A stretch of DNA of 43,247 bases from positions 1 through 43,247 of the forward strand of contig JALHMV010000005.1 of the NCBI GenBank assembly GCA_022843855.1, in the 5' to 3' direction. Shown piece by piece: positions 1 through 43,247 of this stretch; position 1 is the first letter of the stretch; every line of letters starts with the position of its first letter. A program made the translations under genes and the position numbers. Under the pieces are notes generated by a model. That model did not search any database, had not been told where the DNA came from, and worked only from the letters and a program-made list of their open reading frames with translations. The DNA comes from Patescibacteria group bacterium. GTDB lineage: Bacteria > Patescibacteriota > UBA1384 > 2-12-FULL-50-11.

Positions 1-228
1 ACCGCTGCGCTCGCTCGCGACTGGGCAAGAACGATGCGTGAAAACGGCCGAACGGTCGAAGTCTATCCCGACGCAAAGGCTTCTGTCGGCACCCAAATTA
101 AATACGCTGATCGTAAGGGATACCCAACGGTGTATATCGCTTTTCCTGACGAGTGGCAGCAAGGCGAAATCGTTGTCAAAAACCTTGCCACTGGTGAACA
201 GGTAGCCGTCCAGCGGAGCGAGGTGTAA
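1..228 (+). CDS. hisS: Histidyl-tRNA synthetase, C-terminal anticodon-binding domain (partial, truncated by window start)
   Basis: Frame 1 is open from base 1: TAALARDWARTMRENGRTVEVYPDAKASVGTQIKYADRKGYPTVYIAFPDEWQQGEIVVKNLATGEQ. The ending is typical of HisRS (GTQIKYAD..G....I.G..E...G.V.VKNL.TGEQ). Confidence 0.85.
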   Translation, partial: TAALARDWARTMRENGRTVEVYPDAKASVGTQIKYADRKGYPTVYIAFPDEWQQGEIVVKNLATGEQVAVQRSEV

Positions 229-3107
229 TGCCCCGTTTTCAGTCACCTCGCTTCAACTCGCTCTTTGCGATGGAGGAGTCGATCCTCAAGCGATGGGAAC
301 AGGGGAAGACGTATCAAAAGTCTTTGGAGAAAAATGCTGGCAGCGAGGTCTTTTCGTTTTACGACGGACCGCCGTTTATAACCGGTATGCCGCATTACGC
401 AACGCTACTGCCCTCAATCGTCAAGGACGTTATCCCGCGCTACCAAACGATGCGAGGGAAGCGGGTCAGGAGAATATGGGGCTGGGACGTGCATGGCCTG
501 CCGGCGGAAAACCAAGTCGAGAAAAAGCTCGGTCTCAAAACTAAAAAGGATATCGAAACGCTCGGTGTCGAGAAGTTTATCGCCGCCTGTCGTGAATACG
601 TCGCTGAAACCTCCGGTGCCTGGAAGTGGTACATCGACCACATTGGTCGTTGGGCCGACCTCGAAACTGCGTACCGCACTGACGATCTCAAATATATGGA
701 GACAGTCATGTGGGCGTTTAAGCAGTTATACGACAAGGGGCTCATCTATCGTGGCCGACGAACCTCGCTTTACTGTCCGCGCTGCGCCACACCGCTCTCT
801 AAATTTGAAGTAACGATGGATGAGGGAAGCTATAAGGACGTTACCGATCCCGGAGTGACGGTTGCCTTCCGTCTAAATAACGACGACCTGAGCCTGCTCG
901 CCTGGACAACCACGCCGTGGACGCTGCCAGCTAACTTCGCGCTTGCTATCGATCCCGCAGCCGAGTACGTCAAGGTAACAGATGGGAAGAACACGTATGT
1001 CTTAGCTCACCAGGCTTTGGAGCGCTACCGTGATCTGGATTTTGAAATCATCGAGACGTTTAAGGGTGAGAAAATGATCGGTTGGCAGTACGAACCGCTG
1101 TATACGTTTACGGGCGGTAACGCTGAAGCAGACTTCCGTGTACTCGCAGCCGAGTTCGTGACGATGGAGGACGGTACAGGCATTGTTCATATCGCACCCG
1201 GCTTCGGTGAAGATGATACGAAGCTTGGCGAAGCGCACGGCTTGAGTCTATTCGAGACACTGACGGATGAGGGGCATTTTAGGAGTGAGCTGGGCGACTG
1301 GGCGGGAATGTACTTTAAGAAGGCTGACCCGCTCATTATCGAAGACCTTAGGAATCGCGGCCAGTTAATCAAGGAAGAGACGATCACCCACTCGTACCCC
1401 CACTGTTATCGCTGCGCGACGCCGCTTATCTACAAATCTCAAGTTGCTTGGTACCTGAAGGTTGAGCCGCTGCGGGCGATGCTACTAGCAACGAACGAAA
1501 CTATTAATTGGTTACCCGAGCATTTAGGTACCGGCCGGTTTAAGTATAACCTCGAGACAGCGCCGGATTGGTCGCTCTCACGAACGCGCTATTGGGGCTC
1601 GCCGATCCCGGTCTGGGAAACAGAGGACGGCGAGGTTTTTGTACCAGAATCTATCGAGCAACTCGAAAAAATGAGCGGTCAAAAAGTGACTGATCTTCAC
1701 CGGCCCGCTATCGACGAAGTTGAAGTGACTATGCCCAACGGTAAGCGCGCCAAACGCGTTAAGGAAGTCCTTGATTGCTGGTTTGAATCCGGTGCAATGC
1801 CGTATGCTCAGGATCATTTTCCCTTTCAAAACGAGAAGCTGTTTACCGAGCATTTCCCGGCAGATTTCATCGTTGAATACACCGGCCAGCTGCGCGGCTG
1901 GTTTTATTACCTCCACGTCTTAGGCATAGCGCTCAAAGACTCGATTGCCTTCAAGAACGTGTTGGTTCATGGGGTTGTGCTTGGCAGTGACGGTCGAAAG
2001 ATGAGCAAAAGTTACGGTAACTACCCAGACCCTAAGGCAACGATCGAGAAGTACGGCGCGGAGGCGATTCGACTCTTTTTCATGTCGAGCCCGGTGATGC
2101 GCGGCGACGAAGTGGCCGTCAAAGAAGAAGATATCCGCGATTGCTCACGAGTGCTAAACGTCTTTCACAATTCGTTTCGTTACTTTGTAACGTACGCCGA
2201 GCTTCATGACTGGCAGCCGAGCGGGGTTGCCGGGACTCACGTCCTAGATCGGTGGATCGTCGTTCGATTGCACGAACTGACCGACCAGATTCAAAAAGGG
2301 CTAGACGTGTTTGACGTCAGTAGCGCGACGCGGGCAATTCGACCGTTTATCGAGGATCTCTCCACTTGGTATATTCGTCGGTCTCGCGACCGGTTTGTCT
2401 CTGGCGACTCGGAAGCGCTCCAGACACTTCATGATGTCCTGCTGGGCTTCTCGCTCGCTGTCGCGCCGATTTTACCGTTTACGAGCGAGTTAGTCTTTAC
2501 GACACTCAGTGGCGAAGAGTCGGTTCATTTGGCTGATTTCCCCCGTGTGAACGAACCGCTGATCGCTGAGTCAGCCGCGCTTCTGACGTCGATGGATCAG
2601 GTTCGTCAGATCACTTCAGCGGTCCATAAAATGCGCGCCGATACAGCTCAAAACCTTCGCCAGCCGCTTGCCGCAGTGGCGCTGACTGGCTACCGGGACT
2701 TAGCTAATTCACCAGAGTTCTTAGCGGTTCTTCAAGAGGAGATTAACGTTCGGGCTGTCTTGTTTGACGCGAACGACGTCGCTAACTGGCCAACGGTTGC
2801 CCTGCCGGACGGCGAAGTGCGCTTGGATGTCCAGCTGACGCCCGAGCTTGAGGAAGAAGGGATCGTCCGTGAGATCGTCCGTATCGCTCAAGGTGCTCGA
2901 AAAGAGGCTGGGTTAGCGATTGGGCAGAAGGTCGCGGCTCGTTACTCAGTCGCCGATTCTGTCTGGGGTGACGTTGTGGCGAGAAACCAGAAGAGGATCA
3001 TCGACCAAGTCAGTTTCTCCTCTCTCGATCGCGATGAGCGGGCAACGGACAGCTCGATCGAGTTCTATTTTGTCGAACAGACAACAAAGAAAACCCCCGC
3101 TGGTTGA
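228..3107 (+). CDS. ileS: Isoleucyl-tRNA synthetase
   Basis: 959 aa; FYDGPPFITGMPHYATLLPSIVKDVIPRYQTMRGKRV, GWDVHGLPAE, KMSKSYGNYPDP; start overlaps the hisS stop. Confidence 0.95.
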   Translation: MPRFQSPRFNSLFAMEESILKRWEQGKTYQKSLEKNAGSEVFSFYDGPPFITGMPHYATLLPSIVKDVIPRYQTMRGKRVRRIWGWDVHGLPAENQVEKKLGLKTKKDIETLGVEKFIAACREYVAETSGAWKWYIDHIGRWADLETAYRTDDLKYMETVMWAFKQLYDKGLIYRGRRTSLYCPRCATPLSKFEVTMDEGSYKDVTDPGVTVAFRLNNDDLSLLAWTTTPWTLPANFALAIDPAAEYVKVTDGKNTYVLAHQALERYRDLDFEIIETFKGEKMIGWQYEPLYTFTGGNAEADFRVLAAEFVTMEDGTGIVHIAPGFGEDDTKLGEAHGLSLFETLTDEGHFRSELGDWAGMYFKKADPLIIEDLRNRGQLIKEETITHSYPHCYRCATPLIYKSQVAWYLKVEPLRAMLLATNETINWLPEHLGTGRFKYNLETAPDWSLSRTRYWGSPIPVWETEDGEVFVPESIEQLEKMSGQKVTDLHRPAIDEVEVTMPNGKRAKRVKEVLDCWFESGAMPYAQDHFPFQNEKLFTEHFPADFIVEYTGQLRGWFYYLHVLGIALKDSIAFKNVLVHGVVLGSDGRKMSKSYGNYPDPKATIEKYGAEAIRLFFMSSPVMRGDEVAVKEEDIRDCSRVLNVFHNSFRYFVTYAELHDWQPSGVAGTHVLDRWIVVRLHELTDQIQKGLDVFDVSSATRAIRPFIEDLSTWYIRRSRDRFVSGDSEALQTLHDVLLGFSLAVAPILPFTSELVFTTLSGEESVHLADFPRVNEPLIAESAALLTSMDQVRQITSAVHKMRADTAQNLRQPLAAVALTGYRDLANSPEFLAVLQEEINVRAVLFDANDVANWPTVALPDGEVRLDVQLTPELEEEGIVREIVRIAQGARKEAGLAIGQKVAARYSVADSVWGDVVARNQKRIIDQVSFSSLDRDERATDSSIEFYFVEQTTKKTPAG

Positions 3108-3115
3108 AGCGGGGG
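3081..3115 (-). terminator. Intrinsic terminator of the minus-strand hydrolase gene, embedded in the ileS 3' end
   Basis: Stem CCCCCGC(3094-3100)/GCGGGGG(3109-3115), 7 bp; minus strand continues TTTTCTTTGTTGT. Confidence 0.8.
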
Positions 3116-3127
3116 TATCTGACCCGA

Positions 3128-4903
3128 CTACTGATTGATCCGACCGACGACTGGCGAGCGGATCTGGCCGACGCCGTTGCCTTGACCGGGCGCGCGCGGC
3201 GACCGAACGTTCGGGTCGGCTGGCCAAAGATCTTGGTAGTATTCAGTCAGTCGACTCACGGTCGTCGTTTGCTGGCCGAGCCGTTCGTAGACTAGGGTAT
3301 GTTCGAGCGATCGAGCTCGCATTTCGACCGGCACTTCCTCGATCGTCAGACCGGTGTAACGATTACGATCGGGAACATCACGGATGTAGAGCCGCGCCTC
3401 TTGACCGGGGTCAAGGAAGAGCCCCCACCGGCGGTACTCCGGCGGAAAGAACCTTCCTGGCGGACTGTCCGGATCGTACCATGTCGCTCCGAGCCAGGTA
3501 CCGTTTCGGTTGAACGAGTCAAACGTCAACGTCAACAGCCGTACGGCGGTCGGACCATGGTTGCGAATCCGGATCGTCCAGAACCACCCGTCCGATCTGG
3601 CCTCAACCGGATTGGGCTCGAGCACCATCTCAACCGATCGATCAGAGCGGTGCTCGGCCACAAACTCGAGCAACCGTTCGATCCCAGCAGGAGACTTGAC
3701 CAAGCTGTTATGCCCGGCCGCCAGGTCGGTGTGGCGCGTGACGGTGCCGTTGGTCATCTCCTCCAGCTGCACACCGCGCGCGTGAGCGCTATCACCGTCA
3801 ACGACGAGGTCGAGACCGGCGCTTACCAGGTGGTAGTTGACGTGTCCGCGCTGGCCGTTGGCTTGATTGAGCTCTCGGACGAATCGGCCGGTCGAAGCCA
3901 AGTCCTGGATCGAAGGCGTGCCGAGGCCCAGCAGGCCGCGGTATTCGCCCGTGCCCGGTACATTCAAGGTGAAATTAACCAGGGCGTTGACGAGTCGGCC
4001 GAGATCAGCGATCGCGGTGCCGCGGTGCGGCGAGCAGACGAAGTAGACGTTGTCGATGACGTGTGTCTCGCCAAGCGTCTCGAGGCAATGACGAGTCACC
4101 AAGCCGCCCCACGAGTGAGCGTAGATGTCGACGACCTTGCCACGTCCTCGGTACGGCGTGAGCTGCGTGCGCAAAAGCTCAGCCGCTGACTCGCCGGGTA
4201 GGCGGAAGTCGTACTTGAGCGCGTAGACAGCGCCGTATCGACCGCTTGTCAGGAGGCCGGCGGCGAGTAGCGCAAAATCTTCGTGGCTATCGGAGAAGCC
4301 GTGAACGATCAGCGCCGTTCGACCGCCAACCGCAGCAAACTCAGCCCGACCGGCTAATCGCTCGAGACTCGCTGTTCGATCGAGAGACGGCGGCGGCGGA
4401 AAGATCGCCAGCGCGATGAGACCGAGCGCCCCGGGTCGCTGACTTCGAACCAGCTCGTAAGTATTCGGCGCGATTTTGACCGTTACCGTGTCGTGGGCGG
4501 TCGTGGCGTCGAGCGTCGCCCAGCCGTCTTCGGTTTGATGAACCGCGAGAGTCGTTCCCGGGTCGGCTGGTTTCGGTAGACGAAGTTCGAGGTCCGTCGA
4601 CGGTTGGCTGGTCGAGCGAATTCGAAAGCCGGAGCTGCCGATCCGACTGTGTCGGTTGGGGAGCCGGAATTGATCCGGCCGCCAGCGCTGGACGGTCACC
4701 GTTGTATCGACCGCAAACGCTCCCGCCGGTACGGCGACGGTGGCTTCAGCGACGGTTGCGTTGACCGCTTGGCCGGCGGGGACCTCGATGACGACAGTTG
4801 TGTCCGGTTCGATCGGTGTCGTTTGGCCGCCCGATCCGCCGCAGCCGCCGAGGATCAGTGTAGCCAGAATGACGAGCACGACGAGAAGATTGACTCTTGC
4901 CAT
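3128..4903 (-). CDS. Secreted lipoprotein, alpha/beta-hydrolase (lipase/PGAP1-like)
   Basis: Start chosen at MARVNLLVVLVILATLILGGCGGSG (lipobox-like LGGC); TALIVHGFSDSHEDF and GxSxG-type AHSWGG elbow; C-terminal beta-rich domain. Confidence 0.75.
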   Translation of the reverse strand: MARVNLLVVLVILATLILGGCGGSGGQTTPIEPDTTVVIEVPAGQAVNATVAEATVAVPAGAFAVDTTVTVQRWRPDQFRLPNRHSRIGSSGFRIRSTSQPSTDLELRLPKPADPGTTLAVHQTEDGWATLDATTAHDTVTVKIAPNTYELVRSQRPGALGLIALAIFPPPPSLDRTASLERLAGRAEFAAVGGRTALIVHGFSDSHEDFALLAAGLLTSGRYGAVYALKYDFRLPGESAAELLRTQLTPYRGRGKVVDIYAHSWGGLVTRHCLETLGETHVIDNVYFVCSPHRGTAIADLGRLVNALVNFTLNVPGTGEYRGLLGLGTPSIQDLASTGRFVRELNQANGQRGHVNYHLVSAGLDLVVDGDSAHARGVQLEEMTNGTVTRHTDLAAGHNSLVKSPAGIERLLEFVAEHRSDRSVEMVLEPNPVEARSDGWFWTIRIRNHGPTAVRLLTLTFDSFNRNGTWLGATWYDPDSPPGRFFPPEYRRWGLFLDPGQEARLYIRDVPDRNRYTGLTIEEVPVEMRARSLEHTLVYERLGQQTTTVSRLTEYYQDLWPADPNVRSPRAPGQGNGVGQIRSPVVGRINQ

Positions 4904-4999
4904 GGTCTTTCCTTGTTGTTCTTGAAAGGAACAAGCTGGCCGTATTGTAGCAGAGCGCCTGGTGGTGATAAACGGCCGTCCCGGGTACAATAACCGTCG

Positions 5000-5650
5000 A
5001 TGGGTTTTGCCATTTTTCAGTTTTTGGCCGCTGCTGTGTCGCTCTTTTTTCTCAAATTGTTTACCCGCCTGGAGATTGAGGGTCGCGAACATCTCACGGA
5101 CCTGCCCCGTCGGTTTATCGCAGTCGCCAATCATGAGAGTCACTTTGATCCGCAGCTGGTTGGCGTGGCCCTCATGAGTCGACCAGGCTTGTTCCCTCTG
5201 CGATACATGGCGAAGAACCCGTTGTTTTATATCCCAGGTCTCAACGTCTTGATTTGGTTACTTGGGGCCTTTCGAGCCCATAAAGGAAAGGGGTTGGAAA
5301 AAGCCTTACAGAGCCCCCTGGCGATCCTTGAGGGGAACGGTGCGGTCATCATGTTTCCAGAAGGCCGAATGATTATCGAACGACCCAAGCTGGGCGAAGG
5401 CAAGCGCGGTGCGGCGGTCTTGGCCCTCAAAACTGGGGCGGCGCTGCTGCCGATGTCGATTCATACCCCCCATGACATGCCGCCGGTCATCCCTCTGACG
5501 CTAGGGCGACCCCGCGTTGTGATCCGTATCGGTGAGCCGTTTTACTTAAATAACGTCGATTATCCAGACCTGAGCGATGATAATACGAAGAAGGCGACAC
5601 AAGAGATCATGCGTCGCATCGCCGATCTCTATTTTCAGCACAAGTATTGA
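5000..5650 (+). CDS. plsC: 1-acyl-sn-glycerol-3-phosphate acyltransferase (PlsC family)
   Basis: NHESHFD (NHx4D) and FPEGR motifs; hydrophobic N-terminus; TACAAT -10 8 nt upstream of ATG. Confidence 0.88.
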   Translation: MGFAIFQFLAAAVSLFFLKLFTRLEIEGREHLTDLPRRFIAVANHESHFDPQLVGVALMSRPGLFPLRYMAKNPLFYIPGLNVLIWLLGAFRAHKGKGLEKALQSPLAILEGNGAVIMFPEGRMIIERPKLGEGKRGAAVLALKTGAALLPMSIHTPHDMPPVIPLTLGRPRVVIRIGEPFYLNNVDYPDLSDDNTKKATQEIMRRIADLYFQHKY

Positions 5651-5685
5651 GCTCAATAAAAGGCGGAAGATCACTGTGCCGTCCA

Positions 5686-6095
5686 AAATCGCTTATATCT
5701 CAGCCGAACATGCCGGACGAAACAATCGTCAACCAAGTCTCGAGCGTCCAAAATGATCGTTTCGATGTCGATCAGATTTTGACCCGATCGAAGCAGTCCC
5801 GTGCTCAATGGCGGCGTCTGGTAGGTCCGCCACTCCTCGCTTTCGGCCACTTTCCTGAATTACCTTTTGGGGGGGTCGCAAGCGGACCCGACAGGCCTAG
5901 AAGAGCAACAACAATCTCTACAACTGGTTGATGAAATATATTATGGACGAAGGCGAGGTCCGCATACCCAAAGATGTTTTCCCTTCGCTCAAAAATATCA
6001 CACCTGAATATATGCAGAGCTTAGTTATGTGGGTTCTTGCGCGACAGAAAGCCAACTTGGTGATCAACGGCGGAGTCGGTTCGGTTGACGGGTAG
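5686..6095 (+). pseudogene. Decayed or frameshifted protein-coding gene of unknown family
   Basis: Protein-like segments in successive frames: DETIVNQVSSVQNDRFDVDQILTRSKQSRAQWRRLV (frame 1), LSATFLNYLLGGSQADPTGLEEQQQSLQLVDEIYY (frame 2), MDEGEVRIPKDVFPSLKNITPEYMQSLVMWVLARQKANLVINGGVGSVDG* (frame 3). A 7-G run lies at 5869-5875. Confidence 0.5.
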
Positions 6096-6148
6096 CGGCT
6101 TAAAGATCTTCTACAATTTCGTTGAGTAAATAGAAAGTGAGGTTATAG

Positions 6149-6177
6149 AAAAAAGTGGCGGGACATTACGCCCCGCC
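6149..6177 (-). terminator. Possible minus-strand intrinsic terminator
   Basis: GGCGGG(6157-6162)/CCCGCC(6172-6177) stem; minus strand then reads ACTTTTTTC. Confidence 0.45.
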
Positions 6178-6290
6178 GGTGACTCTTAGTGCGAGTTCGT
6201 GGCTAACCAAAGACCAGTTTGACCTGTCGGATCCAACAGTTGCCCACATTTCCAACGGCCTCAGCCACTTTTGGTTTTTTCGGTAAAGAA

Positions 6291-6320
6291 ATGGAGGTCC
6301 GGGTTTTCCCAGACCTCCAT
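6291..6320 (-). terminator. Hairpin terminator downstream of the VanX-like gene
   Basis: ATGGAGGTC / GACCTCCAT 9-bp perfect arms, 11 nt after the stop; minus strand continues TTCTTT. Confidence 0.6.
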
Positions 6321-6331
6321 GGTTGAAAGAG

Positions 6332-7129
6332 TCAGGCCTTCATGAGGTGATCGGCGGCGCCGTAGCGAGCCGGGCCCCCGATAATGCGAGCATGGCGCTG
6401 GTTGCCGAAGTCGAAGTGCCAAATCTCCTCGGGGTAGACTGTGAAGCCACTTCCTAGCATAAACCTTAGAAGCAGTTCTCGGTTCCGCGCCACTTCCGAT
6501 TCTGGAGCGCCGGTTGGCCAATCTCGACTTCCTGGCCGGAGATGGTAGAAGGCACCGGCCTCTGGCTCCATATAGTCGAAGACCACGCCAAGATCGCACG
6601 GTTGTTCGTCGCGATACAACCAGACATCGGCTGAGCCACCCGTTCGATGGTTGGCCGGTCGGGTTGGATCCTCTGAAGGAAAGGCAACGTAGCGGGTGTT
6701 GGCCCGAATCAGATCGCTGCCCAACGTTCCGCCGAGATTGCTCAGCTTGAGCTCGACCTCGTAACGGGCACACAAGCCCTTGAATTGTTCTCCGAACCCC
6801 AGCCGCGGGGCGGTGTAACGAGCAAGATAGTACCAGAAGAGGACGTCTTGGAGCTTGTTGTCGCGATAGCCGTCGTAGAGCCTGATTGAGTAGCCTTCGG
6901 CTTGAGCTTGTTGATCGGCGTCCACTAACATGCCAAGGACGGTGCGACGAAGATGGGCTATTTTAGGACCCATACCGATTTCCGTGAGGTAGTACGGGTG
7001 AAAGAGAGTCGTCGGAACCTCCACCATTGGCTCGCCGGACTCTTTGATGACGATGTCGCTGAGTTCACAGCGCTTCTCAGCTGCTAAGGTGGTTTCGGCA
7101 GCTCGGGCGAGATCGATGACACCGGACAT
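6332..7129 (-). CDS. D-alanyl-D-alanine dipeptidase, VanX-like (peptidase M15)
   Basis: YSIRLYDGYRD, HRTGGSADVWL (HxxGxxxD zinc motif) and EEIWHFDFGNQ (ExWH) are M15/VanX signatures. Confidence 0.88.
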   Translation of the reverse strand: MSGVIDLARAAETTLAAEKRCELSDIVIKESGEPMVEVPTTLFHPYYLTEIGMGPKIAHLRRTVLGMLVDADQQAQAEGYSIRLYDGYRDNKLQDVLFWYYLARYTAPRLGFGEQFKGLCARYEVELKLSNLGGTLGSDLIRANTRYVAFPSEDPTRPANHRTGGSADVWLYRDEQPCDLGVVFDYMEPEAGAFYHLRPGSRDWPTGAPESEVARNRELLLRFMLGSGFTVYPEEIWHFDFGNQRHARIIGGPARYGAADHLMKA

Positions 7130-7198
7130 AACACACCTTATTGTTAAGGTAGCGACACTGTAGCAGACTTGCCTACTTCCTTCAATGCTCGAGTCAGC

Positions 7199-7204
7199 TA
7201 TAAT
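7199..7204 (+). promoter_or_regulatory. -10 element (TATAAT) of ddl, leaderless configuration
   Basis: TATAAT ends 8 nt before the TTG start at 7213. Confidence 0.55.
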
Positions 7205-7212
7205 AAACAGGT

Positions 7213-8304
7213 TTGAAAGTAAAAATTATGCAGAATCTCGCAATTATTTTTGGTGGTCGATCGGTTGAGCATGAAGTGTCGGTGGCTTCGGCGAAGAATA
7301 TTCTTGAATCTCTGGATCGAGCGAAATATCAACCCTCTCTTATCTTTATTGATAAGAGCGGCAACTGGCACCTGGTCGAAAATTTAAACCAAGAAGCTCT
7401 CGAACGTTCTAATGAAAAAGCACTTCTCGCGGACGTTTCTCGACCTAATTTAGCTTTTCTTGAGGGTATTGATATCGTCTTCCCGGTCCTGCACGGTCCG
7501 TTCGGAGAGGATGGCACCCTCCAAGGATTACTTGAACTTATGAATATACCTTATATCGGGTCGGGAGTCTTGGGTTCAGCTTTAGGGATAGACAAAGATA
7601 TCGCTCGACAGCTGTTAAAATTTCACAACATTCCAGTCGCCAAGTCACAGGTTATTCGACCCAGTCGCCTCCTGACATTTGAGGAAGTAAGACAAGAGCT
7701 TGGCCTGCCATTTTTCCTCAAGCCCGCCCGGCTTGGTTCGTCCATTGGCACTCACAAAGTCAAAACCGAGCCGGATTTCCACGTTGCCCTGAAGGACGCT
7801 TTTTCCTACGACAACAAGGTGCTGGTCGAAGAGTATATCGAAGGTCGAGAAATCGAGTGTGCGGTTCTGGGCAACGAGAATCCTCGCGCCTCGATTCCTG
7901 GAGAAGTTGTCCCTCACGCTGACTTTTATTCCTATGCCTCCAAATACCTTGACGCTAACGGCACCGACCTTATTGTTGATCCCGATCTAAGTGAAGAACA
8001 GGTGGAAAAAGTTCAGGCTTTAGCTGTTCAAAGCTATCAGATTCTTGACTGCGCCGGCCTAGCACGGGTTGATTTTTTCCTGAGTGGCCAGGGGGATCTC
8101 TACGTTAACGAAATAAACACCCTGCCCGGGTTTACCGCAGTTAGTATGTATCCCAAACTTTGGCAGGAAAGTGGCCTCAATTACAGAGAGCTTATTGACG
8201 AATTGGTCGAACTTGCTCTGGAGCGATTTAAGCAAAAAAGTCGACTAAAGACATCCTATCATGACCCCCTAGTTCCCGATAAAAAAGCGGCGGGGCATTT
8301 TTAA
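7213..8304 (+). CDS. ddl: D-alanine--D-alanine ligase
   Basis: FGGRSVEHEVSV, PFGEDGTLQGLLE, LARVDFF, NEINTLPGFT; omega loop FYSYASKYLD keeps the Tyr typical of D-Ala-D-Ala ligases. Start is TTG at 7213 or ATG at 7228. Confidence 0.93.
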   Translation: MKVKIMQNLAIIFGGRSVEHEVSVASAKNILESLDRAKYQPSLIFIDKSGNWHLVENLNQEALERSNEKALLADVSRPNLAFLEGIDIVFPVLHGPFGEDGTLQGLLELMNIPYIGSGVLGSALGIDKDIARQLLKFHNIPVAKSQVIRPSRLLTFEEVRQELGLPFFLKPARLGSSIGTHKVKTEPDFHVALKDAFSYDNKVLVEEYIEGREIECAVLGNENPRASIPGEVVPHADFYSYASKYLDANGTDLIVDPDLSEEQVEKVQALAVQSYQILDCAGLARVDFFLSGQGDLYVNEINTLPGFTAVSMYPKLWQESGLNYRELIDELVELALERFKQKSRLKTSYHDPLVPDKKAAGHF

Positions 8305-8384
8305 CCGATACCCTGCTGCCGTCTCTTTGGGCTCGGAATTGATTGGGTACTCATCCAGTGTCGATGCGGTCGTTAGCTCAAAGA

Positions 8385-9209
8385 TCAAGGACTTAGCCCT
8401 GATTCTTCTGCGAGTATGAAGGCTTCGTGTCCTATGATCTGTTCTGGTCTAGGGAAGATGATACATGAGTTGGCGGGGGCGATATATTCCTTTCTCCCGT
8501 CCTTGGCGAAAACTGTTCCGGGATCGAGCTTGTCGAAATTCATATACTTCTTGTCGAAATGAAAATTATTTGTTTCCTTTTTGGCAACCATAATGGCTTT
8601 AAGGCGCAACTGTGGTAGTGGTGGCGAAGTGGTTGCTTTTTCTGCTATTCCAAAATAGGCGAGAAAACTAGTAATGGCTTCCATAGCAAATGGGACGTAC
8701 TTTTCGGGTAAATGATTAGAGCCACATTCGAGACAAATACCTATCTTGCCATTCTGATACATGTATACATCTGTCGAACCGGTTGAGACCTCGGAAAGGT
8801 TGGTTATGATTGTACCTGTGCCCAATTCTTTTACGACATCGAGTGAATTACTTTCGCATATAGCAAACGGTCGGTCTTCCTCGCCGTTATACCCATGCAG
8901 GTCCAGTAGTGCGTCACAATCATCTAGGATTAACTTCAACCCCTCGGCCAACTGTTCTTCATAGCTTGCTTTGGGAGCCAGTTGAGGGGTGAAGCATCTG
9001 TTTAAGTTTTTTTCTATAAAACGTACCCCTAATTCAATCGCTTTCGGATTGGCAAATACGAAATGCACCGTCCCTCTCTTCGGCATAAAATCTTCGATAT
9101 ATTTCCGGACCGCAATAATTCCCGCTTTTTCATTTCCATGAACACCGCAAAACACAGCGACTGATGGTCCTGGTATGTCAGAGCGGAATGTATGTATATT
9201 GTTTTGCAT
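8385..9209 (-). CDS. Succinylglutamate desuccinylase/aspartoacylase (AstE/AspA) family deacylase
   Basis: VAVFCGVHGNEKAGI (HxxE zinc site), FANPKAIELGVRFIEKNLNRCF, DLHGYN, which are AstE/AspA family motifs. Confidence 0.85.
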   Translation of the reverse strand: MQNNIHTFRSDIPGPSVAVFCGVHGNEKAGIIAVRKYIEDFMPKRGTVHFVFANPKAIELGVRFIEKNLNRCFTPQLAPKASYEEQLAEGLKLILDDCDALLDLHGYNGEEDRPFAICESNSLDVVKELGTGTIITNLSEVSTGSTDVYMYQNGKIGICLECGSNHLPEKYVPFAMEAITSFLAYFGIAEKATTSPPLPQLRLKAIMVAKKETNNFHFDKKYMNFDKLDPGTVFAKDGRKEYIAPANSCIIFPRPEQIIGHEAFILAEESGLSP

Positions 9210-9217
9210 TTTGGGTA

Positions 9218-9246
9218 TGGCTGGTCGGGGAGTGCCTGACCAGCCA
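9218..9246 (-). promoter_or_regulatory. Intercistronic hairpin between GNAT and AspA-like genes
   Basis: TGGCTGGTC(9218-9226)/GACCAGCCA(9238-9246), 9-bp perfect stem; no U-tract follows. Confidence 0.5.
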
Positions 9247-9247
9247 G

Positions 9248-9898
9248 TTAGGATCGCATTCCAATGATGACATATCCGTCCCCTTTGCCGAGCTGGCGAA
9301 AGAGCTGATTGACATCATCGCTTCGGCACGAGATTGAGTCTCCATAGAGGCCATTCCCATATGCCCCCCGGACAATCAGCATCGGGGGATCACTGATTGG
9401 CTTCCCGCCAATTAGCTCAAGGACCTCCGAGGCTGTCTCGAAGATCTCCGTCGGTACTTCCTTGCCATCGACTCCGGGGTAGATTCGGTCAAAGATTCCG
9501 GTGGACCTGATGCCTTGATAGACGCGAGGATTTTGTGTCCTTACGACCATCGCCTCTGAGTCTGCGTGCAGGCACTCGCGGATAAGCCGTTTGTATAGGC
9601 CTTTTCCCTGATGGTTCGGGTCAACGATTGTCCCAACCCGATATGTGATCTTGATCCTCTCAAGGATTAGCTGGCGAATGCCGGCAAATCCTATGATTTT
9701 CTCGTTGTCATCGAAGGCTACGACCAGCTCTTGGTCGGTTTCCGGAAGGCCGAACATGTGATCGGCAGTCTCCTGACGATCGACTCCTTGAAAGACTTGG
9801 CGCACCAGATCGAAGCCACCGTCGAGAAGAGTTTCTCGGCAGTGACCAGTAATATCTGACGCGACGTAACGACGAAGATTGATGTCTGTACTGTTCAT
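9248..9898 (-). CDS. GNAT family N-acetyltransferase
   Basis: GTIVDPNHQGKGLYKRLIREC matches the GNAT acetyl-CoA binding motif (V.P..QGKG...L). Confidence 0.82.
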   Translation of the reverse strand: MNSTDINLRRYVASDITGHCRETLLDGGFDLVRQVFQGVDRQETADHMFGLPETDQELVVAFDDNEKIIGFAGIRQLILERIKITYRVGTIVDPNHQGKGLYKRLIRECLHADSEAMVVRTQNPRVYQGIRSTGIFDRIYPGVDGKEVPTEIFETASEVLELIGGKPISDPPMLIVRGAYGNGLYGDSISCRSDDVNQLFRQLGKGDGYVIIGMRS

Positions 9899-9919
9899 GT
9901 CATCACCGATGTAGGGTAC

Positions 9920-9944
9920 GAAAAAACGTCCGGTGACCGGACGT
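9920..9944 (-). terminator. Intrinsic terminator inside the 5' leader of the GNAT/AspA operon (candidate attenuator)
   Basis: ACGTCCGG(9926-9933)-TGA-CCGGACGT(9937-9944) perfect 8-bp stem; minus strand continues into a T-tract (A-run on + at 9921-9926). No minus-strand gene lies upstream. Confidence 0.75.
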
Positions 9945-9948
9945 CTGT

Positions 9949-10024
9949 GAAATTCACGACAAACCTAGGTCACCTGCTGGGACTTGGATTGCGCCACCAC
10001 GCGTTTGCGATGGGTGTGAATTCC
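9949..10024 (-). ncRNA. Candidate cis-regulatory aptamer/attenuator domain
   Basis: Minus strand GGAATTCAC(10024-10016) pairs with GTGAATTTC(9957-9949), 9 bp with one G-U, closing a ~58-nt domain; inner GGTGACC (9974-9968) is complementary to GGTCACC in the terminator (9938-9932). Confidence 0.45.
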
Positions 10025-10033
10025 ATACCTGGA

Positions 10034-10062
10034 ATATTAATACCCAGTGAGTAGGGTGTCAA
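10034..10062 (-). promoter_or_regulatory. Sigma70-type promoter for the GNAT/AspA operon
   Basis: Minus strand TTGACA (10062-10057), 17-nt spacer, TAATAT (10039-10034). Confidence 0.7.
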
Positions 10063-10069
10063 CTGTTTC

Positions 10070-10098
10070 TTTACGTCAAAGAAGGGGTGAGATAGTCT
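10070..10098 (+). promoter_or_regulatory. Divergent promoter for the LuxI/FeeM-like gene
   Basis: TTTACG (10070-10075), 17-nt spacer, TAGTCT (10093-10098); ATG 7 nt downstream. Confidence 0.5.
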
Positions 10099-10105
10099 AA
10101 GGTCA

Positions 10106-10648
10106 ATGTTATTTCTTAAGGCTCGTCCGCGAGTCGAGCGCATTTTAGTCAGTGATGATATTTTCCATAAAGTCGCGCAGATGCGCTATCGAGTGTACTG
10201 CGAGGAAATGGGATTTCTCGAGAAGGACAAATACCCGAAGAAACTTGAGACCGATGAGTACGACGGCAGCTCGATCCATATTGCTGTACTAATTGGCCGT
10301 CGTTTGGCTGGATACGCTCGAGTGATTTTGCCGCGCAATGGGACCCTGCCGATCTTTGAGCACTTTGAGATTCCGCCGGAAGAGGATATTGACGCTTCCT
10401 GTGAGGTATCGCGTTTTATGATTTCTAAGCTTTACCGCCGTAAAACCGAGACGCGTCGGGAGATTTTCCGGCTTTTAGCCGAAGAGATATTGAAGGTTGT
10501 TGAAGAACATCAAGTGAAGAATATCTACGCAGTCGTTGAGGAGTGGCTTCTTAAGAGTCTTCACAAGCGAGGGTATATGTTCGAGGTTGTTGGCGAGGGG
10601 AAGGATTATATGGGCGCGATTACCTATCCGACGAGGCTGGAAAGATAG
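10106..10648 (+). CDS. LuxI/FeeM/exosortase-associated-type acyltransferase (autoinducer-synthase-like GNAT)
   Basis: MRYRVYCEEMGFL...LETDEYD...AGYARVILP...CEVSRFMISKLYRR reproduces the R-x-VYCEE-G, D-x2-D, R and E-x-SR core of LuxI-type synthases and PEP-CTERM/exosortase-associated acyltransferases. Confidence 0.72.
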   Translation: MLFLKARPRVERILVSDDIFHKVAQMRYRVYCEEMGFLEKDKYPKKLETDEYDGSSIHIAVLIGRRLAGYARVILPRNGTLPIFEHFEIPPEEDIDASCEVSRFMISKLYRRKTETRREIFRLLAEEILKVVEEHQVKNIYAVVEEWLLKSLHKRGYMFEVVGEGKDYMGAITYPTRLER

Positions 10649-10652
10649 ATGG

Positions 10653-10991
10653 ATGGAGGGAATCAATAGCCTAGTCTCTGAAAACATCACCACCGCTAAG
10701 GGATTCGGAGTCATTTACCTCATCACATTTGTGCCAGCATGGGTAGTTGTCTTCATGATAGGGAGAGAGGTTGCTCTTCAGAGAAGCGCTAAGGATCCGC
10801 ATTCGTCAAAGGCAAGGCTACGTAGCCTGATCGCGCTAGAGATTGCAATTCTTGCAGCACCATATATTTATGCCGTTACAGTTGTGCAGAGAGTTCCGTT
10901 CTTGGTTAAAGGCCTCCTGTTCCTACTGCTAATTCTTGTCTTAGTACGTATATACAAGAAGGAAGGGCAAAAGCATCAAGATGTTTTTTAA
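10653..10991 (+). CDS. Small membrane protein of unknown function
   Basis: MEGINSLVSENITTAKGFGVIYLITFVPAWVVVFMIG...LLFLLLILVLVRIYKKEG: predicted TM helices; 4 nt after the upstream stop and overlapping the downstream methyltransferase. Confidence 0.6.
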   Translation: MEGINSLVSENITTAKGFGVIYLITFVPAWVVVFMIGREVALQRSAKDPHSSKARLRSLIALEIAILAAPYIYAVTVVQRVPFLVKGLLFLLLILVLVRIYKKEGQKHQDVF

Positions 10992-11688
10992 GAAGTTCCT
11001 CTGGTCAATTTACTCCTTTTGTTACGACGTAATATTGTTTTCGGCACCGCACCGAGCAATGTTCAAGACCATATTGGAGAAGATAGATGGCGAGGGTTCG
11101 TCGTTAGTTCTAGATGTAGGGGCGGGAACGGGGAATCTTGAGTTTCTAGGTAGGAATAGAAGCGTTAAGTTTATTGCCACGGATTTCTCTAGGAGCATGC
11201 TAGCGATTCTTAGGCTTAAGAATCCCAACAGATCGAAAGTTGAGACAATTCTCTGGAACGTAAATTGTGAGCTGCCGGCAGGGGTGGTTCGTGTAGATGC
11301 TATTGTATGCGTTAACGTAATTTTTACGGTAACTGATCTGGAAAGATTTCTTAGGCAAATGTCAAAAACTCTTAAGGAAAGTGGGTCAATATTCATTGTT
11401 TCTCCGCGAAGCAGTTTTTCTATCAGGATGATAGCGAGTGAGCATGTCCGAATGACAATGGCTAGACCTTTCGGGATATTTATCTTGGCCATTCAGATAA
11501 TAGTTTTAGCCATCCCGTTACTGTTGCTGCTAGTGGTTAATCTACTTATCGAGACCCTTTTCTCCAGTGACCAGTACGTATATTTCTCCGAAGGAACCGT
11601 ACAGGACTTACTACAAAAACTTGGCTACTCCGTCACGGTTAACGACGTGCTAGCGGGTCAAGAATACATGGTGATCGGACGCCGCTAA
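10981..11688 (+). CDS. Class I SAM-dependent methyltransferase with C-terminal hydrophobic segment
   Basis: LVLDVGAGTGNLEFL (motif I), FIATDFSRSML; C-terminal FGIFILAIQIIVLAIPLLLLLVVNLLIETLF looks membrane-embedded. Confidence 0.8.
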   Translation: MFFKKFLWSIYSFCYDVILFSAPHRAMFKTILEKIDGEGSSLVLDVGAGTGNLEFLGRNRSVKFIATDFSRSMLAILRLKNPNRSKVETILWNVNCELPAGVVRVDAIVCVNVIFTVTDLERFLRQMSKTLKESGSIFIVSPRSSFSIRMIASEHVRMTMARPFGIFILAIQIIVLAIPLLLLLVVNLLIETLFSSDQYVYFSEGTVQDLLQKLGYSVTVNDVLAGQEYMVIGRR

Positions 11689-11712
11689 GCGACTCTGTTA
11701 GTATTTATCTAA

Positions 11713-13995
11713 ATGGGAGTTGATTTAGTTGTCTTAGTGCTTTCGAGCGCCCTTGTGCTGACATTGGGAATAACTGCTGTAAGTAATAGGGGTAGTAGCG
11801 CTCATAATCTCTACTTCTTTTTGACAACGTTGTCGATCGTCTTATGGATGGTGACGAACTACGGCGCAAATTCTATTCACGCTTTCACTCTGCTAGTCAA
11901 CAAACTTACTTTTGCTTCAGTTGTTACTGCCGCCTTTTTCCTAACACTGTTTGTACTATCGTTCCCGAAACAGTCAAGTGGCCCGCCTAAGGTGATTAAA
12001 TGGGTCTTTTGCCTGGCCACCATACTCGTACTTGCAGCGGTAGTGAGTACTGATCTCATAGTCAAGAGATACCTAGAAACGCCAACGGGCACAACAATTG
12101 AAACTGGCAAAGGGTTCTGGATTTTCCTCGCATACTTTATACCCGTTATGGTTGGTGCGCTTTCTCACTTAACTTTAAAGCGGAAAGTACTGTCACAGGG
12201 GGAGAGAAAGCAGGTCGATCTGATACTTTTTGGTGTTGGCCTAACGTTCGTGGCAGGGTTAGTCATGAATCTAATTTTGCCCCTTCTCTACGATTCAACT
12301 GTTTTCCTTACCTACACTCCTTACGGAACAGTTTTTTTAGTTGGGGCGATCTTCTATGCCATGATTGCACACGATCTATTTGAGCTTAGAACCTTAGGGG
12401 CTGGCCTCCTCGCATTCGCAATCAACATCGCATTGATTGCTCAAATCTTTGTTTCAAACAGCACCAGCGAGATGGTGCTTAAGATTGGAGTTGAGCTTAT
12501 CGTAGCGATCGGAAGCTACTCCCTTGTTAAGAACATCAATAAAGAAATATCTCGCCGGGAAGAGGTGGAGCGATTGGCGAAGGAGCGTATAGAAACATTG
12601 AAGGAGCTCGAGCAACGCAACAAGAACCTGGCCGCTCTGCAGAAAGTTTCCAAAATGGTTCTCAACCAGATCGAGATGAAGCCGATGATCCAAGCGATTC
12701 TGGACGAGATTCCGAAACAGTTTGATAACTGTACCGGCGCGCTTCTTAATCTTGTCCATGGTGGCCATATGGCTGCCTACGCGATCTCGACGAACGAGTT
12801 TACCAAGAAGGTCACAAGCCTCGTCGGCGACGATCTAGAGAAATACAGCTATCCTATCAAACCCGGCTTCAACCTTTTACACGACACGCTTATTAGCAAG
12901 CAGATTAAGGAGTCGACGAAACTCAGTGACTTCATCTGCCCCCCAATCACCAAGCCGGTGGCGGCGACGATCCAGACGTTAGTCGGAATTAAGTATACTC
13001 TGGCCGTTCCGTTGTTTGCCGGCAAAGAACCGCTCGGTGTGATGCTGTTCTCCTATCGCGTTCCCAAGAGTGAGCTGCTCGAAAAAGATCTTGATATGGC
13101 TGTGGCGATTTCGGACGAAACCAGCTTGGCCATTCAGCGCGCCTACGCCTTCCAGCAGCTTAAAGATGCCAACGAGTACCTGGCTGATCTGGATAAGCTG
13201 AAAGACGAATTTATCTCGATCGCTTCCCACGAACTCAATACACCGTTGGCAGCTGTCGAAGGCTATCTGTCGATGATTCTCGATGAGAACATGGGCAAGG
13301 TCGACGACAAGGCCCGAGTGTATCTAACCCGCGCCTACGACTCGAGTAAACGATTGGCGGAGCTGATTTTGGACTTGCTCAATGTTTCTCGCATCGAACA
13401 AGGCCGAATCAAGATGAAGTTTGCCAAGACTAACCTGTACGATTTGGCAGAGAGCGTTATGCACGAGCTTCAAGTAAAAGTTGACGCCAAGAAGCTGACT
13501 CTGAAACTGGAAGGCGATCGTAAGAGAGTACCGCAGACCTGGTGCGATCCCGATCGGATCCGCGAGGTGATTGTTAACCTGGTTGGTAACGCCATCAAGT
13601 ACACAGAAAAAGGCGGTATCCGAATGCGTATCAGCGAGGATGCCGGCCGTATCAAATTTGAAGTAATCGACACCGGTCGAGGTATCTCGGCCGAGGGCCA
13701 GAAGAAACTCTTCCAAAAGTTCTCTCAAGTTAAGCGAGAGATTGACGAGCAAAAAGGAACGGGCTTAGGCCTCTACATCAGCAAAAACTTTGTCGAACTC
13801 CATAAGGGTCGGATTTGGGTTGAGTCCGAAGAGGATAAGGGATCTGACTTTATCTTTGAGCTGCCGCTCCTGACCGAACCGCCAGAGAAGATCGAAGGGG
13901 CGATCCTGGAAGGGCCGTTGTCGGCGCCGCAGATTGAGCGGCGCAACCCGCTGGAAATACCGACGGCGATCAAAGAATCGGCTAAGAAAAATTAG
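11713..13995 (+). CDS. Sensor histidine kinase: N-terminal multi-TM (7TM-like) sensor, GAF, HisKA, HATPase_c
   Basis: Series of hydrophobic helices in about the first 270 aa; FISIASHELNTPL (H box), EVIVNLVGNAIKYTEKG (N box), DTGRGIS, GTGLGLYISK. Confidence 0.92.
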   Translation: MGVDLVVLVLSSALVLTLGITAVSNRGSSAHNLYFFLTTLSIVLWMVTNYGANSIHAFTLLVNKLTFASVVTAAFFLTLFVLSFPKQSSGPPKVIKWVFCLATILVLAAVVSTDLIVKRYLETPTGTTIETGKGFWIFLAYFIPVMVGALSHLTLKRKVLSQGERKQVDLILFGVGLTFVAGLVMNLILPLLYDSTVFLTYTPYGTVFLVGAIFYAMIAHDLFELRTLGAGLLAFAINIALIAQIFVSNSTSEMVLKIGVELIVAIGSYSLVKNINKEISRREEVERLAKERIETLKELEQRNKNLAALQKVSKMVLNQIEMKPMIQAILDEIPKQFDNCTGALLNLVHGGHMAAYAISTNEFTKKVTSLVGDDLEKYSYPIKPGFNLLHDTLISKQIKESTKLSDFICPPITKPVAATIQTLVGIKYTLAVPLFAGKEPLGVMLFSYRVPKSELLEKDLDMAVAISDETSLAIQRAYAFQQLKDANEYLADLDKLKDEFISIASHELNTPLAAVEGYLSMILDENMGKVDDKARVYLTRAYDSSKRLAELILDLLNVSRIEQGRIKMKFAKTNLYDLAESVMHELQVKVDAKKLTLKLEGDRKRVPQTWCDPDRIREVIVNLVGNAIKYTEKGGIRMRISEDAGRIKFEVIDTGRGISAEGQKKLFQKFSQVKREIDEQKGTGLGLYISKNFVELHKGRIWVESEEDKGSDFIFELPLLTEPPEKIEGAILEGPLSAPQIERRNPLEIPTAIKESAKKN

Positions 13996-14064
13996 ACTTA
14001 GCCCTAGTGCCGTTATCGACCATGGCGGCAGCAGAAACTTGTCGTTTAACATAGGTATTTAAGT

Positions 14065-14090
14065 ACGGCCCCGATGCCTATCGGGGCCGT
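14065..14090 (-). terminator. Strong hairpin downstream of the minus-strand microprotein ORF
   Basis: ACGGCCCCGAT-GCCT-ATCGGGGCCGT, 11-bp perfect stem; no clear U-tract; could also serve the upstream kinase gene. Confidence 0.5.
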
Positions 14091-14093
14091 GGG

Positions 14094-14204
14094 TCAGTCC
14101 TCTTCTTCAGAGTCTTCGTCAAGCAGACACTCGTCGCTGCCGCAATCATGGTAGCCCAGATCGCAGCGAACGCAATCACACTCGCAGGTTCCTGCTTCTG
14201 CCAA
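14094..14204 (-). CDS. 36-aa Cys-rich acidic microprotein
   Basis: TTG start preceded by GGAGG with 7-nt spacing; (M)AEAGTCECDCVRCDLGYHDCGSDECLLDEDSEEED*. Upstream TTGATT-N18-TATAGT promoter-like pair; downstream 11-bp hairpin. Below the ORF-track size cut-off. Confidence 0.5.
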   Translation of the reverse strand: MAEAGTCECDCVRCDLGYHDCGSDECLLDEDSEEED

Positions 14205-14267
14205 TCGGTTGCCTCCAGATGGATTAACGGTATTGTCGTACCGCCGCGGCCACTATACCATCACGAT

Positions 14268-14852
14268 ATGTTGCCAATCAATGATCGGCGTTTTATGACA
14301 CTATCCAGCAGAAAGACAGTTCCGTTACTCACGAAAGAAAAAATTCGACTTCTCGAGGCAGCTGATTGTCTGAATAGTATCGAAAAAGTCCGTCTTCTAG
14401 CCATACTGGCAGGCAAGCGTTGGCTGACTGAAGTGAGTATTCGCAAAGACGGAAGCAGCCACAACATTAGCGTGACAGATCTTCTGGATGATCTGGGTCT
14501 GGCCTGGATCGATGAGTGTTATACGAAGAAGGATGGCACAAGAGTCGATTGGATAGAGGTCGGAGCCAACGCAGCGGTGATCGAGTACATTACTCTGAAT
14601 CGCCATACCCTTAGTGTTTTGGAAGCTGGTGTTCTTTATGGCTATCCTGTTACAGCAGTATTGGCCGCCAGTGGCATTCTGAACGAAAAACGGAAGCGTG
14701 TTCGTGAGAAAACTACGGCCCAAAGATGTTTGGGGGGGATCTTCTCAAGCGACAATGAGAAGGATGAGGAGCGTTTCCTAGAAGAGCAGTGGCAGGCTCT
14801 ATCCCGGATCACTAAAGAGATAGTCTCGGAGGCGACGCTTCATTTGGGCTAG
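14268..14852 (+). CDS. Hypothetical protein (start likely MLPINDRRF or MTLSSRK; possible truncated gene)
   Basis: Open frame with coding-like composition; in-frame protein-like extension beyond the TAG (see findings). Confidence 0.5.
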   Translation: MLPINDRRFMTLSSRKTVPLLTKEKIRLLEAADCLNSIEKVRLLAILAGKRWLTEVSIRKDGSSHNISVTDLLDDLGLAWIDECYTKKDGTRVDWIEVGANAAVIEYITLNRHTLSVLEAGVLYGYPVTAVLAASGILNEKRKRVREKTTAQRCLGGIFSSDNEKDEERFLEEQWQALSRITKEIVSEATLHLG

Positions 14853-15040
14853 TTCATCCGCAGCGTTTATGCTGGACTAGATGAAGCCTGGAATGGTGAT
14901 CTGCTTTACGTCCACAAGCAGTGACGCGAAGCGTTAAACGCTGATGACATTCAGAGCGCATTGAGCTACTTAGTCGGCCAAACAAGCTAACCTCGAAGCT
15001 TTCTTGTATTTTTGTGCTGTTTTGTTACGGTTAACCCATA

Positions 15041-15475
15041 ATGTCTGAATCATTTAAGAGTATCTTGTTAGTTGACGATGACCTGACGCTGCGCGAGATG
15101 TATTCGGAGCGGCTCAAGGCGGAGGGATTTGTGGTCGAGATGGCCAGGGACGGAGAAGAGGCGCTCTCTAAGGCCGCCGAGATGCACCCCAATATTATTC
15201 TTCTCGATATCATGATGCCCAAGATCAACGGGCTCGATGTCTTAAAGAAGCTGCGCGAACAAGAAGAGACAAAAGCGATTCCGGTCATTGTTCTGACGGC
15301 CTTGATCCAGGATCGGGAAAAAATGGAGAGTATTACTCGCGGTGCTGATGACTATATCGTCAAATCTGAGACGATGCCCGGTGAGGTCATCCAAAAAGTC
15401 AAAGATCTCCTCGAGAGAGGTCCGAAACCTTCCGAGGGTACGACGGCCAATCCGCCGTCAGCTGCCGCTGCCTAG
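15041..15475 (+). CDS. Single-domain response regulator (CheY-like receiver)
   Basis: ILLVDDDLTLREMYSERL, IILLDIMMPKINGLDVL, VIVLTALIQDREK, GADDYIVKSE; no output domain. Confidence 0.92.
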   Translation: MSESFKSILLVDDDLTLREMYSERLKAEGFVVEMARDGEEALSKAAEMHPNIILLDIMMPKINGLDVLKKLREQEETKAIPVIVLTALIQDREKMESITRGADDYIVKSETMPGEVIQKVKDLLERGPKPSEGTTANPPSAAAA

Positions 15476-15502
15476 CTTGTCTTTGTGATACGATATCCGC
15501 AT

Positions 15503-16822
15503 ATGAACGGCTATATTCGTCTCCGAGGCGGCCGGCCGTTAGTCGGGGAGATCGCCCTGCGTGGGGCGAAAAATTCTGTACCAAAGTTAATGGTGGCCGC
15601 GCTTTTGACCGACGAGCCGTGCATCATTCGTGAAGTGCCGAAGATCGAGGATGTCGAAATCATGATGACGTTGTTTAAACGTATAGGAGTCGATGTTCAA
15701 GAATTACGTCCGGGTACTCTCCAGATCACCGCTCAGAAAATGCGTCAATTGGCCGACAGTGACTTGGGCGGAGTGACGGGCAGAAGTCGGATTCCAATCC
15801 TGATGTGCGGACCGCTGCTAACGCGTTTCGGCGAGGCACTCGTCGCGAAAGTCGGCGGCTGCGATATCGGACCGCGTCCAGTCAACTTTCATATTCAGGC
15901 ACTCTCGGAATTGGGCGCACGCTACGAGGAGAAAAACGATCGGGCGTTCTTTCGTGCGAAGAGGCTCAAGGGTGCGGCGGTAACGCTTGAATATCCAAGC
16001 GTCGGAGCGACCGAACAGGTTCTGTTAGCGAGCGTATTAGCCGATGGGGTGACCGAACTGCACAACGCCGCTGTTGAACCGGAGATAATGGATCTTATCT
16101 GTTTTCTTCAGAAGATGGGAGCGATTATTTCGGTAGATACCGATCGAGTGATTACGATCGAAGGAGTAAAGCGCCTCGGCGGGACGATCCATACGGCGAT
16201 TGTCGATCGGATCGAAACGGCATCGTGGGCGTGCGCCGCGCTCGGTACTAACGGAAAGATCTTTGTTCGTAACGCCGCACAGCAGGACATGTTAACGTTT
16301 CTGAATAAGTTCCGCCAGGTTGGCGGCGGTTTTCAAGTCACCCGAGACGGCATTACGTTTTTCCGGCAGCGGGAGAGGCTGGAACCGATCACCATCGAAA
16401 CCGATATCCACCCTGGCTTCATGACTGACTGGCAGCAGCCGTTTGTTGTCGCGCTCACTCAAGCGCACGGAAGTTCGTTGATCCGCGAGACGGTCTACGA
16501 AAGCCGGTTTGGCTACACTGACGCGTTAAACACTATGGGCGCGCAGATAGCGGTCATTAACGAACCGATCGAGGAGATACGGTCTAAATTTGGTCGGCGT
16601 AACTATCGCCAAAGCGCTCGCGTGACCGGACCGACTGCGCTTAGGGGCGCAACGATCAGCGTTCCCGATCTCCGCGCCGGGTTTTCCTACGTCATCGCTG
16701 CTCTCATCGCCGAAGGAGAGAGTCGTATTGAGAACTTTAACGTCCTCTCGCGTGGGTACGAACATCTCACTGCCAAGCTGCAGACACTTGGGGCTGAAGT
16801 ACTCGAAGTAAAGATCGACTAA
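15503..16822 (+). CDS. murA: UDP-N-acetylglucosamine 1-carboxyvinyltransferase
   Basis: MNGYIRLRGGRPLVGEIALRGAKNSVPKLMVAALLT; VGGCDIGPRPVNFHI keeps the catalytic Cys of the GGCxIGxRP loop. Confidence 0.93.
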   Translation: MNGYIRLRGGRPLVGEIALRGAKNSVPKLMVAALLTDEPCIIREVPKIEDVEIMMTLFKRIGVDVQELRPGTLQITAQKMRQLADSDLGGVTGRSRIPILMCGPLLTRFGEALVAKVGGCDIGPRPVNFHIQALSELGARYEEKNDRAFFRAKRLKGAAVTLEYPSVGATEQVLLASVLADGVTELHNAAVEPEIMDLICFLQKMGAIISVDTDRVITIEGVKRLGGTIHTAIVDRIETASWACAALGTNGKIFVRNAAQQDMLTFLNKFRQVGGGFQVTRDGITFFRQRERLEPITIETDIHPGFMTDWQQPFVVALTQAHGSSLIRETVYESRFGYTDALNTMGAQIAVINEPIEEIRSKFGRRNYRQSARVTGPTALRGATISVPDLRAGFSYVIAALIAEGESRIENFNVLSRGYEHLTAKLQTLGAEVLEVKID

Positions 16823-17496
16823 TCAAAGGGGTTTGACTTGCCGAAATTGCCTTCGGTCTCGATGTTTGGCACAGTTGTGTACGGAGTAAATCTGTTAAAC
16901 AACGCCTCGGCATCGGCGAGGAAGGTCTGTTTACCAGTAAAGGTTTTAGGAGAACTCACTCTTGATGAGGCTTGACCAGTGATCGTTGCCGTCGTTTTCT
17001 CCCCCTCGGTAGTGATATCAATCGCTGTCAGTTGATTCCATCGGCTGAGCGTTCGGAGTTGGACGATCAGTTGTTTGACCTGATCGAAGCTCATCGATCC
17101 GCTGATGGTGAATTTGGTGATAGCGGTCTGACCGGTTCCCTCTTCGCTGACCGGCGCCGAAAGCGGCACTTCAATGGTCGCGGTACTGAGAGAGAGCGAG
17201 GCGAGGAGGCCGTCGAGCTGCAGAATTAAGATCTCTGGCTGAGGCGACATCGGAAGCGAGAGCGTCGCTTTTTGATACAACTCGTCGAGCGTCTCTGGCT
17301 CTTTTTCGATCGAGCCGAGCGTGGCGAGGAACTGCTCGTTTTCGCTCACTTGGGCAGCGAGCTGGATGAGTTCGGCGCGACTGGCGCTGACGGAGCGGAG
17401 CTGAGCGGGGATGACAAGCCAACCGATCCCACCAACCAAACCGAGAAAGACGAGCGTCAATATCCAGAATGTCAAGTTACGACTGAGTCCTCTCAT
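16819..17496 (-). CDS. pilO: Type IV pilus assembly protein PilO-like
   Basis: Single N-terminal TM, coiled-coil, position after pilM-pilN; LYQKATLSLPMSPQPEILILQLDGL. Confidence 0.7.
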   Translation of the reverse strand: MRGLSRNLTFWILTLVFLGLVGGIGWLVIPAQLRSVSASRAELIQLAAQVSENEQFLATLGSIEKEPETLDELYQKATLSLPMSPQPEILILQLDGLLASLSLSTATIEVPLSAPVSEEGTGQTAITKFTISGSMSFDQVKQLIVQLRTLSRWNQLTAIDITTEGEKTTATITGQASSRVSSPKTFTGKQTFLADAEALFNRFTPYTTVPNIETEGNFGKSNPFD

Positions 17497-18053
17497 TCTT
17501 CCCCCTTAACTGGTGTGTAGGTAGCGCTGAGCGAGAAGCTAAAGACCTTTCGATTATCGACGATTGATTCTGAAAGCGAGAGGATGGTGGCCTTGGTGAT
17601 TGCGTCAGAGGCTTCGAGCTTATCACGGTAGAGGACGATCGAGCGCCGGTCGAATGTTGAGCCGCTGATCGCGATATCGATCGATGCTCCTTGGGCTGTT
17701 GTTGCGACCCGGGTACTGGTCAGAACTGTGTCGGTCGGGGTAGCGCTGGCGATTTCATTTAAAATCGCTTCCCACCGATACTTTTCTTGGGCAGTTGTTG
17801 CAGCTCGAAGACGATCTTCGACAAAACTTGCTTTCGTGACGATCTCGTTTTTGGCGCGCCGTTGCGAGGTCAACTGCTCAATCTGTGATCGCCGGTCGCT
17901 GATGTCGCTCTGTTGCATAAATCCCCAAGTCATCAGTCCGGCTATCGCGAGACCAACTAAAGCGATAACAATGAGGTAGATAACCGCCACGTTGATAAGG
18001 GCGCTGCGAGTACGCCGGGCTTCCTTTAGCTCTGGTGGAAGCAGGCTGAGCAT
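17493..18053 (-). CDS. pilN: Type IV pilus assembly protein PilN-like
   Basis: MLSLLPPELKEARRTRSALINVAVIYLIVIALVGL (NLLP-like N-terminus and TM), adjacent to pilM. Confidence 0.8.
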   Translation of the reverse strand: MLSLLPPELKEARRTRSALINVAVIYLIVIALVGLAIAGLMTWGFMQQSDISDRRSQIEQLTSQRRAKNEIVTKASFVEDRLRAATTAQEKYRWEAILNEIASATPTDTVLTSTRVATTAQGASIDIAISGSTFDRRSIVLYRDKLEASDAITKATILSLSESIVDNRKVFSFSLSATYTPVKGEE

Positions 18054-19099
18054 TACGATGTCCTCATCGCTAGGCCAACAGCGTCGGCGAAGGTATGAGA
18101 GAATCGGGTTGAGATCGGGTAATGATGGGTATCAATCAAGCCAAACGGGCTACCGATCCGGCTGGCGAGCCCTGTCTGTTGTTGAAAGACTTCAACAATA
18201 CCAGCGATGTTAGTGCCTGAGCCGGAGAGGATAACCTCCTCTATCCTCACGCCGGGACAGACTCGGTTCTCAAAGAATTTGGTGATATGGACGAGTTCAT
18301 CGAAAACCGGGCTAAACTCTTTTTGGAGCTCGCCTGGACTTGGCTGGGTGTCGAGCAACGCCTTGACCCCCCACGGTACCGTGGATGTGACACGAATACT
18401 CTGGCCCTCAACGATTGATGCGCCGGTGCTGCCGGCACCAAGATCAAGAATGGCACGAGCTTTGTCGTCGTTCTTGCCGATGACCGCCCGGGCGATCGCT
18501 CCTGGTTTGATATCGATACCGTCTAGCTCGAGTCCGGTGTGTTCGACCGTCGCGATCACTGATTCGATCAACGACTTTTTAGCCGCGACGGCAAAAACGG
18601 TTAGTCCATCAACTGATTCCGATTCGTTCACGTTGGTTGCTTCTTTATCAGTTGTCTTGCCAGGTTTTGAGTTGGTTTTAGCGGCGGCTTGATCGATCGC
18701 TTTGGCGTCGAGCGGCTTGCATTTGGTCGTTACGACCTCGTAATCAAAGTAGAAGTCCTCAAGGTTAATCGAGAGTTTCTCAGCCAACTCAAAGGGGATC
18801 GCCTCAGCAAGCTCGCTTTCGCTTAAGAGCGGCATGGAAAACGTTCCTGAAAATATGACTGATTCTGGCAGTGCGATCATTGCCTTACGTCCGGTGATCG
18901 GCGCCGGTTTCGCCAGCCTCAAGGTGTCGGTGATGATCTTCGCGATCTCTTCGCTGTTGGTTAAGGCGTCGGTCTGCCATGAGCTAACAGGAATTGGGGC
19001 GATATTCATCCCCTTAAGCCGCCAGTGCTTGCCTTGCTTAGTGAGGCCGATGACCTTGACGGTCTCGTAGCCGATATCAATACCGATTGTCGTGCTCAC
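18053..19099 (-). CDS. pilM: Type IV pilus assembly protein PilM
   Basis: TIGIDIGYETVKVIGL, ARAILDLGAGSTGASIVEGQSIRVTSTVPWGV (actin-like/PilM). GTG start with GGAGGG upstream. Confidence 0.9.
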   Translation of the reverse strand: MSTTIGIDIGYETVKVIGLTKQGKHWRLKGMNIAPIPVSSWQTDALTNSEEIAKIITDTLRLAKPAPITGRKAMIALPESVIFSGTFSMPLLSESELAEAIPFELAEKLSINLEDFYFDYEVVTTKCKPLDAKAIDQAAAKTNSKPGKTTDKEATNVNESESVDGLTVFAVAAKKSLIESVIATVEHTGLELDGIDIKPGAIARAVIGKNDDKARAILDLGAGSTGASIVEGQSIRVTSTVPWGVKALLDTQPSPGELQKEFSPVFDELVHITKFFENRVCPGVRIEEVILSGSGTNIAGIVEVFQQQTGLASRIGSPFGLIDTHHYPISTRFSHTFADAVGLAMRTS

Positions 19100-19144
19100 A
19101 TTCCCTCCGTATCCAGGATACCGCAATTTGGCTCAAAAGGTCAG

Positions 19145-20866
19145 CTAGTTGCTAATCTCGCGCCAGGTACCTTTCTTGAACTGCCACCCGGCGCCGGGCC
19201 CGCTGGTGAAATTCATATTGGCGAGTCCGGACTCGTAGGTAACGCTTGAAGAGTTGGATAGTGTGATACCCCAGGCGGTGGCTTCTTTGGCGGTGGCCGA
19301 GTTGGAAAACTGGATCCACGACTTACCGGCGTAATAAATCACTCCGGTGGATGCGTTGGAAACGAAAATTGATGTTTGGCTTTTGGCGTCACGTGCAGTA
19401 AGTAGCAGTATATAACTACCAGTCCCGGCGCCTTGGAAGATAGCCGAGTTAGAGACGGTGATCGTTCCGTCGCTCAGTACCACACCAGAATTGGTGCCGT
19501 AGCCGGGGTCGAGACGCATCGTTGACGAGTTGGAGATATTGATATTGCCGGTTACCCAGAGCGTCCCCGTGATCGTCAGAATCGAGGTATTACTGAGGTT
19601 GAGGTTGCCCTCGATTTTCCTTGGGCCGAGACTGGCTTGAGTTGAACCGCTGAGGTTATAGTCGCCGCTATGGGTGCCGCCGGCAACAGCGTCGTTTTTC
19701 CAGTCGGTTATGACTCCGTCAGAAATCGGCATCGCCTCCGGCGGCGGGTTACTGATAATGCAGGAGGCGTTGGGGCAGTTGGATCCGCCAGCGCTCGTGT
19801 TGATGATCTGATTGGCTCGGGCAATGCCGCCGACCGTCATCCCTTCGATCCGAGTGATGGTACCGCCGAGCCAGACCTGAAAGGCCAGATCGCCGCCGGC
19901 GTTGGTCCAGGTGGGGCTACCGGAACAGCAGTTGCTGGTGTATTTGCCGGTATTGTTGGCGTACGAATCGGTCGAATCTTTGCGCCAGTTCCAGTAATTG
20001 GTTGCCGAGTTGGAGTTGTAATCAAGCACGATCCAATACTTGGTGTTGTTGCTGAGGTTCGGTGGCGATGAAAACGTGACGTCGATCCAAGACGGCGTCA
20101 GTCCGACCGACGCGTGGGCGATGACCGCTGTGGCGAGGCTACTGGTATTGGGGCGGTTGCTGACGTCGGTGGCGATCCGGACGGTGAGATTGGAAGTCGG
20201 ATTGCCGACTTTTCCAAGTAGAACCGACGCTTTTGTGAGGGCAGCCGAGCTAGTAGCGGTAAACGACTGAGCGATATCGCGATTAGTTGAGGCGGTGGCG
20301 AAGAACTGATCGTTGTCTTCAAGCGTCGCGGCCACGCTTGGGGTATCGGACAGGCCGCCGGCAACGGTGGCGTCACCGGTGATCGTGGCGCCGTTGCTGC
20401 CGATGATGTTGCCGTTACTGAAGACGTTACCGTTGACCTGGGAGCTGTTGGTCATAGAGAGGCCACCGCCGTCGACTTGAATGCCGTAAAAGAATTCGAC
20501 GTTATCTGAATCAAGACTCGCCTCGACTCGAATTGTTCGCGTCGAACGAGGAGTAGTATTGTTGGGGACGTAACCGGTTGACTCGATCGTCCGAGTACTG
20601 CCCGTCCCGCTGACTGTCACCGTAAAGGTGCCGTTGCCGAGGGGCGTATTCGTCTCGCCAGCGTAGTTGCCGTTGGTATTGAGTTGGCGGATGGCGTGTT
20701 CGGCGCCGGCTTCAGCAAGATTCAGCGATTGATAGGCGAGATACGATCGATTGGTCGAGGCACCCTCGCGGTGAACGAGCTGGAGCGACACGGTTGTGAG
20801 GGTGAAGAGAATGCCAAGCACCACCAGGGCAAACGCGAGAATGTGACCAGACGATTGTTCCTTCAT
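19145..20866 (-). CDS. PilX-like pilus-associated protein with inserted beta-sandwich domain (choice-of-anchor type) and C-terminal Ser/Asn-rich repeats
   Basis: N-terminal GHILAFALVVLGILFTLTTVSLQLVHRE...NLAEAGAEHAIRQL; AQSFTATSSAALTKASVLLGKVGNPTSNLTVRI...KYWIVLDY; SNSS/SNSA repeats. Confidence 0.7.
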   Translation of the reverse strand: MKEQSSGHILAFALVVLGILFTLTTVSLQLVHREGASTNRSYLAYQSLNLAEAGAEHAIRQLNTNGNYAGETNTPLGNGTFTVTVSGTGSTRTIESTGYVPNNTTPRSTRTIRVEASLDSDNVEFFYGIQVDGGGLSMTNSSQVNGNVFSNGNIIGSNGATITGDATVAGGLSDTPSVAATLEDNDQFFATASTNRDIAQSFTATSSAALTKASVLLGKVGNPTSNLTVRIATDVSNRPNTSSLATAVIAHASVGLTPSWIDVTFSSPPNLSNNTKYWIVLDYNSNSATNYWNWRKDSTDSYANNTGKYTSNCCSGSPTWTNAGGDLAFQVWLGGTITRIEGMTVGGIARANQIINTSAGGSNCPNASCIISNPPPEAMPISDGVITDWKNDAVAGGTHSGDYNLSGSTQASLGPRKIEGNLNLSNTSILTITGTLWVTGNINISNSSTMRLDPGYGTNSGVVLSDGTITVSNSAIFQGAGTGSYILLLTARDAKSQTSIFVSNASTGVIYYAGKSWIQFSNSATAKEATAWGITLSNSSSVTYESGLANMNFTSGPGAGWQFKKGTWREISN

Positions 20867-21489
20867 ACTGCCTTATTTCGTAGTATAACCGTTGTATCGA
20901 ACGAACGGGTAATTGTTCGGTCGTTGACGATCCGGCGAGAGGTCAGCGTCAGCTTTATTCGTCTCGCAGCCGTGAGGTTGTGAGTCCCGGGCAGCAGCTC
21001 AGCGCCGGCAGCGTTGTAATACTGGATAGCGAGCGCACCGACCTCGCTGTGGACGGTCAGCGGTGAATAGTAATTGGCACGGACGCTGGTTCCGTGAGCG
21101 CTCATTAATCGCAGGAGCGCTGCATTGTCTTTCTCAAAAACGATGTAGTCGTCGCCGGTCACGATGGTACCGCCGCTGTCGATCGGCGGGAGCCGGAGCA
21201 CGAGAGTATCGCTATCCGAAGTGTACGTCGTTGAGTTGATCGTTGTGGCGCTGATAACTGATGACGCACCCCAAATCTGCTTCGTCATCTCGTCGAGACT
21301 GAAGCGAGCGGCTCGCTGCAACTCACCGTATGCCTCATGGGCGACTTGGGCCTTCCAGCCGTCAGCCAGCGACTGGCTAATTACCAGACCAACGCTGATA
21401 GAGATGGCGATGGCTACCAGCGACTCCAGGACGGTGAATCCTGCCTTACGATGAGAGTAGCGAGCCGAGCTCTGATGAGTGAATACCAT
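20863..21489 (-). CDS. Type IV prepilin-like protein (PilW/GspJ-type)
   Basis: RKAGFTVLESLVAIAISISVGLVI: prepilin cleavage G/F-T-x-x-E and hydrophobic helix. Confidence 0.85.
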   Translation of the reverse strand: MVFTHQSSARYSHRKAGFTVLESLVAIAISISVGLVISQSLADGWKAQVAHEAYGELQRAARFSLDEMTKQIWGASSVISATTINSTTYTSDSDTLVLRLPPIDSGGTIVTGDDYIVFEKDNAALLRLMSAHGTSVRANYYSPLTVHSEVGALAIQYYNAAGAELLPGTHNLTAARRIKLTLTSRRIVNDRTITRSFDTTVILRNKAV

Positions 21490-21493
21490 TTTC

Positions 21494-21880
21494 TTACCCA
21501 GCGATGCCCCCTTGACCGAGCAGGGTGACAAGAGTAATTGCCTCTGACTCTGGTCGATTCTGCCAATAGACTCTGATCGTAATCTGCTTGATTTTATCGT
21601 TGCCGTTGTAGTGGGTAACGTACGTTTTGGTATAGCCGCCGGGCAGCTTAGAAGTTGCTACGGCCGGCGGGTTGGCGTTGAGCGTTGCGTTATCGAAGCC
21701 GGCTAGTCGAATCGCATCGACCGTTTCCTGAGCCAATTGAGCCGCCGCCGTGATATTACGCGAGTGTTGGGTGTAGCGAAACGAAAGCGAGAACATCCCG
21801 AGCACGGTGAGGATGGCTAAGGCAAAGACGGTAGCAGCAACGAGCGTTTCCATGACGGTCATGCCGCGACGCTTGCTCAT
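21494..21880 (-). CDS. Type IV prepilin-like protein (PilV/GspI-type)
   Basis: MSKRRGMTVMETLVAATVFALAILTVLGMF: G/M-T-x-x-E prepilin N-terminus. Confidence 0.85.
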   Translation of the reverse strand: MSKRRGMTVMETLVAATVFALAILTVLGMFSLSFRYTQHSRNITAAAQLAQETVDAIRLAGFDNATLNANPPAVATSKLPGGYTKTYVTHYNGNDKIKQITIRVYWQNRPESEAITLVTLLGQGGIAG

Positions 21881-23076
21881 TGAAAGTCGCTTACCAGCTT
21901 GTAGATCGGTCCGAGAACGGATGCGACGATAAACGCCACCCCGATACCCATCACCAGCAACATAATCGGCTCGATCAGGGAAGCGAGGTTTTTGGTAAGG
22001 TTTTCAACCTCGCTGTCGTAGAAGCGGGTTATTTCTTGGAGAACCGATTCGATATTGCCGGACTCCTCGCCAAGGGTGGTTAACTGGCTGACCATCGGCG
22101 GAAACAACGGTTCTTTAGCCATCGCCGCCGAAAGCGGTTTACCGCTTTCGACTTCTTTGACGATGCGATTAAACGCGGCTTCGTAATGTTTGTTATCGAT
22201 GGTTTTTTGAACGATCCGAATCGCTTCGATGATCGGTAGGCTGGCTTTAATGAGCATGCTCATGGTTCGGGAGAACGTTGACATATAAACCTTAGTCGTC
22301 AACATGCCGAAGACTGGGAGTTTGATTTTGAGCTTGTCGTAGACAAGCCGTCCGCGCGGGCGGCCGAACCAAAGCTTAAGAAGATAGAGGAGGCCGATAA
22401 AAATCGGGGCGACGATATAGAAGTAATTTCGTAAAATTTCGCTAGTGGTGAAGAGCAGTTTGGTCGTGGTTGGCAGTTCGGCGCCAAAATCAGCGAAGAC
22501 GGTTTTGAGGCTGGGCAGAACAAAGAAAACGATTAAGAACGCGACGCCGATTAACGCGATAAAGATAATAGCGGGATACATCATCGCGCCTCGGACCTTG
22601 GAGATGAGATCGGCTTGTTTCTCCTGTTGGTCCGCAAGGTTGAAGAGAACGTCGGCGAGCTGGCCGGTCTGTTCGCCGGCTCGGATAACGGCGGTGTAGA
22701 CCTCCGGAAAAACCTTCGGGTACTTCATCATCGTTGTCGAAAGCGGCTGGCCGCCCTTAACCTGAGCGATGAGCTCCAAGATAATTTTCTGAAAATGTTT
22801 ATTGTTGGTTTGGTGGTGCAGCGCTTCGAGCGCTTTGACGGCCGGCAGGCCAGCCTTGATCATGACGGCGAGTTGGCGGGTGAAGATAATCCGCTCCTTG
22901 AGCGGCACTTTGGTCCGTTTAAATAGTGTGAATCCTCCGCTGCCGGCGACGATTCTAATCGGAACAAGTCGACGTTCGCGTAAAATCCGGCCAGCCGACG
23001 AGACGTTATCTGCTTCAATCTGACCGGTCTGTTTTTTGCCTGCCGCGTCTTTGGCGGTATAGGTAAACGTTGGCAT
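21877..23076 (-). CDS. pilC: Type IV pilus inner-membrane platform protein PilC (GspF family)
   Basis: FTYTAKDAAGKKQTGQIEAD, FTRQLAVMIKAGLPAVKALEAL, TLGEESGNIESVL, LIEPIMLLVMGIGVAFIVASVLGPIYKL. Confidence 0.95.
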   Translation of the reverse strand: MPTFTYTAKDAAGKKQTGQIEADNVSSAGRILRERRLVPIRIVAGSGGFTLFKRTKVPLKERIIFTRQLAVMIKAGLPAVKALEALHHQTNNKHFQKIILELIAQVKGGQPLSTTMMKYPKVFPEVYTAVIRAGEQTGQLADVLFNLADQQEKQADLISKVRGAMMYPAIIFIALIGVAFLIVFFVLPSLKTVFADFGAELPTTTKLLFTTSEILRNYFYIVAPIFIGLLYLLKLWFGRPRGRLVYDKLKIKLPVFGMLTTKVYMSTFSRTMSMLIKASLPIIEAIRIVQKTIDNKHYEAAFNRIVKEVESGKPLSAAMAKEPLFPPMVSQLTTLGEESGNIESVLQEITRFYDSEVENLTKNLASLIEPIMLLVMGIGVAFIVASVLGPIYKLVSDFQ

Positions 23077-24968
23077 CAGTCTTTGGTGACGCGCCAGACT
23101 TCTTCAATCGTGGTTAAGCCGTCGAGCGCCTTCAGAATACCGTCTTGCTTGAGGGTAATTAGTCCGTCCTTTCTGGCCTGAATCATGAGCTCCGAGCTGG
23201 ACGCGCGTTTAATTGTGAGTTGTCTAACTGGTTCGGTTACCGCGAGCACTTCAAAGATTCCGATTCGGCCTTTGTAGCCAGAATTACCACACGCCGCACA
23301 CCCACTCCCGATAAAGAGTTTTCTCTTGGCGTTTGCTTCGCTTTTTTCGGGCTCGGGTAGGGTGTCGATCTCTGCCTTGATGACGGTTAGGTGTTCAGGT
23401 TTCGGGTCGACTTCCTGTTTGCACTTCTCACAGATTTTGCGGCACAATCGTTGGGCGACGATAGCGTTGGTACTTGATGTAATTAGAAACGGCTCGATAC
23501 CCATGTCGAGCAAGCGAGGAAGAGCTCCGGCAGAGTCGTTGGTGTGCAAACTTGACAGAACGACGTGTCCAGTGAGGGCGGCGTTGATAGCGATATCGGC
23601 GGTTTCTTTGTCTCGAATTTCACCAACCATCACGACATCTGGGTCTTGTCGCAAGATTGAGCGCAAACCGCTGGCAAAGGTAAAGTTGATCTTGGAGTTG
23701 ACTTGGCTCTGGTTAACACCGGGCATCCGGTACTCAACTGGATCTTCCATCGTAATAATGTTGATCGCCTCGTCCTTGATCCGATGAATCATCGCGTAGA
23801 GCGTTGTTGATTTACCGGAACCAGTCGGACCAGTGATGAGCGTCATGCCGTGCGCTTTGGTGAGGTTGTCTTCAAGAACCTTTAAAGCCCGTCCGCGAAC
23901 GCCAAGATCGTTGAGGTTTAAGACCCCGCCCGAGTGATCCAGGACACGAGCGACAACTTTTTCGCCGTTAACTGTGGGAAGCGTCGAGATACGAAAATCG
24001 ATCTTGGCGCCGTCAAGCAGGATCTGAATCCGCCCGTCTTGCGGTAGGCGAGTTTCGTCGATCTTGAGGTTGGCGAGAATCTTAACGCGGCTCGTGATGG
24101 CCGCTTGGACGTCTTTCGGAAGCGTCAGAACTTTGCGTAAAACGCCGTCGATGCGAAAACGGACGGTCACGTCTTCTTCTGAGGGCTCGATATGTATATC
24201 TGAGGCTTTCTCTCGAACCGATCGCTTAAGGAGCGTCGTCACAATCTTGGCGGCGGGTGAGGTCTCGGTAATCTCGTCTTGACTGACTCTCTCGGCCTCT
24301 TTAGCTGCCTTCTCTTCGTCCTCCTCCGAAACCTCAACCAGTTCGCCGAGCTCGGATTGCATGCCGGAGTACTGATCGAGGATGTGATTGACGTCCTCGG
24401 CGGTTGAGATAAACGATTTCACGATCTTGCCCGAGGCTTTGCGAATCGCGTTAAAGGCTTCTTCGTTCTCCGGGTCTGTCATACCGATAAAGAGCGTTTT
24501 ATCTTTCAGGGCGAACGGCACTGCCTGGTATTTGCGAGCGATCGGTTCGGGCACGAGGGCGAGGATGTCTTTGGGGATCGTCTTATCAACCAATTCGATA
24601 AATTGGATGTTGGATTCGCGGTTATGAAGATCGGTGACGCGGAATTGCTCATCGACTGGTTCAGTTGTTTTGCCGGCGTTGCTCGAAGCGGTGACTTGAT
24701 CGGTCAGATCTTCGGTCAGATCAAAATCGGGGGTGGTGGTGGCGGCAAGCGTAATATTCTGCCGTTTGCCGCCGAAAGTCGTTGTAATCTTACGTTCTGG
24801 GAGACGGGTGAGCTTGAAGTTACCGAGTCCCTTCAGCTCAACTGGTTCGCCGCCGGCGAGTGTTTCGCCGATAATCTCGGTCAGACCCTTGAGGTAGGCA
24901 CGTACTCTAAAGCCGGGTTGTCCGGTTTTTGTGCTTAATTTTTTGACGATATCGTTGGTGACTGCCAC
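23076..24968 (-). CDS. pilB: Type IV pilus extension ATPase PilB with N-terminal HU/IHF-like domain
   Basis: GPTGSGKSTTLYAMI, EDPVEYRMPGVNQSQVN, RQDPDVVMVGEIRDKETADIA, CxxC pairs. Residues ~1-95 resemble DNABII proteins: DIVKKLSTKTGQPGFRVRAYLKGLTEIIGETLAGGEPVELKGLGNFKL. GTG start with GGAGGG SD. Confidence 0.93.
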   Translation of the reverse strand: MAVTNDIVKKLSTKTGQPGFRVRAYLKGLTEIIGETLAGGEPVELKGLGNFKLTRLPERKITTTFGGKRQNITLAATTTPDFDLTEDLTDQVTASSNAGKTTEPVDEQFRVTDLHNRESNIQFIELVDKTIPKDILALVPEPIARKYQAVPFALKDKTLFIGMTDPENEEAFNAIRKASGKIVKSFISTAEDVNHILDQYSGMQSELGELVEVSEEDEEKAAKEAERVSQDEITETSPAAKIVTTLLKRSVREKASDIHIEPSEEDVTVRFRIDGVLRKVLTLPKDVQAAITSRVKILANLKIDETRLPQDGRIQILLDGAKIDFRISTLPTVNGEKVVARVLDHSGGVLNLNDLGVRGRALKVLEDNLTKAHGMTLITGPTGSGKSTTLYAMIHRIKDEAINIITMEDPVEYRMPGVNQSQVNSKINFTFASGLRSILRQDPDVVMVGEIRDKETADIAINAALTGHVVLSSLHTNDSAGALPRLLDMGIEPFLITSSTNAIVAQRLCRKICEKCKQEVDPKPEHLTVIKAEIDTLPEPEKSEANAKRKLFIGSGCAACGNSGYKGRIGIFEVLAVTEPVRQLTIKRASSSELMIQARKDGLITLKQDGILKALDGLTTIEEVWRVTKD

Positions 24969-25009
24969 GTTCCCTCCTTTTCCATCCTAACAGACCGCTA
25001 GCCAACGAA

Positions 25010-25050
25010 AAAATGAACAAAAAAATGACCGCGGCAGGGCACCGCGGTCA
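25010..25050 (-). terminator. Intrinsic terminator after the ECF sigma gene
   Basis: TGACCGCGG(25026-25034)/CCGCGGTCA(25042-25050) 9-bp stem overlapping the sigma stop codon; minus strand continues TTTTTTTGTTCATTTTTT. Confidence 0.88.
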
Positions 25051-25659
25051 GGGTGGGGGGACGCAACCGTTGCGACCAGCCTTCTCTTGGGTAGGCGACC
25101 ATACAGACGACTTACCAGCCGATTCGGCCAACAGCGCTTGAAGTTGTGCTCGCCCGCGGACCAAGCGACTTTTGACAGCGCTGGGGGTGATCCCCAGCTC
25201 GCTCGCGACGGCTTCAACTTCTCCTCCCTCGAACATAATCAGACTGACCACATCGCGGTTGATCAGCGGTATTTGTCGCGTGAGTCGTTTCGCATCATCT
25301 ATCTCCAGTCGCTGAAGTACCTCGTTCTCGATTTCGTTCGGAGAGATAAGGGCATCGCCCTGTTCGTCGATGGGTAGGACGTGCTTTTGGCGCTTTCGCC
25401 AATCGAGAGCGCTTCTTACGACGGTTGTGCCGATGTATCCAAGTAATTGCCGCTCGTTGTCGTGGCGGATCGTGCCGCTTTGAGCGGCACGCAAGACCTT
25501 GAGGCAGGTCTCACCATACATATCTTCAGCCGCATCTTGGTTGCCCGTATAATGCCAAGCTATCCGAATGAAACGGGACCGAAATTGTGTCAGAAGCCGC
25601 TCGATCGTAGCTCGGACTTGATCCCCTGACGCTGCGGGTGGTGGTTGGAATGTTTTCAT
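25048..25659 (-). CDS. ECF-type RNA polymerase sigma factor
   Basis: ERLLTQFRSRFIRIAWHYTGNQDAAEDMYGETCLKVLRA (region 2), VEAVASELGITPSAVKSRLVRGRAQLQ (region 4). Start MKTFQPPP after AAGGAG. Confidence 0.88.
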   Translation of the reverse strand: MKTFQPPPAASGDQVRATIERLLTQFRSRFIRIAWHYTGNQDAAEDMYGETCLKVLRAAQSGTIRHDNERQLLGYIGTTVVRSALDWRKRQKHVLPIDEQGDALISPNEIENEVLQRLEIDDAKRLTRQIPLINRDVVSLIMFEGGEVEAVASELGITPSAVKSRLVRGRAQLQALLAESAGKSSVWSPTQEKAGRNGCVPPP

Positions 25660-25774
25660 GACGCTCCTTGGTAAAAGGTGCAAGTCCCAGGATTGTAATC
25701 AAAAACACTTCGATTGAGAACACGGTACGAACGCAGCCCGCTGAGTCGTGACTTTCTAGGCTGTTCGTGGCAGT

Positions 25775-27253
25775 ATGAGCATCGACATGTCATCGCTTTA
25801 TCGACAGTATCGGCCGCAACAGTTTAGCGATGTTTTAGGTCAAGATCATATTAGTACAACGCTCCAGGCGGCGCTCAAGGCCGATCGGATTGGTCACGCA
25901 TACCTTTTTTCGGGACCGCGCGGAACCGGTAAGACAACGCTCGCTCGTCTTTTTGCCCGGGCGATCAACTGCCCGAAGCGCCTCAAGAGCGGTGACCCGT
26001 GCGGAAAATGTTCGATCTGTCAGGAGATTGCGGCCGGAAAGGCCGTTGATGTATTTGAGATTGACGCGGCATCTAATCGCGGGATCGACGAGATTCGTGA
26101 GCTCCGTGACCGAATCGCTTTTAGCCCAGTTCAAGCTAAGTACAAGGTCTTTGTTATCGATGAGGTTCATATGCTGACGAAGGAGGCGTTTAATGCCTTG
26201 CTCAAAACCCTCGAAGAGCCGCCGGCTCACGCAGTATTTATCTTAGCTACGACCGAGCTCCACAAGGTGCCTGATACGATCGTTTCGCGCTGCCAGCGGT
26301 TTGCGTTTCATCGAGCTTCGGGGGAGGCGCTGACTAAATTGCTTAGCGAAACTGCTGCGCAGGAGAAGATTGAGATCAACGAAAGCGGTATCGTAGCCGT
26401 TGCCGAACGAGCAGACGGTTCATATCGTGACGCGCTGACCCTGCTCGGCAACATCGCGACGCACACTGGTTTGCTCGACGCAACCAAAGTCCGTGAGCTC
26501 CTCGGGCTGCCGCACACCGAAACCGTCAGCCGAGTTTTGGAGCTGATTCAAACAGGCGGAGCAACCGAACTGGCCGAGGTTCTCCGTACCTATATCGCCG
26601 ACGGCCTTGACTTGCCGTCGCTGGTAAAATCGATCGCCGATGAGTGCAAGAACGCACTTCTGAACGGATCAGCTGCCCACCCGCCGGAAGAATTAGCGCA
26701 ACTGCTCGAGCAGCTCCTCCTGAGTCTGGCTCGTTCGCGCACCTCGACCGATCCGACGGCGCTGTTAAGCGCTCATCTTATCGGCCAAGCGCTTAATCGA
26801 AGTCAAACAGTACCGCCGCCAAGCGCGCCGATCGTACGCGACGTTCGGCCACCTGCGGCGCCTTCAGCCGAACCGCCGACCGTTGACGCCGTCGTTTCTG
26901 CTCCGGCTCCGGCTAAGCCGGTCGCGATGCGAGCCGATACAGCGGCCGACTTTTGGCCGCATTTCCTCGAGGGAATTAAGGGCCACAACCACGCGCTCTA
27001 TATGGTAGTTCGCTCGGCCGCGCTTGAAGGACTCACTGATGACAAGGTCGTCATCGCTGTCAAATTCCGTTTTTACGTTGACCGGTTAACAGAAATTCGC
27101 AATAAGAAGATTATCGAGAACGTTGCCAGCGAGGTTGGCGGTCGCCGGCTGGGGCTAGAGTGCGTTATTCGTCCCGAGCTTACGGTGGTTGCGCCGACTG
27201 ATGATTTGGTTCGAACAGTTGTTGATGTATTTGAAGTAGAGGAGAGCGCATGA
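25775..27253 (+). CDS. dnaX: DNA polymerase III subunit gamma/tau
   Basis: SLYRQYRPQQFSDVLGQDHI, GPRGTGKTTLARLFARAINC, Zn-binding CGKCSICQ, DEVHMLTKEAFNALLKTLEEPP. Confidence 0.96.
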   Translation: MSIDMSSLYRQYRPQQFSDVLGQDHISTTLQAALKADRIGHAYLFSGPRGTGKTTLARLFARAINCPKRLKSGDPCGKCSICQEIAAGKAVDVFEIDAASNRGIDEIRELRDRIAFSPVQAKYKVFVIDEVHMLTKEAFNALLKTLEEPPAHAVFILATTELHKVPDTIVSRCQRFAFHRASGEALTKLLSETAAQEKIEINESGIVAVAERADGSYRDALTLLGNIATHTGLLDATKVRELLGLPHTETVSRVLELIQTGGATELAEVLRTYIADGLDLPSLVKSIADECKNALLNGSAAHPPEELAQLLEQLLLSLARSRTSTDPTALLSAHLIGQALNRSQTVPPPSAPIVRDVRPPAAPSAEPPTVDAVVSAPAPAKPVAMRADTAADFWPHFLEGIKGHNHALYMVVRSAALEGLTDDKVVIAVKFRFYVDRLTEIRNKKIIENVASEVGGRRLGLECVIRPELTVVAPTDDLVRTVVDVFEVEESA

Positions 27254-28623
27254 GTATCGGTAAATTACCGCCCCAAAATAACGAAGCAGAAGCCGCGGTA
27301 TTGGGGGCAATTCTTGTCAACAAGGATGCGATGGACAAAATCGCCGATGTTATCATCGCGGATGACTTCTACCGACAGGATCATCAAAAGATTTTCCGAG
27401 CGATTTTACGTCTGTTTGAGAAGCGGGCCCCGATCGATCTGGTGACGCTGACCAACGAGCTCGAATCGCTCAAAGAGCTGGATTCGGTCGGCGGCGCTGC
27501 GTACCTCGCAGAACTGGTCAACACCGTCCCGACAGCTTTACATGTTTTACACTACGCCGAGATCGTTAGACACAAAGCAACGCTGCGCCGGGTTCTGAAC
27601 GCCGGACAGAAGATCGCTGAGCTTGGGTACGACGAAGATAAGGAGGTTCAAGAGATCTTGGATGAAGCCGAGTCCGCACTATTCGGCGTTTCGAGACAGC
27701 TCTTGAAAGATAATTTTCAGGTTATTAGCGACATCTTGGCAGCCAGCTTTGATCGAATCGACAAGCTTCATCGGGAGAAGGGCTTGCTGCGCGGCGTCAC
27801 GACTGGTTTTCGAGGGTTGGATAACCTCCTGTCTGGGCTTCAGCCGTCCGACCTCATTATCTTGGCTGCCAGGCCGAGTATGGGTAAAACAACCTTTGCT
27901 TTAAACATCGCCTTAAATGCGGCCGTCAAGGCCAAAGTCCCGGTCGGCTTCTTTAGTCTTGAGCAAAGTAAAGAGCAGATCGTTGACCGTCTTATCTGCG
28001 CTCAGGCGATGGTTGATGGTTGGAAGCTGCGAACCGGCAACCTTAGCGAAGATGATTTTCCGGCTATCGGTATGGCGATGGGAACGCTGGCTGAGGCACC
28101 GATCTATATCGACGATTCACCCAATCTCACCGCGATCGAGATACGAACCAAAGCTCGCCGCCTGAAAGCAGAGCAAAAACTCGGCCTAATCGTTATCGAT
28201 TACCTTCAGCTGCTCGAGGCTTCTCGCCGTGACGGTCGAGATTCGAACCGAGTCCAGGAAGTGTCTGAAATCTCCCGTTCGCTCAAAGCCTTGGCTCGTG
28301 AGCTGGACGTGCCGGTCATCGCACTCTCCCAGCTGTCACGGAATGTTGAGAACCGCGACAAGAAACTACCGCAACTATCCGATCTTCGAGAGTCGGGTTC
28401 GATCGAACAGGACGCTGACGTTGTTATGTTTCTCTATCGTGAGGATTACTACGATCGGGAAACGGAGCGAAAAGGCATTACTGATGTTCTCATTCGTAAG
28501 CATCGAAACGGTCCGATCGGCGAGTGCGAGCTGCACTTCAAGGCCGAGCAGTCTCGATTCTATGATGTGGAACGGCGGGTTAAGCCCGGTGCGGCACCGC
28601 GTCCAGCTCCGAAGGCCCAGTAA
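27250..28623 (+). CDS. dnaB: Replicative DNA helicase DnaB
   Basis: PPQNNEAEAAVLGAILV, LIILAARPSMGKTTFALNIA, LIVIDYLQLL, LSQLSRNVENRDKKLPQLSDLRESGSIEQDADVVMFLYR. Confidence 0.97.
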   Translation: MSIGKLPPQNNEAEAAVLGAILVNKDAMDKIADVIIADDFYRQDHQKIFRAILRLFEKRAPIDLVTLTNELESLKELDSVGGAAYLAELVNTVPTALHVLHYAEIVRHKATLRRVLNAGQKIAELGYDEDKEVQEILDEAESALFGVSRQLLKDNFQVISDILAASFDRIDKLHREKGLLRGVTTGFRGLDNLLSGLQPSDLIILAARPSMGKTTFALNIALNAAVKAKVPVGFFSLEQSKEQIVDRLICAQAMVDGWKLRTGNLSEDDFPAIGMAMGTLAEAPIYIDDSPNLTAIEIRTKARRLKAEQKLGLIVIDYLQLLEASRRDGRDSNRVQEVSEISRSLKALARELDVPVIALSQLSRNVENRDKKLPQLSDLRESGSIEQDADVVMFLYREDYYDRETERKGITDVLIRKHRNGPIGECELHFKAEQSRFYDVERRVKPGAAPRPAPKAQ

Positions 28624-30500
28624 TGACAGTCGTGGAGGGGAGAGACACAGTTCTGGAAGGTTTGAATCCGGCTCAAAAGGAAGCGGTACTGGCCACCGAC
28701 GGGCCTGTTTTGATACTCGCTGGTGCGGGGAGCGGCAAAACTAAGTGCTTAACTCATCGACTCGCTCATATTGTGGCAACCAAAAAGGCGGACTTGAACC
28801 AAATCCTCGCGATTACCTTTACGAACAAAGCTGCGCAAGAGTTAGCCGGTCGGATCGCCAAGATCTTGGGCTTGCCCGTCCAGGATCTGCAGCGTAACCC
28901 TGGTCTGTTTATGCGCCGCTATCTGCCGTGGGTCGGCACGTTCCACTCGGTCTGTGTCCGGATTTTGCGGGCCGAGCACGAACAGTTGGGACTGCCCAAG
29001 TCGTTTACGATTTTTGACTCTGACGACTCGCTGTCGCTTGTTCGCGGATTGATTAAGGATCTTGGCTACGATCCAAAGCAGTTCTCGCCCAACGCGGTAC
29101 GCGGAGCGATCTCAAGCGCCAAAAATGAGCTGCTAACTCCTGAGGAGTACGCCAAATACGCCCAAGGGTATTTTCAAGAAATCGTGGTCCAGGTGTACCG
29201 ACGGTATCAGAAGCGCCTCGTTGAGCTAGGCGCGCTCGATTTTGACGATCTCATTATGGCGGTCGTCAAATTGCTGGAGCAGTTTCCGGAAACCAGGCGG
29301 AAGTATCAGGAGCAGTTTCGCTACGTCATGGTTGATGAGTATCAGGACACAAACCACGCTCAGTATCGTTTGACGGGTCTACTAGTTAACTCCCAGACCC
29401 AAAACTTGTGCGTCGTGGGTGACGACTATCAATCGATATATGGCTGGCGCGGCGCTAACTTCCACAACATCCTCAACTTCAATCGGGATTACCCAAAGGC
29501 AACGATCTGCAAGCTGGAGCAGAACTACCGCTCAACGAAAACAATCATTTCCGGTGCCGCCCAGGTGGTGGAACGGATCAAGCGCCGGAGCGATAAGAAG
29601 CTCTGGACCGATAACGAGGAGGGGCCGCCGATTTCGGTCTACGAGGCCAACAACGGCTACGGCGAAGCCGAGTTTATCGCTCGAGAGATCCGCGGGCTGA
29701 AAGTCTACGGCCATTCCTGGGGTGATTTCGCGGTTTTATACCGAACCAACGGTCAGTCCCGGGTGATCGAAGAAATATTTTTAGCGGAGGGCATTCCGTA
29801 CCGGTTAGTCGGTGCTCTGCGATTCTACGAACGCAAGGAGGTGAAGGATCTCTTAGCTTATCTTCGGTACCTCAACAACGAGAGCGATCGTCACGCCTTC
29901 GAACGAGCGATTAACACACCGCCACGCGGTATCGGCCCAAAAACCCTGGAGAAGGGCGGCGAGAAGGTTGAAGCGTTCCAGCGGAGTATGCGAGAAATTC
30001 GCGAACAGCTACCGCTTCTTAAACCAGTCGAAGTCCTCGACAAAGTATTGCACTTCAGTAAGTACAAGGGCTTTGTCGATGATGGGACGCCGGAAGGCGA
30101 GGGAAGAGTCGAAAACGTTGAAGAAATGGTTAACCTCGCCAGCGAGTTCGAATCGCTCGATGATTTTCTTGAGCACGTCACGCTGGTCAGCGATGTCGAT
30201 AACTACGACTCGTCGGCTGATGCGGTGACGTTGATGAGTATGCACGCGTCTAAGGGATTGGAATTCACCGTTGTCTTTCTGGCTGGGTGTGAGGAAGGAC
30301 TTTTCCCTCACATGAGAGCGCTCGACGAAGAGTCGGAGATGGATGAAGAGCGTCGACTCTGCTACGTCGCGATGACCCGCGCGCGAAAGCGGCTGTATCT
30401 GACACTAGCGCGCCAGCGATTGATGCACGGCGGGCTGATTAACACCATCCCCAGCCGCTTTATTCGCGAAATTGACCAAAACCTTCTCGATATGGTTTAG
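28623..30500 (+). CDS. pcrA: UvrD/PcrA-family ATP-dependent DNA helicase
   Basis: LNPAQKEAVLATDGPVLILAGAGSGKTKCLTHRLA, VDEYQDTNHAQY, VVGDDYQSIYGWRGA, SMHASKGLEFTVVFLAG, RRLCYVAMTRARKRLYL. Confidence 0.94.
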   Translation: MTVVEGRDTVLEGLNPAQKEAVLATDGPVLILAGAGSGKTKCLTHRLAHIVATKKADLNQILAITFTNKAAQELAGRIAKILGLPVQDLQRNPGLFMRRYLPWVGTFHSVCVRILRAEHEQLGLPKSFTIFDSDDSLSLVRGLIKDLGYDPKQFSPNAVRGAISSAKNELLTPEEYAKYAQGYFQEIVVQVYRRYQKRLVELGALDFDDLIMAVVKLLEQFPETRRKYQEQFRYVMVDEYQDTNHAQYRLTGLLVNSQTQNLCVVGDDYQSIYGWRGANFHNILNFNRDYPKATICKLEQNYRSTKTIISGAAQVVERIKRRSDKKLWTDNEEGPPISVYEANNGYGEAEFIAREIRGLKVYGHSWGDFAVLYRTNGQSRVIEEIFLAEGIPYRLVGALRFYERKEVKDLLAYLRYLNNESDRHAFERAINTPPRGIGPKTLEKGGEKVEAFQRSMREIREQLPLLKPVEVLDKVLHFSKYKGFVDDGTPEGEGRVENVEEMVNLASEFESLDDFLEHVTLVSDVDNYDSSADAVTLMSMHASKGLEFTVVFLAGCEEGLFPHMRALDEESEMDEERRLCYVAMTRARKRLYLTLARQRLMHGGLINTIPSRFIREIDQNLLDMV

Positions 30501-30521
30501 CCCTTGTGGTTTAATACTGGC

Positions 30522-31001
30522 ATGGATCGCGAAACAGCCGAGCTGACAAATCTTCGACAGGAGATACTGGAACGCGTGCGCGGGCTGCACGGGATACTTA
30601 CCGTTTCAAGCTACCTGACGACAGCGTTTCTGATCGCTGGGTTTATTCTGGTAGCCTTTACGCCGGTAATACTGATGTACTGGTATGTCCTCCTTGCTCC
30701 ACTTGTTTTCGTGACGCTGACGTTCAATTATCAGGCCAACCAAATGACGATGGAGGCGGTAGGGGCGTATCTTCGCTCAAAAGAACAAGATTCTGGTTGG
30801 GAAACATTTTACGGCCACCACAAAAAACGGGTGCAATTGACGAGTTTTCTTAAAATAATGCCACTGATGATTCCGCAGTTGCTGCCTGCTATCCTGCTCA
30901 TCTCCAATGCTCCGCTAACAGATGGTCAAGCGATTCTCGCTTCGGTTGATATTGCCCTCTTCCTCCTTGTTGCGGCCAATTTCCGGTATAAATTGTTCTA
31001 G
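30522..31001 (+). CDS. Hypothetical membrane protein
   Basis: MDRETAELTNLRQEILERVRGLHG followed by several TM segments. Confidence 0.55.
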   Translation: MDRETAELTNLRQEILERVRGLHGILTVSSYLTTAFLIAGFILVAFTPVILMYWYVLLAPLVFVTLTFNYQANQMTMEAVGAYLRSKEQDSGWETFYGHHKKRVQLTSFLKIMPLMIPQLLPAILLISNAPLTDGQAILASVDIALFLLVAANFRYKLF

Positions 31002-31044
31002 TAACGATTGACTTTTCGCCTCACTCGGCTACGGTAAATCGTAC

Positions 31045-32028
31045 ATGAGGTCGGTTCCGGCACTCGTCACTAGCACTGTTTTTTTGCTGACGCTGGGCAG
31101 TTTATTTTTCCGTTCAACACCCCCAACCGCCGTGCCCGTTGTGGCGGCTGACACGAAGGCAAACCATCCAGAAGAAACATTTACCGCTGACAGTTCGGCC
31201 CGAACGGTGGTTGCGTCTTTTGCCCAAGCAGGACGGCCGTATTACCCCGAGGATAAAGTTGTTGCCTTTCCGGATCCAGCTCTTGGTCTTGGGACGGTTA
31301 TCACTGTTACCCGGGCGATGCCGGTGGTGGTTCAGGACGGGAAAAGAACTACGACGCTTCGAACCTGGCAAAGCACCGTTGAAGGTTTGCTAAACGAGAA
31401 AAAATTAGAATTGGGAGCGGAAGACCGGATCTCACCAACCGGACCAACGTCGCTATCGCCCAATCTTCGCATTGTTATTACTCGCGTCGCTCGAACCCAG
31501 GTAGTTGAAAAAGAAACGATTGTGTTTCAAACAGTCATCGAGAAAGACTACAGTCAGTTTGTCGGTGGTCAGAAGGTGGTTCAGGCGGGTAAGAATGGTG
31601 AGAAAGAAAAAACCTACCTCCTTATTCGAGAAGACGGTGAGCTGATCAGTAAGACACTGCTTTCCAGCGCCACAACCACCCAGCCGCAAACCCAGCGAAT
31701 CCAACAAGGCGGTTTAAATCCGGTTATGGCCAAGTGCGTTCAATATAAGGATTGGGTTGTTGATGCGAGCAAAAAGAACGGCATCGACCCCAACGCGCTG
31801 TTTTACCGACTACAAAAAGAAAGTAGCTGCAACCCCTATGCGGTTGGTTACGGACCAAAAGGCCAGGTCTACGAGGGAATGTTTCAGTATCAAAAAGGCG
31901 AACTGTGGAATACGCTCAGTACTAATGCTGGCTTTGCTGGTAAAAGCGTCTGGGACGCCAAGGCGCAAATCTACGTGACGGCATGGGCATGGGCCAACGG
32001 TCATCGTTCGCGCTGGCCGAGTCCTTAG
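31045..32028 (+). CDS. Secreted G5/DUF348-type protein with C-terminal lysozyme-like (transglycosylase) domain
   Basis: Signal-anchor N-terminus; RTWQSTVEGLLNEKKLELGAEDRISPT (DUF348-like), VVEKETIVFQTVIEKDYSQFVGGQKVVQAGKNGEKEKTYLLIREDGE (G5-like), GIDPNALFYRLQKESSCNPYAVG...AWANGHRSRWP (SLT-like). Confidence 0.75.
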   Translation: MRSVPALVTSTVFLLTLGSLFFRSTPPTAVPVVAADTKANHPEETFTADSSARTVVASFAQAGRPYYPEDKVVAFPDPALGLGTVITVTRAMPVVVQDGKRTTTLRTWQSTVEGLLNEKKLELGAEDRISPTGPTSLSPNLRIVITRVARTQVVEKETIVFQTVIEKDYSQFVGGQKVVQAGKNGEKEKTYLLIREDGELISKTLLSSATTTQPQTQRIQQGGLNPVMAKCVQYKDWVVDASKKNGIDPNALFYRLQKESSCNPYAVGYGPKGQVYEGMFQYQKGELWNTLSTNAGFAGKSVWDAKAQIYVTAWAWANGHRSRWPSP

Positions 32029-32134
32029 ACTCGATTTATCTTCTCGCGATCGCTACAATCGACTCTGACCGTAGGACGTATTCTTTGAGCGCACCTGCAC
32101 AACCCAAGACCACATTTAAGACAAGGTTTCAAGG

Positions 32135-32140
32135 TATAAT
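32135..32140 (+). promoter_or_regulatory. Consensus -10 (TATAAT) of rsmA, leaderless configuration
   Basis: TATAAT ends 7 nt before ATG 32148. Confidence 0.6.
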
Positions 32141-32147
32141 ACGGGCG

Positions 32148-32945
32148 ATGGATCCCCGCGCGATACTTCAAGAACTCCAACGAAAGGCCAAGAAACAATT
32201 TGGCCAGAATTTTTTGATCGATAGCGAGGTACTCGACGATATCGTGGCAGCTGCCGGTCTTACTGCGAACGATACCGTTGTCGAAATCGGTCCCGGTTTG
32301 GGGGCGCTTACCTTCGAGCTAGCCAAACGGATAAAGCGGGTCGTTTCGATTGAAGCCGACTACGACTTAGCCAGCTATCTTCGCCCGAAACTACCGAAGA
32401 ACGTCGACCTGATCGCCGGCGATGCGCTCCAAACCGACTGGCATGTAACGATCGAGGACGACTATAAGATTGTCGCCAATATCCCGTACTCGATCACCTC
32501 ACCGCTCTTACGTAAGATCTATACGCATACCCACCCACCCACGACAGTCGTACTATTGGTTCAGAAAGAATTAGCCGAGCGGATTACCGCCCCAGCGGGT
32601 AGCAGCAATCGGGGCATGCTGACCCTGCTCACCGAGGCGTCTGCCCGTGCTGAGATCGTCCGAACCGTCCCGGCCGTGTCTTTTTACCCAGTACCAAAAG
32701 TCGAGTCGGCAGTGATCCGTCTTGTGCCGAAGCAAAACGAGATGTCGTCGATCTTTTGGCCGGCCGTTGAGGCGGGATTCAGGCACAAGCGCCAAACGCT
32801 GGCTAACTCACTGAAAGATATCCAAGTGAGCAAGGAACAAAGCGAGAAGCTCTTGGCCGAACTCGGCCTCGACCCAATGGTTCGCCCGCAAGTACTCTCG
32901 TTTTCAGATTGGCAGCACCTATCGCTGTTGATCCAGGGAAAGTAA
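32148..32945 (+). CDS. rsmA: 16S rRNA (adenine(1518)-N6/adenine(1519)-N6)-dimethyltransferase
   Basis: KKQFGQNFLIDSEVLDDIV, VVEIGPGLGALTFELAK, IVANIPYSITSPLLRKI. Confidence 0.93.
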   Translation: MDPRAILQELQRKAKKQFGQNFLIDSEVLDDIVAAAGLTANDTVVEIGPGLGALTFELAKRIKRVVSIEADYDLASYLRPKLPKNVDLIAGDALQTDWHVTIEDDYKIVANIPYSITSPLLRKIYTHTHPPTTVVLLVQKELAERITAPAGSSNRGMLTLLTEASARAEIVRTVPAVSFYPVPKVESAVIRLVPKQNEMSSIFWPAVEAGFRHKRQTLANSLKDIQVSKEQSEKLLAELGLDPMVRPQVLSFSDWQHLSLLIQGK

Positions 32946-32986
32946 GCGTCTACAATTCATAGACCGTTTTGTACCGGTGGATTGCA

Positions 32987-33211
32987 ATGAAAGATCGGCT
33001 CGAAAACTTTCTCGGCCTCAGCTATCTGATCGCCCTGGTTGGCCTGACGCTTTTGTGGCTAGCCCTCCTCGTTACGGGAACGGCCTGGCTCTTTACTCGG
33101 ACATGGAGCTGGGAGCTGTTCCGCGGCGCTTTCGGTGTGCTTAGCGTCGCCCTGCTCCTGGTTGGCGCCTACCTTACGTGGATCACCCAAGCGAACGGAC
33201 CGCCGGCGTAG
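32987..33211 (+). CDS. Small membrane protein
   Basis: MKDRLENFLGLSYLIALVGLTLLWLALLVTGTAWLF: predicted TM helices. Confidence 0.45.
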   Translation: MKDRLENFLGLSYLIALVGLTLLWLALLVTGTAWLFTRTWSWELFRGAFGVLSVALLLVGAYLTWITQANGPPA

Positions 33212-33281
33212 GCGAAGATCAGACGCACTTCCGTCCCCCTTGTGGCCAGCGAGCTCGCTGGCCATTATACTTACGCCAATA

Positions 33282-33959
33282 ATGCTTTACCTTGTCGCCA
33301 CCCCAATCGGCAATTTGGCTGACATCACCTTTCGGGCGGTGGAAACGCTCAGAAACGTCGACAGAATTTACTGCGAGGACACCCGTCGGACGCGGATTTT
33401 ACTGGATCACTACAATATTCAGAAACCGCTTGAGAGCTACCATCATCACAGTGACTACAAAATTGGGGCAATTACCAACATGCTCAAAAGCGGTCAGTCG
33501 GTTGCCTACGTGAGCGACGCCGGCACCCCTGGTCTGGCCGATCCTGGCGGCAAGCTAGTTGCCGCCGCTCGAGCAGCCGGTCTGCCAGTTGTACCGATAC
33601 CCGGCCCATCAGCAGTAACAACACTACTATCGGTATCCGGTATGTACGCCAATCAATATTTCTTTGCCGGGTATGTTCCAACTAAGAAGGGTCGCCAAAC
33701 CTTTGTCAAAAGCCTCCTTACCGCTACCGTTCCGACCGTCTTTTTCGAAACAGCGCCACGCTTTCTTAAGCTACTTGGCGAGATCGAAACCCTCGGCGGC
33801 GCCGAGCGCAGGTTGGTTGTCGGTCGCGAGCTGACCAAGCAGTTCGAAGAGATACGCAACGGCACGGTTGTCGATCTGAAGACACATTTCACTAACGATA
33901 AACCGCGAGGCGAACTGGTTATAATCTTGACAAGTATGGGGACTAAGGAGTATAGTTAA
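33282..33959 (+). CDS. rsmI: 16S rRNA (cytidine(1402)-2'-O)-methyltransferase
   Basis: MLYLVATPIGNLADITFRAVETL, YCEDTRRTRILL, VAYVSDAGTPGLADPG, PGPSAVTTLLSVSG; TATACT 10 nt upstream. Confidence 0.94.
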   Translation: MLYLVATPIGNLADITFRAVETLRNVDRIYCEDTRRTRILLDHYNIQKPLESYHHHSDYKIGAITNMLKSGQSVAYVSDAGTPGLADPGGKLVAAARAAGLPVVPIPGPSAVTTLLSVSGMYANQYFFAGYVPTKKGRQTFVKSLLTATVPTVFFETAPRFLKLLGEIETLGGAERRLVVGRELTKQFEEIRNGTVVDLKTHFTNDKPRGELVIILTSMGTKEYS

Positions 33960-33983
33960 CAAAAGTTCTCATTCACCTCCATC

Positions 33984-34009
33984 TAGGCCGCCCCTTCGGG
34001 GGCGGCCTA
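33984..34009 (+). terminator. UUCG-capped hairpin after rsmI
   Basis: TAGGCCGCCCC-TTCG-GGGGCGGCCTA, 11-bp perfect stem; no U-run follows. Confidence 0.6.
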
Positions 34010-34041
34010 AAAACTTCCCCCGCATCGGGTATACTACCAGG

Positions 34042-35475
34042 GTGAAAAAGCCAATATACATCACTACCTCGATCGCTTACGTTAACGCCGAACCGCATAT
34101 CGGTTTTTTATACGAGCTTCTCGCGGCCGATGTGCTCAAGCGTTACCACCAGTCGATCGGTCACGAAGTGTTTTTGGTGACCGGTACTGATGAGCACGGC
34201 ACCAAAGTCGCTCAGGCGGCCGCAGCCGCCGGCCAGGAGCCGCAAGCGTACGTTGACCAGGTGGCTGAAAACTTTAAGGCCCTCAAGGATTTTGGAACTG
34301 AGTACGACTATTTTATTCGAACAACTAATCTAGAACACCAGCAGTTTGTGCAGGAAAAATGGACGAAGCTTGTCGAGGCGGGTGTGCTGCAAAAGAAGCC
34401 GTACAAGGGCTTCTACTGCTCGGGGTGTGAGGCTTTCAAAAACGAAAGTGAGATCAAGGACGGTAAGTGCGTTATTCACGAACGCGATCTTGAACAGATC
34501 GAAGAGGAGAACTGGTTTTTAATTCTGAGCGACAATCTTAAGTCCGGCATCAAGAAGTTTATTGAGGAGTGCGTCGAACCAGCTACGAGGCGACAAGAAG
34601 TTCTGAACGTACTTGAAAGCGGCGCCTACGACGAGATTTCCGTATCGCGCTCCAGGGAAAAACTAAGTTGGGGCGTGCCGGTACCGAACGACAACACTCA
34701 AACCATGTACGTTTGGGTCGATGCACTCTTCAACTATCTGTCAGCTCTGAAGATAAACAGTAAAGAAAACTACTGGCCGGCTGATATCCAGATTATCGGC
34801 AAGGACATTCTCAAGTTTCACGCGATTATCTGGCCGGCGTTGTTGCTTGCCACTGGTGAAGAATTACCCAAAAAACTCCTCGTTCACGGCTTTATTAATG
34901 TTGACGGCAAAAAGATGTCAAAATCGCTGGGCAACGTCGTAACGCCTGCAGCGCTGAAAGAGCGCTACGGTGTCGAAGCAACACGTTATCTTCTTTTCCG
35001 CCAGCTCAGTTTCTACGACGACTCAAATTTTTCGTGGGACGAATTTGACGCCCTTTATAACGGGGAGTTGGCGAACGGCCTGGGGAATCTGGTTGCTCGG
35101 GTCATAGGATTGGCAAAAGTCATCCCTACGGACGACCTTGCATCGATTCATCAATGGATCGAGGTTCATCGCCGAAAGCAGCAAGCTTTTTTCAGAGAAA
35201 TACTCAAGCGTGACCGAGTAGATTTTCAGAGAGAGGTCGGCGGTTTCGTAGAGGGCGCTGAAGAATCGTTGATCAACAGAGGCGACTCATTCATCACCCG
35301 TAAGCTCTTGTGGCGAGAAACAGAAAAGAAATCGGTCGAGGTTCGGGCGGTCTTTAACCTTGTTCTAGAGCTATCGTTTCGCCTCGAACCGTTCATGCCC
35401 GAGACGGCTAAAGAGATTCGTCGACAACTTGAAACGCTCGAGTCAAAACCGCTCTTCCCCCGACTCCAGAAGTAA
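34042..35475 (+). CDS. metG: Methionyl-tRNA synthetase
   Basis: YITTSIAYVNAEPHIGFLYELLAADVLKRYH, VTGTDEHGTKV, GKKMSKSLGNVVTP; GTG start with TATACT 6 nt upstream. Confidence 0.94.
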   Translation: MKKPIYITTSIAYVNAEPHIGFLYELLAADVLKRYHQSIGHEVFLVTGTDEHGTKVAQAAAAAGQEPQAYVDQVAENFKALKDFGTEYDYFIRTTNLEHQQFVQEKWTKLVEAGVLQKKPYKGFYCSGCEAFKNESEIKDGKCVIHERDLEQIEEENWFLILSDNLKSGIKKFIEECVEPATRRQEVLNVLESGAYDEISVSRSREKLSWGVPVPNDNTQTMYVWVDALFNYLSALKINSKENYWPADIQIIGKDILKFHAIIWPALLLATGEELPKKLLVHGFINVDGKKMSKSLGNVVTPAALKERYGVEATRYLLFRQLSFYDDSNFSWDEFDALYNGELANGLGNLVARVIGLAKVIPTDDLASIHQWIEVHRRKQQAFFREILKRDRVDFQREVGGFVEGAEESLINRGDSFITRKLLWRETEKKSVEVRAVFNLVLELSFRLEPFMPETAKEIRRQLETLESKPLFPRLQK

Positions 35476-35546
35476 TTTGCAAAAGCCTCGAGTAGCCAGC
35501 ATCATAAATGTATGCTTGGTGACGCTCACTTATTCGCAATCGGAGA

Positions 35547-36401
35547 TTGCTGGGGATGATCACTGCGTTTATTTCTGCGATCGGTACCGCTGCCGGATTG
35601 GTTGTCGACAAGATAACACTCTCTCGCGAGCGAATGGCGCTGCGCGTCTACCTACCGCTCGTTTTTACATTTCTATGCGGGTTTACGCTTCTTCTAACGC
35701 CGTTATTGGGTCGCATAGACTTTACGATCGCCTTTCTACCCAACTCACTCTTTCTGCTTCTTCTGATGGTGATCGTAGCGATCGCGTGGAACGTCCTTTT
35801 CTACCAGAGCGTCAAGAAAGAGCGGATCTACGAGCACGAGGTGATCACAATGACGGCACCGCTCATAACGGTTCTGCTCGCTGCTGTTTTTTTCCCGGAA
35901 GAACGCGACACCACGATCTTTGTCCTTGCTCTTGTTGCCAGTATCGCGCTCTTTGTTGCCCGAAGAGAGAAGGCCCGTTTCATTCTTGATCGCGATGGAT
36001 ACAATCTCCTCCTGGGCGTTATTCTTATGTCCGTCGAAAACATTTTGTTCCGCGAGCTTCTTTACTCGTACACCCCTGTCGCCCTCTATGCGGTGCGGAC
36101 ATTTATCTTGGCCTGTTTCTTCATGGCCTACTACTCGCCGCGATATAAACAAGTCTCGATCAGGCATTGGTGGCTGATCGCCGGCAGCGCCCTGATCGGC
36201 GTTATCTCGATGGTGACCAAGCTGTACGCTTTCGCTGAAATCGGGATCATCTACACCACACTGATCGGCTTGCTGACACCGCTGCTAGTTTTCTTCGCAT
36301 CGTGGGAGATATTCCACGAAAAAATCCGGGCACGGATTGTCGTGGCGGGCATCATCATTCTTGCCGCAGTCAGTTGGGCGACGGTGTTAACCTTCTCGTA
36401 G
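35547..36401 (+). CDS. EamA/DMT-family transporter-like membrane protein
   Basis: About ten TM segments; C-terminal GIIYTTLIGLLTPLLVFFASWEIFHEKIRARIVVAGIIILAAVSW is EamA-like. Confidence 0.65.
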   Translation: MLGMITAFISAIGTAAGLVVDKITLSRERMALRVYLPLVFTFLCGFTLLLTPLLGRIDFTIAFLPNSLFLLLLMVIVAIAWNVLFYQSVKKERIYEHEVITMTAPLITVLLAAVFFPEERDTTIFVLALVASIALFVARREKARFILDRDGYNLLLGVILMSVENILFRELLYSYTPVALYAVRTFILACFFMAYYSPRYKQVSIRHWWLIAGSALIGVISMVTKLYAFAEIGIIYTTLIGLLTPLLVFFASWEIFHEKIRARIVVAGIIILAAVSWATVLTFS

Positions 36402-36402
36402 G

Positions 36403-37182
36403 ATGTATCTTGTCGATACGCACGCCCATCTTGACTTTAATGACTTTGACCAAGACCGAGCACGACTGATCAGTGAGCTCTCCGAGGCAAAAATCGCCGT
36501 CATTAACCCAGCGACCACTCGCTCCTCAAACGCCCGGATCGATCAGCTCGCGGGTCAACATCCGCTGATCTGGGGCGCGGTCGGCTTGCATCCAACAGAA
36601 ATTACACCAGAAACGTTAGTCGAACTACCGACGCTTTTGAAAGAATGGGACGAGCGCATGAGTCGAAATCATAAGCTGATTGCAGTCGGCGAGATCGGTC
36701 TCGATTACTTTCATCGCAACCATACGGCGGCTACTCAGAAAGCGGCGCTGCGACAGATGCTGACCTTTGCGCTTGATCGCACTGTGCCTGTGATCTTCCA
36801 CTGCCGCCAGGCCTACGGCGATCTAGTGACTATTCTTGAAAACTATCCCGGTATCCGGGGCGTTGTCCATTGTTTTAGCGGTACGCAGACTCAGGCCGAA
36901 CAGTTCATCGGGCTGGGTCTCCATCTTTCGTTCACCAACAACATCACTTACCCGGCCAACGACCAGCTGCGAGCCGTTGTTCGTTCGATTCCGTTCGATC
37001 GACTCATGCTTGAGACCGATGCTCCGTTCTTGCCGCCACACGAACAGCGGGGTCGGCGCAACGACCCTCGCAACGCTCTTCAAGTCGCTCAAACGGTGGC
37101 GATCCTCACTGAGCGATCGGTTGAGGCGGTGGCTACCCAGACCACCACGACAGCTCAGAAATTGTTTAAGATAGATATATGA
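36403..37182 (+). CDS. tatD: TatD-family metal-dependent hydrolase
   Basis: MYLVDTHAHLDF, AVGLHPTE, AVGEIGLDYFH, VIFHCRQAYGD, VVHCFSGTQTQAEQF, LMLETDAPFLPP. Confidence 0.94.
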   Translation: MYLVDTHAHLDFNDFDQDRARLISELSEAKIAVINPATTRSSNARIDQLAGQHPLIWGAVGLHPTEITPETLVELPTLLKEWDERMSRNHKLIAVGEIGLDYFHRNHTAATQKAALRQMLTFALDRTVPVIFHCRQAYGDLVTILENYPGIRGVVHCFSGTQTQAEQFIGLGLHLSFTNNITYPANDQLRAVVRSIPFDRLMLETDAPFLPPHEQRGRRNDPRNALQVAQTVAILTERSVEAVATQTTTTAQKLFKIDI

Positions 37183-37219
37183 TCGAAGTTCTCCACGACC
37201 AAGAGCGGGAGCGCCCTTT

Positions 37220-38194
37220 ATGAACTGGATCGACGGTGTTATCATCGGTATCTTTATCTTCTACTTGGTAGAGGGAGTACGGCGAGGCTTCATTGAGCAG
37301 TGTCTGGAACTGCTCGGTTTCTTCTTCTCCCTCCTCTTCACCTTCCTCTCGTATCGTCCGGTGGCTGAGTGGTTAGCAGACAGCGCTGGGCTGCAAGCGT
37401 TTGCGGCTAAACCGGTCGCGTTTCTCGGGCTCTGGATTTTCTTTCAAATCATATATTCGTTTATTCTGCAATTGACCTATCCAAAGGTTCCTGCCCTTCT
37501 CCGCCAAGCCAAGCCGAATCGGCTGGCAGGCGTCATACCGGCGTTTGTAAAGGGCTACATCTTTATCTCGGTTCTCCTCACGCTTTTTCTAGCCCTCACC
37601 ATCCCAGCGAAGCTCAAAACGACCATCGATCAGTCGTTAATTGGGAGCCGATTTGTTGCCCAGTCCGGCAACGTCCAGCAGTACCTGAGTCGGCTACTCG
37701 GCCAAGATATCAAAGACACGCTTACCTTCTTGACGGTTCCGCCCCAATCGGAGGAGATCGTCCAGCCTGACGAACGAGTGATGCTAAAGTTCACCGTCAA
37801 CGATGGGGTCATCGACAAACAAGCCGAACAAGAAATGCTTCAGCGGCTGAACGATGAGCGAGTGAAGGCTGGGCTGAAGCCTCTCGTTTGGAACGAGAAA
37901 GCGGCGGTCGTGGCTCGAATGCACTCAAAAGATATGTTCGCTCGGGGCTACTTCTCCCACGAAGATCTTGAAGGACGATCGCCGTTTGATCGGATGAACG
38001 CCGGCGGCGTTACGTTTACCGCTGCCGGAGAAAATCTGGCCTACGCAGCCACTGTTGAGTTGGCCCATAACGGCTTAATGCGCTCACCTGGCCATCGTGC
38101 GAATATCCTCGAGACCGACTACGGGACGGTCGGTATCGGAGTGATTGACGGCGGAATCTACGGCAAGATGTTCACCCAGGTTTTTACCAATTGA
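37220..38194 (+). CDS. CvpA-like membrane domain fused to CAP/SCP (YkwD-like) extracellular domain
   Basis: WIDGVIIGIFIFYLVEGVRRGFIEQCLELLGF (CvpA) followed by EMLQRLNDERVKAGLKPLVWNEKAAVVARMHSKDMFARGYFSHEDLEGRSPFDRM...GENLAYA...MRSPGHRANIL (CAP). Confidence 0.85.
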   Translation: MNWIDGVIIGIFIFYLVEGVRRGFIEQCLELLGFFFSLLFTFLSYRPVAEWLADSAGLQAFAAKPVAFLGLWIFFQIIYSFILQLTYPKVPALLRQAKPNRLAGVIPAFVKGYIFISVLLTLFLALTIPAKLKTTIDQSLIGSRFVAQSGNVQQYLSRLLGQDIKDTLTFLTVPPQSEEIVQPDERVMLKFTVNDGVIDKQAEQEMLQRLNDERVKAGLKPLVWNEKAAVVARMHSKDMFARGYFSHEDLEGRSPFDRMNAGGVTFTAAGENLAYAATVELAHNGLMRSPGHRANILETDYGTVGIGVIDGGIYGKMFTQVFTN

Positions 38195-38235
38195 GGCTCG
38201 ATTTTGCGCCGAGCCTGCGCTAAAATAGGCCGACA

Positions 38236-39345
38236 ATGAAACGGGTTGTCGTGATGATGAGCGGCGGGGTCGATTCTTCAGTTGCAGCAGCGCTACTGAA
38301 AGATCAGGGCTACGACGTGTCCGGCGTCTACATTTTGGGCTGGACAGGAACAGAAAAGTTTCCGTGCTCGTGGCAGCACGAAGAAGCCGATGCCCGTGCC
38401 GTTGCCGCACAACTGGATATCCCGTTTCAGACAATAAATCTCTCGAAAGAGTACGAACAGCAGGTGGTTGACCAGTTCTTCGCCGGCTATCGAAGGGGGA
38501 TAACTCCCAATCCCGACATTCTTTGCAATAGAGAGATAAAATTTAAGGCGCTGTGGCGAGCGGTTCGGTCTCTGGAGCCGGATTATATCGCGACTGGCCA
38601 CTACGCCAGAATAGAAAACGGCTTACTCAAGAAAGGTCGGGACAGCAACAAGGATCAGAGTTACTTCTTGTGGGGGATCGAGCGGAGGATGCTTTCTAAG
38701 ATTCTTTTTCCGGTCGGTGAGTTAGACAAGGTGGACGTTCGTCGGCGAGCTGAGGCGTTTGGGCTTGCGACAGCCGCAAAGAAGGATAGTCAAGGAATCT
38801 GTTTTATCGGACCGCTGCGAGTACGAGAATTTTTGCGCACTGAGCTGCGACCGATCTCGGGTGATGCCGTGCTCTCGGATGGCCGAGTGATAGGCGCCCA
38901 TGACGGGGCTGTCCTCTACACGATCGGACAACGGCTCGGTGCAGGTTCGGTCAACTGGACCGGTGACGTGCCGCCGTTGTTTGTTCTGGCGAAAGACCTG
39001 GCAACAAACCGATTGGTTGTCGGTCGTGACGCTGAGTGTTACGCCACTCAGGTTGTTGCATGTGGCCCCAATTGGTTGGCGGATCTTCAATTGCCTGTTC
39101 GGGTCAAGGCCAAAAGTCGATACCGGCAGGCCGATGTGATAGCGACCGTTGAAGTCCGTAGCGACGGTCGCCTGCTTGTTACCTTCGACGAGCCGGTTCG
39201 GGCGCTGACTGCTGGTCAGTCGTTGGTGTTCTACGACGACGAAACGCTCCTCGGAGGAGCGATCATCGAGGCTATCCCCGCGCAGGATTTGCTGATAGAA
39301 AAGAGTAATGGGAGAGCTCGAATCAGCGCGCACATCGCATCGTAA
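38236..39345 (+). CDS. mnmA: tRNA-specific 2-thiouridylase MnmA
   Basis: VVVMMSGGVDSSVAAALLKDQGYDVSGVY, NPDILCNREIKF, YIATGHYARI, KDQSYFLWGI, KDSQGICFIG. Confidence 0.95.
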   Translation: MKRVVVMMSGGVDSSVAAALLKDQGYDVSGVYILGWTGTEKFPCSWQHEEADARAVAAQLDIPFQTINLSKEYEQQVVDQFFAGYRRGITPNPDILCNREIKFKALWRAVRSLEPDYIATGHYARIENGLLKKGRDSNKDQSYFLWGIERRMLSKILFPVGELDKVDVRRRAEAFGLATAAKKDSQGICFIGPLRVREFLRTELRPISGDAVLSDGRVIGAHDGAVLYTIGQRLGAGSVNWTGDVPPLFVLAKDLATNRLVVGRDAECYATQVVACGPNWLADLQLPVRVKAKSRYRQADVIATVEVRSDGRLLVTFDEPVRALTAGQSLVFYDDETLLGGAIIEAIPAQDLLIEKSNGRARISAHIAS

Positions 39346-40471
39346 AAACACCGGACGTTTCTTCTTAATTGTCTGCTTACTGTTTGTCTTCGGCACTGGC
39401 TTTCTATTCGGCGCCGGGTATCAGCTCAATCGCGTCCAGCTCAATCTCAACGAGTTTTGGCAAGTCTTTGATCTTGTTGAGCGCGAACATGTTGGGTCGA
39501 TTGACAAGAAGAAGGCGGTTGAAGGGGCGACACGCGGATTTATCGACAGCCTCAACGATCCGTATAGTAGTTTTCTTTCGGCTGAAGAACGCACGAACCT
39601 ATCTGAGGAGCTAAGCGGGTCGTTCGAAGGTATCGGCGCTCGACTCGAGGAGAAGAACGGCCTGATAACTGTCGTTGCGCCGCTCTCCGGATCACCGGCC
39701 GAAAAAGCCGGCCTCAAGCCGCAAGACGTGATCGCTGAAATCAACGGTGAGTCAACGGAGAATATGAGACTTGATCAAGCGGTCGGTAAGATACGTGGCC
39801 AAGAAGGAACGGAAGTATCGTTGGTGATTGTTCGGCCGAAACAAGATAAGCCGATCGACCTCAAGATCGTCCGCCAAGCGATCTTGGTGCCGAGCGTTAC
39901 TTGGAAGATGATCGGCGCGGTTGGTTATATCGAGGTGAGCCAATTCGGCGACGATACCGTTGCGCTCTTTCAGCAGGCAGCGACCGAACTAAAAGACAAA
40001 CAAGCGAGCGCCATCGTTCTTGATCTCCGCAACAATCCCGGTGGGTATCTAAACGACGTCGCACCGATTGCTGGCGCTTTCTTGCCGCCGAGCTCGGTGG
40101 TGACCATCCAGAAATATAAGATCAAACCAAGCGAAGAAATTAAAACCACTACGATCCCCGTTTTTCCCAATACCCGACTGTTTGTCTTGGTTAACGGTGG
40201 GTCGGCGTCGGCCTCTGAGATTCTGGCTGGTGCGCTGAAAGACTACGGCCGTGCTCAGGTAATCGGCCAGAAAACATTTGGCAAGGGCTCGGTTCAGGAT
40301 ATTATTCCGTTGGGGGGCGGTGCAGCGCTGCGATTGACTGTTGCCGAATGGTTAACGCCGAAAGGGACGGTCGTCAACAAAGTCGGCATCGAGCCCGATA
40401 TCGTCGTTGAGGGAGAAAAAGGCGACGCTGATGATCCGATCCTGGAGAAAGCGCTAGAGCTGGCTCGTTAG
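39308..40471 (+). CDS. S41-family C-terminal processing peptidase (CtpA-like)
   Basis: N-terminal TM, PDZ (GIGARLEEKNGLITVVAPLSGSPAEKAGLKPQDVI), VLVNGGSASASEILAGALKDY, GQKTFGKGSVQ. Confidence 0.93.
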   Translation: MGELESARTSHRKNTGRFFLIVCLLFVFGTGFLFGAGYQLNRVQLNLNEFWQVFDLVEREHVGSIDKKKAVEGATRGFIDSLNDPYSSFLSAEERTNLSEELSGSFEGIGARLEEKNGLITVVAPLSGSPAEKAGLKPQDVIAEINGESTENMRLDQAVGKIRGQEGTEVSLVIVRPKQDKPIDLKIVRQAILVPSVTWKMIGAVGYIEVSQFGDDTVALFQQAATELKDKQASAIVLDLRNNPGGYLNDVAPIAGAFLPPSSVVTIQKYKIKPSEEIKTTTIPVFPNTRLFVLVNGGSASASEILAGALKDYGRAQVIGQKTFGKGSVQDIIPLGGGAALRLTVAEWLTPKGTVVNKVGIEPDIVVEGEKGDADDPILEKALELAR

Positions 40472-40514
40472 CGGCCGTGTTCGCGACTCGGGATTTTTCC
40501 GTCATAATTGTGGC

Positions 40515-40751
40515 ATGGAGCAGCCCAACGCGCTTATCACCGTCGCCGAAGCCGAGGAAGTTATCCAAGTCAAAACCGGCCCATTCAGTGTTCTCCGAAC
40601 ACCGATGATGATTATCCTTGGGCTGGCGATTGTTGCGATCGTCACGCTCCTGATCATGCTCGTTCTCTCGCTCAGAGGTTCTCGAACAGGCATCGAAGCG
40701 GCGGTACCGTTTTTGGACAAAACGACCATCGAAGACTTGCAAGTGCCGTAA
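40515..40751 (+). CDS. Small membrane protein
   Basis: MEQPNALITVAEAEEVIQVKTGPFSVLRTPMMIILGLAIVAIVTLLIMLVLSLRG: single TM; CATAAT 6 nt upstream. Confidence 0.5.
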   Translation: MEQPNALITVAEAEEVIQVKTGPFSVLRTPMMIILGLAIVAIVTLLIMLVLSLRGSRTGIEAAVPFLDKTTIEDLQVP

Positions 40752-40775
40752 TCAAACGAGTACAGTAAGGCCATC

Positions 40776-41330
40776 ATGACAACAACACTTTGGATCATTC
40801 TTGGCGTCGTCGGGGTAATCGTTCTATGGTTTATCGTGACGTACAACTCGCTCGTTACATTAAAGAACCGCGTCGAAGAGGCTTGGAGCGATATCGATGT
40901 TCAACTCAAGCGTCGCTACGACCTAATCCCAAACCTGATTGAAGCGGTCAAAGGCTACGTGAAGCAAGAAAAAGACGTACTAACGCAGGTGACGGCAGCT
41001 CGTACCGCTGCTATGGGTGCGCAAACGCCGCACGATAAAGCGAAGGCCGAGAATATGTTAAGTGAGACTTTGAAGAGCTTGTTTGCGGTTTCGGAGGCGT
41101 ATCCCGACCTTAAATCGTCTACCAATTTCTCCCAACTTCAGACCGAGCTGACCGATACTGAAGATAAGATTCAGGCTTCGCGTCGGTTCTACAACACCAA
41201 TGTTCGCGACCTCAACACCAAGATTGAAACATTTCCTACCAATACAATTGCGGGGATGGTCGGCGCAACGAAGCGAGAGTTCTTCGAAGCAGCCGAAACT
41301 GAGCGCGAAAACGTCAAGGTAAGTTTCTAG
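40776..41330 (+). CDS. lemA: LemA family protein
   Basis: YNSLVTLKNRVEEAWSDIDVQLKRRYDLIPNLIEAVKGYVKQEKDVL...ANF-type ending (FFEAAETERENVKVSF). Confidence 0.95.
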   Translation: MTTTLWIILGVVGVIVLWFIVTYNSLVTLKNRVEEAWSDIDVQLKRRYDLIPNLIEAVKGYVKQEKDVLTQVTAARTAAMGAQTPHDKAKAENMLSETLKSLFAVSEAYPDLKSSTNFSQLQTELTDTEDKIQASRRFYNTNVRDLNTKIETFPTNTIAGMVGATKREFFEAAETERENVKVSF

Positions 41331-41340
41331 TTTAGGTTAC

Positions 41341-41373
41341 GGAAAAACAAAGTCGCCTATCCGAAGATAGGCG
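41341..41373 (-). terminator. Intrinsic terminator for the minus-strand orphan gene
   Basis: CGCCTATC(41354-41361)-CGAA-GATAGGCG(41366-41373); minus strand continues ACTTTGTTTTTCC. Confidence 0.7.
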
Positions 41374-41393
41374 GCAGTGGAGTACTCGACTGA

Positions 41394-41642
41394 TTAGCGG
41401 CTTATCGAACCAGCAAGCTCCGTGTCAAGCGGCCCGCAAAGCTGACTATTTGTTACGGTGCCGCTGCCGTCGACAACCACAGTCGCCGATTGAAGGCGAT
41501 ACTCGTCAATGCATGGGTCATCGTTACGAGCAACAATCAGCGTCGAGCCGCCTGGGAAGTGAAGCGTGATGGCCTCACCTGTAGCGGCGACCTCTGAGCG
41601 CGCGTCTGCCTCCGTCTTCTTGTGGCTATCGTAAGTTTTCAT
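41394..41642 (-). CDS. Hypothetical small protein
   Basis: MKTYDSHKKTEADARSEVAATGEAITLHFPGGSTLIVARNDDPCIDEYRLQSATVVVDGSGTVTNSQLCGPLDTELAGSISR; followed by its own terminator. Confidence 0.5.
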   Translation of the reverse strand: MKTYDSHKKTEADARSEVAATGEAITLHFPGGSTLIVARNDDPCIDEYRLQSATVVVDGSGTVTNSQLCGPLDTELAGSISR

Positions 41643-41733
41643 GGGGCGTCTCCGAGAGGTAATTATCTCATCGTGAGGCTGTCGGATCAATAACAACATG
41701 GAAAAAAGGAGCAGGTTATCTTAGAATACGCCT

Positions 41734-42624
41734 ATGTACAAAGAGATCGCTGCTAACAAACGCCGGACGTTTTATATATTCTTTGTTTTTGCCCTACTGA
41801 TGATCGCCATCGGCTGGGCGCTGTCGTATCTCTATGGTAATGTGATGATCTTGTATATCGCAGTTGGTATCGCGGTAATCCAAGCCTGGATCAGCTACTA
41901 TTTTTCCGACAAGGTTGCCCTAGCCAGTACTGGTGCCAAAGAGGCCTCCAAGGAGCAATACGGCGATCTTCATCGGTTGGTCGAGAACCTGGCGATTACC
42001 GCCGGTCTGCCGAAGCCCCGCCTGTACGTCATCGACGATCCATCGCCAAACGCCTTTGCGACCGGTCGTGACCCACAACATGCGGCGATCGCCGTCACGA
42101 CGGGGTTACTCGACGTCATGGAGAAACGCGAGCTGGAAGGGGTGCTGGCCCACGAACTTGCCCACGTCGGCAATCGCGATATTTTAGTCATGACGGTGGC
42201 AGTCACGCTTGTCGGAGCGGTTGTTCTTATCTCCGATATACTCTTACGTTCTTGGTTCTGGAGAAGTCGTGACGATAACGATAGCAAGTCGAGCGGGGCT
42301 GTTATGCTCATCGCTATCGCTTTAGCAATCCTTGCGCCGCTGTTTGCTCAGCTCATCCAGCTCGCCGTTTCAAGGAAGCGTGAGTATCTGGCGGACGCTA
42401 CCGGTTCGATGCTGACGCGCTTTCCGGAGGGGTTGGCCTCCGCGCTCGAAAAGATTGAGCGCTACGAACGACCGATGGCGAAAGCGAATCGAGCGACCGC
42501 TCATCTCTTCATTAACGAACCGTTCGGCATCGAAGAGAAGAAGTCACGTTCGTGGTTGGCGACCGTTTTTTCGACTCACCCACCGATTCCCGATCGCGTC
42601 AGCAAACTGCGCGCTATGCTGTAA
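41734..42624 (+). CDS. htpX: M48-family zinc metalloprotease HtpX
   Basis: LEGVLAHELAHVGNRDI (HExxH), SRKREYLADATG, STHPPIPDRV; TAGAAT 6 nt upstream. Confidence 0.94.
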   Translation: MYKEIAANKRRTFYIFFVFALLMIAIGWALSYLYGNVMILYIAVGIAVIQAWISYYFSDKVALASTGAKEASKEQYGDLHRLVENLAITAGLPKPRLYVIDDPSPNAFATGRDPQHAAIAVTTGLLDVMEKRELEGVLAHELAHVGNRDILVMTVAVTLVGAVVLISDILLRSWFWRSRDDNDSKSSGAVMLIAIALAILAPLFAQLIQLAVSRKREYLADATGSMLTRFPEGLASALEKIERYERPMAKANRATAHLFINEPFGIEEKKSRSWLATVFSTHPPIPDRVSKLRAML

Positions 42625-43247
42625 ATGGCCGGTACTGTTCCAGCTGAACGGATCAAGCGTCTTGAGGAACTGATCAAACGGTTACGACAAGACTATTACG
42701 AACACGATAATCCATCTGTCAGCGACGCGGTCTACGATTCGCTCCTGGATGAGCTCCGACGTCTGGCGAAGGATTTCCCGGGGGAAGTCAGCCAGGAGTT
42801 GATCGGTGAGCAAGTCGGCGGTACGCCGTCGCCCAAGTTTGTGAAAGTGACGCATCGAGAGCCGATGCTCTCGCTCTCTGACGTAAAAAACGAAGAGGAC
42901 TTCCAGGGGTGGGTTGCTCGCATGAACAAGCTTCTTGGCGAATCGCTCGGAGCTTTCTTCGCTGAACTGAAAGTTGATGGGTTAGCGATATCGCTTCATT
43001 ACGAAAAGGGGTTACTGGTTCAAGCCGCAACTCGTGGTGACGGGCGGGTCGGTGAGGATGTGACGCGGAACGCACTAACAATTGAGACGATTCCCGTCCA
43101 GCTGCCTATCCTTAAAGACTTGCCCGACGAGATCGAAGTTCGGGGCGAGATTTACATGCCGCTCAAAGATTTTCAACAGATGAACGATGAACGCTCCGCT
43201 CGCGGGGAGCCGCTCTTTGCCAACCCTCGCAACGCCTCGGCGGGAGC
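42625..43247 (+). CDS. ligA: NAD-dependent DNA ligase (partial, truncated by window end)
   Basis: RIKRLEELIKRLRQDYYEHDNPSVSDAVYDSLLDELRRL, HREPMLSLSDV, FFAELKVDGLAISL (KxDG). Confidence 0.94.
   Translation, partial: MAGTVPAERIKRLEELIKRLRQDYYEHDNPSVSDAVYDSLLDELRRLAKDFPGEVSQELIGEQVGGTPSPKFVKVTHREPMLSLSDVKNEEDFQGWVARMNKLLGESLGAFFAELKVDGLAISLHYEKGLLVQAATRGDGRVGEDVTRNALTIETIPVQLPILKDLPDEIEVRGEIYMPLKDFQQMNDERSARGEPLFANPRNASAG

Follow-up and report, generated by a model that had tools for sequence, protein, structure and literature searches.

The HU-pilB gene and its operon

The window, by which we mean the whole stretch of 43,247 nucleotides analysed here, lies on contig C5 of an 855-kb genome and carries a type IV pilus-like operon on its minus strand (Table 1). 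At one end of this operon stands HU-pilB, a single ORF of 630 codons (24968..23076, minus strand) with a GTG start, whose product joins an HU/DNABII domain to the N1 domain and ATPase of the PilB/GspE proteins. A first-pass annotation of the sequence had placed an uninterrupted frame at these coordinates, correctly, and had read it as a fusion of an HU fold with PilB; Pfam, AlphaFold2, Foldseek and the family and class surveys described below establish that fusion as real and conserved. The literature searched, which covers few subscription-journal papers, yielded no description of an HU-PilB protein, in agreement with the same annotation. The arrangement of Shine-Dalgarno sequence and start codon before the HU domain is kept in the family and in many members of the class, and no Shine-Dalgarno-like internal start was found ahead of the GspE N-domain.

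Table 1. Features of HU-pilB and neighbouring genes, in window coordinates
Feature	Position	Strand	Basis
Shine-Dalgarno sequence AAGGAGGG	24972..24979	-	few nt 5' of the HU-PilB GTG; unique within the window
HU/DNABII domain, residues 1-92	24693..24968	-	PF00216, AlphaFold2, Foldseek, dN/dS
Beta-arm of HU domain, ~residues 57-75; tip TFGGKR, not RNPxTG	24744..24800	-	AlphaFold2 strands, alignment
Variable linker, residues 93-119	24612..24692	-	fast-evolving; low pLDDT
GspE N1/MshEN, residues 120-205	24354..24611	-	PF05157, E 7.4e-15
PilB/GspE ATPase (T2SSE), residues 234-626	23091..24269	-	PF00437, E 2.7e-130
PilC/GspF platform protein	21877..23076	-	PF00482, E 1.4e-64
Pilin-like protein, GMTVME class III signal	21494..21880	-	sequence; no Pfam match
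Pilin-like protein, GFTVLE class III signal	20863..21531	-	sequence; no Pfam match
Putative PilX/GspK-like large minor pilin	19145..20866	-	position and N-terminal segment; no Pfam match
PilM	18053..19126	-	PF11104, E 5e-22
PilN	17493..18053	-	PF05137, E 6.4e-8
Putative PilO-like protein	16819..17496	-	operon position; no Pfam match
dnaX, divergent neighbour of HU-pilB	25775..27253	+	Pfam; class survey

Residues 1-94 match PF00216 (E = 1.2e-9; 38.7 bits against a cut-off of 22.4; profile positions 4-89 of 90), and the same profile is matched by all 30 aligned HU domains of the class at E <= 0.1. Structure prediction, which had been proposed as a check on the N-terminal residues, returned an HU fold complete with its beta-arm: the AlphaFold2 model of the domain (30 rows; mean pLDDT 89.8) has its elements in HU-like order, with two helices, strands, an arm hairpin (E59-65/E68-74) and a closing helix, and a Foldseek search of the PDB places HU/IHF chains on top, the best being 5lvt at a TM of 0.80. 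The full-length AlphaFold2 model is shallow (17 rows, pTM 0.50), so the position of HU on the motor is unreadable from it; pLDDT falls below 50 at residues 95-120, in the linker. In the closest pair of genomes (G006/G007) the HU part has a dN/dS of 0.045, indicative of purifying selection, the ratio being saturated except in the closest pairs. HU-superfamily domains inside larger proteins are also known from the HU-HIG and CCDC81-type families (PF18291, PF18175, PF14908), which differ in their partner domains; several fused-HU members of the class give weak matches to these profiles, and the window domain scores 21.0 bits against PF18291, under the Pfam cut-off of 26.2.

The motor part retains an intact set of ATPase motifs (Walker A GPTGSGKST, Asp box, Walker B, His box and the CxxC pairs), and Foldseek matches it to PilF/PilB at 47% identity. 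Because it misses the curated NCBIfam equivalog cut-offs (566 of 630 bits for GspE, 550 of 676 for PilB), we describe the window protein as PilB-like and not as a curated PilB or GspE equivalog. Inspection of residues 1-210 of HU-PilB revealed no RLGxx-type c-di-GMP-binding motif. The partners PilC and PilM/PilN are present in the operon and PilT is absent from the locus; MurA lies beyond the PilO end, and an ECF-type sigma factor gene (25048-25683, minus strand) sits between HU-pilB and dnaX. HU-PilB resembles the PilB/PilF/GspE ATPases (T2SSE; 5oiu, 5tsh) in its ATPase core, motifs, CxxC pairs and GspE N1/MshEN domain as well as in an operon with PilC, PilM, PilN and minor pilins, and it would serve a second type IV pilus-like system (PilB-PilC-minor pilins-PilM-PilN) as its assembly ATPase. 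It differs from them in that the HU domain replaces the N-terminal N0 docking region (at this place, ahead of N1, a helical region resembling N0 is seen in the paralogous PilBs) and in that some HU-PilB lineages have lost the ATPase and kept HU.

Spread of the fused HU domain and its persistence without the motor

The fusion occurs in 7 of the 8 genomes of the window's family (f1, Ca. Berkelbacteria), at 65-78% identity. In the eighth, G005, MurA directly abuts dnaX (locus L133 on G005:C3), the intervening pil operon having been lost; no DNABII protein is detectable anywhere in that genome. A survey of PilB N-termini for the same fusion had also been proposed in the first-pass annotation, and we carried it through the 55 genomes of the class, a group within the small and largely uncultured Patescibacteria, by searching with profiles of the HU domain and of the whole protein and by reading the dnaX neighbourhoods. 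A fused HU domain was recovered in 37 genomes. The ATPase is present in 26 of these (among them G010, with the gene split over contigs, and G028, with two frames), degenerate in 3 and absent from 8. Throughout most of the class, the gene and dnaX are divergently oriented. In family f4 (G014 and G015) the PilB encoded at this locus is intact and has no HU domain. The earlier annotation had allowed that the fusion might prove to be an assembly product or to hide a separate start at the GspE N-domain. The former is ruled out by the independent assemblies that share the fused HU across family and class, and the latter by the conserved Shine-Dalgarno sequence and start before HU with none before the GspE N-domain; with the low dN/dS of the HU part added, an artefact of assembly, annotation or internal start is close to inconceivable. 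Among the matches listed from a scan of 380 Patescibacteria genomes (~330 of them outside the class), in which a weak fusion could be missed, none outside the class had HU in a frame of over 200 aa; beyond Patescibacteria the scope was a scan of close relatives. As far as searched, HU in place of N0 is a class-specific feature.

In three families or family pairs (f22, f23 and f18/f19) the motor is degenerate or gone and HU is retained. The ATPase has lost its motifs in G044, G045 and G047, and it is absent from the proteins of 250-320 aa encoded in G036-G039 and G048-G051. In an HU tree of 92 columns and modest support, the ATPase-less proteins of f23 fall near the intact ones of f24/f25 and those of f18/f19 beside the intact G030, two placements that make at least two losses of the ATPase probable. 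The ATPase-less proteins of f23 carry remains of PilB N2, at 16.5, 12.5 and 9.2 bits against 8.2 for the best shuffle, and the protein of G050 reaches 34.8 bits on an iterated profile; in the C-terminal part of the f18/f19 proteins, such a remnant had no statistical significance alone against shuffled controls. HU is the best conserved part of the protein in the dead-ATPase pair G044/G045 (65% vs 48%) and is less conserved than the ATPase in the intact pair G000/G004 (62% vs 86%).

Two neighbourhoods may be recorded here. The degenerate-ATPase PilB homologues of f22 (L078, L081, L151) adjoin genes for a CheY-like regulator and a PilX-like protein, and in f18/f19 (L146, L147, L075) the gene after that of the ATPase-less HU protein encodes a short, membrane-anchored product bearing a dockerin-like repeat.

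Free HU proteins, the arm and the possible role of the fused domain

Apart from the fusion, the window's family has one kind of DNABII protein, a 'mini-HU' of about 70 residues that lacks the arm and is missing from G005. Such proteins (G000:C12:9562-9723, L005; also L174 and L186-L193) are the only free DNABII in f1, f21 and f11; that of the window's genome, on C12, lies in an 83-aa frame, and in G000 and G003 the gene adjoins an ORF resembling RNase Y. Of the 55 genomes, 34 have both fused and free HU, 3 the fused form alone, 3 the free form alone and 15 neither (Fisher p = 4e-8; p = 3e-4 with one genome per family), the corresponding counts at a completeness of at least 90% being 26, 1, 1 and 10. 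The discordant genomes, several of them incomplete, are G013, G024 and G046 (free only) and G028, G045 and G047 (fused only). Shared ancestry accounts for part of this co-occurrence, and joint decay of unneeded DNABII genes may be a partial cause. On the DnaX tree, joint absence is scattered, with 7 changes, 3 of them forced by well-supported branches; both proteins are absent from G005 within f1, and within f16 both are missing from G033 and present in G034, and these co-losses in f1 and f16 are separate events. In f21 and f11, fused and free HU are both armless and both retained.

The fused domains share with the HU/IHF proteins (DNABII; 5lvt, 1p71, 1ihf) the full HU fold with its arm, the GxGxF core motif and, in most families, a basic net charge; they differ in sitting on a motor, and arm and charge vary among them. 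The first-pass annotation had remarked that the intercalating proline of the RNPxTG-type arm tip is absent. This holds for the window domain, which has a Phe-Gly-Gly tip, and for its family (NFGGKK, TFGGKR, NLNGKK); elsewhere in the class, tips of the NPRDP, RNP or SPRGD type survive. Net charge is +2 for the window domain (+5 for its arm), +1 to +19 for the fused HUs of most families and +3 to +17 for free armed HUs sampled from the phylum; being weakly basic and without the proline, the window domain may bind DNA weakly. Some families are acidic and armless: in f2 the charge is -5 to -10 in most members and the arm is shortened or missing, G012 keeping a near-normal arm length at -8, and in f21 and f11 the domain is armless at about -2 to -4, the motor being intact in all three families. 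A basic, armed HU is found in most families, ATPase-less ones included. HU can therefore be retained beside the motor without DNA-binding features, and with them in the motor's absence. Together with the co-occurrence of fused and free HU, these two patterns narrow the range of possible mechanisms.

These surfaces bear on two explanations other than the one we prefer. Arm loss and an acidic surface beside an intact ATPase in f2, f21 and f11, together with the missing tip proline and low net charge of f1, would suit a pure dimerisation or assembly module that makes no DNA contact, in which HU stabilises the hexamer or docks to PilM or PilC and the arm is a decaying leftover; we judge this unlikely, as the proline-bearing tips and strong positive charge of many families, including ATPase-less ones, speak against it. 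Alternatively, HU homodimers on the PilB hexamer (three per ring) could bind the DNA of the cell itself, as a nucleoid anchor for the motor or in autoregulation of the divergent dnaX/pil promoter region, with free HU uninvolved. Armed, basic domains in most families and a position divergent from dnaX, each conserved even where the ATPase is gone, favour such homodimers, which nevertheless leave unexplained both the co-occurrence with free HU and the acidic, armless HU beside an intact motor; HU proteins, moreover, bind with little sequence specificity, which makes promoter regulation non-obvious, and we hold this explanation to be rather unlikely. Of the roles floated in the first-pass annotation, contact with DNA or the nucleoid is plausible for armed, basic HU, and a dimerisation module, as a pure pairing device, for armless, acidic HU; its proposals foresaw neither that HU would outlive the ATPase nor that it would co-occur with free HU.

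The reading that we tentatively favour from sequence comparison, and to which we give a little less than an even chance, is that the HU module replaces N0, pairs, probably with free HU, and in its armed versions contacts chromosomal DNA. Pairing through the HU dimer fold is favoured because what the HU-PilBs have in common is the HU body and an accompanying free HU, and not the arm. The HU fold would most likely serve as an obligate pairing module, whose dimerisation partner would be the same domain of an adjacent subunit or, with greater likelihood, free HU, which in f1 would be the mini-HU. In armed, basic lineages the pair would contact chromosomal DNA and the motor would thereby be held at, or regulated by, the nucleoid, while in lineages without arm and charge protein pairing alone would remain. 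We infer the pairing with free HU, the DNA binding and the outcome, whether regulation or anchoring, the structure models of HU being monomers. Against this pairing model stand the intact, HU-free PilB of f4, the possibly weak DNA binding of the window domain, the discordant genomes and the chance that shared ancestry or joint decay lies behind part of the co-occurrence. A narrower form is possible but doubtful: fused and free HU would form a heterodimer by which, in armed lineages, the motor is held or gated on the DNA of the chromosome, and the HU protein left after loss of the ATPase would still have a chromosome-related task.

Retention of HU after motor loss and its joint presence or absence with free HU, as read from these genomes, hint at a link between pilus assembly and the chromosome; nothing in the literature searched connects a nucleoid protein with the motor of a type IV pilus. 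If the heterodimer reading is true, pilus assembly would be wired to the nucleoid. In Saccharibacteria, which also belong to the Patescibacteria, life on the host cell requires most of the T4P genes, independently of ComEC (PMC10633639), and a class-wide physical link between motor and HU could therefore reveal how pili are positioned or regulated in these reduced cells. The lineages whose motor is dead or missing, and those that lack the arm or HU, amount to natural mutants and make the question directly testable.

DNA uptake and the other pili of the genome

Of the roles first suggested, DNA uptake, with HU coupling incoming DNA to the pilus motor, proved the least supported and is very improbable. 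PilB, the extension ATPase, is cytoplasmic; incoming DNA crosses ComEC single-stranded, and HU prefers duplex DNA. In its favour, Com and T4P genes are widespread in CPR bacteria, ComEC mediates transformation in Saccharibacteria (PMC10633639) and the window's genome has ComEC. However, the presence of ComEC does not track that of HU-PilB: it was found in 48 of the 55 class genomes regardless of HU-PilB, and a search of the class genomes did not find it in G004, G012 and G049, all of which keep the fused HU, so that a consistent association is wanting and uptake as the main function is unsupported. In G004, a single-contig relative, HU-PilB is kept at 78% identity.

A separate type IVa pilus with PilT also speaks against an uptake role. 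The window's genome has three PilB-type ATPase systems, on C10, on C13 and in the window operon, and the one on C10, a type IVa pilus, comprises PilB, PilT and PilC. The third PilB/GspE-type ATPase, of 588 aa (G000:C13, L171), lies near T4SS-type pilins.
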